A stretch of 64,000 nt of DNA from an uncultured Pelagibacteraceae bacterium (GTDB lineage: Bacteria > Pseudomonadota > Alphaproteobacteria > Pelagibacterales > Pelagibacteraceae), in NCBI GenBank assembly GCA_902614835.1, contig CACMMU010000002.1, positions 1-64,000 of the forward strand, in the 5' to 3' direction. Position numbers and translations under genes: made by a program. Below the pieces are notes generated by a model. It had not been told where the DNA came from. It saw nothing but the letters and a program-made list of their open reading frames with translations, and ran no database searches. Below are positions 1 through 64,000 of this stretch, in pieces. Within the stretch, counting starts at the first letter, position 1. Every line of letters starts with the position of its first letter.

Positions 1-1
1 C

Positions 2-154
2 ATACCTCTTTTCATTCCATTGTATGTTGCATGGTTTTTTTATATGTTCAGATTTTATGCAATGCCATATATCTTGGGCTATGATGTAATGGGAATGCTA
101 TCTTTTCCATTAGAAAGTGATATTGCAAAAGAAATTTATCGTTTATTTAATTAA
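2..154 (+). CDS. Partial small membrane protein (C-terminal part only)
   Basis: An open frame enters from the left edge and stops with TAA just 2 bases before the symporter start. The visible 50 residues contain a hydrophobic segment rich in Pro, Phe and Tyr (about residues 1-27), then a short soluble tail ending in RLFN. I do not recognise the family. Small membrane proteins directly upstream of SSS-family symporters are known (DUF485, DUF3311 and DUF4212 types), so it may be an accessory subunit of the transporter. This rests on position only, and the N-terminus lies outside the window. Confidence 0.55.
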   Translation: MPLFIPLYVAWFFYMFRFYAMPYILGYDVMGMLSFPLESDIAKEIYRLFN

Positions 155-156
155 AA

Positions 157-2082
157 ATGCAAACCAAAATTTACTTTTTAATATTTTTTTTATTACTTTT
201 TTGGACTTATTGTCTTTATTGGCCTTTTAAAAAACAAAAGAAAATTAATACCCCGGTTGAGTTTTTTATTTACGGTAGACAGATGCCAGGGTGGATATTT
301 ACCCTTGTCGCAACTACAACTATTTTCTCTGGTTGGTTTTTCATAGCTCATCCATCATTAATTTTTGTTAATGGACTTCCATACGCAATGACATCGCTAT
401 CGGTAATAATGATACCACTAGTTGGGGCATTTTTTATGAAAAGGCAATGGATGCTTTGTAAAAAATTTGGCTTTGTTACTCCAAGTGAAATGATTGCAGC
501 ATACTTTAGGAGTGAGATAATTAGAATTTTAGTTGTTATTGTTACCTTGCTTTTTGCAATACCTTTTCTATCACTTCAACTTGCATTCGCTGGAAAAATG
601 ATAAGTATAGTTTCTGATGGTATTATTGGATCTGGTTCCGCGTCATTATTAATGGGTTCTGTTGTTGTTATATATATTGGTTTAATGGGAATAAGATCGA
701 TTGTTTACATAGATACACTTCAATTTTTCCTTTTTTTATTTGGTATAATAGCTTTAGGATTTATTGTTTATGACCTTGTTGGTGGTTGGGGATTGCTGAA
801 TGAAAGCTTATCAAGAGTTTCAGCTATTAAAGAAAAAATGTTTAATTTAAACTTGAACTATTCTGCATATTTATCATCCCCGGGAACTATACAAACTTCT
901 GAAGTTTTAGATAAAGATATAATGTACAGTGGTAAATGGACTAGTTCTTTAATTTTCACTTTTACTTTTGCGCTAACAGGCATCTTGCTCTCTCCTAATT
1001 TCACAATGCTTACATTTGCAAGTAAGGAAATTGGACCCTTTGCACCACAACAAGCTTGGTTCTCATCACTGTTGATGGGTTTAGTGGTTATTTTTTTTTC
1101 ATTGGCAATAGGTTTAGGCTCAATATTTCTTGGTGCTAATAACATCATAAATAATGCAGGAAAAAATATTTCAAATGTTTTACCCGAAAGCATATTCCCT
1201 GAAAATATAGATACAATCATACCGCATTTAATTAACTTAATTGGAGAATATTCTCCAATTTTTTTCGCAATTTTAGTTGTTTGTGCTATTGCATCCTTCC
1301 AAGCTACTAGTAATTTTTATTTGAGCTCTAGCGCCATAGTAACTAGAGACATCATAAAGAAATACTTTTTACCAAATATGAAAGCAAGCGAGCAAATTTT
1401 TACATCAAGAATAATTGTAATGTTAATTTTTCTTGCATCATTATCATTATCACTCGGTTCTTCTGAAAAGATTTTAACTTTAGGAAGTTTTTCACTAAGC
1501 ATCGGTTGTCAAATGTTAGTTCCTTTAATTGCGTTATGTTATTTCCCCTGGTTTACTAAACAAGGAATTAGTTTTGGTTTAGTGGTAGGGATTTTTGTTG
1601 TATTTCTTACTGAAGAGCTCGGTCAATCAACTTTTGGGCATATTTTGCCATGGAATAAGTGGCCGTTTACAATTCATTCTTCCTTCTGGGGAGTGCTTTT
1701 GAATTTAGTAGCTGCATCAATTATCTCATTTATTACACAAGATTCTAAAGAGAATGCCAACAAACACAAATTTCATGACTTCATAGACGACTATAAGTCG
1801 GTGTCTTTTCTCAAAAGAAGCTTGAAACCTAGTGCATGGATTGTGACAGTTGTTTGGATGTTTTTTGCAGTTGGGCCAGGTTTAGTTTTAGGAAATGACT
1901 TCTTCGGAAGACCCAAAAGTGTTGAAAGTTGGTCTTTTGGAATGCCGTCTTTGTGGGTATGGCAAATTATTTTTTGGATTATTGGTGTTTTTATCGTATG
2001 GTTTCTTGCGTCAAAAATGGAAATGTCTACATCAACAAGTAAAAATATTATATCTCAAAGTGAAGATGCATCTGGATATTAA
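157..2082 (+). CDS. Sodium:solute symporter family (SSS/SLC5) protein
   Basis: This 641-residue protein is hydrophobic over nearly its full length, with about 13 predictable membrane segments starting at residues 5-22, as in SSS transporters. The stretch FFIYGRQMPGWIFT followed by TTTIFSGWFF (about residues 36-62) fits the TM1 region of SSS proteins, where an unwound helix helps bind Na+ and substrate. It would use the sodium gradient to import a small organic solute across the inner membrane. The substrate cannot be read from sequence. The C-terminus carries a soluble region and two more hydrophobic segments. It starts 2 bases after the preceding small membrane protein and ends 1 base before rpe, so the three are probably cotranscribed. 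Confidence 0.85.
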   Translation: MQTKIYFLIFFLLLFWTYCLYWPFKKQKKINTPVEFFIYGRQMPGWIFTLVATTTIFSGWFFIAHPSLIFVNGLPYAMTSLSVIMIPLVGAFFMKRQWMLCKKFGFVTPSEMIAAYFRSEIIRILVVIVTLLFAIPFLSLQLAFAGKMISIVSDGIIGSGSASLLMGSVVVIYIGLMGIRSIVYIDTLQFFLFLFGIIALGFIVYDLVGGWGLLNESLSRVSAIKEKMFNLNLNYSAYLSSPGTIQTSEVLDKDIMYSGKWTSSLIFTFTFALTGILLSPNFTMLTFASKEIGPFAPQQAWFSSLLMGLVVIFFSLAIGLGSIFLGANNIINNAGKNISNVLPESIFPENIDTIIPHLINLIGEYSPIFFAILVVCAIASFQATSNFYLSSSAIVTRDIIKKYFLPNMKASEQIFTSRIIVMLIFLASLSLSLGSSEKILTLGSFSLSIGCQMLVPLIALCYFPWFTKQGISFGLVVGIFVVFLTEELGQSTFGHILPWNKWPFTIHSSFWGVLLNLVAASIISFITQDSKENANKHKFHDFIDDYKSVSFLKRSLKPSAWIVTVVWMFFAVGPGLVLGNDFFGRPKSVESWSFGMPSLWVWQIIFWIIGVFIVWFLASKMEMSTSTSKNIISQSEDASGY

Positions 2083-2083
2083 A

Positions 2084-2746
2084 ATGAGTAATTCTATTAA
2101 AATATCACCTTCTATTTTATCCGCAGATTTTAGTAAGTTAGGCGAAGAAATAATAAATTTAGATAAAGCTGGCGCAGATTATATTCATGTTGATGTAATG
2201 GATGGGCATTTTGTTCCAAATATAACAATAGGACCTGAAGTAATAAAAAAACTTAGACCATTAACAAAAAAAACTTTTGACGTTCATTTGATGATATCAC
2301 CTGTAAATAATTATATTGAGCAATTTGCTTTGGCTGGGGCAGATATTATTACTTTTCATCCAGAAGCTACTGAAGATACCAATGAAACAATCAAATTAAT
2401 AAAAAATCATAAAAAGAAAGTTGGAATTTCTCTTAAACCTAAATCAAGTATTGATTTAATAACTAAGCATTTAGAAAATATTGATCTTGTTCTTATCATG
2501 AGTGTTGAGCCCGGTTTTGGAGGACAGAAATTTATGCCAGAAGTTATTGAAAAGGTTAAAGAAATTAAAAAGATAGTTTCAGAAAAAAAATTAAACATTG
2601 ATATCGAAATAGATGGCGGAATTAATTTTGAGAATTGTAAAGTGGTAAAAAATGCTGGGGCTAATGTTTTGGTATCGGGTTCGACAATTTTCAAAGAAAA
2701 TAGTGGAAATATTAAAAAAAATATTAGTTTACTTCGTTCTAATTAA
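2084..2746 (+). CDS. rpe: Ribulose-phosphate 3-epimerase
   Basis: This 220-residue TIM-barrel enzyme interconverts D-ribulose 5-phosphate and D-xylulose 5-phosphate in the pentose phosphate pathway. Family motifs are clear: SPSILSADF at the N-terminus, HVDVMDGHFVPN with metal ligands H35 and D37, DVHLMI with H68, VEPGFGGQKF, and the phosphate-binding IDGGIN. The frame is open further upstream inside the symporter gene, but homology begins at the ATG 1 base after the symporter stop, so that start is used. The heparinase-like gene and purH follow at 3-base and 0-base gaps, consistent with one transcript. Confidence 0.96.
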   Translation: MSNSIKISPSILSADFSKLGEEIINLDKAGADYIHVDVMDGHFVPNITIGPEVIKKLRPLTKKTFDVHLMISPVNNYIEQFALAGADIITFHPEATEDTNETIKLIKNHKKKVGISLKPKSSIDLITKHLENIDLVLIMSVEPGFGGQKFMPEVIEKVKEIKKIVSEKKLNIDIEIDGGINFENCKVVKNAGANVLVSGSTIFKENSGNIKKNISLLRSN

Positions 2747-2749
2747 TAG

Positions 2750-4399
2750 ATGTTTAATCTAAAAAGTGTCTATCTTTATTTATTTTCAATTAAAAGGTTG
2801 ATATTAAAATCTCTAAAAGAATTTTTTTTTTTAACTAGCTTTTATAATAGATCTCTGAACTCTCAGACTCCATCAAGGCTTTTTTTTCAACCCAATCCCT
2901 ATCTTCTGTCTCCAATGTTCAACCATGAAAGCTTTATATTTAAAATTTCAAGAGAAAGTATTTATAATTTTTGGAATAAGAATCTAACTCAAAGAGAAAA
3001 AAAAAGTATTCATAATTTTTTATGGCTAAACTTAATTGATAGAAAAAATGAAAAAGTAATTATCCAAAAAATAATAAAAGACTGGATAAGTAAATTTAAT
3101 AATTATAAAAAAGAAGTTTGGGATGAAAAAATAATTTCTAAAAGAATAATATCGTGGTTATCAAATTCTGACATTATTTTAAGTAAAACGGAAAAAGATT
3201 TTGAAAAAAAATTTTTAAACTGTTTAATTAGACAAATTAATTTTCTTAAAAAGAATTTGACAACAAATACACATGAAACAAATAGGATTTTATCAATCAG
3301 TGCTATAATATTATCTGGCTTAGTATTTAAAGAATATTACAGCAATTATACGAATGGAATAAGAGAACTTAAAAAGTTTATTGATAATTTTTTTGATGAA
3401 GATGGATTCCCCAAAAACAGAAACTTAGAAAATCTGATTATCTTTCTTCAATATTTTGTGTTGATAAAAGAGTGGTCCAAGAATGCGCAAGAAAATGTTC
3501 CAGAATATCTCGATGAAATCATAGAAAAAAATATAACTTGTTTAAATTCTTTTAATAACTCCAATAAAAAAATTCCATTATTTAACGGTTGCACTGAAAG
3601 AGATATGGATAATTTTATTAAATATTTACAGAAATTAAACTATAAAGTTGAAGATAAACTTTCTTTTGTAGGTAAAATTCAAATAATTAAAAATAAAAAA
3701 ATGACTTTATATTTTGACTCGGGTGGTCCCCCTGATTATAAATTATCGAAAGACTATCAGTCTGGTCCTTTATCTTTCGAATATTTTTCTGATAATAATA
3801 AAATTATCACTAATTGTGGATATGGAAGAAAAATCTCAAAAAAAATTCGGCTCATAAGTAAACTTACCTCGGCTCAATCCACCTTGTGTTTGAATGATGT
3901 TTCGGTAGTTAAGTTCAAAAGAAATAGTTTAATTAATAAAGCATATGGTTCAACAATAGATGAAAGTTTTAAGATAATCGATATTCAAAGAGAAGAAAAT
4001 AAAAAAGAGACAATTGTATCGGCAACACATAACGCTTATTTAAGAAAATTTGGTTACTTACATAAAAGAGAAATAAAATTTTTAAAGAAAGAAAATATAT
4101 TGCAAGGAAAAGATTTTTTATTGAAAAAAAATAGTAATCAGGATAAAACAAATTTTAGTATTAGATTTCACATATATCCTGGGATAGAAGCTTTCAAAAC
4201 TGTTGGTGGAAATGATATACTTCTTCAAATAAGCAAAAATAATTCATTGATTTTTTCAGTTAAGAGTCAAGATATTCAGATTGAAAAAAGTTTGTTTTTA
4301 GGAAGAAGTAGAATATTGAATAATAATTGTATAGTTATTTATGGAAGTACACTGAATCAAGATAAAACAATTGAATGGGAATTAAAAGAAACTGTTTAA
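2750..4399 (+). CDS. Heparinase II/III family protein
   Basis: This 549-residue protein has the layout of alphaproteobacterial heparinase II/III-like proteins: a Lys/Asn-rich helical N-terminal half, then a beta-rich C-terminal half from about residue 310 (YFDSGGPPDYK, SGPLSFEY, NCGYGRK and RFHIYPG are typical of the domain). Characterised relatives are polysaccharide lyases, but the substrate of this group is unknown and no N-terminal signal peptide is obvious. It sits between rpe and purH with no gap to purH (TAA then ATG). The same pairing with purH is common in alphaproteobacteria, where rsmB often precedes it; rsmB is not seen here. A role in envelope glycan turnover is inference. Confidence 0.8.
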   Translation: MFNLKSVYLYLFSIKRLILKSLKEFFFLTSFYNRSLNSQTPSRLFFQPNPYLLSPMFNHESFIFKISRESIYNFWNKNLTQREKKSIHNFLWLNLIDRKNEKVIIQKIIKDWISKFNNYKKEVWDEKIISKRIISWLSNSDIILSKTEKDFEKKFLNCLIRQINFLKKNLTTNTHETNRILSISAIILSGLVFKEYYSNYTNGIRELKKFIDNFFDEDGFPKNRNLENLIIFLQYFVLIKEWSKNAQENVPEYLDEIIEKNITCLNSFNNSNKKIPLFNGCTERDMDNFIKYLQKLNYKVEDKLSFVGKIQIIKNKKMTLYFDSGGPPDYKLSKDYQSGPLSFEYFSDNNKIITNCGYGRKISKKIRLISKLTSAQSTLCLNDVSVVKFKRNSLINKAYGSTIDESFKIIDIQREENKKETIVSATHNAYLRKFGYLHKREIKFLKKENILQGKDFLLKKNSNQDKTNFSIRFHIYPGIEAFKTVGGNDILLQISKNNSLIFSVKSQDIQIEKSLFLGRSRILNNNCIVIYGSTLNQDKTIEWELKETV

Positions 4400-5938
4400 A
4401 TGAAAAACAAAAAAATAAATAATGCACTAATATCAGTGTCAGATAAAAGCGGTTTAGAAAAACTTCTTAAGAATTTATCTAAGTACAAAATTAATATTAT
4501 AAGCTCGGGGGGTACCTTTAAAAAAATAAAAAAGCTTGGATATAAATGTCAGGAAATTTCAAAGTATACTAAATTTAACGAAATGTTAGATGGAAGAGTT
4601 AAAACTCTACATCCCAAAATACATGCGGGTATACTTAATGATAGATCAAACAAAAAACACAGGCGGGAGATGTTGAAGAAAAATTTTAAAAATATAGACC
4701 TGGTAATTGTAAATTTTTATCCATTTCTCCAAGTTACAAAAAATAAAAATCAAAGAAGAATAATTGAAAATATTGATATAGGTGGTCCTACTATGGTTCG
4801 AGCTGCTGCAAAGAATTTTAAAAATGTATCCATTATAACTAATACTGGTGATTACGATGAGCTTATTAGGGAACTCAGAAGACACAATGGGGACACCAGT
4901 TTAAAATTTCGAGAAAATTTAGCTAGAAAAGCTTTTGGCCAGACTTCATATTATGATTCTATTATATCTAATTGGTTTAATAAAAAGCTAAATATCAAGT
5001 TTCCTGAAATAAGAACTATATACGGAAAAAAAATTTCACAATTAAGATATGGCGAAAACCCACATCAACAAGGAAGTTTGTATTTGATAGATGAAAATCT
5101 GGGTCTCAAAAAAATTAAAGGGAAGGCATTAAGTTTTAATAATTATAATGATATATTTACTGGATTAGAAATCTTAGGATCTTTCAAGAAACCAGGAACC
5201 GTTATAATCAAACATGCAAACCCATCTGGGGCATCGATTAATGGATCACCTATTAGGACATTTGAAGAGTCATTTGATTGTGATCCCGTGAGCGCATTTG
5301 GTGGTGTAGTTGTTTGTAATTTTAAAATAACCAAAAAAATTGCAAGAAAAATGTCATCTATATTCTTTGAAGTTATTTTGTTCAAAGGTATTGAAAAAGA
5401 AGCTCTTAAAGTCTTTGAAACTAAAAAAAATTTAATATTAATTGATATATCAAAATTTAAAAACCAAATTGGTCAACAAATTAAATATTTTAATAACTCA
5501 TTTTTAGTACAGGATCGAAACTCAAAAGTAATAGATAACAAAAAAATTAAGTTTGTAACAAAGTTAAAGCCTAATAAAAAAGAATTAAAATATGCAGAAT
5601 TTGCACTAAATATTTGTAAATATGTAAAATCAAATTCTATTGTTATCACAAAAGGATTTTCAACAATCGGTATTGGGGCTGGTCAACCCAGTAGATTGGA
5701 TAGCTGTAAAATAGCCACTCAGAAAGCAAGTAAATTTCAGATTAAAAAACTTAAAAATTCTATAGCTGCGTCAGACGCCTTTTTTCCTTTTACTGATGGA
5801 GTAAAAAAACTTATAAAGTCTGGGGTAAAATTAATTATTCAACCGGGTGGTTCAATTAGAGATAAAGAGTCTATAGAAGTCGCTAATAAAGCAAAAATTA
5901 AAATGATTTTTACAAATATTCGACACTTTAATCACTAG
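4400..5938 (+). CDS. purH: Bifunctional AICAR formyltransferase/IMP cyclohydrolase
   Basis: PurH performs the last two steps of IMP synthesis. The N-terminal IMP cyclohydrolase (MGS-like) domain starts with [15 protein letters not shown] and contains [14 protein letters not shown]. The C-terminal AICAR formyltransferase domain shows [13 protein letters not shown], the catalytic Lys-His of [10 protein letters not shown], and [13 protein letters not shown]. It ends with the conserved [11 protein letters not shown] and [11 protein letters not shown] blocks. At 512 residues it is slightly shorter than typical. It starts directly after the heparinase stop, and its TAG overlaps the convergent rho stop within a single CTAG. 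Confidence 0.97.
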
Positions 5939-7206
5939 CTTGGTTTGTTCATCGAAACAAAGAAATCAGCGTTATTTTTTGTATTTTTTAGTTTTGACAT
6001 TAAGAATTCTATACCGTCCATTGTTCCCATTGGACTGATTATTCTCCTTAGTACGTTTACTTTTGTTAAATCTTCTTTTTTAAATAAAAGTTCTTCTCTT
6101 CTTGTACCTGATCTTGTTATGTCGATTGCTGGATAAATTCTTTTATCAGCAATTTTTCTATCAAGTATTAACTCTGAATTCCCTGTTCCCTTAAACTCCT
6201 CGAAGATTACTTCGTCCATTCTACTACCTGTATCAACTAAAGCCGTGGATATAATTGTTAGAGAGCCACCTTGTTCAACGTTTCTTGCTGCTCCAAAAAA
6301 TCTTTTCGGACGCTGTAGTGCATTTGCATCCACACCTCCAGTTAAAACTTTACCAGAGCTTGGAACAACTGCGTTATATGCTCTTCCCAACCTAGTGATA
6401 GAGTCCAATAAAATAACAACATCTTTTTTATGTTCTACTAATCTTTTTGCTTTTTCTATTACCATTTCAGCTACTGCTACATGTCGCGCTGCTGGTTCAT
6501 CAAAGGTGGAACTGATTACCTCACCTTTAACGGTTCTTTGCATGTCAGTCACCTCTTCTGGCCTCTCATCTATTAGAAGAACCATCAAGTAACATTCGGG
6601 ATGATTAACTGCAAGAGAGTGGGCTATGTTTTGCAAGATAATAGTTTTTCCTGCTTTTGGAGGAGAGATAATAAGAGATCTTTGTCCTTTCCCTATAGGA
6701 CTAACCAAATCAATCAATCTAGCAGTTTGATCTGGTCTTTTTTCTTCAGTGTTTTTTTCAGTTTCCATTTTCAACTGATGATCGGGATAAAGCGGTGTTA
6801 AGTTATCAAAGGCAATTTTATTCCGTCCTTTTTCTGGATTCTCAAAATTTATTTGGTTTACTTTTAAAAGAGCGAAATATCTTTCTGCATCTTTAGGAGC
6901 TCTAATCTCTCCTTCAACTGAGTCACCTGTTCTTAAACCAAACCTTCTGATTTGACTCGGGCTCACATATATATCATCTGGGCCAGGCAGGTAATTTGAT
7001 TCGATCGCTCTTAAAAATCCAAAACCATCCTGTAAAACTTCTAGAACGCCCCCACCAGTGATTTGTTCATTTTTTTCTGCTAACTTTTTTAAGATAGAAA
7101 ATAATATCTCTTGTTTTCTGAGTGTGCTTGGATTTTCAATACCAAGCTTTTCTGCTTGTGAAATAAGCTCAGATGGCGATTGCTTTTTTAGTTCTTGTAA
7201 GTTCAT
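5935..7206 (-). CDS. rho: Transcription termination factor Rho
   Basis: Rho is a hexameric RNA-dependent ATPase/helicase that terminates transcription. The 423-residue sequence has the N-terminal SAP-like helices ([20 protein letters not shown]), the cold-shock-type RNA-binding domain ([20 protein letters not shown], then [20 protein letters not shown]), Walker A SPPKAGKT, Walker B VVILLDS, and the Q-loop/R-loop region with [18 protein letters not shown]. It is the last gene of the leftward hemE-hemH-hemJ-rho group, 81 bases downstream of hemJ, a conserved origin-flanking order in alphaproteobacteria. Few intrinsic terminators were seen in this window, so Rho may carry much of the load (inference). 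Confidence 0.98.
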
Positions 7207-7287
7207 AAGGATTAATTATTAAAAGGTAAGTAGCATTAATATAGTTAATTAAATTTAATATTCAAGTGTAAATAGACCTAAAAATCA

Positions 7288-7719
7288 TTAAATTGGCTTA
7301 AAAACAACTAAAAATATTATAATTATAAGTAGGACTGTTGGGACTTCATTAATGATTCTAAAAAATTTTGGAGTATGACCATTTTCATTATTGCTAAACT
7401 TCTTGAGACAATTAAATAGAAAGAAATGATAGAAAGTTAATGAGATAACCAAAATAATTTTGGCTAATAACCAACTGTCTTTTAGTGAGTGTATTCCAAT
7501 CGAGTGAATTAATAGAAAACCGAACAGCCATGATAAGATCATCGCTGGGTTCATTATGTATAGAAATAATCTTCTTTCCATTATCTTAAAAACTTCTTTA
7601 ACTTCATCTTTATTAGTTTCTGCATGATAGACAAAAATTCTCGGTAAATACAATAGGCCTGCCATCCACGATATTACAGCTATTAGATGAAGCGCTTTAA
7701 AAGTTAAATATGCATTCAT
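7288..7719 (-). CDS. hemJ: Protoporphyrinogen oxidase HemJ (UPF0093)
   Basis: A 143-residue membrane protein with four predictable helices. The N-terminal FKALHLIAVISWMAGLLYLPR carries the conserved heme-ligand histidine of HemJ, and FVYHAE follows. HemJ converts protoporphyrinogen IX to protoporphyrin IX in bacteria lacking HemG and HemY. The stop-start overlap with hemH (4 bases) and the hemE-hemH-hemJ order support the assignment: these are three late heme-synthesis steps in one operon. Confidence 0.93.
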   Translation of the reverse strand: MNAYLTFKALHLIAVISWMAGLLYLPRIFVYHAETNKDEVKEVFKIMERRLFLYIMNPAMILSWLFGFLLIHSIGIHSLKDSWLLAKIILVISLTFYHFFLFNCLKKFSNNENGHTPKFFRIINEVPTVLLIIIIFLVVFKPI

Positions 7720-8714
7720 TTTACCATGTATTTTTTTGCCAAATGCTCAAGTAAATCAATATGATCTTTGCCGTCGTTGAGACATGGCACAACATCAAAA
7801 TTTTTTCCACCGCTGCTTAAGAAACTTTCCCTGCCCTGAATAGATATTTCCTCTAAAGTTTCAACGCAATCAGATGAAAAACCCGGGCATATTACTAAAA
7901 TATTTTTCTTTCCTTCTTTGGGTAAACTTTCCAAAGTTTTATCGGTGTAGGGCTTTAGCCATTCCTGAGGTCCAAATCGAGACTGGAAGGTTGTTTGGAT
8001 AGGGATTTTAGTAAATTTCTCTGACAAAAGTCTTGATGTTTTTTGGCAGTAGCAGTGATAAGGGTCTCCTTTGTCAAAATATTTTTTTGGTATACCGTGG
8101 TAAGAGGCCACTATTAAATCTGGTTTCCAATTTATCTCTGAAATTTTCTTATTCAAACTTTTTTCTAAAGCGGTGATGTAAAGTGGCTCAGACTCATAAT
8201 GAGGTATAATTTGCAGACTAGGTTGCCACCTCATGTCAATCAAAGATCTAAAAACTTCATCGCAAACAGTAGCGGTCGTTGCGGCTGCATATTGTGGGTA
8301 CAAGGGAATAACGATTATTCTTTCACAACCATTGTTTTGAAGTTTTTTCATCTTACTTCTTATGCTTGGTGAACCATATCTCATGGCAAAATCTGTTATA
8401 ACTTTGTCGTTGTCTAATTTTTCGCTAAGTTTTTTTGTTTGCATCTCGGTATAATGTCTAAGTGGAGATACATTTTTATCTTTCATCCATATTTCTTTAT
8501 AAGCTTTGGCAGTTTTTGAAGGACGAAAGTTTAAAATAAAAACATTTAAAATAATCTTCCATAAAATTGGGTTCAATTCTATAACTCTTTTATCAGATAA
8601 AAATTCTTTTAAATATTTTCTTATATCCCACCAGCTTGTGGAGTCCGGTGTTCCTAAATTTACTAGTAACAAGCCTGTTCTTCCATAATTAATTTTAGGA
8701 TGATCTTCTTTCAT
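7716..8714 (-). CDS. hemH: Ferrochelatase
   Basis: This 332-residue enzyme inserts Fe2+ into protoporphyrin IX to make heme. Diagnostic motifs are LLVNLGTPD near the N-terminus, the metal-binding histidine region IVASYHGIPKKYFDKGDPYH, and the acidic SDCVETLEEI motif near the C-terminus. It overlaps hemE upstream and hemJ downstream by 4 bases each, indicating translational coupling. No membrane anchor is evident. Confidence 0.97.
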   Translation of the reverse strand: MKEDHPKINYGRTGLLLVNLGTPDSTSWWDIRKYLKEFLSDKRVIELNPILWKIILNVFILNFRPSKTAKAYKEIWMKDKNVSPLRHYTEMQTKKLSEKLDNDKVITDFAMRYGSPSIRSKMKKLQNNGCERIIVIPLYPQYAAATTATVCDEVFRSLIDMRWQPSLQIIPHYESEPLYITALEKSLNKKISEINWKPDLIVASYHGIPKKYFDKGDPYHCYCQKTSRLLSEKFTKIPIQTTFQSRFGPQEWLKPYTDKTLESLPKEGKKNILVICPGFSSDCVETLEEISIQGRESFLSSGGKNFDVVPCLNDGKDHIDLLEHLAKKYMVK

Positions 8715-9718
8715 TTGTTTCTTCTCACAAGTTCGGTTACATAAGTTATTGTCTCTGGCTTTGTCTCAGGAAGAACTCCATGACCCAGATTAAAAACATA
8801 AGGTGATCCTGAAAAAATTTCCAAATATTTTTTAACTTCTTTCTCGATAACCTCGTAATCTTTTAAAAGAATTTTTGGATCCAGGCCTCCTTGAACTGAA
8901 ACATTTTTTAAATTTTTTTTAATCCACATCGGATCTATATCATAATCTATATTAACACAGCTGGGTTTAACGGCTGAGCAGAAATCTAAATAATTTTTTC
9001 CTATACCTTTAGGAAAACATATTATGGGTATTTTTGACGATTTAAATTTATTTACTATTCTATAGGTTGGATCATAACAATATTTTTTTAAATAACTGTC
9101 TGGAAGCAAACCTGCCCAAGAATCAAAAATTTGGATAACAGTTGCACCAGATTTAATTTGATTTTCTATGTGTGAACAAATGGTTTCTTCTATTTTTTTT
9201 AATAATTTATCTCCAGAGTGCTGCTCGTTCATAATATTTTTTATATCAAAATCTTTTTTAGGTGATTTTTTATTCAACATGTAAACCAATATAGTCCATG
9301 GTGCCCCGACAAAACCGATTATATCTTTGCCTGTTGCTTCTTCTTTGACAGCTTGTATTGCGTTATATACGGGTTGCATGCTGGCTATAAATTCATTTTT
9401 TTTGGTTTTTATAACTTTATCTATATTTAGATTTCCTAGAACAGGTCCCTCACCTTTTATAAACTCTACGCTCTGCCCCAAACCATAAGGTATCATTAGT
9501 ATATCTGAGAAAATAATAGCTGCATCTAAATCAAATCTTTTAATTGGTTGTAAGGTAATTTCCTTAACAAGCTTAGTATCAAGACAGAGTTTAATAAAAT
9601 CTTGATTTTGCTTTCTTATTTCTCTGAATTCTGGCAAATATCTTCCAGCCTGTCTCATAAACCATATTGGTATATAAGATGAGTTTTTATTTATTATACA
9701 ATCAGATAGTTTATTCAT
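8711..9718 (-). CDS. hemE: Uroporphyrinogen decarboxylase
   Basis: HemE decarboxylates the four acetate side chains of uroporphyrinogen III to give coproporphyrinogen III. The 335-residue sequence contains the signature WFMRQAGRYLPEFR, the DLDAAIIFSDILMIP segment with the catalytic aspartate, and the C-terminal FNLGHGVLPETKPE. It is the first gene of the leftward heme operon and borders the AT-rich gap proposed as the origin. In alphaproteobacteria, including Caulobacter, hemE classically flanks oriC. Confidence 0.97.
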   Translation of the reverse strand: MNKLSDCIINKNSSYIPIWFMRQAGRYLPEFREIRKQNQDFIKLCLDTKLVKEITLQPIKRFDLDAAIIFSDILMIPYGLGQSVEFIKGEGPVLGNLNIDKVIKTKKNEFIASMQPVYNAIQAVKEEATGKDIIGFVGAPWTILVYMLNKKSPKKDFDIKNIMNEQHSGDKLLKKIEETICSHIENQIKSGATVIQIFDSWAGLLPDSYLKKYCYDPTYRIVNKFKSSKIPIICFPKGIGKNYLDFCSAVKPSCVNIDYDIDPMWIKKNLKNVSVQGGLDPKILLKDYEVIEKEVKKYLEIFSGSPYVFNLGHGVLPETKPETITYVTELVRRNK

Positions 9719-9990
9719 TTAATAATAGTATAAATTTATATTTTAATAGATGTAATAGGTCATGTTAGTTAGTGAAAATTGGACAAATTTCATTTTATTT
9801 ACAGCCTTAATGTATTAAAAAACCTTATAAAACTATCCTTTTCTTTGATATACACAATGTTAATTATTAAATATAAAATTATAAACATAATACAAACTGT
9901 TAAGTATTTGTTAATTAAAGTTAATAAAAAATCCATTTTATGATTATTCCTTGGTATTTATTAATTATACAAAACTAATTCACAGACTTA
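9719..9990. other. oriC: Putative chromosomal replication origin (oriC)
   Basis: This 272-base AT-rich gap lies between divergent hemE and ppsR, the typical alphaproteobacterial origin position. Three sites match the DnaA box TTATNCACA at 8 of 9 positions, all on the + strand: 9848-9856 (ATATACACA), 9965-9973 (TTATACAAA) and 9976-9984 (TAATTCACA). A TTAA-N7-TTAA motif, the shape of a CtrA site, lies at 9900-9914. The stretch between the boxes is almost pure A/T and could serve as an unwinding element. The gap also carries the promoters of hemE and ppsR. parS sites 19 kb away agree with origin proximity. No box is perfect and no GC-skew calculation was possible. Confidence 0.65.
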
Positions 9991-10812
9991 ATGACAAATA
10001 AATATCAAATTTACTTAATATCAGATTCAACCGGTGAGACGCTTGATAGAACTTTTCTGGCACTACAATCTCAGTTTGCAAATTTTAATTATGAAAAGAA
10101 AGAATATGTTTTCATCAGAACCAATCAACAAATTGATAAAGTTATTAAAGAATGCGCAGGAAAAGAAAGTGTAATAATACTTTATACAATTGTTGATACT
10201 AAATTAGCTAAATTTTTAGACACAGAATGCAAAAAAAACAACATCCCTTGTTTTGGGGTTTTGGGAAATCTAATACTAAGTTTTTCAAAGCTCCTAAACC
10301 AAAAAGCAACCCACAAACCAAGCGCTCAACACGTTTTAGACGAAGATTATTATAAGAGGATCGAAGCCATACAATTTACAATGTCCCATGATGATGGAAA
10401 AAAAAATGAAGATATACCTAAGTCAGACATAGTTTTGCTGGGAGTTAGCAGAACAAGCAAAACACCCACTTCTATTTATCTGGCTAACCGAGGTTATAAA
10501 ACACTAAATATACCCCTTGTGTTAGAGCAAAATATTCCATTTCTTCTAGAGGAACCAAACATAAATTTGTGTGTGGTCGGTCTGTTCGCTGACGCTGAAA
10601 GATTAGCAGAAGTAAGAAAAACTAGAGTGAATGTAAACACATCTGTAGATCTGAAAACATATACTGATGTTGAAAAAATTAGAGCTGAGGTTGAAAGTTC
10701 AAAAAAAATGTTTAAAAAATTCAATTGGCCCTCAATAGATGTTACCAGAAGGTCTGTAGAGGAGACGGCCGCATCTATAATAAAAATATACGAGATTAAA
10801 AAAAACAAATGA
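9991..10812 (+). CDS. ppsR: Pyruvate,phosphate dikinase/PEP synthetase regulatory protein (PPSR, DUF299)
   Basis: This 273-residue protein is a bifunctional kinase/pyrophosphorylase that switches PPDK or PEP synthetase off and on by reversible threonine phosphorylation. Visible marks are the N-terminal IYLISDSTGETLDRT, the P-loop GVSRTSKTPTS (about residues 151-161) followed by YLANRGYKTLNIPLV, and the C-terminal DVTRRSVEETAASI. Which of the two enzymes it targets cannot be told here. It heads the rightward ppsR-maf-aroE-coaE-dnaQ run beside the origin, each gene overlapping the next by a few bases. Confidence 0.93.
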   Translation: MTNKYQIYLISDSTGETLDRTFLALQSQFANFNYEKKEYVFIRTNQQIDKVIKECAGKESVIILYTIVDTKLAKFLDTECKKNNIPCFGVLGNLILSFSKLLNQKATHKPSAQHVLDEDYYKRIEAIQFTMSHDDGKKNEDIPKSDIVLLGVSRTSKTPTSIYLANRGYKTLNIPLVLEQNIPFLLEEPNINLCVVGLFADAERLAEVRKTRVNVNTSVDLKTYTDVEKIRAEVESSKKMFKKFNWPSIDVTRRSVEETAASIIKIYEIKKNK

Positions 10813-11390
10813 AGATTGTTTTAGCCTCCAAAAGTGGAGTTAGAAAAACTATTTTAGAAAAAAACCAAATTACTTGTGAGGTTGTTCCATCAAATGTAGA
10901 CGAAGACGAAATAAAAAATTCTCTGATATCAACAGGAGCTACCCCATTAATAATATCCAAAAATCTAGCAGAAGTGAAGGCAAATAAGGTAAGCATGAAA
11001 AAAGCAGATGAAATAGTTTTGGGGGCTGATAGTGTAATTGATTTGAATGGAAAGCTGATTTCAAAACCTAAAAACAGAAAAGAGGCTTTAAATATACTCG
11101 AGAAGATGAATGGAAAAAAACATAATTTGATAAGCTCAGTCTGTATATCAAAAAACGGAGCTATGATTTGGAACTATACTGATAGCTCTACTTTAACAAT
11201 GAAAAAACTTAATTTAGACGAAATTAAATCTTATCTTTCTAGAATAAAAGACAAAGAATTATATGCTTACGGTGTGTACCAAATCGAAGCAGACGGCAGA
11301 TCTTTGTTTTCAAAAATAGAAGGAGATGAGAATTCAATTATGGGACTACCAGTAAAAAAAATTAAGGAGTACTTAAAAAATTTTAAATGA
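10809..11390 (+). CDS. maf: Maf-like nucleoside triphosphate pyrophosphatase
   Basis: Maf proteins hydrolyse non-canonical or selected nucleotides (dTTP, UTP or modified NTPs) to monophosphates, acting in housecleaning. The 193-residue protein begins with the substrate loop LASKSGVRKTIL and has the catalytic aspartate in VLGADSVIDLNGK and the SKPKNRKEA helix. YQIEADGRSLFSKIEGDENSIMG matches the family C-terminus. It overlaps ppsR and aroE by 4 bases each. The exact nucleotide preference cannot be read. Confidence 0.94.
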   Translation: MKIVLASKSGVRKTILEKNQITCEVVPSNVDEDEIKNSLISTGATPLIISKNLAEVKANKVSMKKADEIVLGADSVIDLNGKLISKPKNRKEALNILEKMNGKKHNLISSVCISKNGAMIWNYTDSSTLTMKKLNLDEIKSYLSRIKDKELYAYGVYQIEADGRSLFSKIEGDENSIMGLPVKKIKEYLKNFK

Positions 11391-12184
11391 AAAAATACTT
11401 AGTGATAGGAAATCCCATAGAACACTCGCTCTCCCCTAAACTGCATAATTATTGGATAAAAGAAAATAATTTAAATGCAAGTTACGAAAAAAAATTAATT
11501 GAAAAATCAGAAATTAAAGGAATCATTGATGATCTTAAAAATAATAAAATTTCAGGGGTTAATGTAACAGTCCCCTTTAAAGCACAAGTTATACCTTTTC
11601 TAAATAAACTTACCCCGGTTTCGCAAGAAACAGGATCTGTGAACACAATATATAAATTGAACGACGAAATAGTTGGAGACAATACGGACGTCGACGGTTT
11701 TTGTGCCGCTTTAAAAAAAACTCAATATAATTTTAAGAGCAAAAAAGCCTTTATACTTGGCGCCGGAGGAGTTGCGCCCTCTATTATTTGTGCCTTAAAA
11801 AAAGTGGGTATTTCAAACATATCATTAAGTAATAGAACCCATGAAAAATCAGAAATTTTGAAAAAAAAATTCACTGATTTGAAATTAGTAAATTGGGGTG
11901 AGACTACAAACGCAGATATAATAATCAATGCTACTAGTTTAGGCCTCAAGGAAAATGATGAAATAAAACTTGATTATTCAATAATAGGATCAAATAAGTT
12001 ATTCTATGATGTTATTTACAATCCCTCTGAAACAAAGTTTCTTTTAAATGCTAAAAAATTAAATAATAAGATTGAAAATGGAAAGTTAATGTTTATTTAT
12101 CAAGCTCAATTGGCCTTTAAGATCTGGCACAATGTTTTACCAAAGATTGATGATAATATACTAAATCTAATGGATCATGATTAA
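11387..12184 (+). CDS. aroE: Shikimate dehydrogenase
   Basis: AroE reduces 3-dehydroshikimate to shikimate with NADPH in aromatic amino-acid synthesis. The 265-residue sequence shows the substrate-binding IGNPIEHSLSPKLHN, the catalytic lysine in GVNVTVPFK, the catalytic aspartate in GDNTDVDGF, and the nucleotide loop ILGAGGVAPSI. It is embedded in the origin-proximal operon and overlaps maf by 4 bases and coaE by 8 bases. Confidence 0.97.
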   Translation: MKKYLVIGNPIEHSLSPKLHNYWIKENNLNASYEKKLIEKSEIKGIIDDLKNNKISGVNVTVPFKAQVIPFLNKLTPVSQETGSVNTIYKLNDEIVGDNTDVDGFCAALKKTQYNFKSKKAFILGAGGVAPSIICALKKVGISNISLSNRTHEKSEILKKKFTDLKLVNWGETTNADIIINATSLGLKENDEIKLDYSIIGSNKLFYDVIYNPSETKFLLNAKKLNNKIENGKLMFIYQAQLAFKIWHNVLPKIDDNILNLMDHD

Positions 12185-12740
12185 AATTGGAATTACTGGT
12201 TCAATAGCCTCTGGAAAAACTACAGTCGCAAGATTGCTATCGGGCCAGAAATATCCTTTGTTTAATGCTGATAAAGAGGTAAGAAAAATATATAAAAACA
12301 ATTTTTTTAGAAAAAAAATATGTAAAAAATTTAAAATTAAAAATAAAAAAAATCTTAAAAAAGAGATAAAAAAAATAATCTCGGCAAACAAGAAATCACT
12401 CAAATATTTAGAAAAAGTAATACATCCTCTGGTCAGAAAAGCTCACATTAGGTTTTGTGTAATAAATAAAAAAAGAAATTTTCTATTTTTTGAGGTACCA
12501 CTTTTAATTGAAGGTAAGCTAATGAGAAATTATGATAAAATCATTTTTGTAAACTCAAAAAAATCGTTAAGACTAAAAAGATACCTAAAAAGAGGCAAAA
12601 ACAGAAAATTTTTTAATCTTTTAGACAAAAGACAACTTGCACCTGAAAAAAAAATTAAACATTCCGACTTTGTTATCAACAATAACGGTTCATTAACAAA
12701 CTTGAAAAAAATTATAAAAATTATAAAAAATAAGTTATGA
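12177..12740 (+). CDS. coaE: Dephospho-CoA kinase
   Basis: CoaE phosphorylates the ribose 3'-OH of dephospho-CoA, the final step of coenzyme A synthesis. The 187-residue protein opens with the P-loop GITGSIASGKTTVARLL, has the NADKEVRKIY aspartate segment, and the lid motif FFEVPLLIEGKL. It is extremely lysine-rich, as expected from the base composition. It overlaps aroE by 8 bases and dnaQ by 4. Confidence 0.94.
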   Translation: MIKIGITGSIASGKTTVARLLSGQKYPLFNADKEVRKIYKNNFFRKKICKKFKIKNKKNLKKEIKKIISANKKSLKYLEKVIHPLVRKAHIRFCVINKKRNFLFFEVPLLIEGKLMRNYDKIIFVNSKKSLRLKRYLKRGKNRKFFNLLDKRQLAPEKKIKHSDFVINNNGSLTNLKKIIKIIKNKL

Positions 12741-13408
12741 ATGAAATTATACTAGATACAGAAACAACAGGCCTTTCCGTCGAAAAAGGTGATAGGATTT
12801 TGGAGATAGCCTGTATAGAGACTAAAAATCTAATTCCTACAAATAATGTTTTCCACAAACTACTAAATCCAGAAAGAGAAGTTTCTGATGATGCTTTTAA
12901 AATTCATGGTTATTCCTATGAAAAACTGAAAAGTGAAAAAAAATTTGAAGAAATAGCTGATGAGTTTTTAAATTTTATAAAAGGGAAAGAAATAATAATT
13001 CACAATGCCCAATTTGATTTATCTTTTCTTAATAACGAGCTAAAAAAAATTTCAAGGGCACCGATCGAAGCTACAAATGTCATTGATAGCTTAGAAATTG
13101 CAAGATCTAAATTTCCTGGTACATCAAACACTCTTGATAACCTTTGTAAAAAATTCAATATCGATAATTCAGAACGAAAAAAGCATAATGCTCTCCTAGA
13201 TTGTGAATTACTAAGAGAAGTTTATATTAATTTAATTGGGCAAAAAGAACCTGTTCTTTCTTTGTATAACGAAGATGAAAATCAAATTGAGAAACTTAAC
13301 TCTGTTCTACCAAAAAGTAATCACAAGGTTATTATAAAGCCTAGCGAAAAAGAATTCTCTGATCATAAGACTTTTTTAAAAAGTGAAATTAAAAAAAACT
13401 TTTTTTAA
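12737..13408 (+). CDS. dnaQ: DNA polymerase III epsilon subunit (3'-5' proofreading exonuclease)
   Basis: DnaQ proofreads for the replicative polymerase. The 223-residue protein carries all three exonuclease motifs: Exo I ILDTETTGL (two acidic metal ligands), Exo II IIHNAQFDLSFL, and Exo III KKHNALLDCELL with the catalytic histidine and aspartate. A short, less conserved C-terminal tail is where the alpha subunit would bind. It closes the ppsR-dnaQ operon and converges on secB with a 4-base overlap. Confidence 0.95.
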   Translation: MNEIILDTETTGLSVEKGDRILEIACIETKNLIPTNNVFHKLLNPEREVSDDAFKIHGYSYEKLKSEKKFEEIADEFLNFIKGKEIIIHNAQFDLSFLNNELKKISRAPIEATNVIDSLEIARSKFPGTSNTLDNLCKKFNIDNSERKKHNALLDCELLREVYINLIGQKEPVLSLYNEDENQIEKLNSVLPKSNHKVIIKPSEKEFSDHKTFLKSEIKKNFF

Positions 13409-13818
13409 TTATTTTTTTCATACAAGCTTTTAAAATCTACACTTCTATCAATGCTAATCTGCTTAAAGCCAGATTTTTCAAATAGAAAAACTAGTATATT
13501 CCTTATATCCGGATAGATAGTTGTAGGCACATCAACGAGTATAATTTTCTCAAGTTCTTTTTTATCAGTAATAATTTTCTTAAAATTAATTAATGTAGAA
13601 AATAAAACAGAAACTTTAATCTCGTTTTCATTTGAAACTTGTGAAACCAACTTTAAATCTGTATCTATTTCTAAAATATCATCTTTGATTTTTCTACTCT
13701 TAATATCAAAATTAATTTTGTAATTTTTAATATTTTTTTCTATCATAAAATATGACTTTGCGTTTGGAACTTTAAAATTTATATCTTTGATGTATTTTGC
13801 AACAATATTATAACTCAT
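13405..13818 (-). CDS. secB: Protein-export chaperone SecB
   Basis: SecB holds preproteins unfolded and delivers them to SecA. This 137-residue protein matches in length and features: YIKDINFKVPNA near the N-terminus, the central strands, and the conserved VPTTIYPDIRNIL block near the C-terminus. The usual acidic C-terminal SecA-binding tail is short. It overlaps fxsA upstream by 11 bases and meets dnaQ tail-to-tail. secB beside dnaQ and fxsA is standard for alphaproteobacteria. Confidence 0.92.
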   Translation of the reverse strand: MSYNIVAKYIKDINFKVPNAKSYFMIEKNIKNYKINFDIKSRKIKDDILEIDTDLKLVSQVSNENEIKVSVLFSTLINFKKIITDKKELEKIILVDVPTTIYPDIRNILVFLFEKSGFKQISIDRSVDFKSLYEKNN

Positions 13819-14230
13819 CTTTATCTTTTTTATCTTTGTTTAGAATTTCTCCTTCTATGAAATCTCTTTCATTATTTTTAATGTTTTTTCTTTTAAGAAA
13901 AGAGTTTATTATTATTTTTCTTGTTGGCGGGAACAACAATATAAAGCCAAAAAAATCAGTTATGAATCCCGGGATAATAAGTAAAATAGCAGCTAAAGCT
14001 ATAGTTGCTCCGGAAATCATTTCGTAAAGTGGAATTTTGTTTTTATAAAGATTATAGACACCTGACCTAAGAGTATTAAGACCCTCAAGCTTGGCAAAGT
14101 AAACGCCTATTATTGCCGTGATAAAAATCAGAGAAACAGTTGAAAAAGCTCCGATATTTTGGCCAATTTTAATCATCACATATATTTCAATGGCTGGAAT
14201 AGCAATTAAAAACATTAATATTGTGTTCAT
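13808..14230 (-). CDS. fxsA: FxsA family membrane protein
   Basis: FxsA-like proteins are small inner-membrane proteins; in E. coli, overproduction modulates F-plasmid exclusion of phage T7, and the normal role is unknown. The 140-residue sequence has several hydrophobic segments and the family pattern: IPAIEIYVMIKIGQNIG at the start and LLIIPGFITDFFGFILLFPP near residue 90. A charged cytoplasmic tail follows. It is coupled to secB by an 11-base overlap and is divergent from the TIM44-like gene 44 bases away. Confidence 0.9.
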   Translation of the reverse strand: MNTILMFLIAIPAIEIYVMIKIGQNIGAFSTVSLIFITAIIGVYFAKLEGLNTLRSGVYNLYKNKIPLYEMISGATIALAAILLIIPGFITDFFGFILLFPPTRKIIINSFLKRKNIKNNERDFIEGEILNKDKKDKDEL

Positions 14231-14274
14231 TTGTCAGTTTGAAAGTTATATTAATAAGATATATTTATCAAACT

Positions 14275-14880
14275 ATGAGTGGCAATTTTGGATATCTTGA
14301 CATAATTCTTTTAGCGATGATCGCTGGGTTTATTATATTAAGACTTAGAAACATACTTGGAAGAAAAACTGGGCATCAAGAAAAAGTCTTTACCAATTTC
14401 AGTGACAAAAAATTTGAGAAATTCAAGGAAGAGATAAACCAAAGAAATAAACAAAAAACAGAAGATCTCGATCCAACTCAAAAAAAACAGTTTTTAAAAG
14501 GAGCCGAAGTTGCATATGAAACAATCATCACTGCGTTTGCAAAAGGTGATAAAAATAGTTTAAAAAGTTTGCTTACTAAAGGAATGGCTGATAATTTTAA
14601 TTCGGCAATAGAGGATAGAAATTCTAAAAAGCTTAAGTCGGAACTCACTTTTGTAGGCATCAAATCATCTACAATAGAGAAGTTTGAAAAAACTGCAGGA
14701 GCACTTTTCTTTACCGTTAAATTTGTAAGTGAAATTATCTCTGTAAAAAAAGATATTGATAATAAGGTTGTAGAAGGCGATCCAGATAAAATTAAAACTG
14801 TGATTGATCACTGGAAATTTACAAAAAAAATATCAAGTTCTAATCCTAACTGGTATTTAGCAGAAATTAAAAATACTTGA
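14275..14880 (+). CDS. TIM44-like domain protein (putative TimA-type adaptor)
   Basis: This 201-residue protein has one N-terminal membrane anchor (GYLDIILLAMIAGFIILRLRNILGRKTG), a charged linker, and a C-terminal TIM44-like alpha/beta domain beginning near FLKGAEVAYETIITAFAKGD and ending HWKFTKKISSSNPNWYLAEI. The mitochondrial relative anchors Hsp70 to the import channel; the bacterial function is unclear. The frame is open upstream to a TTG, but the ATG chosen begins the conserved MSGNFGYLDI. In relatives a murein transglycosylase (mltA) often lies between this gene and the Smr gene; it is absent here. Confidence 0.88.
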   Translation: MSGNFGYLDIILLAMIAGFIILRLRNILGRKTGHQEKVFTNFSDKKFEKFKEEINQRNKQKTEDLDPTQKKQFLKGAEVAYETIITAFAKGDKNSLKSLLTKGMADNFNSAIEDRNSKKLKSELTFVGIKSSTIEKFEKTAGALFFTVKFVSEIISVKKDIDNKVVEGDPDKIKTVIDHWKFTKKISSSNPNWYLAEIKNT

Positions 14881-15299
14881 TCAAAAAAGATTTATCCAAC
14901 AAAGACAAAAAAGATTGGGAAAAATTTTTAGAAGAAACCTCACAAATCCCTGATAAAGATAGTAACGAATATACAAAAAATAAAAAAATTGAAAAATTCA
15001 AGTTTGATTTTCATGGATACTCGATTGAATCTGCCAATATAAAAGTCGCAGAAATAATTAATAAGTGTTTTGAGAACGGCTTTTCAGAATTATTATTTAT
15101 TACAGGAAAGGGCATACATTCAAAACCAGAGGAAAACGTTTATATCTCAGAAGAATTTAGTAAGTTGAAAAATACGATACCAGAGTTTATTAAAAACAAT
15201 CCAGATTTGAGTTCAAAGGTTGCGAAAATCATAGAGGCAGACTTGAAATCAGGCGGAGCAGGCGCCCTTATTATTAAATTAAAAAAAGTTATAAAATAA
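14877..15299 (+). CDS. Smr domain protein (MutS2-type small nuclease domain)
   Basis: A 140-residue protein with a Smr domain: [22 protein letters not shown] corresponds to the LDLHG..EA motif, and [14 protein letters not shown] to the TGKG(I/H)HS motif. Smr domains are endonuclease or RNA/DNA-binding modules. The start is a TTG overlapping the stop of the TIM44-like gene (TTGA), implying coupled translation. The 3' end overlaps the convergent hslU gene by 11 bases. Order TIM44-like, (mltA), Smr, hslU is conserved in alphaproteobacteria. Confidence 0.85.
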
Positions 15300-16659
15300 A
15301 TTTTGATAAATCTGTATCTTTTACAAGGTCACCTAGATTCTTTGTAACATAATCCCTGTCAATTTTGACTTTTTGTCCAGCTTTATCTGAAGCTGTAAAG
15401 CTTACCTCATCTAAAACTTTTTCTATTATGGTATGCAGTCTTCTTGCGCCAATATTTTCAACTGTAGAATTTATTTCAGTTGATAATTTTGCAAGCATAT
15501 CAATTCCATCATTAGAAAATTCAAGATCAACATCTTCGGTTTTTAACAGTGCTTTGTACTGTTTTATTAAACTATTGTCAGGCTCCTTTAAAATCCTTTT
15601 AAAATCCTCTTCAGTTAAAGCATTCAGCTCTACTCTGATTGGCAACCTACCTTGTAGCTCAGGGAGCAAGTCTGATGGTTTTGCCAATTGAAATGCACCA
15701 GATGCAATAAATAAAATATGGTCAGTTTTTACAGGACCATATTTTGTATTTACACTTGTACCTTCTATAAGCGGCAGAAGGTCTCTTTGTACACCCTCCC
15801 TAGACACATCTCCTCCAACTCTGTCACTTCTAGCCGATACCTTGTCTATTTCATCTAAAAATACTATTCCGTTATTTTCAGTCGAAGCTTTGGCTTCTTT
15901 AATTATTTTATCTTGTTCAATCATCTTATCAGACTCTTGTGCGATTAAAATTTCGTGGGACTCTTTTACGCTCATTTTCTTTTTTTTTCCTTTCGGGCCC
16001 ATTGATTTTCCTAACATCTCTCCTATATTCACCATTCCTATGTTGGCTCCTGGCATTCCTGGAATTTCAAAAGATGGCATTCCGGGAGAGGCATCACTTA
16101 CCTCAATCTCTATTTCATTAGTATCTAAATCACCTGATCTCAGTCTCTTTCGAAAACTTTCTCTTGTGGCTAAGCTAGCTTTCTTGCCGACCAAAGCATC
16201 TAAAACTTTTTCTTCTGCCGATAATTGGGCTTTAGCATGAACTTCTTTCCTTTTTTTCTCTCTCTCCATAGCAATAGCTATTTCAATTAAGTCTCTAATA
16301 ATTTGTTCAACATCTCTTCCAACATATCCCACTTCAGTAAATCTTGTAGCTTCAACTTTTATAAATGGTGCCTGTGCTAATTTTGAGAGTCTTCTTGAAA
16401 TTTCTGTCTTACCAACTCCAGTCGGGCCTATCATTAAAATATTTTTAGGCAAAACCTCATCTTTCATTTCATCCGATAATGCTTGTCTCCTCCATCGATT
16501 TCTTAATGCTACAGCAACAGCCCTTTTAGCTTGCTTTTGACCAATAACGTATCTGTCTAACTCAGATACAATTTCTCTTGGAGAAAGTGCACTTACTTTA
16601 GAATTTTCTTTTTTTGATCCATCCTTAACAATTTTAAGGTTAGTTGTTTTTGGTGACAT
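15289..16659 (-). CDS. hslU: ATP-dependent protease ATPase subunit HslU
   Basis: HslU is the AAA+ unfoldase of the HslUV (ClpYQ) protease. The 456-residue protein has the N-terminal [23 protein letters not shown], Walker [10 protein letters not shown], pore loop region [15 protein letters not shown], an intermediate domain rich in Lys/Glu with a Gly/Met/Pro-rich stretch ([12 protein letters not shown]), Walker [10 protein letters not shown], and the C-terminal tail that activates HslV (ending DLSKFIL). It begins immediately after the hslV stop. Length and motifs are complete. Confidence 0.97.
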
Positions 16660-17199
16660 TTAAACCTTTTCCATGGTTATGTTATTATTTGTAAAAACAC
16701 AAATTTCAGAAGCAACTTTTAAAGATTGTTTAGCAATTTCCTCAGCACTCATATTAGTGCCGATTAAGACTTTAGCAGCAGCGAGCGCGTAATTTCCACC
16801 CGAACCAATTCCAATAATTCCATCTTCAGGCTCTAGTACGTCACCGGTTCCAGAAATAATAAAACTTTTCTCTTTATCTGCGACTGCCATTAAAGCTTCC
16901 AATCTTCTTAAATATTTATCTGTTCTCCAATCTTTCGCAAGTTCTACCGCCGCTCTTGTCAAATTTCCCGCATGTTTTTCGAGCTTAGCTTCCAGTCTCT
17001 CAAAAAGAGTTAATGCATCAGCCGTGGAACCCGCAAATCCAGCAATCACATTTCTTTTCTCAATCTTTCTAACTTTTTTAGCTTTACTTTTGAGCACAGT
17101 ATTACCCAGACTGACCTGACCATCTCCCGCTACAATAGTTTGATTTCCCTTCCTAATAAGGACAATTGTTGTTCCATGCCAATTTTGGTTTGTATTCAT
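16660..17199 (-). CDS. hslV: ATP-dependent protease peptidase subunit HslV
   Basis: HslV is the proteasome-beta-like peptidase of HslUV. The 179-residue protein starts MNTNQNWHG followed by TTIVLIRKG; the first of these threonines would become the catalytic N-terminal residue after propeptide removal, as in other alphaproteobacterial HslV proteins. [31 protein letters not shown] and [13 protein letters not shown] match the family. A candidate RpoH promoter lies directly upstream, with its -10 element only about 10 bases from the ATG and no clear Shine-Dalgarno sequence. Confidence 0.97.
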
Positions 17200-17209
17200 A
17201 ACTATTATC

Positions 17210-17238
17210 TATGTGGAGATTTAAATTAAATGTTCAAG
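17210..17238 (-). promoter_or_regulatory. Candidate RpoH (sigma-32) heat-shock promoter of hslVU
   Basis: On the minus strand, CCCTTGAA (-35, within 17233-17240) is followed 14 bases later by CTCCACATA (-10, 17210-17218). This resembles the E. coli RpoH consensus CTTGAA-N13/14-CCCCATNTA: the -35 is perfect and the -10 matches 6 of 8 defined positions. The -10 ends 10 bases from the hslV ATG, so the transcript would have almost no leader. Heat-shock control of hslVU is known in other proteobacteria. Confidence 0.5.
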
Positions 17239-17306
17239 GGCCCATTTTAGCATTTATTGCTAAATGATAAATTTAGCTATATATCTTAATACTAAATCTC
17301 AAATGT

Positions 17307-17897
17307 ATGACTAGAAAAGCAAAAATATTGAGAAAAACCAAAGAGACCACCATTAGTGCCGAAGTCAATTTAGACGGCAAGGGTAGTTATAAGATTAAAA
17401 CCCAAATTGGATTTTTGGATCACATGCTCGAACAATTGTCAAAGCACTCTTTGATAGATATTAAGCTTAATGTAAAAGGAGATACACACATTGATCTTCA
17501 CCACAGCACTGAGGACACCGGTATAGCGTTGGGTGAGGCGATTAAAAAAGCAGCAGGCAAGTTCAAAGGAATAAAAAGATATTCTAGCGCACTTATCCCA
17601 ATGGATGAAACTTTGACTAGAGTTGCAATAGATATTTCAGGAAGGCCTTACTTAATTTGGAAAGTAAATTTAAAGGTAGAAAAATTGGGAGAAATGGATA
17701 CCGAACTTTTTAAAGAATGGTTTCAAGCTTTTTCTCAATCAGCAGGCATAACATTACATGTTGAAAATATTTATGGTGAAAACAGTCATCACAAAATTGA
17801 ATCTTGTTTTAAAGCTTTGGCCAAAACTCTCAAGGAAGCCTTGACAGTTGATAAGCGAATTAAAAATTCAATACCATCTACCAAGGGTTCTATTTAA
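17307..17897 (+). CDS. hisB: Imidazoleglycerol-phosphate dehydratase
   Basis: HisB removes water from imidazole glycerol phosphate, step six of histidine synthesis. This is the monofunctional 196-residue form, without the N-terminal phosphatase domain of E. coli HisB. The Mn-binding histidine motifs are intact: [40 protein letters not shown]. It opens the hisB-hisA-hisF-hisE-HIT run. A second ATG lies 4 bases upstream in another frame. Only 5 bases separate it from hisA, where other alphaproteobacteria carry hisH. Confidence 0.96.
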
Positions 17898-17902
17898 GAT
17901 TA

Positions 17903-18628
17903 GTGAAAATATTTCCAGCTATAGATATCAGGGATCAAAAATGTGTAAGGTTGGTTAAAGGTAACTTTAAAAATAAAACTGAATATGAAATTTCACCTGT
18001 TGATCAGGCAGGAAAATATAAAGATCATGGTTTCAAAAATCTACATATAGTTGATCTAGACGGGGCATTAACTGGTAAGACAGTTAATTTAGATATTATA
18101 AGAGAAATTGTTAGTAAATATGACTTGAATGTTGAAATAGGTGGAGGAATTCGAACTTTTGATAGTATCAAAAAATATATTGATGCAGGTGTTGAAAAAG
18201 TAATTCTAGGAAGTGCTGCTATTAAAAATAAACAATTTTTAAAGGAAGCTTGTATAAAATTTGAAAAAAAAATTGCTTTGGCATTAGATGTAAAAAGTAA
18301 CAAACTTTCTGTCTCGGGTTGGAAAGAAAATTTGAATATTAACACCTTAGACTTTCTAAAAGAAGTAAATGATTTTGGTGTCAGCAGATTAATCTATACT
18401 GATATAAACAGAGATGGGACCAAATCAAGTCCAAACTTTAATGCAAGTATTAAAATTTCAGAAATTTCTAAATGTCCCGTGGTTATTTCTGGAGGTGTAT
18501 CTTCAATTGATGATATAAAAAAAGCCAAGAACTTAAATATTAATAATATTGAGGGCATAATAGTGGGAAAAGCAATTTATGATGGTGATATAAAACTTCA
18601 TGAGTTAGCAAAGGAGGTCAATGTATAA
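17903..18628 (+). CDS. hisA: Phosphoribosylformimino-AICAR ribotide isomerase
   Basis: HisA is the TIM-barrel isomerase converting ProFAR to PRFAR in histidine synthesis. The 241-residue protein uses GTG as start ([18 protein letters not shown] follows). The half-barrel repeats are visible: [12 protein letters not shown] with a phosphate-binding loop, the active-site Asp in YTDINRDGT, and VISGGVSS. It overlaps hisF by 8 bases. The usual partner hisH is missing from the gap before this gene. Confidence 0.96.
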
Positions 18629-19379
18629 AAAAAGAATTATTCCCTGTTTGGATATAAAGAACGGAAGAGTAGTAAAAGGTATAAATTTTGTAAATTTAGT
18701 TGATGCCGGGGATCCATCAGAACAAGCAAAGTTTTATAGCGAAAATGGAGCTGATGAAATTTGCTTTTTAGACATAACGGCATCAAATGAGAATAGGGAT
18801 ATTATTTTAGAAGTTGTTAGAAAAACTTCTCAAAATTGTTTTGTACCTTTAACTGTTGGAGGAGGTGTAAGAGAGCTTAAAGATATTTCAAATCTTCTTA
18901 ATTCAGGTGCCGACAAAGTTTCAATAAATACCGCCGCGGTAAACGATTCTAAAATTGTAAAGGAGGGTGCCCAAAAGTTTGGTTCACAATGTATTGTTGT
19001 AGCTGTCGATGCAAAAAAAGTTGATAACAACAAATGGGAAGTCTTCACACATGGTGGAAGAAATCCCTCTGGTAAAAATGTTATGGATTACGTGAAGGAA
19101 GTAGAAGATTTGGGCGCAGGAGAAATACTATTAACTTCTATGGACAGAGACGGTACAAAAAAAGGCTACGATTTAGATTTAACAAAAAAAGTATCGAATA
19201 TAGTAAATATACCTGTCATCGCTTCAGGAGGAGTGGGAAAGCCAGAACATCTCCACGAAGGTCTAAAAATAGGTAATGCAAGTGCCGTATTAGCAGCATC
19301 GATATTCCATTTTGGAGAGTTTTCAATCAAAGAGGTAAAGGAATATTTAAAATCAAAAAATATTTCGGTAAGATTATAA
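18621..19379 (+). CDS. hisF: Imidazole glycerol phosphate synthase cyclase subunit
   Basis: HisF makes imidazole glycerol phosphate and AICAR from PRFAR, using ammonia normally supplied by the glutaminase HisH. The 252-residue barrel carries catalytic Asp in [34 protein letters not shown], the second catalytic Asp in VAVDAKKV, and the [12 protein letters not shown] and [10 protein letters not shown] loops. A strong AAGGAGG sits a few bases before the ATG within the end of hisA. With no hisH alongside, HisF must rely on a distant hisH or on free ammonia. Confidence 0.97.
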
Positions 19380-19380
19380 G

Positions 19381-19656
19381 ATGTTAAAAAATTTAGAAGA
19401 TTTAATAAAAATTGTAAGGGATAGAAAAAAAAATCCTGAATTTTCTTCTTATACTAATAAATTATTAAATGATAAAAAACTAAATATTGAGAAAGTGAAA
19501 GAGGAAATCGCAGAGCTTATTGAAGGTATTGAAAAAGACGAGAACAAAATTCATGAATCCGCTGATGTTTTGTATCATTTGATTGTGCTTCTGGAGGGAA
19601 GTGGCATCAAAATAGAGGATGTTATGAATGAGCTTAAAAAAAGACAAAAAAAATAA
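19381..19656 (+). CDS. hisE: Phosphoribosyl-ATP pyrophosphatase
   Basis: HisE hydrolyses PR-ATP to PR-AMP, the second step of histidine synthesis. The 91-residue all-alpha protein shows the MazG-like acidic pattern: EKVKEEIAELIEGIEKDENKIHESADVLYHLIVLLEGSG, containing the ExxE and ExxD metal ligands. It is standalone, not fused to HisI. It starts 1 base after hisF and its stop overlaps the start of the HIT gene by one base. Confidence 0.92.
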   Translation: MLKNLEDLIKIVRDRKKNPEFSSYTNKLLNDKKLNIEKVKEEIAELIEGIEKDENKIHESADVLYHLIVLLEGSGIKIEDVMNELKKRQKK

Positions 19657-20018
19657 TGACTTACGATAGAAATAATATTTTTGCGAAAATTTTGCGAGGT
19701 GAAATTCCTTGTAAGAAAATTTATGAAAATGAATATGTACTCTCTTTTCATGATATAAATCCCCAAAAGAAAATTCATGCTTTGGTAATACCCAAAGGAT
19801 CTTTTAAAGATTTAGATGATTTTGTCCAAAATGCGAAAGACAAAGAAATTTTAGAATTTTTCAAGGCAATACCCCACGTTGCTAAGCTTCTTAAAGTATC
19901 TAGTGTTGAGGGTGGTTATAGGGCTTTATCAAATATTGGTGAGAATGGTGGGCAAGAAGTACCCCATCTTCACTTTCATATTTTTGGCGGTGAAAAAGTT
20001 GGGAAAATGGTTTCCTAA
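19656..20018 (+). CDS. HIT family protein (histidine triad nucleotide-binding, HinT-like)
   Basis: A 120-residue histidine-triad hydrolase of the HINT branch, acting on AMP-linked compounds such as phosphoramidates. IFAKILRGEIPCKKIYENE is the classic N-terminus, FHDINPQKKIHALVIPK the core, and HLHFHIFGG the HxHxH catalytic triad. It is the last gene of the his run, as in many alphaproteobacteria, and overlaps the convergent lolA-like gene by 4 bases at the stops. Confidence 0.94.
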   Translation: MTYDRNNIFAKILRGEIPCKKIYENEYVLSFHDINPQKKIHALVIPKGSFKDLDDFVQNAKDKEILEFFKAIPHVAKLLKVSSVEGGYRALSNIGENGGQEVPHLHFHIFGGEKVGKMVS

Positions 20019-20584
20019 TTTATATCGGGAATATTAAAAAAATCTTTTTTAATCTCTGAATTTTTTAAAGTATTTAATATTTTAAAACTAATTTTACTAT
20101 TATCTAAACTTATTAAATCCCAACCTTTTAAATCAAAACTGTCAATTGTAAAATAGAAAATGATTTGTCCCTTTTCTGAAATCAAGCAATCTACTAAAAG
20201 AGTTCCTTTTTCTTTTTTAATTGTTCCATTATTGATCAATTTTCCAAATTTTTCCTTATTTAAAATTTCACTGAAATATGATTTTGATAACGGATAATTA
20301 TAAATCTTATCGTATCTTTTGTGGTAAATAACCAATCGTTTTCTATTAACAATTAATTCTTTTTTATTTTTATCATTGTACTCACATTTTAAATAGTATG
20401 GTCTTTTTAAAAAACAAATTCCAGTTTCTTTTTTCTCATTTGCAATTTGAACAAAGTCGAACTTCAAACTCTCTGAATTGTTAATATTCTCTATAATGCT
20501 TTCCTTGATATCAGCTTTTAAAATTGAAAAATTATTAAATAAAAAGAAAATAAACGAAATTCTTATAAGTTTTATAATTAACAA
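20015..20584 (-). CDS. lolA: Outer-membrane lipoprotein carrier LolA-like protein
   Basis: A 189-residue protein with an N-terminal hydrophobic signal segment (LIIKLIRISFIFFLFNNFSILKA) and a single beta-rich domain. SLKFDFVQIANEKKETGICFLKRPYYLKCEY matches the start of the LolA fold, where F.Q..... and G.....P are conserved. LolA ferries lipoproteins through the periplasm from LolCDE to the outer membrane. Location just downstream of ftsK on the same strand is typical in proteobacteria. Divergence is substantial, so the call rests on pattern plus context. Confidence 0.8.
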   Translation of the reverse strand: MLIIKLIRISFIFFLFNNFSILKADIKESIIENINNSESLKFDFVQIANEKKETGICFLKRPYYLKCEYNDKNKKELIVNRKRLVIYHKRYDKIYNYPLSKSYFSEILNKEKFGKLINNGTIKKEKGTLLVDCLISEKGQIIFYFTIDSFDLKGWDLISLDNSKISFKILNTLKNSEIKKDFFNIPDIN

Positions 20585-20587
20585 AAA

Positions 20588-22675
20588 TTATAAAACCTCT
20601 CTTTTACCTACATGGTTGGCTTTGCTAACAAGACCGTTTTCTTCCATTTTATCGATTATTCTTGCAGCCCTGTTGTATCCAATCTGTAGTTTTCTTTGGA
20701 GAAAACTAGTAGAAGCTTTTTTTTCACTTTTAATTATCTTTAACGCCGTTTGATATAAATCATCTTCTTCTCCAGTTGATGATATTTCATCTTTATCATA
20801 ATCATGTTTCTCAACAATATCCTCTATATAATCTGGATTTCCTTGAGACCTAATATGGCTTGTAACTTTCTCAATTTCATTTTCTGAAACATACGAACCA
20901 TGAATTCTAAATATTTTATTTGCAGATGACATAAATAGCATGTCACCTTTTCCTAAAAGTTGTTCGGCACCCTGTTCTCCTAAAATAGTTTTACTATCAA
21001 TTTTTGAACTTACTTGAAAAGATATTCTAGTTGGAAAATTTGCTTTAATAGTTCCCGTTATAACATCAACACTTGGTCTTTGAGTTGCCATGATAATATG
21101 TATCCCTGCTGCTCTTGCCATCGCCGAAAGTTTTTGAACGTAGTTCTCGATCTCCTTCCCAGAAACAAGCATAAGGTCTGACATTTCATCAACGGCTACA
21201 ACAATATATGGCATCTTAAGTTTATGTTTTTGGTTATAACCGTCGATATTTCTTACGCCTTCTGAACTCATTAATTTATATCTGTTCTCCATTTCTCGCA
21301 CAGTCCAACTTAATGCCGAAGTTGCTTTATTTGCATCTGTAATAACAGGAGTTAATAGGTGTGGTATACCTTCGTAAGAAGAAAGTTCTAACATCTTTGG
21401 ATCTATTAAAATTAATTTACATGTTTCCGGGCTATGTTTGTAAAGCAAAGACAATATTATGCTGTTAATGCAAACAGATTTTCCTGATCCAGTTGTCCCC
21501 GCTACTAATAAATGAGGCATTGATGCTAAATCAGCTACCAATGGTATTCCAGCTATACTTTTACCAAGCGTAATAGGAAGACTTATTTCTTTTTTTTGAA
21601 AATTTTCAGAAGATATTATTTCTGATAAAACCACACTTTCCCTTTTTGGATTGGGTATCTCTATTCCGATTGTATTTTTGCCCGGTATTCCAGAAACTCT
21701 TGCCGACATCGAACTGGTATTTCTTGCAATATCATCAGACAAATTAACAATTTTTGAAACTTTTACTCCAGGAGCAGGCTCAAATTCATATAGTGATACA
21801 ACTGGACCATTGCTGACTTTTTTTATTTTTCCTTTTATACCAAAATCCAAAAGAATTTTTTCTATAAAATCAGAAGAAGGTAGTTTGAAATTTATATCTT
21901 TATTAATTATGTTTGTTTTCTTTGACAGAAGGTTAATAGGCGGCAATTTATATTCTGTAGATTTTTTGTTATTATCTTTTTGAAATGTAAACGACTGTTG
22001 CTTGAGCAAATTAGTTTGATTTTCCTCATTTTGTACTTTTTCCTCAAAATTTAACTCCTCAACTTTTTCTAAATCAACTTTCTTACTTTTAAAAAATTCT
22101 TTTAAAAAAGGTATAGTTGAAGATAAAATTTTTATCAAATTTAAACCCGAGCTTAAAACAAAGAAAAATAAAAATAGAATAATAAGTGTTATTTTTGAAA
22201 TATTGCTCTCTATAAATGGAATATATTTATAAATTAGATTAAAACTTTTTTCTCCAACAAAACCTGAATTACCATGATGAACTAACCAGAAGGAATTATT
22301 ATTTACGATATAAATTAGTAAACACCCGCATGAAATATAAACTATTGTGTAAAAAAATTTGTTGATTACTTTATTAATTTTTTTATTTAAAATTAGATTT
22401 ATTCCCCAGAATAAAATACTCGCACCTATAAAGAAGGAAATTAACCCAAAACTTTGTAAAAAAATATCAGAAATAGCGTTCGATAGAGATCCAAAATAAT
22501 CATTAAAATTTATTTTTTCAGAATTTAAAATAAAACTTGGATTATCAGGAGAATACGTAGAAAGGGAAAAAATAAAGATAGCTGAGACAATTATTAATAA
22601 TAAACCGCTAAGCTCTGCAAACCTTTTTTTTAAAAAAATAATGCTGTTATTGACTATTTTATTATTTAGCTTCAT
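20588..22675 (-). CDS. ftsK: DNA translocase FtsK
   Basis: FtsK is the septal DNA pump that clears the chromosome at division and activates XerCD. The 695-residue protein has several N-terminal membrane helices (within residues about 18-200), a short linker, an alpha/beta motor domain with Walker A VAGTTGSGKSV and Walker B YIVVAVDEMSDLM, the MATQRPSVDVITG motif, and a C-terminal winged-helix gamma domain (STSFLQRKLQIGYNRAARIID) that reads KOPS. The linker is short compared with E. coli FtsK. The ATG at 22675 is preferred to a GTG four codons upstream. Confidence 0.96.
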   Translation of the reverse strand: MKLNNKIVNNSIIFLKKRFAELSGLLLIIVSAIFIFSLSTYSPDNPSFILNSEKINFNDYFGSLSNAISDIFLQSFGLISFFIGASILFWGINLILNKKINKVINKFFYTIVYISCGCLLIYIVNNNSFWLVHHGNSGFVGEKSFNLIYKYIPFIESNISKITLIILFLFFFVLSSGLNLIKILSSTIPFLKEFFKSKKVDLEKVEELNFEEKVQNEENQTNLLKQQSFTFQKDNNKKSTEYKLPPINLLSKKTNIINKDINFKLPSSDFIEKILLDFGIKGKIKKVSNGPVVSLYEFEPAPGVKVSKIVNLSDDIARNTSSMSARVSGIPGKNTIGIEIPNPKRESVVLSEIISSENFQKKEISLPITLGKSIAGIPLVADLASMPHLLVAGTTGSGKSVCINSIILSLLYKHSPETCKLILIDPKMLELSSYEGIPHLLTPVITDANKATSALSWTVREMENRYKLMSSEGVRNIDGYNQKHKLKMPYIVVAVDEMSDLMLVSGKEIENYVQKLSAMARAAGIHIIMATQRPSVDVITGTIKANFPTRISFQVSSKIDSKTILGEQGAEQLLGKGDMLFMSSANKIFRIHGSYVSENEIEKVTSHIRSQGNPDYIEDIVEKHDYDKDEISSTGEEDDLYQTALKIIKSEKKASTSFLQRKLQIGYNRAARIIDKMEENGLVSKANHVGKREVL

Positions 22676-22737
22676 TTCACGAATCACCTTATTTACTTTG
22701 TACCATTTATTATAAATTGATAAAGTTATTAAAAATT

Positions 22738-23880
22738 ATGAAAAAACATAAAATATGCATCCTAGGCGACGGATTGAGCGGTCTTATTACCGCTGAAGTG
22801 CTCGGAAAGTTAGATGTAAATATAGATTTGATTTCAAAAAAAATTCAAAAAAAAATAACAGATAACAGAACTACTGCAATTTCTCCCAATAATCATAAGT
22901 TTATCTCTAAGTTTTTAAGCTCAAAAAAAAATGAACTTTTTTTTGGATGTAAGAAAGTAAAACTTTATCATGAAAATGAAAATGGAGATCTTAATAATTT
23001 TATGAACTTTGAAAATTCACAAAAAAACTTAATGATGATAGCTGAAAATAAAAAACTAAAAAAAATATTACTTTCTGATATTAAAAAAAATTCAAAAATA
23101 AAAATTTTAAATAGAGAGATTGAAAAAATTGATATTACAAATACAAGTGTATCTTTCAAAAACAGAAAAATTTTTTATGATATGATAATATTATGTGTAG
23201 GGAAGAATTATGACTTCGTAGAAAAGTTAATAGGCAAAAGATATATTAAAGAGGATAAAAAAGAAATAGCATACACTTGCACCGTTAGTCATAATCAAGA
23301 AATTAGAGAGTCCAAACAATATTTTTTTAAAGAAGGTCCAATGGCCATTTTACCAATTAACGAAAGAAAATTTTCTTTAATATGGAGCATGCAAAAAAAA
23401 TACAGAGATTATAATCATAATGATATAAAGAATTTAATTATGTCAAAGTTAAAAATTATCTTTCAAAAAAGATCTAAATTTAATTTAAAAAAAGTTGATC
23501 GTTTTCCCATATATTTTAAATTTAATAGAAATCTTTTTAAAAAGAACGTATTAGCTATCGGAGAGAGTGTTTACACTGTTTATCCTATAGCAGGGCAAGG
23601 TTTTAACTTGGTTCTAAGAGATATAGAAATGCTCTATAAAAAAATCCAAGAAAATATTTCATTAGGTTTACAATTAAGAGATTCTTTGGTTTTAAATGAA
23701 TTGTATTTCAACAGAAAACCTGAGAATTTATTATATGGACTAGGAATAAATTTAACTCAAAATTTTTTCAAATATAATAAGTACACGCACAAAATCAAAA
23801 ATAATTTGTTGAAGGATATCGATAAATTTACATTTTTAAAAAAAATTGGATTAAAAATCGCTGATAAAGGATTAATTTAA
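22738..23880 (+). CDS. UbiH/UbiF/COQ6-type FAD-dependent hydroxylase
   Basis: A 380-residue flavoprotein monooxygenase, most like ubiquinone-ring hydroxylases. The FAD-binding start is KICILGDGLSGLITAEVLGK, and the FAD-ribityl motif near the C-terminus is AIGESVYTVYPIAGQGFNLVLRDI, characteristic of the UbiH family (HPIAGQGLNLGLRD). Which ring position it hydroxylates cannot be told; streamlined alphaproteobacteria often use one broad-specificity enzyme (UbiM or UbiL type). The ATG at 22738 is chosen over a TTG seven codons upstream. It is divergent from ftsK with a 62-base gap. Confidence 0.85.
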   Translation: MKKHKICILGDGLSGLITAEVLGKLDVNIDLISKKIQKKITDNRTTAISPNNHKFISKFLSSKKNELFFGCKKVKLYHENENGDLNNFMNFENSQKNLMMIAENKKLKKILLSDIKKNSKIKILNREIEKIDITNTSVSFKNRKIFYDMIILCVGKNYDFVEKLIGKRYIKEDKKEIAYTCTVSHNQEIRESKQYFFKEGPMAILPINERKFSLIWSMQKKYRDYNHNDIKNLIMSKLKIIFQKRSKFNLKKVDRFPIYFKFNRNLFKKNVLAIGESVYTVYPIAGQGFNLVLRDIEMLYKKIQENISLGLQLRDSLVLNELYFNRKPENLLYGLGINLTQNFFKYNKYTHKIKNNLLKDIDKFTFLKKIGLKIADKGLI

Positions 23881-23945
23881 TAATTAATTTTTTCACTATC
23901 TTGCATTCTTTGTTTTATGTGTTTAAATTATTAATGAAAATTGAG

Positions 23946-24020
23946 GCGGGAGTAGCTCAGTGGTAGAGCGAAACGTTGCCAACGTTTAGGCCGAGGGTTC
24001 AATTCCCTTCTCCCGCTCCA
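23946..24020 (+). tRNA. tRNA-Gly (anticodon GCC)
   Basis: A complete cloverleaf is visible. The acceptor stem is GCGGGAG/CTCCCGC, the D-stem GCTC/GAGC, the anticodon stem AAACG/CGTTT with loop TTGCCAA giving anticodon GCC at 23978-23980, and the T-loop GGTTCAATTCC. The discriminator is T and CCA is encoded. It reads GGC and GGT glycine codons. It stands alone, 53 bases before the pterin dehydratase gene. Confidence 0.98.
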
Positions 24021-24073
24021 AAATGGGACAAATTGTTTATTTAAAATATTTTTTTTTGATTTAGAATTAATTA

Positions 24074-24412
24074 ATGTCAGATCTTCATACTAAAAAATGT
24101 ATACCATGCGATGGTGGAATTCCTGGTTTTGATATAACTGAAATTCATAAATATTTAAAAATGGTAGATGGTTGGGAGGTAAAAGCTGATGAAGATAAAG
24201 TTTATTACCTTATAAAAAATTTTAAATTTAAAAATTTTTTGGAAAGCCAAAATTTTGTAAATAAAGTTGGGGAAATTGCCGAAAAAGAAGGGCATCATCC
24301 TGACATATGGTTTGGTTGGGGTTATGCTAAAATTAAAATCTTTACTCATGCAATTAAAGGTCTTCACGAGAGCGATTTTGTACTAGCAGCAAAAGTAGAT
24401 AAAATTATTTAG
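24074..24412 (+). CDS. phhB: Pterin-4a-carbinolamine dehydratase
   Basis: A 112-residue protein matching the PCD/DCoH family, which dehydrates 4a-hydroxytetrahydropterin after aromatic hydroxylation. Active-site histidines are in EKEGHHPDIWFGWGYAKIKIFTH, and W-x-V follows KYLKMVDGWEV. The N-terminal HTKKCIPCDGGIPGF is typical of bacterial members. No phenylalanine hydroxylase gene is visible here, so the role may be in molybdopterin or other pterin chemistry, as proposed for orphan bacterial PCDs. It overlaps the convergent ogt by 8 bases. Confidence 0.94.
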   Translation: MSDLHTKKCIPCDGGIPGFDITEIHKYLKMVDGWEVKADEDKVYYLIKNFKFKNFLESQNFVNKVGEIAEKEGHHPDIWFGWGYAKIKIFTHAIKGLHESDFVLAAKVDKII

Positions 24413-24863
24413 TCTTTCTCGACTCAAATTCTAACAATTTTTTTTTTAAAACTATCCCACCTTTTGCTGAAAAACCACCCATAGTACCATCAGATTTAAT
24501 TACTCTGTGACAGGGAATTACAATAATGTGTTTATTTTCCCCGCAAACTCTTCCCACATATCTTGGTGAAATATTAAGTTTTTTAGCAATTTCCCCATAA
24601 GTTTTAGTTCTACCTTTTTTGATTTTCTTTAATTCCCCCCATATTCTTTTTTGGATTTTATTACCTTTTATTTTAATGGGAATCTTTAAATATTCATTTT
24701 TGGATTTAAAGTAATTCATAAAATTCTTTTTTAGACGCCTAAGGTTTTTTGATGATTTGCCATTCCGTTTTTCTTTGTGAAAACGGATACATGATATTTT
24801 ATTGTTTAATTCAGTAGCAGAAATCCAGCCAAACTTTGTATTAAAAGAAATGGTATTTTCCAT
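24405..24863 (-). CDS. ogt: Methylated-DNA--protein-cysteine methyltransferase
   Basis: A 152-residue suicide repair enzyme that takes the methyl group from O6-methylguanine. The active-site motif IPCHRVIKSDGTMGGFSAKGG is present, preceded by the helix-turn-helix YGEIAKKLNISPRYVGRVCGENK with the arginine finger. The N-terminal domain is short and lysine-rich. It is divergent from mnmE with a 35-base gap that must hold both promoters unless these lie in coding sequence. Confidence 0.95.
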   Translation of the reverse strand: MENTISFNTKFGWISATELNNKISCIRFHKEKRNGKSSKNLRRLKKNFMNYFKSKNEYLKIPIKIKGNKIQKRIWGELKKIKKGRTKTYGEIAKKLNISPRYVGRVCGENKHIIVIPCHRVIKSDGTMGGFSAKGGIVLKKKLLEFESRKTK

Positions 24864-24898
24864 ATATTCTATGCTATGAAAAAACTATAAAAATACAA

Positions 24899-26233
24899 AT
24901 GAATATATTTGCGTTATCCTCAGGAAAGGGCCCAAGCGGTATAGCTATAGTTCGAATATCAGGGCCACAAACCCTTGATATTTGTAAATCTCTTACTGGT
25001 GAAAAAAATATAAAATCTAACGAGATAAATTTGTGTAAATTTATTGATCCAAAAAATAAGAAAGTTATAGATCCAGAGGCAATACTTTTATGGTTTCCTA
25101 AGCCAAATAGTTTTACAGGGGATGATCTGGCAGAGCTACATATTCACGGAAGTAATGCTGTAATAAGCTACCTTTTAAAGGTTCTATCAGACCAAAAAAA
25201 TTGTCGATTAGCTGAACCAGGAGAATTCACTAAAATTGCTTTTCAGAATAATAAGATAGATCTTATCAAAGCAGAAAGTATTGGAGATTTAATACATGCT
25301 GAAACTGAGCTTCAAAGGGAACAAGCAGCAAATTTAGTTCAAGGACATGCATCCAAATATTATGAAAACTTAAGAGAAAAATTAGTTAAATCATTATCGT
25401 ATATAGAGGCTAAAATAGACTTTGCAGAAGATGATCTTCCTGGGAGCGTTTTAAAAGAAGTTCAGGAATCAATTAAACAAGTCCACACTGATATTAAACG
25501 AATTCTAGAGGACCAAAAAGTTGGGGAAAAAATAAGAGATGGTTTTAGAATATCTATCATAGGAGACGTTAACGCTGGAAAGTCGTCTTTACTAAATCTC
25601 CTTGCCAAAAGAGATGCTGCAATCGTTTCGGAGGAGGAAGGCACCACAAGAGATGTGGTTGAAACTTATTTAAATATAGATGGATATCCTGTTATTTTAT
25701 CTGATACAGCGGGTATAAGAAAAGCAAAAAACAAGGTCGAAAAAGAGGGTATCAAAAGAGCTATAAAAAAAGCAAAAGAAGCTGATTTAACTTTAGTCAT
25801 GTTCGATGTATCAAAAAAAACAATCAATAGTGACGTAAAAAAATTAATTAATAAAGACTGTATATTAGTTTTTAATAAATCCGATTTAAGCAAAAAAACT
25901 CCAAAAAATGATTTTAAGAAGAATGATCAAATTTTAATATCGGTAAAAAATAGTAAAAACATCGACAGGCTCATAAAGACAATAAAAGAGAAGCTAAGTA
26001 AAAAATTTATGAAAGCGAACAATATTCTAGTTACAAGAGAGAGGCATCGAGCTAAACTTAATGCAGCGTTAAAAGAAATAGAAAAATTTTTAAAGAAAGA
26101 TCAAAAAAAAGAGATAGAGACAGCCGCAGAAGACCTTAGACTTGCCACAAGATATCTTGGGAGCATAGTAGGCAAGGTTGATGTGGAAGAAATACTTGGA
26201 TCTATATTTCAGCACTTTTGTATCGGTAAATAA
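24899..26233 (+). CDS. mnmE: tRNA modification GTPase MnmE
   Basis: MnmE works with MnmG to install carboxymethylaminomethyl groups on U34 of several tRNAs. The 444-residue protein has the formyl-THF-binding N-terminal domain (IFALSSGKGPSGIAIVRISG), a helical domain, and an inserted G domain: G1 GDVNAGKSSL, G2 EEGTTRDVV, G3 DTAGIRKAK, G4 NKSD. It ends with the catalytic C-terminal FCIGK. mnmE-mnmG-rsmG-parA-parB is a classic bacterial string, all on one strand here. Confidence 0.97.
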   Translation: MNIFALSSGKGPSGIAIVRISGPQTLDICKSLTGEKNIKSNEINLCKFIDPKNKKVIDPEAILLWFPKPNSFTGDDLAELHIHGSNAVISYLLKVLSDQKNCRLAEPGEFTKIAFQNNKIDLIKAESIGDLIHAETELQREQAANLVQGHASKYYENLREKLVKSLSYIEAKIDFAEDDLPGSVLKEVQESIKQVHTDIKRILEDQKVGEKIRDGFRISIIGDVNAGKSSLLNLLAKRDAAIVSEEEGTTRDVVETYLNIDGYPVILSDTAGIRKAKNKVEKEGIKRAIKKAKEADLTLVMFDVSKKTINSDVKKLINKDCILVFNKSDLSKKTPKNDFKKNDQILISVKNSKNIDRLIKTIKEKLSKKFMKANNILVTRERHRAKLNAALKEIEKFLKKDQKKEIETAAEDLRLATRYLGSIVGKVDVEEILGSIFQHFCIGK

Positions 26234-26280
26234 CTCATCTTTGAGCTTGTAAAATCATATTTCATCGATACATTCTCTAA

Positions 26281-28152
26281 ATGAACAATAAAATGACCTT
26301 TGATGTGGCTGTAATAGGCGGCGGACACGCAGGATGTGAGGCAGCAGCGGCATCAGCCAGAATGGGCGTAAATACTGGTCTTTTTACACATAAAATAGAG
26401 ACTATAGGTGAAATGTCGTGCAATCCGGCGATCGGAGGACTAGGCAAGGGTCACTTGGTTCGTGAAATTGATGCCTTGGATGGTGTCATGGGTGATGTAG
26501 CTGACAAATCAGGAATTCAATTCAGATTATTAAATAGAAGTAGAGGCCCTGCAGTCCGAGGACCAAGAACTCAATCAGACAGAAAGCTTTACAAGAAATA
26601 TATGCAGGAGCTATTGCTCAACTATGAAAATTTAGAGGTGATAGCTGATCCCGTTGTGAAATTCATCTTCGAAAAGGACAAAATTAAAGGCTTCATTTGT
26701 CAAAGTGGAAAAGAGGTAGAGTGTAGTCAGCTAATTCTTACCACCGGTACTTTTTTAAACGGTTTAATTCATATAGGTGAAAAACAAATACCCGCTGGAA
26801 GGTACGATGAAAAGCCTTCTACAGGACTGAGTGAGCAATTGGAAAAATTCAACATAAAAATTGGAAGGCTTAAAACAGGTACACCGCCACGTCTGGATGG
26901 AAGAACTATTAATTATGATGAATTAGAAATGCAGCCTGCTGATAAGGACCCATATTTTTTTTCATTCTTAACAACAAAGTGTATTAATAAGCAGATCAGC
27001 TGTGGCGTAACTTACACAAATGATACTGTACATAAAATTATAACTGATAACATTTCTAAAAGCGCAATGTACTCTGGTAATATTAAAGGAGTGGGCCCAA
27101 GGTATTGCCCCTCTATAGAGGACAAGATTGTTAAGTTTAAAGAAAAACAAAAACACCAAATATTTTTGGAACCCGAAGGACTGGAAGATCATACTGTTTA
27201 CCCCAATGGTATTTCTACATCTCTCCCTGAAGATGTTCAGTTTAAAATATTAAGCAAAATTAAGGGGTTAGAAGGCGTCAAAATGATAAGAGCCGGATAC
27301 GCTATAGAATACGATTATGTTGATCCAAGAGAGCTAAAAGCGAGTCTAGAAGCCAAAAAAATAGGGTCTTTGTTTTTAGCTGGTCAGATTAATGGAACTA
27401 CTGGTTACGAAGAAGCTGCAGCTCAAGGTTTGGTAGCTGGAATAAACGCTGCTCTAAAAGTTCAAAAAAGAGATGAGTTTATTTTGGATAGGGCCAGTTC
27501 TTACATAGGAGTTATGATTGATGATTTAATTACCAAAGGGGTAACTGAGCCTTACAGGATGTTCACTTCCCGAGCGGAATATAGATTGTCACTAAGAGCA
27601 GATAATGCAGATCAAAGACTTACCCCTGCCGGGATTAAAATTAATTTAGTTAAATCGCAAAGAAAAAAACTATTCGATGACAAGCAAAAGAAAATTAAAA
27701 GTTTAGAAATGTCTCTTTCTAAAAAATCTATGTCTCCAAACGTAGCAGCAAAGCATTCTATTAAGATTGCAATGGACGGAGTAAAAAGATCTGGTCTCGA
27801 GATTTTGGGAATGAAAGATGTTAAATTGAGTCATCTTAGATTTATTTGGGCAGATATACCCCATTATGAACACTATATTGATGATCAGGTTGAAATCAAT
27901 GCCCATTACTCGGGGTATTTACCTAAGCAAGAGAATGATATTAAAACATTCAAAAAAGACGAAGCCTTGATCATACCTCAAAGCCTCGACTATGACTCTT
28001 TTAGTGGTCTATCAAATGAAGTTAAGTCAAAATTGAAACTCATTAAACCAAAAACCTTAGGTCAAGCCCTTCGTATTGATGGAGTTACCCCTGCAGCTGC
28101 AATTATACTTCTTGGTGCAATAAAAAAAGCTAAATACAAGGTCTCAGCTTAG
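26281..28152 (+). CDS. mnmG: tRNA uridine-5-carboxymethylaminomethyl modification enzyme MnmG (GidA)
   Basis: MnmG is the FAD/NADH-dependent partner of MnmE. The 623-residue protein has the N-terminal dinucleotide fold [21 protein letters not shown], the conserved [24 protein letters not shown], the cysteine-containing [14 protein letters not shown], and the [17 protein letters not shown] motif. The C-terminal helical MnmE-binding region runs to the end. Length is typical. It lies 47 bases after mnmE and 7 bases before rsmG. Confidence 0.98.
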
Positions 28153-28159
28153 AATCCTT

Positions 28160-28792
28160 ATGGATCCTAGCGAATCCAACGCTAAATCAAAGTTAATTTT
28201 AAGAGAAAAATTAAATTTTAACGAGGAAAAACTGAATAAAATAGATTTATTTGTAAATAATGTTTTAAATTATAATAAAAAGTATAATTTAATATCTAGT
28301 AGTACCGAAAATGATATTTGGTGCAGGCACGTTCTAGATTCTGCACAATTAGTAAAATACATCGATAGCAATAAATTTAAAAGTCTATCAGATTTAGGAA
28401 CAGGGGCAGGATTTCCTGGAATTATACTGTCTATTTTTTTTAGTGATGTTATCTCGTTTCACGTGAAACTTTATGAGAAGTCTAATGTTAAAATTGACTT
28501 TTTGAAGGAGCAGAAACAAAAACTGAACTTAAATAATGTTTCATTATATGATAATGATTATCAGTCGCATAAACTAAGTAGTGATTACTTTGTGTTCAGA
28601 GCTTTTAAAAAATTGCATGAAATACTGCGTATTTCACGTGAAACAATTACAGGACCCCATAAATTGATAGTCATGATGGGAAAGAGTGCACAGGATCAAT
28701 TAAATAAAGCTTCAAAGGCTGATATTAATAAGTATAAGCTTGTACCAAGTATTACTAGCAAAGATTCTAAAATACTTTTGTTAGATGCTTAA
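28160..28792 (+). CDS. rsmG: 16S rRNA (guanine527-N7)-methyltransferase RsmG (GidB)
   Basis: RsmG makes m7G527 in 16S rRNA using SAM. The 210-residue protein has NKKYNLISSSTENDIWCRHVLDS and the SAM-binding SLSDLGTGAGFPGIILSI motif, followed by YEKSNVKIDFLKE. The C-terminal region (DSKILLLDA) is short. Two palindromic parS sites are embedded in its coding sequence at codon stretches for SFHVKL and ISRET, so this gene doubles as the chromosomal centromere region. Confidence 0.94.
   Translation: MDPSESNAKSKLILREKLNFNEEKLNKIDLFVNNVLNYNKKYNLISSSTENDIWCRHVLDSAQLVKYIDSNKFKSLSDLGTGAGFPGIILSIFFSDVISFHVKLYEKSNVKIDFLKEQKQKLNLNNVSLYDNDYQSHKLSSDYFVFRAFKKLHEILRISRETITGPHKLIVMMGKSAQDQLNKASKADINKYKLVPSITSKDSKILLLDA
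28455..28470. other. parS: parS centromere site 1 (within rsmG)
   Basis: The 16-base sequence CGTTTCACGTGAAACT has the full 14-base core palindrome GTTTCACGTGAAAC of the bacterial parS consensus TGTTTCACGTGAAACA and differs only at the two outermost bases. It lies inside rsmG, just upstream of parA-parB. ParB binding here would nucleate the partition complex. Confidence 0.92.
28630..28645. other. parS: parS centromere site 2 (within rsmG)
   Basis: TATTTCACGTGAAACA matches the parS consensus TGTTTCACGTGAAACA at 15 of 16 positions. It lies 175 bases from the first site, also in the rsmG coding sequence. Paired parS sites near parAB and within about 20 kb of the proposed origin are normal for chromosomal partition systems. 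Confidence 0.92.
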
Positions 28793-28801
28793 AAATAAAT
28801 T

Positions 28802-29602
28802 GTGGATACAACTGTAATATCTGTAATAAATCAAAAGGGCGGAGTTGGCAAAACTACGACAGCGATTAATTTGGCCACCGCATTAGCTAAAAAAGGAAAA
28901 AAAATTTTAGTCATAGATCTTGATCCACAAGGCAATGCCACAACAGGATTAGGGAAGTCAAATAATGATGAAGAGAAAAGTATTTATAATGTTCTTATAG
29001 GCAAGACAAAGGTTGAAAATGCAATTCAAAAAAGTGCCGTTGCTGGATTGGATCTCATCGGGTCAAATGTCAATTTATCTGGCTTAGAGGTAGAGACGGC
29101 TAATGATGCCAACAGAGCATTTCTTTTGAGAGAAATTTTAACTAATAAAGACAAGTCACATTTTAATAAATACGAGAACATATTTATCGATTGCCCTCCT
29201 TCTTTAAGCTTGCTTACTGTTATGTCACTAGTTTCAGCTAATGAGCTATTAATACCACTCCAAACAGAGTTTTTTGCATTAGAGGGAATCACACAATTAG
29301 TAAAAACTATTGATCGTATTAAAGTAAATCTAAACCCAACCCTTAATATTAGGGGTGTCCTACTTACCATGTTTGACAAAAGAAATAAGCTGTCATCTCA
29401 GGTGGACTCCGAAGCAAGAAAACATTTTAAAGATAAGGTATATAAAACCGTTGTACCAAGAAATGTTAGACTATCCGAGGCTCCTTCACATGGTATGCCA
29501 TGTTTGATTTATGATAAAAATTGCTCAGGTAGTAAATCTTATCTAAATTTGGCAGATGAGTTTATCAAGCAAAGGGAACAATCAATAGGGAGCGCAGCAT
29601 GA
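28802..29602 (+). CDS. parA: Chromosome partitioning ATPase ParA
   Basis: ParA is the deviant-Walker ATPase that moves ParB-parS complexes. The 266-residue protein has VINQKGGVGKTTTAINLATAL (Walker A'), the DLDPQGNATTGLG switch, FIDCPPSLSLLTVMSL (Walker B region) and the C-terminal PRNVRLSEAPSHGMP typical of Soj/ParA chromosomal members. The start is GTG, 9 bases after the rsmG stop. It overlaps parB by 4 bases. Confidence 0.97.
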   Translation: MDTTVISVINQKGGVGKTTTAINLATALAKKGKKILVIDLDPQGNATTGLGKSNNDEEKSIYNVLIGKTKVENAIQKSAVAGLDLIGSNVNLSGLEVETANDANRAFLLREILTNKDKSHFNKYENIFIDCPPSLSLLTVMSLVSANELLIPLQTEFFALEGITQLVKTIDRIKVNLNPTLNIRGVLLTMFDKRNKLSSQVDSEARKHFKDKVYKTVVPRNVRLSEAPSHGMPCLIYDKNCSGSKSYLNLADEFIKQREQSIGSAA

Positions 29603-30444
29603 GCGCAGCAAAAAAAGGTCTAGGTAGAGGATTGTCAGCATTGTTTGGTGATATTGAAAATAAGTCAACCTCTGTTGAAGTACAGATAAATAAAGTTCCC
29701 ATAGCAAACCTGCAACGCAACAAGTATCAGCCCAGAACCGTATTTGATGAGGAAAAAATTTCTGAGCTTTCATCGTCTATAAAAGAAAATGGTATGATAC
29801 AGCCAATTGCTGTTAGACCCAATAAGTACGAACCCGGGAATTATGAAATAGTTGCAGGTGAAAGAAGATGGTTAGCTGCACAAAGAGCCGGTTTGAACGA
29901 AGTACCGGTAATTCTTCTCAACATTGATGATCAAAAGAGTTTAGAAATTGCAATAGTTGAAAATATACAAAGAGAAAATTTGAATGTTATTGAAGAAGCC
30001 AAGGGTTACCAAAGATTAGTAAAAGAATTTGGCTATGATCACGAAAAGATTTCAAAATTCATGTCAAAAAGCAGAAGTCACGTAAGTAACACTTTAAGAT
30101 TGCTCAACCTACCAGAAGATATCATCGGACTGATCGAGGAAGGGAAATTAACTGCCGGTCAAGCTCGCCCTTTAATAGGAATGCCAAATGCTTCAGAAGT
30201 GGCGGAAAATATAGTTAAAAAGAAGGTCGCCGCAAGAGATGTAGAGTCTTTAGCAAGAAAAAAAAGCGGCAAAAATCAAAAAAAAATTGACGATCCAAAT
30301 ATCACCTTCGTAAGAAATGAACTTGAAAGCAAACTTGGTCTAAATGTTGAAATTTTAAATAAAAAAAATAATTCTGGAAAAATTATTATTAAGTATAAAT
30401 CTTTAGAACAGTTTGAGCTTATTTCAAAATTGCTTAAGAGGTAG
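29599..30444 (+). CDS. parB: Chromosome partitioning protein ParB
   Basis: ParB binds parS and spreads as a CTP-dependent clamp. The 281-residue protein begins KKGLGRGLSALFGD (ParA-stimulating N-terminus), has the CTP-binding motifs MIQPIAVRPN and GERRWLAAQRAG and IVENIQRENLNVIEEA, the helix-turn-helix EKISKFMSKSRSHVSNTLRLL, and a C-terminal dimerisation domain. Two matching parS sites occur in the preceding rsmG gene. Its end overlaps the convergent holA by 11 bases. Confidence 0.97.
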   Translation: MSAAKKGLGRGLSALFGDIENKSTSVEVQINKVPIANLQRNKYQPRTVFDEEKISELSSSIKENGMIQPIAVRPNKYEPGNYEIVAGERRWLAAQRAGLNEVPVILLNIDDQKSLEIAIVENIQRENLNVIEEAKGYQRLVKEFGYDHEKISKFMSKSRSHVSNTLRLLNLPEDIIGLIEEGKLTAGQARPLIGMPNASEVAENIVKKKVAARDVESLARKKSGKNQKKIDDPNITFVRNELESKLGLNVEILNKKNNSGKIIIKYKSLEQFELISKLLKR

Positions 30445-31438
30445 GTTCAGCAAGACAGCATAATTCAACAAGAAGCTTTTTTATCAATACATCACTTAGT
30501 GAATTCAATTTAGTTTTTACAACAATTTCGGTTTGGAAAATTATTTTTTTTGCCTCCTCTAGCTTTCTAGAATTCCATATCTTTAGTTGTTTTTTAAAAT
30601 TAACTTTATCTTTCCAAAAAATTCTTGGCTTTGCAGTGTCAATAGTTAAGTCAATATCATTTTTTTCAGCTAAAAGTTTGTTTAAATCTATGAGTTTTTC
30701 TACTCTACTGTTTAAGCTCCCTAAGTATAAATATGCTTTTTCAGTACCGATTGAAATTTGCCCTAAATTTTTATTCAACTCTATTTTGTTACCCTCAAAA
30801 CAACAGTTCCTCAAATTATCAAAATCAATATTGTAGGCATTGTTAATTAATTGATTAACTTTATCATAATCAATTTTTTTAGTTATAAAGAGATCTTTTA
30901 TTTTTTCAATTTCTTGGCTTAAAACTTTTCGATCAACACCAGAATTTTTGATTAGCATGTTAACAAGATCTTGGCTAATTCCTTGGTAACCATTTAATTT
31001 ATTTCTCAAGTATATCGATAATGTTTTTTCGTTATCTTGATAGCAGGGAATAACAGCCAAATTTTTTTCTTTTTCAAAATGCGCACGTATTAATGATTTT
31101 TTGTCTAGATTCTCACTAAATAAAAAAATTTTTACATCATTTTGGGGTTTTTCAGTTATTTCAATTACTTGTTTTTTCAATTTTTCGCTTAGGTCGTTAA
31201 TAATTATTATTTTTTTCTGACTAAAAAGAGATGTATTTAAGACTTGCTCAGTTAGTAAATTAGGGTTTTTAAGTATATCATTTTGGTACAAAGAAACCTG
31301 TTCGTGATTTTTATTATGGTGCTTTATAAATCTTCTGAAATCGTCTTTTAAACCAATATTTTCTCCATAAAATAATACAGCCAAGTGCTCATCTATCAAA
31401 GAGATATTTTTTTCAACTATAAAACTTTTAAATATCAT
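30434..31438 (-). CDS. holA: DNA polymerase III subunit delta
   Basis: HolA is the clamp-loader wrench that opens the sliding clamp. The 334-residue protein shows the family outline: LFYGENIGLKDDFRRFI near the N-terminus, RAHFEKEKNLAVIPCYQDNE in the middle, and GVDRKVLSQEIEKIKDLF before the C-terminal collar domain. It follows lptE with an 11-base overlap, in the leuS-lptE-holA order seen across proteobacteria. Sequence conservation is modest; context makes the call solid. Confidence 0.92.
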   Translation of the reverse strand: MIFKSFIVEKNISLIDEHLAVLFYGENIGLKDDFRRFIKHHNKNHEQVSLYQNDILKNPNLLTEQVLNTSLFSQKKIIIINDLSEKLKKQVIEITEKPQNDVKIFLFSENLDKKSLIRAHFEKEKNLAVIPCYQDNEKTLSIYLRNKLNGYQGISQDLVNMLIKNSGVDRKVLSQEIEKIKDLFITKKIDYDKVNQLINNAYNIDFDNLRNCCFEGNKIELNKNLGQISIGTEKAYLYLGSLNSRVEKLIDLNKLLAEKNDIDLTIDTAKPRIFWKDKVNFKKQLKIWNSRKLEEAKKIIFQTEIVVKTKLNSLSDVLIKKLLVELCCLAEPTS

Positions 31439-31913
31439 TTCTTAAACTTAAGCTCATCTCGTTTATAATCTGCTTTGCCATTAAGCTAGACACATCTTCT
31501 ATAATTTTTTTTTCTTTACTTACTGTATCAGAATACATAGATGATGCTTTATAATTTTGAGAATTTGTAATTTTTTTGGTGTATAAAATTTTTCCTGATA
31601 AACTATTTTTAATTTCTACATCGCACTCTAGTGTGATGCTGTAATTTAGTATTTTTCCCGTCACACTTTTGTTAGCTATATCAACACTTTTTTTACCATT
31701 TACAGAAATAACAAAAACTCCCTTCTTGTCTTTAACAATATTTAACTTGTTAACAATTATTTGGGCTATTCTTTTATTACCACTTGTTTCTATTTGATGA
31801 AATTTTAGTTGTTTTAGCCGATCATTATTTAAGAGAGGTTTGTAATTACAATTGAATGTAAAAATAAAAATGATAATCAGAAAAAATTCTTTTTTTAAAT
31901 TCATATATCTCAT
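31428..31913 (-). CDS. lptE: LPS assembly lipoprotein LptE
   Basis: LptE plugs the LptD barrel in the outer membrane during LPS insertion. The 161-residue protein has a hydrophobic signal segment ([13 protein letters not shown]) ending in a lipobox-like FNC, then NYKPLL as in the common GCGF.PLY pattern. The rest is the expected small alpha/beta domain. Its ATG overlaps the leuS TGA (ATGA), and holA overlaps its 3' end: the conserved leuS-lptE-holA unit. An alternative ATG lies 3 codons downstream. Confidence 0.85.
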
Positions 31914-34414
31914 TTAATTATAAAATTGATAACCTTGTTTTTGACAAATACATTTTTAACAATCTTTTTATTTATTAGATTTTTTTTAATATTCTCAATA
32001 TTTTTTGCTTTTGCGATAGCTTCTTTTTCATCTGAATCTTTTTTGATCAAAAGCAGGCCTCTTTTTTTTCCATTTATTTGAACAACAATTGTCACTTCGC
32101 TGTCTTCTAAAAGGGTTTTATCGGCTTTTGGCCATTTATTATTTTGTAAAAAATTTTCTCCTTCCAGAGCAGCTAAACACTCACATGTTATATGGGGCAT
32201 AAAAGGCATCATTATTCTCATTATTTTTATCTGCGTCTCTTTCAAGCAATTTGTGCTTATATCTTTCGAAATGTAATCATTAACAACATGTATTAATTCG
32301 TAAAAATTTGCAACCACAACATTCAAATGAAATTTTTCAATCAAATTTGATATTTTAAATAGATATTTATTAAATTTTGAAAGAAATTTTTTTTCTTCAA
32401 TTTTACAAATTTTTGTTTCTTTTCTTTCAATAATTTTTTTATTTAGACTCCATAATTTTTGAACAAATTTGTGAGCACTAGACACACCTTCATTTGACCA
32501 CTGTATATCTCTATCAGGAGGGCTATCAGAAAGCATAAACCATCTTATTGCATCGGCACCATAAATGCCGATCATGCTTTCAGGGTCTACAACATTTTTT
32601 TTAGATTTTGACATTGCCTCAGATGGTCCAACAATTACTTTGGATTTTTTATATTTACTTGCTTCGTCAGGGCTTAGCCATTCACCTTTTTCGTTTTTGT
32701 ATGTTTCATGACAAACCATACCTTGTGTAAACAGTCCTTTAAATGGCTCTTTAATTTTAATCTTATCGTCCTTTAGTTTAATTGCTCTCATAAAAAATCT
32801 TGAATATAATAAGTGTAATATTGCGTGTTCAACACCTCCTATGTACTGATCAACCGGCATCCAATAATTGAAAGCATCTTTGTCAAAAGGTTTGTCGTTT
32901 AACTTTGGTGAGCAGAATCTTATAAAATACCATGAGGAATCGACAAAAGTATCCAATGTATCTGTTTCTCTAGTAGCCGGCTCACCAGTCTTTTTGTGTT
33001 TAGTTATTTTCCATGTAGGGTGGTTTGCTAACGGATTACCCTTAGAATTTAAATCAATATTTTCCGGAAGCTTAATTGGTAGTTCACTTTTTTCAACTGG
33101 TACCACCTTCCCGTCTTTTAAGTAAATCATTGGAATGGGACATCCCCAATATCTTTGTCTAGATATACCCCAGTCTTTAAGTCTAAAAGAAGTTTTCCTG
33201 TTTCCAATTTTTTTTCTTACAATTTCATCCATTATTTTTTCTTTTGCCTGATCCACACTAAGGCCGTTTAAAAAATTTGAGTTTATGATTTTACCATCGC
33301 CAGTATAGGCCCCATTATTTGTAGAGCTTTCCATGGACTTTACTACAGGAATTATTTTAAGTTTGTATTTAGTAGCAAAATCATAATCCCGCTGATCGTG
33401 AGCAGGACATCCAAAAATTGCTCCAGTTCCATAGTCCATCAAAATAAAATTTGCTACATAAATAGGTATTTTTTCATTTTCTTTAAAAGGATGTTTGGCT
33501 TCAAGACCTGAATTAAACCCAATTTTTTCTGCATTAGCTATCGCTTCCTCTGTTGTACCAACATGAGAACACTTTCTTTTAAATTCTTTGAAATCTTTTT
33601 GGGTTTCAAGCCCCTTACACAGAGGATGGTCCACTGATATTGCTAAAAAAGTCGCTCCAAATATAGTATCTGGACGAGTAGTAAAAATTTTTACTTTTTG
33701 CTTTGTTTTGTTGATTTCAAAGTCTATTTCACAACCAACAGATCTGCCAATCCAATTTTTCTGCATAAGCTTAACTTTCTCAGGCCACTCCTTGAGAGTA
33801 TCTAAATCTTCAAGTAGCTCATTTGAAAATTTTGAAATATTAAAAAACCACTGGGATAATTTTTTTCTTTCTACGACCGCGTTAGATCTCCATCCCTTTC
33901 CATCAATTACTTGTTCGTTTGCTAGAACGGTTTCGTCGACTGGATCCCAATTAACATATGTCTCTTTTCTCACTACTAAACCTTTATTATAAAAATCTAT
34001 AAATAACTCTTGTTGGTGTTTGTAATATTCTTCATCGCAGGTAGAAATTTCTAAGTTCCAATCGATCGAAAGGCCAAGGGACATAAGCTGCCTCTTCATA
34101 GTCGCGATGTTTTTTTGTGTCCAATCTTTTGGGCTTAGGTTATTTTCTCTTGCAGCATTTTCTGCGGGCATACCGAAAGAATCCCACCCCATAGGATGAA
34201 GAACGTCGAAACCATTCATTAGTTTATATCTCGCCAGGACATCTCCAATAGCATAATTTCTGACATGTCCCATGTGAATTTTACCCGAAGGGTATGGAAA
34301 CATTTCTAGACAATAAAATTTTTTCCCCTTTTTATCTTTTTTTGAAATAATTCTATTTTTGGACCAAAAATCCTGCCACTTTTTATCTATTTTTTGAATA
34401 CTTAACTGTTCCAT
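31910..34414 (-). CDS. leuS: Leucyl-tRNA synthetase
   Basis: LeuS charges tRNA-Leu. The 834-residue class I synthetase has the HIGH-type motif [14 protein letters not shown] (about residues 41-54), the CP1 editing domain with [12 protein letters not shown], the [15 protein letters not shown] zinc-less segment, and the KMSKS-equivalent AMSKS at residues 600-604. The first lysine of KMSKS is replaced by alanine, which is unusual. The C-terminal beta-grasp domain ([17 protein letters not shown]) is present. ATG at 34414 is chosen over a TTG one codon earlier. Confidence 0.97.
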
Positions 34415-34434
34415 CAAGCTTTTAAGATTTGAAT

Positions 34435-35070
34435 TTATTGACCAGAATCTCTTTTTGTCCTATCGCTTTTGGTTATCTCATCCGCCGTATCAGCGTTTCC
34501 AAAATTCCACCAGCCCTTTTTCTTCTTCTCACCTTTTTTTACCTTCTTATTTTCCTTCATATCTTTTTCAAAAGTTGCGGCCCTTTTAACAATTGCCGTT
34601 CTAATTTCGTCTTCAAGTTTTGATGAAATTTTCTTTATTACACAATTTGATTTTTCTGCACAAACTTTTTTGTGAATAATGATTTTAATACTATCAGCTC
34701 TTAGTTCGCTAGAAAGAAACCTAATGGTAAACTTTAAAGACTCGTTAGGTGCTCTATTGTCGGTATACCAATCTGTAATGATCGTTCCGCCTGAGTAATC
34801 TACGGTTACGAGTGGCATAAAATCAATTACATCAAAAGCAGCTCTCCACATTGGATTTGATGTACTAAATTCATAAGTTGTCGTTCCTCTCTTAGTAAAA
34901 TCTCTTAATGATACCCCCTTACCTTCTTTGACATTTTTTGCTGCTCTTTCTGGACCTTTAACGGGTACTTTACGTGCCGACTGAGGATCCCAACCGCCGC
35001 ATGATATCAGTAAAACCGAACTCATTACGATTAATATAAACTTTGTAAAAAGGCTTAAAAATTTTCTCAT
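34435..35070 (-). CDS. DUF3576 domain-containing lipoprotein
   Basis: A 211-residue secreted lipoprotein of unknown function. The N-terminal signal ([19 protein letters not shown]) ends in a clear lipobox with Cys near residue 24. The conserved DUF3576 core includes [31 protein letters not shown] and [20 protein letters not shown]. The C-terminus is Lys/Trp/Asp-rich. It sits upstream of leuS on the same strand, as in most alphaproteobacteria, pointing to the envelope-assembly group with lptE. It is divergent from the porin gene. Confidence 0.88.
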
Positions 35071-35325
35071 TTAATACTATTTTATAATTTAAATATCAGA
35101 TGTTCTATTTAGACAAAATTTATCGTATTAACTAACAACTGAAAGTAGAATATATCAACTAATCCACATAAAATAGGGTTTATTTAATGTTGCATAAATA
35201 TCACAAGATTCAAAAATATAAGGTTTAATAACGTTTTTTCGAGTTTTTGGCCCCTGATTTCGTTTAAAAATACGCTGTTAAGTTAAATGTTTAATTTAAA
35301 TAACAATAAATAAAAAGGAAGAAAC
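35071..35325. promoter_or_regulatory. Intergenic control region between DUF3576 gene and porin
   Basis: These 255 bases separate the divergent DUF3576 lipoprotein and porin genes and must hold both promoters. It is AT-rich with a GC-richer patch around 35240-35275 and several TTAA repeats just before the porin. A clear Shine-Dalgarno sequence, AAGGAAG, lies 6 bases before the porin ATG. One isolated DnaA-box-like 9-mer is at 35160-35168. I cannot place -35/-10 elements with confidence and see no small gene in it. Confidence 0.5.
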
Positions 35326-36342
35326 ATGAACATACTAAAAAAACTAGCATATTCTATCCTTGCTTCAGTATTTGTATTTGCAAATGCAAACGCTGGCGAA
35401 CTGTCTGTAACAGGTGCAGCTAAAGCTACATACACAATTTTGTCTGTAGATGGTAGTGAAACTGATGACAGCGCAGGTAAAGGAATAGGTATTGCTAACG
35501 AGTTTACACTAGGAGCTAGTGGTGAACTTGATAATGGATGGACTTGGTCAATGAATCAAGACATCGACGGTGCTACTGTTCAGGACGATAAATCTATCGT
35601 TATTGGAATGGGCGGCATGGGTTCAGTTAAAATTAATATCTCTGATGGTGGTTTACAGAAGAACTTCAGTTCATCTCAGTCAGTATATGGTACTCCAGTA
35701 GATAACGGTGAAGGTGGAACTTATACAGATGCAGGTGACACAGGAGCGATGAACACTGTTAGATATACTACTCCAAGTGGATTACCGTTGGACGCAGTTG
35801 TTGCAGTACAGTACGCGCCTTACACAGGTGCCGCTGATAATAACTCATCTAACGCAGCTGGAGCACTTGATGCATTACACGAAAGTGCATTTGAATATGC
35901 TGTAAGCATGTCACCAATCGAAGGACTTGAAGTTGGTGCTTCTTACTACGATCCAGATGACCCATCAAAAGGTCAACAAGAAGAAGGTGGAGCATACTAT
36001 GCTACATACGCTCTTGGTGCAGTTAGTTTTGGTTACGGTAAATCGTACAAAGCTACTTCTCTAGACAATGGAGACACTGGAACAGAAGCATACGACAATA
36101 CGCAAATGTCTATAGCGTTTAACGTTAATGATAATCTATCTGTATCATTCGAAGATATCGAATCAGAACAGCAAGATGTAACTAACTCTAACGACATAAC
36201 TATGGACGTACAGTCAGTTCAAGCTTCTTACACAGTTGCAGGAATGACGTTATCAATTTCTAACGAAGATTATGATAACCATGACTACACAACTGGTAAC
36301 AAGATGAAAGAGACTAACTTTGCAATGTCAATTGCGTTCTAA
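35326..36342 (+). CDS. Outer-membrane porin
   Basis: A 338-residue secreted beta-barrel protein. The N-terminus is a signal peptide (MNILKKLAYSILASVFVFANANA, cleavage before GELSV), followed by alternating polar/hydrophobic strands (LSVTGAAKATYTIL, FTLGASGELDNGWTWSMNQDI, GSVKINISDGG) and a C-terminal strand ending in Phe (NFAMSIAF), the BAM recognition signature. The sequence is acidic, poor in lysine compared with neighbours, and richer in G/C, suggesting high expression. It is monocistronic, with its own control region and a strong terminator. Pore selectivity is unknown. Confidence 0.9.
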   Translation: MNILKKLAYSILASVFVFANANAGELSVTGAAKATYTILSVDGSETDDSAGKGIGIANEFTLGASGELDNGWTWSMNQDIDGATVQDDKSIVIGMGGMGSVKINISDGGLQKNFSSSQSVYGTPVDNGEGGTYTDAGDTGAMNTVRYTTPSGLPLDAVVAVQYAPYTGAADNNSSNAAGALDALHESAFEYAVSMSPIEGLEVGASYYDPDDPSKGQQEEGGAYYATYALGAVSFGYGKSYKATSLDNGDTGTEAYDNTQMSIAFNVNDNLSVSFEDIESEQQDVTNSNDITMDVQSVQASYTVAGMTLSISNEDYDNHDYTTGNKMKETNFAMSIAF

Positions 36343-36360
36343 GTATAGTTAAAAATTATT

Positions 36361-36936
36361 TTAAAAAAGCCGGCGAATTATCGCCGGCTTTTTTTTTACC
36401 TCTGACAATAAAGCTATTCCTTCACAATTTAGTATATTAATTTTCATAAGGTTTTTTGATTTAATACCACCTAATGCAACAAAGTTTTTAAGTAAATTCT
36501 TTGTCATAAGATTAAATCTTGTAGTACCTAAAAAGGTGGACTTGTTTTTATAATCAGTTTTAAAGAGCCTTGATAAAATAACCGTTTCGCAGCCCTGCTT
36601 TCTTTTCATGTTAATTTCACTAAAATTGTGGGCTGAACCAATGATCTCAAAATTCTTTCGCAATGTTTTGCTAATGTTTAAAAATTTCTTATTATAAGAT
36701 GACAGGTATATTCCACTTGCATTTAACCTTAGAGCTTTAGAAAGATCATTTGCAACAAAAAATTTAATATTCTTCTTTTTACAGAGTTTCTGAAAGGCAA
36801 TAATCTCACTAAGCTTCTCTTTTTTAATATTATTTCTGTAAATTAGGTTAAATTTACTTCTATTTTTAACACGGTTTAAATTAATAGAACTTAAATTTTC
36901 TATATAAATGTAGTATTTGTTTTTTTTAATAAACAT
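36361..36936 (-). CDS. Thiamine phosphate synthase/TenI-like protein (divergent)
   Basis: A 191-residue TIM-barrel-like protein resembling the ThiE/TenI superfamily: FFVANDLSKALRLNASGIYLSS aligns with the D..LA...A.G.HLG region, EIIGSAHNFSE with the IGvS.H motif, and FVALGGIKSKNLMKI with the ALGGI loop. Several usual substrate residues (for example the HLGQ.D block) are changed, so catalysis of HMP-PP plus HET-P condensation is uncertain. Its last residues, KKPAIIRRLF, are encoded by the terminator hairpin of the porin. Its start codon is only 3 bases from the divergent yggS start. Confidence 0.7.
   Translation of the reverse strand: MFIKKNKYYIYIENLSSINLNRVKNRSKFNLIYRNNIKKEKLSEIIAFQKLCKKKNIKFFVANDLSKALRLNASGIYLSSYNKKFLNISKTLRKNFEIIGSAHNFSEINMKRKQGCETVILSRLFKTDYKNKSTFLGTTRFNLMTKNLLKNFVALGGIKSKNLMKINILNCEGIALLSEVKKKPAIIRRLF
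36363..36397 (+). terminator. Strong intrinsic terminator of the porin gene
   Basis: An 8-bp perfect stem GCCGGCGA/TCGCCGGC (36369-36376 and 36381-36388) with loop ATTA is followed by nine T residues (36389-36397) and preceded by six A residues. It therefore works in both directions and also lies at the end of the convergent ThiE-like gene. Remarkably, it is inside that gene's coding sequence and encodes its last residues. Confidence 0.95.
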
Positions 36937-36939
36937 ATT

Positions 36940-37605
36940 ATGCCTAGTGTATTAGAAAGAATTAAAAAAATCCAAAGTGATATTTCTCAGCAACAGACTG
37001 ACTTTGCAATATCCCCTAAAATTATAGCGGTAAGTAAAACTTTTCCTCTTGAACATATAAAGCCTCTAGTAGATTTAGGACATATTCATTTTGGCGAAAA
37101 TAAAGTTCAAGAAGCCGAACATAAATGGACAACTATTAAAAAAGAAAATAAAAATTTAAAGATCCACATGTTAGGCAAGCTCCAGACTAACAAAGTAAAA
37201 AAAGCCATCTCTATTTTTGATTTTATCCATTCAGTTGATAATAAAAAACTAGCAGAAATTTTAAAAAAATATGAACACGAATTAAATAAAAAATTGTCAT
37301 ATTTTATACAAGTGAATTTTGCTGATGAAAAACAAAAATCTGGTTTACCTGCATCGGATGTATTTTCTTTTTATGAATATTGTAAAAATGATTTAAAACT
37401 AAATGTTATCGGGCTTATGTGTTTTCCTCCTTTTGGTGTAGATCCAACAAATTTTTTTAAAGAAGCTTATCAGTTAAACCAAAAAATTGGACTTAAAGAA
37501 CTTAGTATGGGCATGTCTAATGACTATTTACAAGCTATAAAACTAGGGAGCACCTATGTCAGAGTTGGGAGCGCAATTTTTGGTGAGAGAAAATCTAACG
37601 AATAA
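36940..37605 (+). CDS. YggS family pyridoxal phosphate homeostasis protein
   Basis: A 221-residue single-barrel PLP-binding protein (COG0325) that buffers PLP and affects amino-acid pools. The PLP lysine lies in KIIAVSKTFP, followed by the conserved HFGENKVQEAEHKW, IHMLGKLQTNK, the VNFADEKQKSGL segment, and ELSMGMSNDYLQAIKLGSTYVRVGSAIFG. Its ATG lies 3 bases from the start codon of the divergent ThiE-like gene. It overlaps the convergent L,D-transpeptidase gene by 11 bases. Confidence 0.95.
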   Translation: MPSVLERIKKIQSDISQQQTDFAISPKIIAVSKTFPLEHIKPLVDLGHIHFGENKVQEAEHKWTTIKKENKNLKIHMLGKLQTNKVKKAISIFDFIHSVDNKKLAEILKKYEHELNKKLSYFIQVNFADEKQKSGLPASDVFSFYEYCKNDLKLNVIGLMCFPPFGVDPTNFFKEAYQLNQKIGLKELSMGMSNDYLQAIKLGSTYVRVGSAIFGERKSNE

Positions 37606-38086
37606 TAATTTTTGTTTTTTTTTTTATCTTTGGAAGAATCTTTAAAAAATCATTTTTTTTAATTGCTACGCAACCTTTTGTTGGACTAAATTTTTTATCT
37701 GTCAAATGTAAAAAAATTGCACTTCCTTTATTTCGTATTATGGGGTTCCTATTATAATTCATAACAAGAACAAGATCATATACACTTTTTTTTAAAAAAA
37801 GTTTTTCTGCACCAAAGGAAAAAGGGAATTTAATTAATCTATTATACATCATCGAATGGGGATCATCACACCAGCCCATATTTTTTTTTATATTTTTTTT
37901 AGGAATAGAAGTTTTAAAATGTTTAACCCTGTCTTTTCTGTATAACAACGACTCGAATCTAAATTCTCCAGATGGAGTGCATAAATCTCCCTCCCTCTTG
38001 TTTTTTGAAATCCCCCTTTTACCTATGGTACATTTTATCTTATAATGACCAATACGTAAAAATTTATTTTTTAAAATTATATGCAT
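37595..38086 (-). CDS. L,D-transpeptidase family protein (YkuD-type)
   Basis: A 163-residue protein with the YkuD catalytic pattern near the C-terminus: GSAIFLHLTDKKFSPTKGCVAI holds the histidine and the S-x3-G-C motif with the nucleophilic cysteine. RGISKNKREGDLCTPSGEFRF is the family N-terminal block (G...K.EGD..TP.G). Such enzymes make or modify 3-3 peptidoglycan crosslinks or attach lipoproteins. No signal peptide is evident, as is common for this short subgroup. Its ATG overlaps the divergent winged-helix gene in an ATGCAT palindrome. Confidence 0.87.
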   Translation of the reverse strand: MHIILKNKFLRIGHYKIKCTIGKRGISKNKREGDLCTPSGEFRFESLLYRKDRVKHFKTSIPKKNIKKNMGWCDDPHSMMYNRLIKFPFSFGAEKLFLKKSVYDLVLVMNYNRNPIIRNKGSAIFLHLTDKKFSPTKGCVAIKKNDFLKILPKIKKKTKIIIR

Positions 38087-38716
38087 AAAAATTCTTATAA
38101 AATTAAAGTTGCTTTCTCATGTGATAAAAGTTTTAGCAATTCAATTGAAGAATTAAAGCCTTTTTTAGGTTTTGATTTACATGAAATTCAGCTTCCAGAA
38201 GCCTTAAATTCATTAAATACAGGGAATCATGTTTTAATTGTGGATTCTCTACATGCCGGGGAGCTTCCTTTTGATAAAGTAAAAATTCCTAAAATTTTAA
38301 TACTTAAACAAAACGAGAGAAACACTTTTAACCATAAATTTGAAAACATTTTAAAATTACCAATTCATTTTGAGCAATTTAACCAAACAATTATAGACTT
38401 GTCACAAAAATATAAATTTCACCAAAATTCCTTATTAAAGGTGAAAGATTATACACTTGATAAAAATACGAGATTTTTAAAAAAGAAAGAAAATTTTGTT
38501 AAAGTTACAGAGAAAGAAATGCATTTTATTGAGGAGTTAAATAGATACTCAAAGCCATTGACCAAGGACTATATACTAAAAAATATATGGGGATACTCGT
38601 CAGATACCGATACTCATACTGTAGAAACGCATATTTATAGATTAAGACAAAAAATCAAAAATAAGTTTAATGATGAAGATTTTATTAAACATACGCCCGA
38701 AGGTTATTCATTTTGA
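38081..38716 (+). CDS. Winged-helix (OmpR/PhoB-type) regulator with degenerate receiver-like N-terminus
   Basis: The C-terminal 75 residues form an OmpR-type winged helix: VKVTEKEMHFIEELNRYSKPLTKDYILKNIW, then TVETHIYRLRQKIK (recognition helix) and the wing FIKHTPEGYSF. The N-terminal 120 residues could be a receiver domain that has lost most of its features: HVLIVDSL may mark the position of the phospho-acceptor strand, but the acidic pocket of a normal receiver is not visible. It probably acts without a histidine kinase. Target genes are unknown. Its stop overlaps the start of the ArfA-like gene. Confidence 0.78.
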   Translation: MHKNSYKIKVAFSCDKSFSNSIEELKPFLGFDLHEIQLPEALNSLNTGNHVLIVDSLHAGELPFDKVKIPKILILKQNERNTFNHKFENILKLPIHFEQFNQTIIDLSQKYKFHQNSLLKVKDYTLDKNTRFLKKKENFVKVTEKEMHFIEELNRYSKPLTKDYILKNIWGYSSDTDTHTVETHIYRLRQKIKNKFNDEDFIKHTPEGYSF

Positions 38717-38829
38717 AAAAAAGAAATATTTTTGCCAAGGATCTGTTTACAAAAAAGTATAAGAGAAGAATTGTTAAACCTAGAAAAGGCAAGGGCAGTT
38801 TTAGCCGAAAAAAATTTAAGAAGCCCTAG
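38713..38829 (+). CDS. arfA: ArfA-like alternative ribosome-rescue factor (38 residues)
   Basis: This small frame begins with TTG inside the stop of the preceding regulator (TTGA overlap) and ends at TAG. Its 38 residues are strongly basic. The segment DLFTKKYKRRIVKPRKGKGSFSRKK aligns by eye with the active core of E. coli ArfA, where [21 protein letters not shown] binds the empty mRNA channel of stalled ribosomes and recruits RF2 to release the nascent chain. The KGKGS(Y/F).RK motif is the hallmark. The last 14 bases overlap the convergent adenosine kinase gene. TTG start is inferred from coupling; no ATG is available. Confidence 0.72.
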   Translation: MKKRNIFAKDLFTKKYKRRIVKPRKGKGSFSRKKFKKP

Positions 38830-39745
38830 CTCCAATTACTTGAATAATCTTTGAGGACATCTCCGTTCCTTTTTCAAGACATTGTTTTAATGACTTATTG
38901 TTTATGTATCCATGTAAAAAACCCGCTGCAAAAAGATCTCCAGCACCAGTTAAATCTACAATTTTTAAATTTTTTTGAATTCCAAATTCGGCTACCTCTT
39001 CATTATTGATTGCTACACTACCTTTTTCACCTCTCGTTATTACAATTAGTTTTCCCAAGTTTTTCCCAAAAGCAATTACATCTTCAAAATTCTTTGTATC
39101 AATAAGAGACAAAATTTCTTGTTCATTTGCAAACGTAATATCTAAAGAATTTTTAACCAAATCTAAAAAATTTACTTTGTGTCTATCAACACAAAACTTG
39201 TCCGACAAAGACATTGCTGTCTTTTTTGAATTTTTAATTGCTTTCTCAAAAGCTTTTTTAGGATACCCTTCATCCCAAAGGTAACCTTCAAAAAAAGTCA
39301 TTTCACTTTCTTTAATTGCTTCAATATCAATATCATTTTCATTAATTTTTCCAGCAATACCTAAAAAGGTAACCATAGTTCTTTCCGAGTCCGGTGTTAT
39401 TAAAATTAAACATGTTCCAGTCGGTATCTTCTCTTTTTTTTTAGAATAAAAGTACTTAACCTTTTCTTTTTTTAAACCATCTTCATATTTATTTCCTAAT
39501 TCATCATCATTTACTTTTCCTATAAAACCAACGTCATTACCAAGCTGTGAAAGACCAACAACTGAATTTGCAACTGACCCCCCAGAAATAGTTTCCTCTA
39601 TTTTGAGATTTGATAATAATTTTTTGAACTCATTTTCATCAACAAGTTTCATTGTACTTTTGGTCAATTTATTTTCTAAGATAAAATCATCATTTACTTT
39701 GCAAATAACATCAACTATTGCGTTTCCTATTCCCAAGATTTTCAT
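38816..39745 (-). CDS. Adenosine kinase (PfkB family)
   Basis: A 309-residue ribokinase-fold sugar kinase. ILGIGNAIVDVICKV at the N-terminus, ETISGGSVANSVVGLSQLGNDVGFIGKV, and the PfkB signature VDLTGAGDLFAAGFLHG with the catalytic aspartate identify the family. The closest group is alphaproteobacterial adenosine kinase, converting adenosine to AMP, but other nucleoside or sugar substrates cannot be ruled out. It lies 1 base downstream of nth, and its 3' end overlaps the ArfA-like gene. Confidence 0.9.
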   Translation of the reverse strand: MKILGIGNAIVDVICKVNDDFILENKLTKSTMKLVDENEFKKLLSNLKIEETISGGSVANSVVGLSQLGNDVGFIGKVNDDELGNKYEDGLKKEKVKYFYSKKKEKIPTGTCLILITPDSERTMVTFLGIAGKINENDIDIEAIKESEMTFFEGYLWDEGYPKKAFEKAIKNSKKTAMSLSDKFCVDRHKVNFLDLVKNSLDITFANEQEILSLIDTKNFEDVIAFGKNLGKLIVITRGEKGSVAINNEEVAEFGIQKNLKIVDLTGAGDLFAAGFLHGYINNKSLKQCLEKGTEMSSKIIQVIGARAS

Positions 39746-39746
39746 A

Positions 39747-40400
39747 TTAAGCTTTTTTTGTTTTTATAGGTTTTTTTCTATTAGGATAACAAGTAGTACA
39801 GATTTTACAAGCAACACCGTAACATTCTCTGGCCTTACAATATTCCCTTCCATAATAAATTATTTGAAGATGAAGCTTATTCCACGATTTTTTAGGAAAT
39901 AATCTTTTCAGATCTTTTTCAGTTTGAACAACATTTTTGCCATTTGTTAAACCCCATCTTTGAGCCAAACGATGAATGTGCGTATCAACTGGAAAAGCAG
40001 GATAACCAAAACCTTGTGACATAACTACGCTGGCAGTTTTATGCCCAACTCCATGAAGCTTCTCAAGATCATTAAAATTTTTAGGAACCTTTCCCTTGTG
40101 CTTTTGCAATAATTGTTTTGAGAGCAAATATATACTTTTAGATTTATTTCTAAAAAAACCCAAACTCTTAATCAATCTTTCAATTTTTTTTCTTCCTAAT
40201 TTTACAAAATGTTCTGGTTTGTAATATTTAGGGTATATATTTTTAGTAGCTTTATTCACATTAATATCAGTTGTTTGCGCAGATAGAGCCACAGAGACCA
40301 ATAGAGTAAATATATTTTTATGTTTTAAAGGAATGGGTGTCTTTGGATAAATTTTATTAAGAAATTTTAGAACTATTTCAGCTCTTTTTTTCTGACTCAT
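39747..40400 (-). CDS. nth: Endonuclease III (DNA glycosylase/AP lyase)
   Basis: Nth removes oxidised pyrimidines and nicks abasic sites. The 217-residue protein has the helix-hairpin-helix LHGVGHKTASVV with catalytic Lys121 and the catalytic Asp139 in PVDTHIHRLAQRWGL. The C-terminal [4Fe-4S] region contains five cysteines (188, 193, 198, 201, 204), spaced C-x4-C-x4-C-x2-C-x2-C, unlike the canonical C-x6-C-x2-C-x5-C. Four of them could still ligate a cluster. It is followed by the kinase gene and preceded by dapB. Confidence 0.93.
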   Translation of the reverse strand: MSQKKRAEIVLKFLNKIYPKTPIPLKHKNIFTLLVSVALSAQTTDINVNKATKNIYPKYYKPEHFVKLGRKKIERLIKSLGFFRNKSKSIYLLSKQLLQKHKGKVPKNFNDLEKLHGVGHKTASVVMSQGFGYPAFPVDTHIHRLAQRWGLTNGKNVVQTEKDLKRLFPKKSWNKLHLQIIYYGREYCKARECYGVACKICTTCYPNRKKPIKTKKA

Positions 40401-40410
40401 TGTTTTAAAT

Positions 40411-41187
40411 TTATTTAAAATTTAAAACATTTCTCATAGAGTATAAACCTGGTTTTTTATTTATTAACCATTTTGCTGCGGTTAAAGCACCTTCCGAGTA
40501 CAAAGCTCTATCAAAAGCCTCATGATTTAAAGTTATTATTTCTTTTCCACTGGAAAATCTAACCTCATGCTCGCCAACAGCTTTTCCCTTTCTGAGAGAA
40601 TTAAAGTTTATTTTTTTGCTGTATGGAAAAGATTTTTTATTAAAATATTTTTTTCCAATAATTGTACCAAAATTTTTATTTTTCCCATCCGCTATACCTT
40701 TTCCAAGCATTAATGCTGTACCTGAAGGGTGGTCTTTCTTGTGTCTATGATGTACTTCAAAAACTTTTGATAAAAAATTACCACCAAGAGATTTTGATGC
40801 AATCTCAGTTAAATAAACAAGAAGATTAACTCCCAAGCTCATATTTCCTGCTTTCAATATTGGTATTTTTCTAGAATATTTTCTTATTAATTTTTCTTCT
40901 TTTTTAGAAAAACCAGTTGTTCCAATAACCACTCTCTTTTTTAACTTTGATGCGATTTTGAGAACTTCTAGAGTGCATTTTGGTACTGTAAAATCAATAA
41001 TTACATTTACATTTTTAAATGCATTTTCTGAATTTAACTGAGGTTTTAAGCTTGATATCTTTTTATTAATAATTTCATTTTCTGTGATGGAAACAAGTTT
41101 AAAATTTTGTGAAACTTTTGAAGATTTTATAAGCTGTTGACCCATTCTTCCAAGACATCCAGTAATAGCCAAATTAATTTTTTTCAT
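40411..41187 (-). CDS. dapB: 4-hydroxy-tetrahydrodipicolinate reductase
   Basis: DapB performs the second committed step of lysine and diaminopimelate synthesis. The 258-residue protein has the nucleotide loop AITGCLGRMGQQLI, VVIGTTGF, and the substrate-binding VFEVHHRHKKDHPSGTALMLG with catalytic His and Lys. VGEHEVRFSSGKEIITLNHEA is the second conserved block. The ATG at 41187 overlaps the dnaJ stop (TGATG), so dapB is the downstream gene of the dnaK-dnaJ unit, as in several alphaproteobacteria. Confidence 0.97.
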   Translation of the reverse strand: MKKINLAITGCLGRMGQQLIKSSKVSQNFKLVSITENEIINKKISSLKPQLNSENAFKNVNVIIDFTVPKCTLEVLKIASKLKKRVVIGTTGFSKKEEKLIRKYSRKIPILKAGNMSLGVNLLVYLTEIASKSLGGNFLSKVFEVHHRHKKDHPSGTALMLGKGIADGKNKNFGTIIGKKYFNKKSFPYSKKINFNSLRKGKAVGEHEVRFSSGKEIITLNHEAFDRALYSEGALTAAKWLINKKPGLYSMRNVLNFK

Positions 41188-42320
41188 CAATTTTTCCAGA
41201 ATTTTTTTGCTTTATCGAAGAAAGTTTTAATTAATGGATTTGATTTAGTATCTTCTAGAGTTTTAAATTCTGATAACAATTCTTTTTGTCTTTTAGTCAA
41301 AGATGTCGGCACTTCAGTTATAATCCTAATATAGAGATCTCCATTTATATTTCTTCTTAAAATTGGCATACCTTTTCCTTTAAGTCTTAACTGTTTTCCG
41401 CTTTGAGTTCCAGATGGAATTTTAATTTTTGTCTTGCCACCATCAATAGAGGGTACCTCAACTGTTGTTCCTAAAGCTGCATCAGCAATAGAGATCGGTA
41501 ACTCATAATATAGATTTTCCTCTGATCTTTTAAATATACTATGTGGTTCAACTGAAACAAATAAGTACAAATCTCCACTTCCACCACCCTTGTTACCTGC
41601 CTCACCTTTTCCTGATAGTCTTATTCTTGTTCCGTCATCTACTCCTTTAGGAATTTTTACAGAGATAGATTCACTAGATTGTGTTTTGCCCATTCCACTA
41701 CAGCTGCCACAAGGGTTTGTTATTTTTTCTCCCTCCCCACTGCACTGTGGGCAAGTTTGCTGTATCGTAAAAAATCCCTGACTAGATCTTACCTTTCCTT
41801 GACCTCCGCAATAGCTACATATAGAGGGTTTTGAACCGGGTTTGGCTCCATTTCCAGAACAAGTTTTACATTTCTTGTAAGTTGTATAATTTATTTTTTT
41901 TTCTGTTCCATTAAATGCATCGTCAAGATTTATCGACATATCATACCTGAGATCGTTTCCTCTGTTATTTGACCTTCCTCTTGCCCTTCCAGTTGCAAAA
42001 CCAAAATCGCCTAGATCACCAAAAACATCTTCAAAAATATCTGAAAAGGATGAAGAAAAATCAAAGTTACCAAAACCTCCCTGACCCCCCGCACCCTGGA
42101 AAGCCGCGTGTCCAAATTGATCGTAGTTTGTTTTTCTTTTGTCATCAGAAAGCACATGGTAGGCCTCACTTGCTTCTTTAAATTTTTCTTCTGCACCTTT
42201 ATCACCCTTATTTTTATCAGGATGATATTTAAGGGCTAATTTTCTGTAAGCTTTTTTAATTTCTTCTTTTTTGGCTGATTTATTTACGCCTAAGATTTCG
42301 TAATAATCTCTTTTTGACAT
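41187..42320 (-). CDS. dnaJ: Chaperone protein DnaJ
   Basis: DnaJ stimulates DnaK ATPase and hands over unfolded clients. The 377-residue type I J-protein has the J domain with HPD ([13 protein letters not shown]), a Gly/Phe linker, and four zinc-finger repeats [32 protein letters not shown]. The C-terminal substrate-binding domain is complete. It lies 27 bases downstream of dnaK and overlaps dapB by one base. Confidence 0.98.
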
Positions 42321-42347
42321 AAGAAGCTTTACTCCTACTAATTAGTC

Positions 42348-44279
42348 TTAGGCTCTTTTCTCTTTATCTTCTTTTGCGTCTACAACTTCTGCATCAACAA
42401 CATTATCTTTATCTTTTTCTTTATTATCTTTTGCATCTTTATTGTTATTATTTGAGGCTTTATTATCAGGTTTTTGTTGGCTTTTATAAACTGCCTCTCC
42501 TAATTTCATTGATGCCTGTATTAAAGCTTGAGTTTTTTTCTTAACTTCCTCTGTGTCTGTACCCTTCAAAGCATTTCTTAGATCCGATACTGCTGTTTCT
42601 ATAGCTTTTTTTTCAGCCTCATTTATCTTTGATCCATGTTCCTTAAGATTCTTTTCGGTTGCATGGACTATAGTATCAGCTTGGTTTCTAGCATCTACAG
42701 ACTCTCTTTTTTTCTTGTCAGATTCTTTATTGGCCTCAGCTTCTTTAACCATTTTTTTAATTTCTTCATCAGATAATCCTCCAGAGGCTTGAATTTGAAT
42801 TTTTTGTTCTTTGCCAGTTCCTTTGTCTTTGGCAGATACATTTACTATTCCATTAGCATCAATATCAAAAGTTACTTCAATTTGCGGAACACCTCTTGGT
42901 GCAGGGGCGATTCCTACAAGTTCAAAGTTACCTAAAATTTTATTGTCAGCAGCCATCTCTCTTTCTCCCTGTAGCACTCTTATTGATACAGCTGGCTGAT
43001 TATCTTCAGCTGTAGAAAAAACCTGGCTTTTTTTAGTAGGTATAGTTGTGTTTTTATCAATTAATTTAGTAGAAACTCCACCCAGTGTTTCTATACCAAG
43101 CGACAAAGGAGTAACATCTAAAAGCAACACATCTTTAACATCCCCTTGTAAAACACCTGCTTGAATTGCCGCTCCCATAGCAACAACTTCATCTGGGTTA
43201 ACGCTTTTACTTGGATCTTTTCCAAAAAAATTTTTAACAGTTTCAACAATTTTTGGCATTCTTGTCATTCCGCCAACAAGAACCACTTCATTTATTTCTG
43301 CCGCTGAAAAACCAGAATCCTTTAAAGCAGTTTTGCATGGCTCTAAAGTTCTCTCTATTAAACCCTCGACCAAAGCTTCAAGCTTAGCCCTAGTAAATTT
43401 CAAATTAATATGTTTTGGTCCTGTTTTATCAGCTGTTATAAAAGGAAGATTAATTTCTGTTTGTGTTGCAGCAGATAATTCTATTTTAGCTTTTTCTGCA
43501 GCCTCCTTTAATCTTTGTAGTGCAAGCTTATCTGTCTTTAGATCAATTCCATTATCTTTTTTAAATTCTGATATTAAGTAATCAACAATAGTATCATCAA
43601 AATCTTCACCACCTAAAAAGGTATCACCATTTGTAGATTTTACCTCGAATACACCATCTCCTATTTCTAAGATTGAAACGTCAAAAGTACCACCACCCAA
43701 ATCGTAGACAGCAATTTTCTTTCCACCTTTTTTATCTAAGCCATATGCTAATGAAGCTGCAGTAGGCTCATTGATTATTCTTAAAACCTCAAGTCCAGCA
43801 ATTTTACCCGCATCTTTTGTTGCTTGCCTTTGAGCATCATTAAAATATGCCGGCACTGTTATCACAGCTTTTGTTACTGGTTGGCCGAGGTGTTTCTCAG
43901 CTGTCTCTTTCATTTTTTGAAGAATAAAAGCTGATATTTGTGACGGGGAATATTTTTTACCTTTTGCTTCTATCCAAGCATCATTTTTATCTGATTTAAT
44001 TATTTTAAAGGGAACTTTCTCAACATCTTTTTTTACCGAATGATCATCAAAGGTTCTTCCTATTAATCTTTTTGCTGCAAAAATTGTATTATTAGGATTT
44101 GTTACAGCTTGTCTTTTAGCTGGCTGACCAACTAATTTTTCATCTTTTTCAAGAAAAGCGACAACAGATGGTGTAGTTCTTTGGCCTTCAGCATTTTCAA
44201 TAACCTTAGCCTGCTTACCGTCCATTATTGCGACGCAAGAATTTGTCGTACCTAAATCTATTCCAATTACTCTGCTCAT
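42348..44279 (-). CDS. dnaK: Chaperone protein DnaK (Hsp70)
   Basis: DnaK is the ATP-driven Hsp70. The 643-residue protein starts [19 protein letters not shown], has the phosphate motifs [14 protein letters not shown] and [17 protein letters not shown], the interdomain linker [19 protein letters not shown], and a lysine/aspartate-rich tail. A close match to the RpoH promoter consensus lies directly upstream, with the -10 box ending 9 bases from the ATG. grpE lies upstream on the same strand. Confidence 0.98.
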
Positions 44280-44288
44280 TATGTTTGT

Positions 44289-44317
44289 TATATGGGTGTT
44301 ATTTCAATTTCTACAAG
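44289..44317 (-). promoter_or_regulatory. Candidate RpoH (sigma-32) promoter of dnaK
   Basis: On the minus strand, CTTGTA (44312-44317) is separated by 14 bases from ACCCATATA (44289-44297). Against CTTGAA-N13/14-CCCCATNTA this is 5 of 6 and 7 of 8 defined positions. It sits between grpE and dnaK, so dnaK-dnaJ-dapB can be heat-induced independently of grpE. The predicted transcript would begin about 2-3 bases before the ATG, so it would be effectively leaderless. Confidence 0.65.
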
Positions 44318-44327
44318 GTCAAAAATG

Positions 44328-44894
44328 TTAATTTTTCTCATCTTTATCCTTAATTTTATGGTCTTTTTTTACATTTTTTTTTGAAACACCAACCATGGAG
44401 GGTCTAAGCAGTCTTTCTCCAAACATGTATCCTGGTTGTATTTCCTGAACAATAGTTCCAGGGTCCACTTTATCGTTTTCTATTTCAGCCATAGCTTGAT
44501 GAAAATTCGGGTCAAATTTTTTATTTATGGCAATAATTTTTTCAATTTTATTTCTTTTGAAAATAGATAACAAATCCTTTTCAATTATTTCGATATTCTT
44601 TAAAAATTTATCTATATCTTTATTATCTTTTAAACCTGGATCATTTTTAATAGAGGCATGTGCTCTTTGTAAATTATCTAGTATTGAGAGATTTTCTCTA
44701 GCAAAATTGAAGCCTCCAAAGTCTATCGCTTCTTTAATTTCTTTCTCGAATCTTGTCCGTTGATTTTCAATCTCTGCTAAAGACCTTAGAAGTTTATCTT
44801 CCGTAATTTTAAGCTTTTCCTCAACGCTTAATTCTTTTTTATCTTCAGCTTTTGTCTCTTTTTTTTCTTTGTCTTGGTCGTTTAAATTGTCCAT
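44328..44894 (-). CDS. grpE: Nucleotide exchange factor GrpE
   Basis: GrpE releases ADP from DnaK. The 188-residue protein has the charged N-terminal tail, the long coiled-coil (KITEDKLLRSLAEIENQRTRFEKEI), and the C-terminal four-helix/beta region with the family pattern KFDPNFHQAMAEIENDKVDPGTIVQEIQPGYMFGERLLRPSMVGVSK. The ATG at 44894 is chosen; longer frames have no homology. It is followed by dnaK at 48 bases and is divergent from rdgB with a 41-base gap. Confidence 0.95.
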   Translation of the reverse strand: MDNLNDQDKEKKETKAEDKKELSVEEKLKITEDKLLRSLAEIENQRTRFEKEIKEAIDFGGFNFARENLSILDNLQRAHASIKNDPGLKDNKDIDKFLKNIEIIEKDLLSIFKRNKIEKIIAINKKFDPNFHQAMAEIENDKVDPGTIVQEIQPGYMFGERLLRPSMVGVSKKNVKKDHKIKDKDEKN

Positions 44895-44935
44895 ATCTGT
44901 TATATAGTACCTATACAATTGATTACTAGGGGTTT

Positions 44936-45541
44936 ATGAGCAAAATTAATAAAATTTTAATTGGGAGTAATAATAAGGGAAAATTTAAAGAGATTGCCGA
45001 TCTATTACCAAGTGAATTAAAAAAAATTTCACCAAATCAGTTTAAAATTGATAGCCCTGAAGAAAATGGCAAAACTTTTATAGAAAACTCAGAAATAAAA
45101 GCTGATTTTTACTGTAAAAAAACAAATATAGTAACAATAGCCGATGACTCTGGTTTGGAGATAGATTGCTTAAATGGAATGCCAGGAATCTTTTCGTCTA
45201 GGTGGGCTGATCAGTACGGAGGATTTGAAAATGCAATGGTAGAAATTTTAAAGAAGGTAAATAAGGTTAATGAGAACAAAGAGATTAAAAATACAAAGGC
45301 CAGATTTGTTTGCGCACTAACTGTAAAGTGGCCAAGTGGTAAAAAAATCTCTGAACAGGGTATTATAGAAGGTAACATATTATCAAAAAAAGGCGAAAAT
45401 GGATTTGGTTATGATGCTATTTTCACCCCAAAGAATTATTCAATAACATTTGGTGAGATGGATTTTAAAAAGAAAGTCTCTATAGACCATAGATTTTTAG
45501 CCTATAGAAAATTACAAAAGAAAATCAAAGATTACTTTTAA
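44936..45541 (+). CDS. rdgB: XTP/dITP pyrophosphatase (RdgB/HAM1)
   Basis: RdgB hydrolyses deaminated purine nucleotides (dITP, XTP) to prevent their incorporation. The 201-residue protein opens with ILIGSNNKGKFKEIADLL, has TIADDSGLEIDCLNGMPGIFSSRWA and GFGYDAIFTP, then SIDHRFLAYRKL: all standard HAM1 motifs. It is divergent from grpE, a common arrangement in alphaproteobacteria, and overlaps the convergent LpoA-like gene by 17 bases. Confidence 0.96.
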   Translation: MSKINKILIGSNNKGKFKEIADLLPSELKKISPNQFKIDSPEENGKTFIENSEIKADFYCKKTNIVTIADDSGLEIDCLNGMPGIFSSRWADQYGGFENAMVEILKKVNKVNENKEIKNTKARFVCALTVKWPSGKKISEQGIIEGNILSKKGENGFGYDAIFTPKNYSITFGEMDFKKKVSIDHRFLAYRKLQKKIKDYF

Positions 45542-46685
45542 CAAAAGTATTTTGATCTAGTTGATAAATATTAAGTTTTTGAATTACTTTATTTTCAGAT
45601 ATTCTAAATTTACCGATTTTACCTTTAATATCATTTTTCATGTTAAAATCTTTAACTGAATTAATTTTAACATTTTTTTTCCAAAGGTAGTATATCAATC
45701 CAACAGAATCATAAGATAATATCGTTACATCATTTGGTTTATAATCAAATGTATCGTAAAATTTTTTTTTAAATCTATTAAAATTTTTTAAATCAACTGA
45801 AGGAAAATAAAAATTACTTATTGACGTTTCATTTAAAATGCTATCATCAAACCATTGATTTGCAGCTATTATTAAAACATCTTTCTCCAAAACATCAGTG
45901 TAGGCAAGAGATGTTAAAACACTTTTTAATCCACTGCCAAAGTCAATTATAATAATTGAGTCGAAATTTACTTTTCCAAGAGTATGTTTCTGCTTCAGCT
46001 TCTGCAATTCTCTTGAGTCTTGACTAAATTCTGACTCCTCCAGCTTTTTAATTCTAGTTTCCAGGTTAATTTTTCTTTGTTTATAATTTGTAAGTTTTTC
46101 TATTTGGTTTGTTAAGCTTTTTGGATCTGTACTGTATTTAAATAGTTTTTTATTGTTAAAATTTACTGATTTTATATTTTTTTCAACATATTTTGCATAA
46201 TCATTGTTTGGATAAAGTATTACGGTTTTTTTTCTCTTATTTTTCTGAATAAATTTTTTCATTGCTATTAATTGAGACTCTAAATTTACTCCTAACATGA
46301 TAATGTTATTCTTAAAATTAGAGTCAATATTTGATAGTGATAGAAATATCAAATCTTCAAAATTACTTAATTCATTTAAAAATTTTGAGTCCGTAGGTCC
46401 AATTATTATTTTTACACCTTCACTTTGAAATTCTTTGCATGCCTTTATAATTTTCTTTTTATCTGAGCCCGAATCCTTGGGATAAATCTTAATTGACTCG
46501 TCACCGATATCATTCAACGCGAGGTTAACAGCGTGCAATACTGTTTCACCAAAATCTTTGAATTCTCCAGAAAAAGGAGCTAAAACTCCAATTTTAAGGT
46601 GATTATCATTTTTCTCATTTGAATTTACATATGTATTAAAAGAAATTAACAAATAAGATAAAATTATATAAATAATTTTTTTCAT
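45525..46685 (-). CDS. LpoA-like penicillin-binding protein activator (periplasmic-binding fold)
   Basis: A 386-residue secreted protein with an N-terminal signal (MKKIIYIILSYLLISFNTYVNS) and a type I periplasmic-binding fold: LKIGVLAPFSGEFKDFGETVLHAVNLAL at the start and later VLIIAANQWFDDSILNETSISNFYFPS. The group is annotated as PBP activator LpoA because it lies divergent from rsmI, as here. No lipobox cysteine is evident, so it may be periplasmic and not a lipoprotein. An amino-acid-type solute receptor is the alternative. The ATG at 46685 is chosen; it lies 4 bases from the rsmI start. Confidence 0.75.
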   Translation of the reverse strand: MKKIIYIILSYLLISFNTYVNSNEKNDNHLKIGVLAPFSGEFKDFGETVLHAVNLALNDIGDESIKIYPKDSGSDKKKIIKACKEFQSEGVKIIIGPTDSKFLNELSNFEDLIFLSLSNIDSNFKNNIIMLGVNLESQLIAMKKFIQKNKRKKTVILYPNNDYAKYVEKNIKSVNFNNKKLFKYSTDPKSLTNQIEKLTNYKQRKINLETRIKKLEESEFSQDSRELQKLKQKHTLGKVNFDSIIIIDFGSGLKSVLTSLAYTDVLEKDVLIIAANQWFDDSILNETSISNFYFPSVDLKNFNRFKKKFYDTFDYKPNDVTILSYDSVGLIYYLWKKNVKINSVKDFNMKNDIKGKIGKFRISENKVIQKLNIYQLDQNTFVKSNL

Positions 46686-46689
46686 TCTT

Positions 46690-47529
46690 ATGAACAATTT
46701 TTTACCAGGTTTATATATTGTTTCAACTCCAATAGGTAATTTAGAGGATATTACATTAAGAGCACTAAGTGTATTAAAAAAATCTGATCAAATTCTATGT
46801 GAGGATACAAGAAGGTCAATTAAGCTACTTAATCACTATAACATAAAAAAAAAATTAGTTTCAAATCACAAGTTTAATGAGAAGAAAAATATCAGATCGA
46901 TAATTCAGCTAATATCAAGTGGAAAAATAGTTTCACTTATTTCTGACGCTGGTACACCAGTAATTTCAGATCCTGGTCTTATATTAATTAAAGAATGTTT
47001 AAAACAAAATATAAATATATTCCCAATTCCGGGAGTATCCGCCGTCACAACAGCAATGAGCCTTTCAGCATTTGATGATAAGTATATCTTTTATGGATTT
47101 CTTCCTAAAAAAAATAAAGAATTAGAAAAAATATGTAGCCAGCTTAAAAATCTGGACTTTGCTCTGATTTTTTTTATCCCAGCTATAAAAATAAATTTTT
47201 ACATAAATTACTTTAAAAAATTTTTTCTTGAAAGAAGTATTTTTATTGCTAGAGAGATGACCAAAATTCATGAAACTTTCTACAGATCAGATCTAAAAAG
47301 TTTAGAAAATTTTAAAAAAGCCCTAAAAGGCGAAATAACAGTAATACTATCAAAAAAAAAATCAAATAATTCTGAACAAATTGTTTTGGATAATGAGGTA
47401 TTGAATAAAGAATTATCAAAATATTTGAAGAGATACTCTTTAAAAGATGTTGTAAAACTGGTATCAGAAAGAAACAATCTACCCAAAAAACTAATATATG
47501 ATTTATGTTTAAAACTTAAGAAAAAATGA
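46690..47529 (+). CDS. rsmI: 16S rRNA (cytidine1402-2'-O)-methyltransferase RsmI
   Basis: RsmI methylates the ribose of C1402 in the ribosomal P site. The 279-residue tetrapyrrole-methylase-fold protein has LYIVSTPIGNLEDITLRAL, ILCEDTRRS, VSLISDAGTPVISDPG, and FPIPGVSAVTTAMSLS. FIAREMTKIHETFYR is the conserved later motif. Its stop overlaps the BON gene start (ATGA). In many proteobacteria yraN follows rsmI; it is missing here. Confidence 0.96.
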   Translation: MNNFLPGLYIVSTPIGNLEDITLRALSVLKKSDQILCEDTRRSIKLLNHYNIKKKLVSNHKFNEKKNIRSIIQLISSGKIVSLISDAGTPVISDPGLILIKECLKQNINIFPIPGVSAVTTAMSLSAFDDKYIFYGFLPKKNKELEKICSQLKNLDFALIFFIPAIKINFYINYFKKFFLERSIFIAREMTKIHETFYRSDLKSLENFKKALKGEITVILSKKKSNNSEQIVLDNEVLNKELSKYLKRYSLKDVVKLVSERNNLPKKLIYDLCLKLKKK

Positions 47530-48116
47530 AAAAAAATATAATAATTATTTTAATATTTATTTTTTTTAGCTCTTGCGTGGGCAGTTCCTCTGTTGGAATT
47601 TTTGGTTCAGGTGTGAGTGTAGCCTATGATCCAAGAACAGTTGGTATGCAAATCGACGATTCAATAATGCAAAAAAATCTAACCGCTAGATTAGCCTTAA
47701 CAGAAAAGAAATATTTAATTTACATAAGCACAAAAGTTCTTGATGGAAATATATTTTTAACTGGAAAGGTTAGTGAACCAGAAGAAAAATTAAAAATTAT
47801 AAAATTAGCTTGGGAAACCAAAGGAGTAAGATCTGTAAAAACTGCAATTACGATAAAAGGAGAAACAAATTTTAAAAATTCCGCAAAAGATGCATTGATA
47901 ACTAGTCAATTAAAAGCAGCAATGATTTTTAGTAAAGATATAAAGGGAAAGAACTATAACATCGATACTATAAACGGAAAAATTTATATTTTTGGAATTT
48001 CTATGTCTCAAGATGAAAAAAGAAAAGTAATTGAGGAAGCAAAAGAAATTTATGGTGTCAAGGAAGTTGTTACTAGTATTTTACTTGTGGAAGAATTATC
48101 CAGAAATAAAATTTAA
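47526..48116 (+). CDS. BON-domain outer-membrane lipoprotein (DolP/YraP-like)
   Basis: A 196-residue lipoprotein with signal IIIILIFIFFSSCVGSS, where the lipobox SSC gives the lipidated cysteine. Two BON domains follow: KYLIYISTKVLDGNIFLTGKVSEPEEKLKIIKLAWETKGVRSV, and NYNIDTINGKIYIFGISMSQDEKRKVIEEAKEIYGVKEV. E. coli DolP binds anionic phospholipid at the division site and supports envelope integrity. Context next to rsmI and an LpoA-like gene matches the yraL-lpoA-yraP cluster. It overlaps the maeB C-terminal region by 4 bases at the stops. Confidence 0.87.
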   Translation: MKKNIIIILIFIFFSSCVGSSSVGIFGSGVSVAYDPRTVGMQIDDSIMQKNLTARLALTEKKYLIYISTKVLDGNIFLTGKVSEPEEKLKIIKLAWETKGVRSVKTAITIKGETNFKNSAKDALITSQLKAAMIFSKDIKGKNYNIDTINGKIYIFGISMSQDEKRKVIEEAKEIYGVKEVVTSILLVEELSRNKI

Positions 48117-48604
48117 TTTTTCTTATTTTTGTAGTCTATAACTTCAGATGAATATGCAGCGACCGATGCTAAATTTAATATGTCATTTGGAGAAGATCTA
48201 AGAGGCGCGATCTCTATAGGTAATCCTAATCCTATCAAAAGCGGACCAATTGTTTTGGCTCCACCAATAGTTCTCATAAGCTTTGTTGATATCGCTGCAC
48301 TGTGAAGCGCTGGCATTATCAAAATATTTGCATTACCTACAATTTTAGAAAATGGATATGTATCTTTATATTTTGGATTAAGAGCCACATCAGGCTGCAT
48401 TTCACCATCAAAATCGAAATCCACATTTTTATTTTTTAAAATTTCAATAGCTTCTCTAACGTGTTTTGTATTTCTTGATTTGGGTTTACCAAAAGTAGAA
48501 TGAGATAAAAATGCAACTTTTGGATCAAAACCAAATAATCTTGCTACTCTTACGCTAGACATTGCAATCTTTGTCAAATGCTCAGAAGACGGAAAATCAT
48601 TCAC
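48113..48604 (-). CDS. maeB: C-terminal fragment of frameshifted NADP-malic enzyme (phosphotransacetylase-like domain)
   Basis: These 163 residues (VNDFPSSEHLTKIAMSSVRVARLFGFD at the start, ETIGPLLIGLGLPI-type PTA core, AAYSSEVI at the end) are the last part of the MaeB phosphotransacetylase-like domain. They lie in a different frame from the upstream 597-codon portion. The true joining point is the A10 run at 48628-48637; reading it as nine A gives a continuous product of about 763 residues in which KKTVFIADTQVNDF bridges the parts. The GTG at 48604 is only the nominal start. The fragment would be meaningless alone. Confidence 0.8.
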   Translation of the reverse strand: MNDFPSSEHLTKIAMSSVRVARLFGFDPKVAFLSHSTFGKPKSRNTKHVREAIEILKNKNVDFDFDGEMQPDVALNPKYKDTYPFSKIVGNANILIMPALHSAAISTKLMRTIGGAKTIGPLLIGLGLPIEIAPLRSSPNDILNLASVAAYSSEVIDYKNKKN

Positions 48605-48611
48605 TTGTGTA

Positions 48612-50405
48612 TCAGCTATAAATACAGTTTTTTTTTTGTGTGATAACCATATTTAAACCAAATAAAATTTCTCCAGGTCTAGCATCTACAACTTTTTTAA
48701 GACTTTCGATAGACGCAGCGTAATGTCTAATATTTCCGGTAACCATTGCATCTGCATCACCACAATCGACCATAGACGAACCCCAAATAATTCTATCATT
48801 TCTTATTAATCTATCTACGTCTCTCTCTAAAAGACCCTGCCTCTGTAATTTGGAATATAATTTTTTGGTATACAAGTCTCTTTTTTCTTTATCAGTTGAA
48901 TTTACAATTTGTATTTTATAATTTTCATCTAATCCAATTTCTTTTAATTGCTCTTTTACTCTTTTTTCATTCCCAATAACTATTGGTGTTCCCAAGCGAC
49001 TATTTTTATAGGCAACTGCAGCTTTTAACATATTTTGATCTTCACCCTCAGCAAAAACAACCGTTTTAGGTCTTTTTTTAACTTGCGCATTAATACCTTG
49101 CATTATACTCATCGAAGGATCCAGTCTGTTTGCTAATTGATCTTTATAAGTTTCTATATCTGAAATTTTTCTTCTAGATACACCACTTTTCATTGCAGCT
49201 TCAGCAACCGCTGCTGGAATCCGACTTATTAGCCTCGGGTCAAAAGTTGAAGGAATAATATATTCTTTTCCGTAATGTGGTCTTTCTCCTCCATAAGCAT
49301 TAACAACTTCATCGGGCACTTCCTCTCTGGCAAGAGCAGCTATTGCTTTTGCTGCAGCAATTTTCATTTCTTCGTTAATTTCTTTAGACCTAACATCTAG
49401 CGCACCTCTAAAAATATAAGGAAAACCAATTAGGTTATTTACCTGATTAGGATAATCCGATCTTCCAGTAGCTACTATCGCATCAGATCTTACTTCATCA
49501 ACTAATTCTGGTTTTATTTCAGGGTCCGGGTTAGCACATGCAAATATAATTGGATTTTTTGCCATGGACTTAACCATATCTTTTGTTAAAACATTTTTTG
49601 CTGACAAACCTAAAAAAACATCTGCATTTTTAATTGCATCTTGAAGCGTTCTGAGATTAGTTTCTACTGCATAAGCAGATTTAAATTGATCTACATTATC
49701 TCTACCCTTGTATATTACTCCTTTTCTATCAAGCATAATTATATTTTGTGTTTTTATACCGATACTTTTAAAAAGATTTGCGCACGCTAAAGCAGAGGCG
49801 CCAGCACCATTTATAACAATCTTTACCTCTCCAGGTTTTTTCTTAGAAATATCTAAAGCGTTAATCAAAGCAGCAGATGTAATAATAGCAGTACCATGTT
49901 GGTCATCATGGAAAATAGGTATATCTAAAGTATCTCTAAGTTTTCTTTCTATAATAAAGCAGTCAGGTGCAGCTATATCTTCTAAATTTATTCCTCCAAA
50001 ACTATTTCCAATATTTTGTATACATTTGATTATCTCATCAGGGTCCTTGCTATCTATCTCAATATCTATTGCATCTATATCTGCAAATCTTTTGAATAAA
50101 ACAGCCTTACCTTCCATGACAGGCTTAGAAGCAAGAGCACCCAAATCTCCCAATCCCAAAATTGCTGAACCATTGCTAATTACAGCAACTAAATTTCCCT
50201 TACTTGTATATTCGTAAGCTGCGTCAGGATTTCTTGAAATCTCCTTAACAGGCACTGCTACTCCAGGAGAATAAGCTAAAGAAAGGTCTCTTTTTGTTGT
50301 TAAAGATTTTGAGGAAATGATCTCAATTTTGCCAGACTTTCCTCTATTATGAAAGTCTAATGCCTCTTTATCAGTGTAGTGATCAATTTTTGATTTTTTT
50401 GTCAT
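48612..50405 (-). CDS. maeB: NADP-dependent malic enzyme, N-terminal portion (frameshifted before end)
   Basis: MaeB decarboxylates malate to pyruvate with NADP+, linking the TCA cycle to lipid and gluconeogenic precursors. This 597-residue portion has the malic domain (SLAYSPGVAVPVKEI, SNGSAILGLGDLGALASKPVMEGKAVLFKRF), catalytic and metal region FGGINLEDIAAPDCF, IPIFHDDQHGTAI, the NAD-binding VINGAGASALACANL, and most of the PTA-like domain. It then runs off frame after Thr-Gln-Lys-Lys, adding Asn-Cys-Ile-Tyr-Ser before TGA. The cause is one extra A in an A10 run. It is divergent from murJ. Confidence 0.9.
   Translation of the reverse strand: MTKKSKIDHYTDKEALDFHNRGKSGKIEIISSKSLTTKRDLSLAYSPGVAVPVKEISRNPDAAYEYTSKGNLVAVISNGSAILGLGDLGALASKPVMEGKAVLFKRFADIDAIDIEIDSKDPDEIIKCIQNIGNSFGGINLEDIAAPDCFIIERKLRDTLDIPIFHDDQHGTAIITSAALINALDISKKKPGEVKIVINGAGASALACANLFKSIGIKTQNIIMLDRKGVIYKGRDNVDQFKSAYAVETNLRTLQDAIKNADVFLGLSAKNVLTKDMVKSMAKNPIIFACANPDPEIKPELVDEVRSDAIVATGRSDYPNQVNNLIGFPYIFRGALDVRSKEINEEMKIAAAKAIAALAREEVPDEVVNAYGGERPHYGKEYIIPSTFDPRLISRIPAAVAEAAMKSGVSRRKISDIETYKDQLANRLDPSMSIMQGINAQVKKRPKTVVFAEGEDQNMLKAAVAYKNSRLGTPIVIGNEKRVKEQLKEIGLDENYKIQIVNSTDKEKRDLYTKKLYSKLQRQGLLERDVDRLIRNDRIIWGSSMVDCGDADAMVTGNIRHYAASIESLKKVVDARPGEILFGLNMVITQKKNCIYS
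48628..48637 (-). other. A10 homopolymer causing the maeB frameshift (slippage site or indel)
   Basis: On the coding strand ten A residues follow ACAC and precede CTG. Ten A's put translation on a stop nine codons later, counting from CAA. Nine A's keep the conserved MaeB frame through the end of the PTA domain. It is either a sequencing or assembly indel, a real mutation, or a site where RNA polymerase slippage restores the frame in a fraction of transcripts. Confidence 0.85.
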
Positions 50406-50462
50406 TAAATTTTAAGTATGTAATATAAATGATATTAAATCACTAATTATTTTGGCTTAATT

Positions 50463-51992
50463 ATGAATTTGTTGTCTTCAACATCAGTTTTTAGTTTTTA
50501 TACTTTGCTAAGCAGAGTTTTGGGGTATTTACGGGATATTTTAATCGCTTTTTTTCTGGGAACAAGTATTTATGCTGATGCTTTTTTTGTAGCTTTTAGA
50601 CTTCCCAATACATTTAGAAGGTTGTTTGCCGAGGGTACATTTAATGCTGCATTTATCCCAAGCTATGCAGAGGAGAAAATAAAAGGCAAAAAAGTTGGAA
50701 AAAAGTTTGCTGACGAAGTATTTAATTTACTATTATTCTTTCTAATTCTTTTAATTTTAATAATAGAAATTTTTACTCCATTTATAGTTTACCTAATTGC
50801 ACCTGGATTTTATAATGATCCTCAAAAATTTAATTTGGCCATTGAATTCGCTAGGATTACTTTTCCATTTTTACTCTTTGTAAGCCTATCCTCTTTTTTA
50901 TCAGGAGTGCTAAATACTAATAATAAATTTGCCGCAGCTGCCGCAGTACCAATTGTACTTAATATTGTGATGATATTGTCATTGTTAATATCTTATTTTT
51001 ATAATCTAGATTTTGCAAAAAATTTGTCAATCGGTGTTACTTTGGCAGGAATTATTCAGTTAATTTTTTTACTATTTTTTACAAGAAAATTTTATTTTCC
51101 CACTATTCAACTAAGCCTAAAAGCAGGTAAAGCATTTAAAAAATTTTTTAAAAAACTCTTACCAAGTATTTTTGCATCAGGAATTACACAAGTTAATATA
51201 CTTATTGGTACTATAATAGCGTCTTTCCAATCAGGCGCAGTTTCTTATTTGTACTATGCTGATAGAGTATATCAAATTAATTTAGCGATAGCAGGCATTG
51301 CCGTCGGTACAGTGGCCCTACCAAGTCTTTCCAAAAGTATAAAAATTAATGACGAAGCTTCTATAAATTTTATTCAAAATAAATCAATTGAGCTGTCTTT
51401 ATTACTTTCTTTGCCAGCAGCATTTGCTTTGCTAATTGCATCTGAATATATCGTGAGTTGTTTATTTGGTTATGGTTCTTTTGATATTGAAGACATTAAT
51501 TACACATCTTTGGCGTTAATATATTTCGCATTTGGGGTTCCAGCTTTTGCATTAATAAAAGTACTATCAAATTTTTATTTTGCCAGAGACAACACTAAAA
51601 CTCCATTCTATGTATCTTTCTTTACTATGATTTTAAATATCTTAATTAGCGTCTCCCTATTTAAAAAATATGGTTTTATAATAATACCTATAGCAACCTC
51701 AATCTCAACATGGGTAGCTGTTTTAATTTATTTTTATTTATTAAATCAAAAAAAACTTTTGAATTTTGGAAACAATATTATCTCAAATTTACTTAAAATA
51801 TCATTTGCTGTAATGCTAATGTGTTTTTTCCTTTATTTTTGTTTAGATTATTTTGAGGATAAGTTTGCATACAGTTATAATTTTAAATTAATTTATTTAC
51901 TAATTGTGATAGGCTTGTCAGGAGGTATATACCTTTTCGCAACAAATCTTTTAGGAGTGCTTAAGTTAAAAAGTTACAAGTTAAATGGTTAA
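50463..51992 (+). CDS. murJ: Lipid II flippase MurJ
   Basis: MurJ (MviN) flips lipid II across the inner membrane. The 509-residue protein has about 14 membrane helices. The family signature is at the N-terminus: [28 protein letters not shown], then [30 protein letters not shown], including the conserved arginines of the substrate cavity. It overlaps trpS by 8 bases. murJ followed by trpS is a standard alphaproteobacterial pair. Confidence 0.96.
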
Positions 51993-52995
51993 AAAAAATC
52001 AAAAGTTGGTATTTTCAGGCGTACAACCAACCGGTAATTTACATTTAGGAAATTATTTAGGAGCAATGAAAAATTTTGTTGATTTACAAAAAACTATGTC
52101 CTGTATTTATTGTGTTGTTGATTTACACGCAATCACTACTTTTAAAAACCCAACAGAACTAAGAGGAAATATTTTAGATACAACGGCAGGTTTTTTAGCA
52201 TGTGGTTTGGATTTTAATAAAAGCATAATATTTAACCAATCTTCAGTAAGTGGTCATAGTGAATTATCATGGATATTAAATTGTGTATCGAGAGTTGGTT
52301 GGATGAATCGAATGACACAATTCAAAGAAAAAGCTGGAAAAAATAAGGAAAACGCAAGCGTTGGATTATATGTATATCCTAACTTGATGGCAGCAGATAT
52401 TCTTCTATACAAAGCTACACATGTTCCTGTTGGCGATGATCAAAAACAGCATTTAGAGCTTGCTAGAGACATAGCTCAAAAATTCAATAATGATTTTAAA
52501 AGTGTCAATTTTTTTCCTCTCCCAGAACCACTAATACAAAAAAAACTTTCTAGAGTCATGAGTTTAAGAGATGGAACAAAAAAAATGAGCAAGTCTGACG
52601 ATTCCAATTATTCAAGAATAGATTTAAAGGACACAAAAGATGAAATCAGAAAAAAAATAAAAAAAGCAAAAACAGATTCATCCCCAATACCTGAAAAAGT
52701 CTCAGATTTAAGCAACAGACCTGAAGCACTAAACCTCTTAAATATTTACTCTTTTTTAACAAACTCAAATTTAGAAGGCACTTTAAATTTAATGCAAGGC
52801 AAAGACTTTTCTAAATTTAAAGAGGCACTTTCAGATGTTATTATTTCATCTATTTGCCCGATTGGCGAAGAAATAAATAAACTTAAAAAAGATAAATCAT
52901 ATTTAATAAAAATTCTCAAAGAAGGAACGCTTAAAGCATCTGAAATTGCGTCAAAAAACCTGAAAGAAGTCAAAGAAATAGTAGGTTTTGTATAG
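51985..52995 (+). CDS. trpS: Tryptophanyl-tRNA synthetase
   Basis: TrpS charges tRNA-Trp. The 336-residue class I enzyme has [19 protein letters not shown] (HIGH equivalent), [37 protein letters not shown] for tryptophan and dimer contacts, and the KMSKS motif in [17 protein letters not shown]. Length is typical. Its start overlaps murJ. A 45-base gap precedes the Nfu gene. Confidence 0.97.
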
Positions 52996-53040
52996 AAATA
53001 TTCTTATGATATTTTTTAAATGCTATGTTAAAATTTAAAT

Positions 53041-53604
53041 ATGATTCAAATTGAAAATACGCCAAATCCAAATGCACTAAAATTCCTTTCTGAAAATACA
53101 ATTTCAGAGATAGGAACAATTGAATTTCAAAAAGATAAAATAAGTGAAATAAAAAACAATTTTGTTAAGAATTTGCTGAACATTGAGGGCATTGAATTAA
53201 TCTTGCTATCAGATAATTTTCTAAGCGTTAAAAAACTTGAAAAGGCTAGCTGGGAAAGCATTAAGCCCTCTGTAATTTCACATTTAAATGATTATTTTCA
53301 GGCAAATAAAAAGCCAATACTAGAAAAAAAAGATAATGAAAATAATACATCAAAAGCAGATTTCAATAAGGACAATAATGAAGTGATAAATCAAATTAAT
53401 GAAGTATTGGAAACTAAGATAAGACCTGCTGTTGCAAAAGATGGAGGCGACATAAAATTCATTTCTTTTAAGAAGGGTGTGGTCACAGTTGAATTAAAAG
53501 GAAGTTGTTCTGGTTGTCCGAGCTCAACGATGACTTTGAAAAAAGGTGTGCAAAATTTACTAAAACATTACGTCAAAGGTGTAAACTCTGTAGAAGCAAT
53601 TTAA
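53041..53604 (+). CDS. Nfu-type iron-sulfur cluster carrier (NifU C-terminal domain)
   Basis: A 187-residue protein with the alphaproteobacterial/mitochondrial Nfu layout: an N-terminal Nfu_N domain (IQIENTPNPNALKFLSENTI), a variable linker rich in Lys/Asn, and a C-terminal NifU-like domain with the CxxC cluster ligands in ELKGSCSGCPSSTMTLKKGV. RPAVAKDGGDIKFI precedes it as usual. It would carry [4Fe-4S] clusters to client enzymes such as lipoyl synthase or MiaB; miaB lies 3 kb downstream. Confidence 0.93.
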   Translation: MIQIENTPNPNALKFLSENTISEIGTIEFQKDKISEIKNNFVKNLLNIEGIELILLSDNFLSVKKLEKASWESIKPSVISHLNDYFQANKKPILEKKDNENNTSKADFNKDNNEVINQINEVLETKIRPAVAKDGGDIKFISFKKGVVTVELKGSCSGCPSSTMTLKKGVQNLLKHYVKGVNSVEAI

Positions 53605-53605
53605 A

Positions 53606-54769
53606 ATGAAAAAAAATATAGCATATAGAGATCAATTACTTGAGTTATGCAAACTTTATAAAATCAATGAAGTGAGATCCTATATAAACTCCAAAAAGAA
53701 ACTTACCTCATCCCAGATAGAGCTAATTTTGCTTAAAAATAAAGTAAGGCTGCCTGAACATAGCTACAACAAAAAAAAAATAGCCGAGATAAGATTTAAG
53801 GAGCAAGTATTAACAAATGTTTTGATAACATGCTGTTTGATTGTTTTTTTAATTAGTTTAGTAAGTATCAGGCCATATATTAAAACCGTTACAAACGAAA
53901 TAAAATTTACGTATATTGCAAAGGAGTACAAGACCAACAAGAACACTTTTAAGGATGAAAAATTTAATACCAATGAAACCAGCAAGGATAATAAAATTAG
54001 TCTAGATACAAGAATAACCTTGAATCTATTCGAAAATTTAAAATATGATCTTAAAAGTATTAGATTAGGCGAAAGTGTTAAGCCAGTTTACCTTTCCAAG
54101 CTTCCACCTGATTTAAAAAACATCAAAAGTACATCTAAAAGAAAAGATACTTTTATAAAAATAATTTTACCTCTGATTATTGATGAAAATAACAAAATTT
54201 TAGAAAACAGGAAGAAACTTTTTAAGATTTTAGGAAAACCGTCAAATACAATGGGGGAAAAACGTTGGCTTAAGAGGCGTTTTGAGGATTACCAAATTAA
54301 AAATGAAGATATAGCTGAACTTAAATTAAGAATGGATATAGTTCCTGTTTCTTTAGCAATAGCTCAAGCGGCGAAAGAAAGTGGCTGGGGCACTTCTAGA
54401 TTTGCTCTAGAGGGAAACGCAATGTTTGGACAATGGACATATGGAAAAGATGGAATAAAACCGAAAGACAGCAAAGGGAAAGGTCATAAAGTCCTAAAGT
54501 TTCCGATGCTTCGCTCATCAATAGTGGCTTACCAAAAAAATTTAAATACTCATAAAGCATATGGAGAGTTAAGGGAAAAAAGAGCTAGTTTAAGAGAAGA
54601 AAATAAAAAAATAACTGGTCAAGATCTTGTAAAATATCTAGAAAGTTATGCAGCGACCGGAAAAGAATATGTTAAAATTCTATCAAGTATAATCTCTCAA
54701 AATCAATTAACTGATTTTGATAATTCGAACTTGATGAACACAAATAACGCCTCATCTCTAGTTTTATAA
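53606..54769 (+). CDS. Bax-like glucosaminidase-domain protein (membrane-anchored)
   Basis: A 387-residue protein with a cytoplasmic N-terminus (about 70 residues), one membrane helix (VLITCCLIVFLISLVSI), and a periplasmic C-terminal mannosyl-glycoprotein endo-beta-N-acetylglucosaminidase-like domain: VPVSLAIAQAAKESGWGTSRFALEGNAMFGQWTY with the catalytic Glu in AKESGWG, then LRSSIVAYQKNLNTHKAY and YAATGKEYV. This matches E. coli Bax-type proteins thought to cleave peptidoglycan glycan strands. The long N-terminal extension is unusual. It starts 1 base after the Nfu stop and overlaps the convergent deacetylase by 6 bases. Confidence 0.82.
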   Translation: MKKNIAYRDQLLELCKLYKINEVRSYINSKKKLTSSQIELILLKNKVRLPEHSYNKKKIAEIRFKEQVLTNVLITCCLIVFLISLVSIRPYIKTVTNEIKFTYIAKEYKTNKNTFKDEKFNTNETSKDNKISLDTRITLNLFENLKYDLKSIRLGESVKPVYLSKLPPDLKNIKSTSKRKDTFIKIILPLIIDENNKILENRKKLFKILGKPSNTMGEKRWLKRRFEDYQIKNEDIAELKLRMDIVPVSLAIAQAAKESGWGTSRFALEGNAMFGQWTYGKDGIKPKDSKGKGHKVLKFPMLRSSIVAYQKNLNTHKAYGELREKRASLREENKKITGQDLVKYLESYAATGKEYVKILSSIISQNQLTDFDNSNLMNTNNASSLVL

Positions 54770-55813
54770 TTCAGATATTACAAATTGGATTCCTAACCAT
54801 CTCCAGTCACCAGAAGCTTCTCTTAAAGAACAATTTATTCTTCCTCTTTCCGTAGTAAATTTTCCTTGTAAAATAACTTTGATTTCGTAATCATTAATAA
54901 ATTCAATCTTTGATTTTCTCCATTCGTTTTTTTCATTTGAATAACAATTGATATTTTTAATTTTTGGTCCATCTTTAAAAAAAATAATTTTAACTTTTGG
55001 GGGGTTATTGGGTTCAATTAAGTACTTTTCATCAGGAGCGATACTTTTATAAGCGAAAGGAATTGTTCTTAGCAATCTATTGAACCTTTTTATCTCACCA
55101 TACTTTTCATTAATTGGAAATCTGGGTAACTCGTATTTATCTTTTGTAGAGTCCATTACACCTGAGTGCTGTCCAAATCCATATTTAAAACCCAAATTTT
55201 CTACAATTTTTTTATAAGAATTTTTATATTCTCCAAAAGGATATGCAAAAAATTTAGTTTTATGTTTAAGTTTTTCCTCAAAAAGCTGCATCGAAATTTT
55301 GATATCTTTTTCTATCTCATCGTCTTTTTTATCGACCAGATAACCGTGGGAGTGACTATGGTTTCCGATATGAACAAAATCAAAATCAGAAATTTCTTTA
55401 AGTTGTTCCCAGCTCATATAGCCAGAGGACCCGACACTTTCTGTATTCACAAAAATTATAAACGGTATTTTTTCTTTTTTTAAAATGGGCCAGGCATTTT
55501 TATAAAAAGATAGAAAACCATCATCGATTGTTAATAAAATCTTTTTGGCATTGCTCTTAATATTTATATTTTCCTCAAATTCTTCGTGTGAAATAAATTT
55601 AAAATTCTGCTCTTTTATAAGACTTATATGTGTCTTGAAGTCATCTATTCTTATGTTTGTTGATGGATACTTATTTTCTTCAAATCTATGGTACATAATT
55701 GATATAATTCCACGGTCATATTGTTCTTTTGACGCAGAATAAGAATTGTTAGTGATAACAAAAAAAACTATAAGTAAATTTATGGTTAAAAACTTTTTAA
55801 TAATACATTTCAC
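54764..55813 (-). CDS. Polysaccharide deacetylase family protein
   Basis: A 349-residue secreted NodB-fold enzyme. The signal is CIIKKFLTINLLIVFFVITNNSYS. IISIMYHRFEENKYPSTNIRIDDFKTHI begins the domain; LLTIDDGFLSFYKNAWPIL holds the DD catalytic/metal pair, GNHSHSH the metal histidines, and FAYPFGEY the arginine/pro loop. A C-terminal beta domain follows. It may remove acetyl groups from peptidoglycan or an exopolysaccharide; the target cannot be read. The start is a GTG, giving a 32-base head-to-head overlap with tsaB. Confidence 0.87.
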   Translation of the reverse strand: MKCIIKKFLTINLLIVFFVITNNSYSASKEQYDRGIISIMYHRFEENKYPSTNIRIDDFKTHISLIKEQNFKFISHEEFEENINIKSNAKKILLTIDDGFLSFYKNAWPILKKEKIPFIIFVNTESVGSSGYMSWEQLKEISDFDFVHIGNHSHSHGYLVDKKDDEIEKDIKISMQLFEEKLKHKTKFFAYPFGEYKNSYKKIVENLGFKYGFGQHSGVMDSTKDKYELPRFPINEKYGEIKRFNRLLRTIPFAYKSIAPDEKYLIEPNNPPKVKIIFFKDGPKIKNINCYSNEKNEWRKSKIEFINDYEIKVILQGKFTTERGRINCSLREASGDWRWLGIQFVISEL

Positions 55814-56168
55814 AGGTGCAAATAATTATCTTGGTTTAAAAATACATAATAATTTCTTTGTAAAAAAAATTCAAATGAATATAAAAAACCAAAAAAACAC
55901 ACTTGTGAATAATATATTTAAATTTATCGCGCAAAAGAATGCAAAAATTGACAAAAATTTTTCAATTATTGTCAATTTGGGCCCAGGCAGCTTCTCAAGC
56001 TTGAGAATTTCTTTAGCCACAGCAAAAGGAATAGTAATCTCTAAGGGTGCCAAGCTTTACGGATATAAAGACTCAAGTTTAGATGAATTTAACCCTAAAA
56101 ATATTGAATTATTAATTAAAAAAAATTTATTAGAAAATAATTTGATTAAACCGGTATACATGAGCTAA
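55782..56168 (+). CDS. tsaB: Shortened TsaB-like protein (tRNA threonylcarbamoyladenosine complex)
   Basis: TsaB is the inactive ASKHA partner that dimerises with TsaD for t6A37 synthesis. Homology is clear in VNLGPGSFSSLRISLATAKGIVISKGAKLYGY, the GPGSFTGLR block, and in the final IKPVYMS (PVYLR). The N-terminal IDTS motif is altered to IHFTG. At 128 residues it is about 90 shorter than a normal TsaB: most of the second domain is gone. The ATG is inside the 5' end of the antisense deacetylase gene. Position before fur-miaB matches alphaproteobacteria, but rimI is missing. Confidence 0.75.
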   Translation: MVKNFLIIHFTGANNYLGLKIHNNFFVKKIQMNIKNQKNTLVNNIFKFIAQKNAKIDKNFSIIVNLGPGSFSSLRISLATAKGIVISKGAKLYGYKDSSLDEFNPKNIELLIKKNLLENNLIKPVYMS

Positions 56169-56184
56169 ATTATATAAATATTAT

Positions 56185-56613
56185 ATGAGCAAAATAGAAG
56201 AAAAATGTAAAGAAAAAGGTGTCAGATTAACTGAGCAAAGAAAAATAATTGCAAAGGTTATATCAGACTCCAAAGAGACTTACGGTTCTAAAGATCATCC
56301 CGATGTTGACGAGCTTCACAAAAGAGCAACATCTATTGATAAAAAAATAAGTATCGCTACGGTTTATAGAACAATAAAACTTTTTGAAGAGTCAGGAATA
56401 TTAATTAGACATGATTTTAAGGAAGGCAAATCAAGATACGAACCTACAACGGAAGAGCATCACAATCATCTTATAGATATTAATACCGGGGAAATAGTCG
56501 AATTTGTTGATAAAGATGTAGAAGATCTTCAAAAAAAAATTGCTCAAAAATTGGGTTACAAATTAGTAGACCACAAACTAGAACTTTACGGATCAAAAAT
56601 TAAAAAAAACTAG
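56185..56613 (+). CDS. fur: Fur family transcriptional regulator
   Basis: A 142-residue metal-dependent repressor. The winged helix CKEKGVRLTEQRKIIAKVI is followed by ISIATVYRTIKLFEESGIL (recognition helix) and RYEPTTEEHHNHLIDINTGEIVEF, which holds the HHxH metal site. The C-terminal CxxC zinc motif of E. coli Fur is absent, as in alphaproteobacterial Fur/Mur proteins, which often sense Mn or Fe. In this tsaB-fur-miaB position other alphaproteobacteria encode the same paralogue. Which metal it senses is unclear; Irr is the alternative. Confidence 0.88.
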   Translation: MSKIEEKCKEKGVRLTEQRKIIAKVISDSKETYGSKDHPDVDELHKRATSIDKKISIATVYRTIKLFEESGILIRHDFKEGKSRYEPTTEEHHNHLIDINTGEIVEFVDKDVEDLQKKIAQKLGYKLVDHKLELYGSKIKKN

Positions 56614-56617
56614 AAAC

Positions 56618-57958
56618 TTGCAAAAAAACTTTTTTATCAAAACCTTTGGATGCCAGATGAATGAATACGATAGTAATCGTATTTCTGATTTAGTGCAAAA
56701 AATAGGTTATAAAAAAACAGAAAGTTTAGAAAGCGCTGATTGTTATATTCTAAATACATGCCATATAAGAGAGAAAGCCACAGAAAAAGTTTATCACGAT
56801 ATAGGAAGATTAAAAAAAAAATATAGAAATAAAAAAAAACCAATAGTTTTGATTACTGGATGTGTCGCACAGGCCGAAAACGACGAAATGCTTAAAAGAG
56901 AAAAATATATTGATGCGGTAGTGGGTCCTCAGTCTTATCATAATATCCCGGAAATTTTAAAAGGTATAGTTAAAAAAAAAACAAAAGTAAATTCAACGGA
57001 ATTTGATGTAATTGAAAAATTTGACAAATTAAATACTCTAGAAAACTCAGAGTCAAAAGTATCTTCTTATATAACTATACAAGAAGGATGCGATAAATTT
57101 TGTAATTTTTGTGTTGTTCCTTACACAAGAGGCACAGAGTACTCAAGATCATTAAAAGAAATAATTTATGAAGCTAAGAGTTTAGTTTCAAATGGAACTA
57201 AAGAGATCACACTGTTGGGTCAAAATGTAAATGCTTATAATTTTAAGCATAGCAAGAAAAGTTTTAGATTGTCTGACTTAATAAGAGAGCTAGATAAAAT
57301 TAAAAATTTAAAAAGAATAAGATATACGACGTCACATCCAAATGACATGTCTCCAGATTTAATTGAATGTTATAAAGATATAAAAAAACTCATGCCTTTT
57401 TTGCATTTACCTGTTCAAAGCGGATCTAACAATATTCTAAAAAAAATGAACCGAAAATATACAAGGGAGTATTATTTATCTATCGTTAATAAAATTCGAG
57501 AAGTTTCGAAAAATATCGAATTTTCCAGCGATTTTATAATTGGCTATCCCGGTGAGACTGAAAAAGATTTTTTGGATACAATTGATTTAATTAAAAAAGT
57601 TAATTTTATTAATTCCTATTCATTTATTTACAATAGGAGACCCGGCACTCCAGCTGCAAGCTTGGATTCAATAAAAAACGATGAACAAAAAAAGAGATTA
57701 ATTATTATCCAAAATTTACTTCAGGAAATTCAAATAAATAAAAATAAAAATTCTGTAGGAAAATTTAAAGAAGTTCTGGTTGAAAACAAATTAAAGAATC
57801 AAACCAAATATTTTGGAAGAACCCAAGAGCTAACCCCAGTAATATTTGATGCAAACAAAGAAGATGTGGGAAAGGTGATTTATGTAGAAATTAAAAAGTA
57901 CAATAGAAACACATTATTTGGATCTAAAATAACTTCAAAAAAAGAGGCAGCAGCATAA
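56618..57958 (+). CDS. miaB: tRNA-2-methylthio-N6-isopentenyladenosine synthase MiaB
   Basis: MiaB adds a methylthio group to i6A37 of tRNAs using SAM and two [4Fe-4S] clusters. The 446-residue protein has the N-terminal MTTase domain (FIKTFGCQMNEYDS, ILNTCHIREKA, ITGCVAQ: three cluster cysteines), the radical-SAM motif EGCDKFCNFCVVPYTRG, and the C-terminal TRAM domain. The start is TTG, 4 bases after the fur stop, and gives MQKNFFIKTFGCQMN as in homologues. It overlaps phoH by one base. Confidence 0.97.
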   Translation: MQKNFFIKTFGCQMNEYDSNRISDLVQKIGYKKTESLESADCYILNTCHIREKATEKVYHDIGRLKKKYRNKKKPIVLITGCVAQAENDEMLKREKYIDAVVGPQSYHNIPEILKGIVKKKTKVNSTEFDVIEKFDKLNTLENSESKVSSYITIQEGCDKFCNFCVVPYTRGTEYSRSLKEIIYEAKSLVSNGTKEITLLGQNVNAYNFKHSKKSFRLSDLIRELDKIKNLKRIRYTTSHPNDMSPDLIECYKDIKKLMPFLHLPVQSGSNNILKKMNRKYTREYYLSIVNKIREVSKNIEFSSDFIIGYPGETEKDFLDTIDLIKKVNFINSYSFIYNRRPGTPAASLDSIKNDEQKKRLIIIQNLLQEIQINKNKNSVGKFKEVLVENKLKNQTKYFGRTQELTPVIFDANKEDVGKVIYVEIKKYNRNTLFGSKITSKKEAAA

Positions 57959-58971
57959 TGTTAGAGGCAAAAAACTTAGAAAAGCAAATACTGTTAAAAA
58001 AAATTGATAATCAAACTTTAAATATAAAGATTTTTGACAACAAACTTCTCTTAGCAATTGTAGGAGAATTTAATAGTAATTTATCTGATTTAGAAAAGTT
58101 AACAAATACAAAGCTTTTTTTTAGAGGAAATTCTATAACTGCTAAAGGAGATGAAGATTCGATCTTAAAAGTTTCTGAGTCTTTTAAATTTTTAGTTAAT
58201 AAATTTCTAATTACCAATTCGATTGAAAATAGTGATATAATTTATTCAATAAAAAATAGTATGTCTAATACTGAGCAAAATAATAAAAACAATATAAGAC
58301 CTTTAGGTCAAATTATAAAGACTCCAAAAAAATCAGTTATACCCAGATCAAGAAAGCAGGCTGAATATTTGGAAGCATTAATTAACGAAAAGATAATCGT
58401 ATCCTTAGGACCTGCTGGAACTGGTAAAAGCTATTTGGCAGTATCAGTTGGAGTCAAAATGTTAATGGAAAAGAAAGTGGAGAGAGTAATATTATCAAGA
58501 CCAGCTGTAGAGGCTGGAGAAAGACTTGGTTTTTTACCTGGAGACATGAAAGATAAAGTAGACCCATATCTTAGACCTCTTTATGACGCATTATATGATT
58601 TGTTTGGATACGAGAAAATTCAGAAAAAAATTGAGACAGGGGAAATAGAAATAGCTCCATTAGCATTTATGCGTGGAAGAACTTTAAAAAATTCTTTTGC
58701 TATATTAGACGAGGCTCAAAATGCCTCTTTAACACAAATCAAAATGTTTCTTACGAGAATTGGAGAAAACTCAAAGTTGGTTGTTAACGGAGACCCTTCC
58801 CAAATAGATTTAATTAATAAAAACGATTCTGGTTTATTAAAAACAAAAAAGATTTTGGAAGATGTTGAGGAGATAAAGTTTGTAGAATTTGATCATAACG
58901 ATGTTGCACGACATCCACTAGTTTCAAAAATAGTCAAAGCTTATCAAAAAAAAATTGATGATAAAAATTGA
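57958..58971 (+). CDS. ybeZ: PhoH family ATPase (YbeZ)
   Basis: A 337-residue PhoH-like protein that interacts with YbeY in rRNA quality control. It has a KH-like N-terminal region, then the P-loop VSLGPAGTGKSYLAVSVGVKML, RPAVEAGERLGFLPGDMKDKVDPYLRPLYD, Walker B FAILDEAQNAS, and NGDPSQIDL. It overlaps ybeY by 14 bases and miaB by one, in the standard miaB-ybeZ-ybeY-lnt order. Confidence 0.95.
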   Translation: MLEAKNLEKQILLKKIDNQTLNIKIFDNKLLLAIVGEFNSNLSDLEKLTNTKLFFRGNSITAKGDEDSILKVSESFKFLVNKFLITNSIENSDIIYSIKNSMSNTEQNNKNNIRPLGQIIKTPKKSVIPRSRKQAEYLEALINEKIIVSLGPAGTGKSYLAVSVGVKMLMEKKVERVILSRPAVEAGERLGFLPGDMKDKVDPYLRPLYDALYDLFGYEKIQKKIETGEIEIAPLAFMRGRTLKNSFAILDEAQNASLTQIKMFLTRIGENSKLVVNGDPSQIDLINKNDSGLLKTKKILEDVEEIKFVEFDHNDVARHPLVSKIVKAYQKKIDDKN

Positions 58972-59428
58972 TGTTCTCATTAATGAAAAAAAGTGGAAAA
59001 AATATATTACCAATCCTCAAAATTATTTAAAAAATAAAATAAATAAAATAAAAGGTTTAATTCCCGTACTAAAGAATAAAAAAGTAGTTTTCTCTGTCTT
59101 ATTGACCGGAAATTATCAGATAAAAAATTTAAATAAAAAATTTAGAAATAAAAATAAAACTACAGATGTTTTATCATTTCCTTTTTATCATGAGTGTGAA
59201 TTAAGAAAAAAAATAAAAAAAAATAATGATATTTACTTAGGAGATGTAATTTTAAATTATTATAAAATTAAAAAAGTGAAAAAAGAAGATTTTATTTATG
59301 AATTCAATAAACTATGGGTACATGGTCTCTTGCATTTAATCGGACATAAGCATTATAAAAATAAGGATTTTAAAAAAATGAATAAATTAGAAATTAAAAT
59401 AATAAATAAAATTCAAAATATAAAATGA
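58958..59428 (+). CDS. ybeY: Endoribonuclease YbeY
   Basis: YbeY is a metal-dependent RNase required for 16S rRNA maturation and late ribosome quality control. The 156-residue protein ends with the H-x3-H-x5-H zinc motif HGLLHLIGHKH; the usual Asp before the last His is Lys here. KFRNKNKTTDVLSFPF is the family block. The sequence is extremely lysine- and asparagine-rich. ATG at 58958 is chosen over an adjacent TTG. It overlaps lnt by 4 bases. A corC-type gene often found between ybeY and lnt is missing. Confidence 0.93.
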   Translation: MIKIDVLINEKKWKKYITNPQNYLKNKINKIKGLIPVLKNKKVVFSVLLTGNYQIKNLNKKFRNKNKTTDVLSFPFYHECELRKKIKKNNDIYLGDVILNYYKIKKVKKEDFIYEFNKLWVHGLLHLIGHKHYKNKDFKKMNKLEIKIINKIQNIK

Positions 59429-60999
59429 TAAATTATTTTAATAAAAGAATATTCATCTTGCTTGTCTTCCCTATAATATTAGGAGGTCTGTCAGTCTTAA
59501 GCTTTCAACCATTTAATTTATTCTTTATAAATTTTTTTTCATTACCATCTCTTTTCTGGTTAATATTATATGTAAAAAAGAAATCCAAAAGTATTTATCG
59601 AAAAAAACCTTTTACAAAAAATTTATTTTTATTAGGAACCTCCTTTGGTTTTGGCTTTTTTTTCTTTGGTCTTTATTGGATTATTTATTCTATGACCTTT
59701 GATGAAGCATTCAGGATTTTTATACCTTTTGGTCTTATCTTAATACCCATTTTTCTATCATTGTTTTTTTCTATACCAATCACACTCGCCGGATATTTAA
59801 TTGATGAAAAAATATCATCAATTTTTTTAATTAGTTTTTTTTTTGGTTTAAGTGATTTTGGACGAAGTGTAATTCTTACTGGTTTTCCGTGGAATCTATG
59901 GATTTATAGTTTATCTTATAATGTTGAAAGTTTACAGTTTATTAATATTCTAGGTTTCTTTTCATATAACTTAATTTTCATAACTATTTTCTTTTTTCCA
60001 GCAATTCTGTTTTTTAAAAATTCTAAAAAGTATTTTATTTTGGGTTCATTATTAACTTTAGCTTTATCCAACTACTTCTACGGCTCTTATAAAATAAATT
60101 CTTCAGAAAAAAATCTATATAATAATTTAGATAAAAAAATAAATTTTAAAATTGTTACCGCAGGATTAAGTTTATTTGAATTTAGTGACCCACTTAATGT
60201 ATCCTCAAGATTAATAAGATTGAGTGAACCACAAAAAGAAAAAAAAACTATATTTGTTTGGCCTGAAGGTACTTTTATGTCTGAAAACTTTTCTGTAATT
60301 AAAAATAATAAGGAAATTGTTTCCTTATTTAAAAAAAATTTCTCCAATAATCACCTGATAATTTTGGGTGTAAATACAATTAAAAAAAATAATCAAAAAG
60401 ACAGATATTTTAACAGCATGATAATAGTTGATAACAATTTAAATATAATTGCTCAATATGATAAAAAAAAACTTGTGCCATTTGGAGAGTTCCTTCCACT
60501 AGAAAAATTAATGAATAAGCTTGGAATGAAAAAAATTACACCTGGGTATACATCTTTTTCAACAGGAAAAAGGAATTCACTATTACAATTTAAATTTAAT
60601 ACAAATGAAATAAAAATATTACCACTTATATGTTATGAGATAATTTTCCCAAATTTAATAGAGGGTGGCGATAGTAAATATAACTTCATAGTCAATATTT
60701 CTGAAGACGCTTGGTTCGGTGAGAGCATAGGTCCTTATCAACACTTCTCAAAAGCAATTTTTAGGTCTATTGAGTCTAGGAGGTTTGTTGTTAGGTCTGC
60801 AAATAAGGGAAAAAGTGTATTTATAGATCCTAATGGAAAAGTTATTAAAGCTCTAAAACCTAGCGAAGCCGGAAACATTGAGCTTGAAATACCGTTGATT
60901 GAACCCACAAACAGCCAATATAAAAAAAGTTTGATATTTTTCTCGCTTTTAATTACATATATTTTCACATTTTTTGTATTACGAAAATTTAAAATTTAA
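59425..60999 (+). CDS. lnt: Apolipoprotein N-acyltransferase
   Basis: Lnt adds the third acyl chain to lipoproteins. The 524-residue protein has several N-terminal membrane helices and a periplasmic nitrilase domain with the catalytic Glu (VWPEGTF), Lys ([16 protein letters not shown]) and Cys ([11 protein letters not shown]) triad, followed by [10 protein letters not shown], and a final membrane helix. Its presence fits the lipoproteins in this window (LptE, the BON protein, DUF3576). The stop overlaps the metK start (TAATG). Confidence 0.95.
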
Positions 61000-62162
61000 T
61001 GAAATCTAATAATTATTTTTTTACTAGCGAGTCAGTTTCTGAGGGCCATCCTGATAAAGTTTGCGACCGGATTTCAGATATGGTTGTTGATACCTATATA
61101 TCTAAAGATCCATATTCTAGAGTTGCATGTGAAACCCTTACTACAACTAACAAAGTAGTTTTGGCGGGAGAAACAAGAGGACCTGATATAAAAAAAGATC
61201 ATTTAATAGAAAAAGTTAGAAATTGTATTAAGGACATAGGTTATGAGCAGAAAGGTTTTCATTGGAAAAATTGTGATGTAGACGTTCATCTTCACTCTCA
61301 ATCTTCTGATATTGCCATGGGAGTAGATTCAAAAGGAAATAAGGACGAGGGAGCAGGCGACCAGGGTATAATGTTTGGTTATGCCTGTGATGAGACGGAA
61401 GTTTTGATGCCAGCCCCGATTTACTATTCACATAAAATTTTAGAATTGATGGCAATAGATAGAAAAAAAGGTGTTGCTAACAAATTAGAACCAGACTCAA
61501 AGAGCCAAGTTACAATGAAATATGAGAATGGAAAACCGACGAAAATAACATCAGTAGTAATTTCCACTCAGCATTCATCAGACGTAAACCAGTCTCAGGT
61601 AAAAGAAATTGTAAGACCATATTTAGAAAAAGCAGTTCCAAAAAATCTACTTTCAGAATTAAAAGAAGAAGAATTTTATGTAAATCCAACTGGACAATTT
61701 ATAATTGGTGGTCCTGATGGGGATACAGGACTTACAGGAAGAAAAATTATAGTAGATACTTATGGTGGAGCAGCACCACATGGAGGGGGAGCTTTTTCAG
61801 GAAAGGATCCAAGTAAAGTTGATAGATCTGCAGCTTATGCAGCCAGATATGTTGCAAAAAATATTGTGGCCTCTCAAATTGCCAAAAGATGTCTAATACA
61901 ATTATCATACGCAATTGGGGTTTCAAAGCCATTATCGATTTATGTAGATCTTTTTGATGGCGATGATGAAAAAGCCAAACATGTAGAAAAGTTGATCAAA
62001 GATAATTTTGATTTGAGCCCAAGAGGAATAAGAGAAATGTTATCTTTGAATAAGCCAATATATGAGTGCACAGCAGCCTATGGACATTTTGGAAGAAAAC
62101 CTGATAACAAAGGCAGTTTTTCTTGGGAAAAAACTGACAAAAGTCAAATTTTTAAAAAGTAA
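60999..62162 (+). CDS. metK: S-adenosylmethionine synthetase
   Basis: MetK makes SAM from methionine and ATP. The 387-residue enzyme has [20 protein letters not shown], the [12 protein letters not shown] hexapeptide block, the second signature [23 protein letters not shown], and the C-terminal [14 protein letters not shown]. The ATG overlaps the lnt stop, so no riboswitch leader is possible immediately upstream. It ends 100 bases before nusA; the trmB and rimP genes usually found there are absent. Confidence 0.98.
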
Positions 62163-62165
62163 TTC

Positions 62166-62194
62166 TTGAAAATCATAAAAATTTAAATTATTAC
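62166..62194 (+). promoter_or_regulatory. Candidate sigma-70 promoter for nusA-infB
   Basis: TTGAAA (62166-62171) and TATTAC (62189-62194) are spaced by 17 bases, matching TTGACA at 5 of 6 and TATAAT at 4 of 6 positions. The start of transcription would fall near 62201, upstream of the hairpin-T run that precedes nusA. AT-rich context makes chance matches likely, so confidence is moderate. Confidence 0.4.
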
Positions 62195-62217
62195 TTAGTT
62201 AAGTTACCTAAAAATAC

Positions 62218-62244
62218 AAAATGGGCTTTTGCCCATTTTTTTTT
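62218..62244 (+). terminator. Intrinsic terminator/attenuator hairpin upstream of nusA
   Basis: A 9-bp perfect stem AAAATGGGC/GCCCATTTT (62218-62226 and 62231-62239) with loop TTTT runs into nine T residues (62236-62244, the first four also in the stem). It sits 56 bases after the metK stop and 18 bases before the nusA ATG, with only the ribosome-binding sequence GGCGAAAGGAAAA between. No promoter fits after it, so nusA must be transcribed through it. Confidence 0.85.
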
Positions 62245-62262
62245 AGGCGAAAGGAAAATATT

Positions 62263-63816
62263 ATGTTGAATAGAGGCCTGGATAAACAAGAGCTTTTAAG
62301 AGTTGTTGACTCTGTAGCAAATGAAAAATCTATAGATAAAGAGCTAATATTAAATTCTATGGAAACAGCAATTCAAAGAGCAGCATACAGCAAGTTTGGA
62401 TCAGAAAATGAAATTGAAGCACAAATAGACAGAAAAAGTGGAAGTATTAAAATTCATAAAGTTTTAACTATCGTAGAAAAAGTCGAAGATCCAGCTAAAG
62501 AGATAACTTTAAAAGGAGCAAATTTAATTGATAAAAAAAATGAAAACCTAAAAGTAGGTGATAAAATTTATGAAGAGTTGCCACAAGTTGATTTTGGAAG
62601 AATAGCAGCACAAAGCGCCAAACAAGTTATTTCACAAAGAGTAAGAGAAGCAGAAAAAAGTAGGCAGTATGAGGATTTCAAAGATAAAAAAGGTCAAATT
62701 TTAAGTGGGGTTATAAAAAGACAAGAGTACAGCAACGTAATCGTTGATTTAGGTAGAGCTGAGGGAATTATCAGAAAAGAAGAATTAATACAAAGAGAGA
62801 TTCTTAAAAACGGTGATAGAGTAAAAGCTTATTGTTTTGATGTAAAAGAGGACGCAAAAGGACACCAAATATTTCTGTCAAGAGCCCACCCACAATTTTT
62901 AGCAAAATTATTTTTTCAGGAGGTTCCTGAAATTTACGAGGGGATAATTGAAATCAAATCAGTTTCTAGAGATCCAGGAAGTAGAGCAAAAATTTTGGTT
63001 TCCTCAAAAGACTCATCATTAGATCCTGTTGGAGCTTGTGTAGGTATGAGAGGAAGTCGAGTTCAAACAGTAGTTAATGAACTGCAAGGAGAAAAGATAG
63101 ATATTATTAAATGGACAGAAGATTTACCTACTTTAGTGGCAGAGTCCCTTTCACCTGCGGAAATTCAAAAAGTTTTGATCGACGAACAGAATAAGAGAAT
63201 GGAAGTTATCTTAACTGAAGAAAATCTTAGCAAGGCAATTGGAAGAAGAGGACAAAATGTAAGGCTTGCCTCTAAATTAATAGGATATGAAATTGATATT
63301 TTGACGGACAAAGAAGACTCGGAAAGAAGACAGATCGAGTTTAAGGAAAAAACAGAAAATTTCGTTAAAAATTTAGAGGTTGATGAAACCTTAGGACAAC
63401 TTCTTGTGTCAGAAAATTTTCAAAGTGTAGAAGAAATTGCACAGTGCAAACCGGATGATATTCATAAAATTGAAGGAATAGATGAAACAACTGCTAAAGA
63501 ACTGATATCTAGAGCAGCAGAAAGTATAGAAAAAGAAAAAATTGAAGTATCTAAAAAGCTTAAAGATCTTGGAGTTGAAGATGCTCTGCTTAATTTAGAT
63601 GGGATGACCCAAGGTATGCTTGTTGTTTTGGGTGAAAAAAATATTAAAAAACTCATAGATTTTGCTGAACTTTCATCAGATGAGTTAATTGGAGGTTTCG
63701 ATGAAATTAAGGGAAAAAGAATAAGAATAAATGGCTATCTAGAAGACTTTGCATTGTCAAAAGAAGAAGCAGATAACTTAATAATGGGAGCTAGAAAAAT
63801 TGTTTTTAAAGATTAA
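62263..63816 (+). CDS. nusA: Transcription termination/antitermination protein NusA
   Basis: NusA binds RNA polymerase and promotes pausing, intrinsic termination and antitermination. The 517-residue protein has the N-terminal polymerase-binding domain (KQELLRVVDSVANEKSIDKELIL), S1 domain (GQILSGVIKRQEYSNVIVDLGRAEGII), KH1 (DPVGACVGMRGSRVQTVVNELQGEKIDI), KH2 (LSKAIGRRGQNVRLASKLIGYEI) and C-terminal acidic repeats (EEIAQCKPDDIHKIEGIDETTAKEL). The frame is open to an ATG within the hairpin at 62221, but homology and the Shine-Dalgarno sequence favour ATG at 62263. infB follows at 5 bases; ylxR is absent. Confidence 0.97.
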   Translation: MLNRGLDKQELLRVVDSVANEKSIDKELILNSMETAIQRAAYSKFGSENEIEAQIDRKSGSIKIHKVLTIVEKVEDPAKEITLKGANLIDKKNENLKVGDKIYEELPQVDFGRIAAQSAKQVISQRVREAEKSRQYEDFKDKKGQILSGVIKRQEYSNVIVDLGRAEGIIRKEELIQREILKNGDRVKAYCFDVKEDAKGHQIFLSRAHPQFLAKLFFQEVPEIYEGIIEIKSVSRDPGSRAKILVSSKDSSLDPVGACVGMRGSRVQTVVNELQGEKIDIIKWTEDLPTLVAESLSPAEIQKVLIDEQNKRMEVILTEENLSKAIGRRGQNVRLASKLIGYEIDILTDKEDSERRQIEFKEKTENFVKNLEVDETLGQLLVSENFQSVEEIAQCKPDDIHKIEGIDETTAKELISRAAESIEKEKIEVSKKLKDLGVEDALLNLDGMTQGMLVVLGEKNIKKLIDFAELSSDELIGGFDEIKGKRIRINGYLEDFALSKEEADNLIMGARKIVFKD

Positions 63817-63821
63817 TTATT

Positions 63822-64000
63822 ATGGAGAAAGATAAAAATAAAAAGAAAACACTAACAATCTCTGGAGGCTTTACAAAAAGAATGCCACCTGAAATAGGGA
63901 AAAAGCCTGAAAAAAAACCATTTAATATATATAAAAAAAACCCCCAAGGCAGCTTTTTTAAAAAGTCTAGTCAAAATTTTATAAAACCAGTAGATAAGCC
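63822..64000 (+). CDS. infB: Translation initiation factor IF-2, N-terminal part
   Basis: The frame begins with ATG 5 bases after the nusA stop and is open to the window edge (59 codons visible). KKKTLTISGGFTKRMPP matches the start of alphaproteobacterial IF-2 (the TLTL..G conserved box), followed by the usual lysine-rich low-complexity stretch. IF-2 positions fMet-tRNA on the 30S subunit. nusA-infB order is universal; here the small ylxR gene that often separates them is missing. The GTPase domain lies beyond the window. Confidence 0.88.
   Translation, partial: MEKDKNKKKTLTISGGFTKRMPPEIGKKPEKKPFNIYKKNPQGSFFKKSSQNFIKPVDK

Follow-up and report, generated by a model that had tools for sequence, protein, structure and literature searches.

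A putative replication origin between hemE and ppsR in a SAR11 bacterium and its relatives

In Caulobacter, parS lies close to the replication origin, and dnaA is not adjacent to it. The gene pair hemE/COG1806 is the published boundary of the origin in both Caulobacter and Rickettsia, an arrangement inferred to be the ancestral state (PMC1914354); an initial annotation of the DNA studied here likewise noted that hemE-proximal origins occur in Caulobacter and its relatives. The origin of Caulobacter crescentus (Cori) is an AT-rich intergenic region of more than 400 bp with DnaA boxes and five CtrA sites, and the origins of Rickettsia prowazekii and R. typhi (~384 bp, 82% AT) have few DnaA boxes, together with reported CtrA and IHF sites (PMC1914354). 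Closer to hand, oriC of Candidatus Pelagibacter ubique HTCC1062, a member of the same family as the genome considered here, is described as marked by hand on a map, in a passage that gives neither its location nor its elements (PMC4033161). A literature search for a described SAR11 hemE origin returned none, though one may still exist.

The DNA analyzed here (the window) comprises bases 1–64,000 of a 112,455-bp contig, C2, from an oceanic SAR11 bacterium (Pelagibacteraceae) with an 858-kb genome assembly in 38 contigs that is 79% complete. Single-cell genomes of Pelagibacteraceae are the nearest relatives with a name. At positions 9719–9990, a gap of 272 bp separates the divergent genes hemE (uroporphyrinogen decarboxylase; 8711–9718, minus strand; TIGR01464, 343.8 bits, above cut-off) and ppsR (COG1806/DUF299 kinase-pyrophosphorylase; 9991–10812, plus strand; NF003742, 303 bits, above cut-off). 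The AT-rich, 272-base gap between divergent genes is exactly as first annotated, and the flanking genes had been named correctly: the order is rho-hemJ-hemH-hemE, gap, ppsR-maf-aroE-coaE-dnaQ, followed by secB on the opposite strand. The initial annotation also proposed that the gap is oriC. This proposal gains support from conservation of the candidate DnaA boxes, from skew in the best-behaved relative, from the position of parS, from the survival of boxes and a conserved block where hemE has been lost, and from the published boundary pair. Taken as a whole, the best explanation is that the gap between hemE and ppsR is very probably the single chromosomal origin, still putative, of this SAR11 bacterium.

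Most of the criteria for oriC set out by Ioannidis et al. 2007 (criteria a–g; PMC1914354) describe this gap. Its boundary genes are homologous to the hemE and ppsR pair common to Caulobacter and Rickettsia (criterion a), and at 82% AT it exceeds the 69% of the contig (criterion e); the corresponding GC contents are 18% and 30.7%. The resemblance to Cori extends to both boundary genes, an AT-rich intergenic location and candidate DnaA boxes, but the SAR11 gap spans ~272 bp rather than more than 400, and its boxes are mostly imperfect. With the phylogenetically distant Rickettsia origins it shares the boundary genes, an AT content of 82% and the small number of DnaA boxes, although it is shorter. 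As in Caulobacter, parS is nearby and dnaA is not adjacent, the latter lying ~70 kb from the gap on the same contig (79973–81361 of C2).

The candidate DnaA boxes number five, each matching TTATNCACA at 8 of 9 bases and each on the plus strand. Three such boxes on a single strand had been annotated; the strand bias stands, and the count was too low. Dinucleotide shuffles of the gap contain a mean of 0.84 matches and reach at least five in 0.05% of cases (n = 2,000, P ~0.0005), and none of the 2,000 places at least five on one strand. Window-wide, these matches are not enriched (79 observed versus 91 expected), so the signal is their clustering in the gap, not the motif itself. The gap is the densest 290-bp interval of the 112,455-bp contig for 8-of-9 matches (criterion d), and it ranks first in a small sample of 44 AT-matched intervals. 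Counting against an origin, there is no 9-of-9 match to TTATNCACA in the window's own gap.

We compared 22 loci of the genus, including that of the window, and 96 further gaps of the family, for a total of 118, some of them drawn from two collections in which the same genome may recur. The layout of hemE, gap and ppsR is seen in 22 of 22 genus loci, with gaps of 271–277 bp, and lengths run from 263 to 289 bp over all 118 intact gaps, within the 200–1,000 bp of criterion b. The mean number of boxes per gap is 4.4 in the genus (0.84 expected) and 3.7 in the 96 other family gaps (0.77 expected). Genuine boxes had been expected to recur in close relatives, and four of the five predicted 8-of-9 boxes do hold their position and orientation in the genus, with exact matches in some relatives (criterion c). 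Across the genus, predicted box A (TTATTTACA, 9795–9803, plus strand) usually reads TTATCTACA, with at most one mismatch to TTATNCACA in 19 of 22 members. Predicted box B (ATATACACA, 9848–9856, plus strand), which in relatives reads TTATACACA or TTATGCACA, is exact in 11 of 22 and has one mismatch in 11 of 22. Predicted box C (TTATAAACA, 9879–9887, plus strand; mostly TTATAAACA or TTATTAACA in the genus) has at most one mismatch in 13 of 22, and predicted box D (TAATTCACA, 9976–9984, plus strand; TTATCCACA in several relatives), which ends 6 bp ahead of the ppsR start, is exact in five and has one mismatch in eight of 22. The remaining box-like 9-mer, TTATACAAA (9965–9973, plus strand), is not conserved (at most one mismatch in two of 22 members) and is probably due to chance. 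By base identity, boxes A and B stand above most of the gap, C is moderate and D is barely above average, in a ranking made inside the gap.

At 9751–9770, a 20-bp stretch that is no DnaA box ranks among the best conserved parts of the genus gaps (mean pairwise identity 0.90). Within it lies the block TAATAGGTCATGTT (9753–9766, plus strand); taken over 9751–9771 the block reads TGTAATAGGTCATGTTAGTTA and is likewise among the best-conserved parts. A block-like motif occurs in 90 of 118 gaps, versus 4.7 expected. A motif of a different kind, found in most family gaps, is an array of TGTT direct repeats spaced 11 and then 10 bp apart. In the window it lies at 9898–9923 (plus strand), includes TTAAGTATTTGTTAA and has AGTT as its third copy; TGTT-N7-TGTT is present in 80 of 118 gaps, versus 1.8 expected. 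Both motifs were picked after viewing the alignment, so that their enrichment is partly circular, though the effect is large. The expectation for the array, like those for the CtrA and IHF motifs considered below, comes from single-base shuffles, a weaker control than dinucleotide shuffles. On the opposite strand each TGTT of the array reads AACA, the bases that close the DnaA box at its 3' side, and the array may consist of low-affinity DnaA sites. The TGTT repeats at 9898–9923 also resemble CtrA sites without matching them.

Could the gap be nothing more than a conserved two-way promoter for hemE and ppsR, its box-like 9-mers reflecting chance in AT-rich sequence or sites for transcription factors? 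In favor of this, a divergent gene pair requires promoters, the AT content is very high here, and the single best conserved stretch, at 9751–9770, is not a DnaA box. Yet the boxes exceed dinucleotide shuffles in the window and, on average, in the other gaps, and skew and parS, discussed below, indicate the same place. Genomes without hemE also speak against this reading. Absence of hemE beside ppsR appeared in ten genomes, was an artefact of the search motif in eight, and is real only in G032 and G033 (loci L051 and L052), which belong to one SAR11 genus. (Two loci without a ppsR match at first were found on rechecking to have both hemE and ppsR; the hemE matches of G034, at locus L049, fall in two frames, from a frameshift or mis-assembly, and those of the related G035, at L050, in a single frame.) In G032 and G033, hemE, hemH and hemJ are all absent beside ppsR and rho adjoins instead, and the only candidate for hemE elsewhere is a 27%–29% identical decarboxylase-family protein, which suggests that late haem synthesis genes have been lost.

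The gap itself is still there in both genomes, at ~353 bp. It carries TTATAAACA at −183 and −14 from ppsR, the latter near the position of box D, where boxes A and D of the window lie at −196 and −15, and a TAGG...ATGTT block at −228 (−230 in the window), with an exact CATGTT in G033 and AATGTT in G032. Since boxes and block persist at matching distances from ppsR without hemE, these elements do not serve hemE, and a promoter as the sole function of the gap is very unlikely. In the genus without hemE, the address of the putative origin is set by the gap and ppsR, not by hemE.

Because the window's own genome is fragmented, we used complete relatives for skew; that of the window or of contig C2 alone gave no clear signal and is uninformative. 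One relative, G038, was read whole with one stretch masked, and G041, G031 and G034 were sampled. A two-arm model was fitted, with support taken as lying within 2 log-likelihood units, and the explained variance was modest (0.07–0.29). In G041 the best skew-derived origin, from both GC and AT, is at 1,156 kb and the gap is at 1,155 kb, with sampling coarser than 1 kb. G038, whose gap is at 604.8 kb, reaches its lowest cumulative GC skew 32 kb away at 636.6 kb and its highest about half-way round; the skew is weak (R2 0.09), and the gap is inside the support interval (−1.05 for GC, −0.68 for AT). The gap of G031 is at the edge of support for GC (−2.01), with AT uninformative, and in G034 the gap is rejected for GC (−9.7), the fit lying at ~656 kb and the gap at 359 kb, which counts against oriC. 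The skew minimum predicted by the initial annotation, looked for in these relatives, was thus borne out in G041, agreed within error in G038, was marginal in G031 and failed in G034; the GC-skew shift of criterion g holds in relatives only, best in G041 and within error in G038.

These data bear on a second reading, in which the true origin lies elsewhere within a few tens of kilobases, for example close to the G038 skew minimum at 636 kb, with the gap simply forming part of the origin-proximal domain. The 32-kb offset in G038 and a box cluster there at 625.6 kb favor it. Other 290-bp intervals of that genome equal or exceed the gap in loose box matches, which counts against oriC at the gap, and for TTATNMACA with one mismatch the gap is among the top four intervals and is not the unique maximum. 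The G038 clusters at 555 and 625 kb were set aside as mainly coding sequence. With the 625.6-kb cluster mostly coding, the gap within the support interval of G038, the skew-derived origin of G041 within 1 kb of the gap, if at coarser sampling, and boundary genes that are those of known origins, we regard an origin merely near the gap as extremely unlikely.

A location of parS near oriC is described as established for most bacteria (PMC7022226). We searched 15 genomes for the parS consensus TGTTTCACGTGAAACA with at most two mismatches, and in 15 of 15 the nearest site is 7–33 kb from the gap: 7–10 kb in G036, G037, G038, G039, G041, G056 and G057, 17–20 kb in G031, G032, G033, G034, G003 and G015, and 33 kb in G019. 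Shared gene order ties parS to the gap, so these 15 genomes are not independent evidence, and a few of them have a second, weaker parS elsewhere. In the window, the nearest parS is 18.6–18.8 kb from the gap, beside parAB. Two parS-like sites lie in rsmG, CGTTTCACGTGAAACT (28455–28470, two mismatches) and, just ahead of parA, TATTTCACGTGAAACA (28630–28645, one mismatch). The parA gene (28802–29602, plus strand) sits between rsmG and parB and has NCBIfam ParA-family matches below cut-offs; parB (29599–30444, plus strand) matches TIGR00180 at 190.6 bits, above cut-off. That the gap is an ancestral origin whose sites are kept by inertia while some SAR11 lineages, such as G034 with its skew fit at ~656 kb rather than 359 kb, use another is scarcely credible, given that G034, despite its failed skew test, still has an exact parS at a distance of 18.6 kb from the gap, and that divergence has left the length of the gap and its boxes in place. 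The discord between skew and parS in G034 may reflect a recent inversion, which would distort skew.

Where Cori has five CtrA sites, the SAR11 genomes lack a CtrA match above cut-off and CtrA-like sites in the genus are near chance. None of 15 genomes has a protein above the 350-bit cut-off of the CtrA family model NF045991 (best 148 bits; the top match in G038 is PhoB), and when 14 control genomes were searched, a single one scored above it, presumably that of Caulobacter. TTAA-N7-TTAA occurs in the genus gaps at 0.23 exact copies versus 0.17 expected, and at 3.4 versus 2.5 with one mismatch (single-base shuffles). The window gap has one exact CtrA-like site, TTAAGTATTTGTTAA at 9900; control by CtrA, suggested by that site, was ruled out on the near-chance frequency in the genus and the lack of a CtrA above cut-off. 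A modest excess family-wide (0.53 versus 0.20 expected, single-base shuffles) may stem from the TGTT array. For the IHF motif WATCAANNNNTTR, there is one 1-mismatch match in the window gap, and the genus mean is 2.7 versus 1.9 expected (single-base shuffles). The CtrA sites reported for Rickettsia origins are not supported in the SAR11 gap, in which an IHF site like those reported for them is at most a candidate. Lacking CtrA features, the gap is classed as an alphaproteobacterial hemE/COG1806 origin that is not CtrA-controlled. Apart from the missing CtrA, an oriC at hemE/ppsR is the expected find and a well-supported one.

If the gap fires as the chromosomal origin, DnaA would bind the spaced, mostly imperfect boxes A–D on one strand and probably also the helically phased, weaker TGTT/AACA sites. 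It would then oligomerise, open the very AT-rich duplex and load the helicase; forks would exit through hemE and ppsR, and ParB at parS ~19 kb away would segregate the new origins. More tentatively, and with somewhat less than even confidence, we suggest that SAR11 has kept the ancestral hemE/ppsR address and lost CtrA, with initiation controlled through lineage-specific elements close to the DnaA boxes, namely the TAATAGGTCATGTT block and the helically phased TGTT array, which either DnaA by itself or another regulator would recognize.

With its gene address conserved, an origin of this kind could be located even in fragmented genomes and would allow growth rates in nature to be estimated from peak-to-trough coverage. 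It would also offer a small, apparently CtrA-free origin to compare with that of Caulobacter, in which CtrA blocks initiation.
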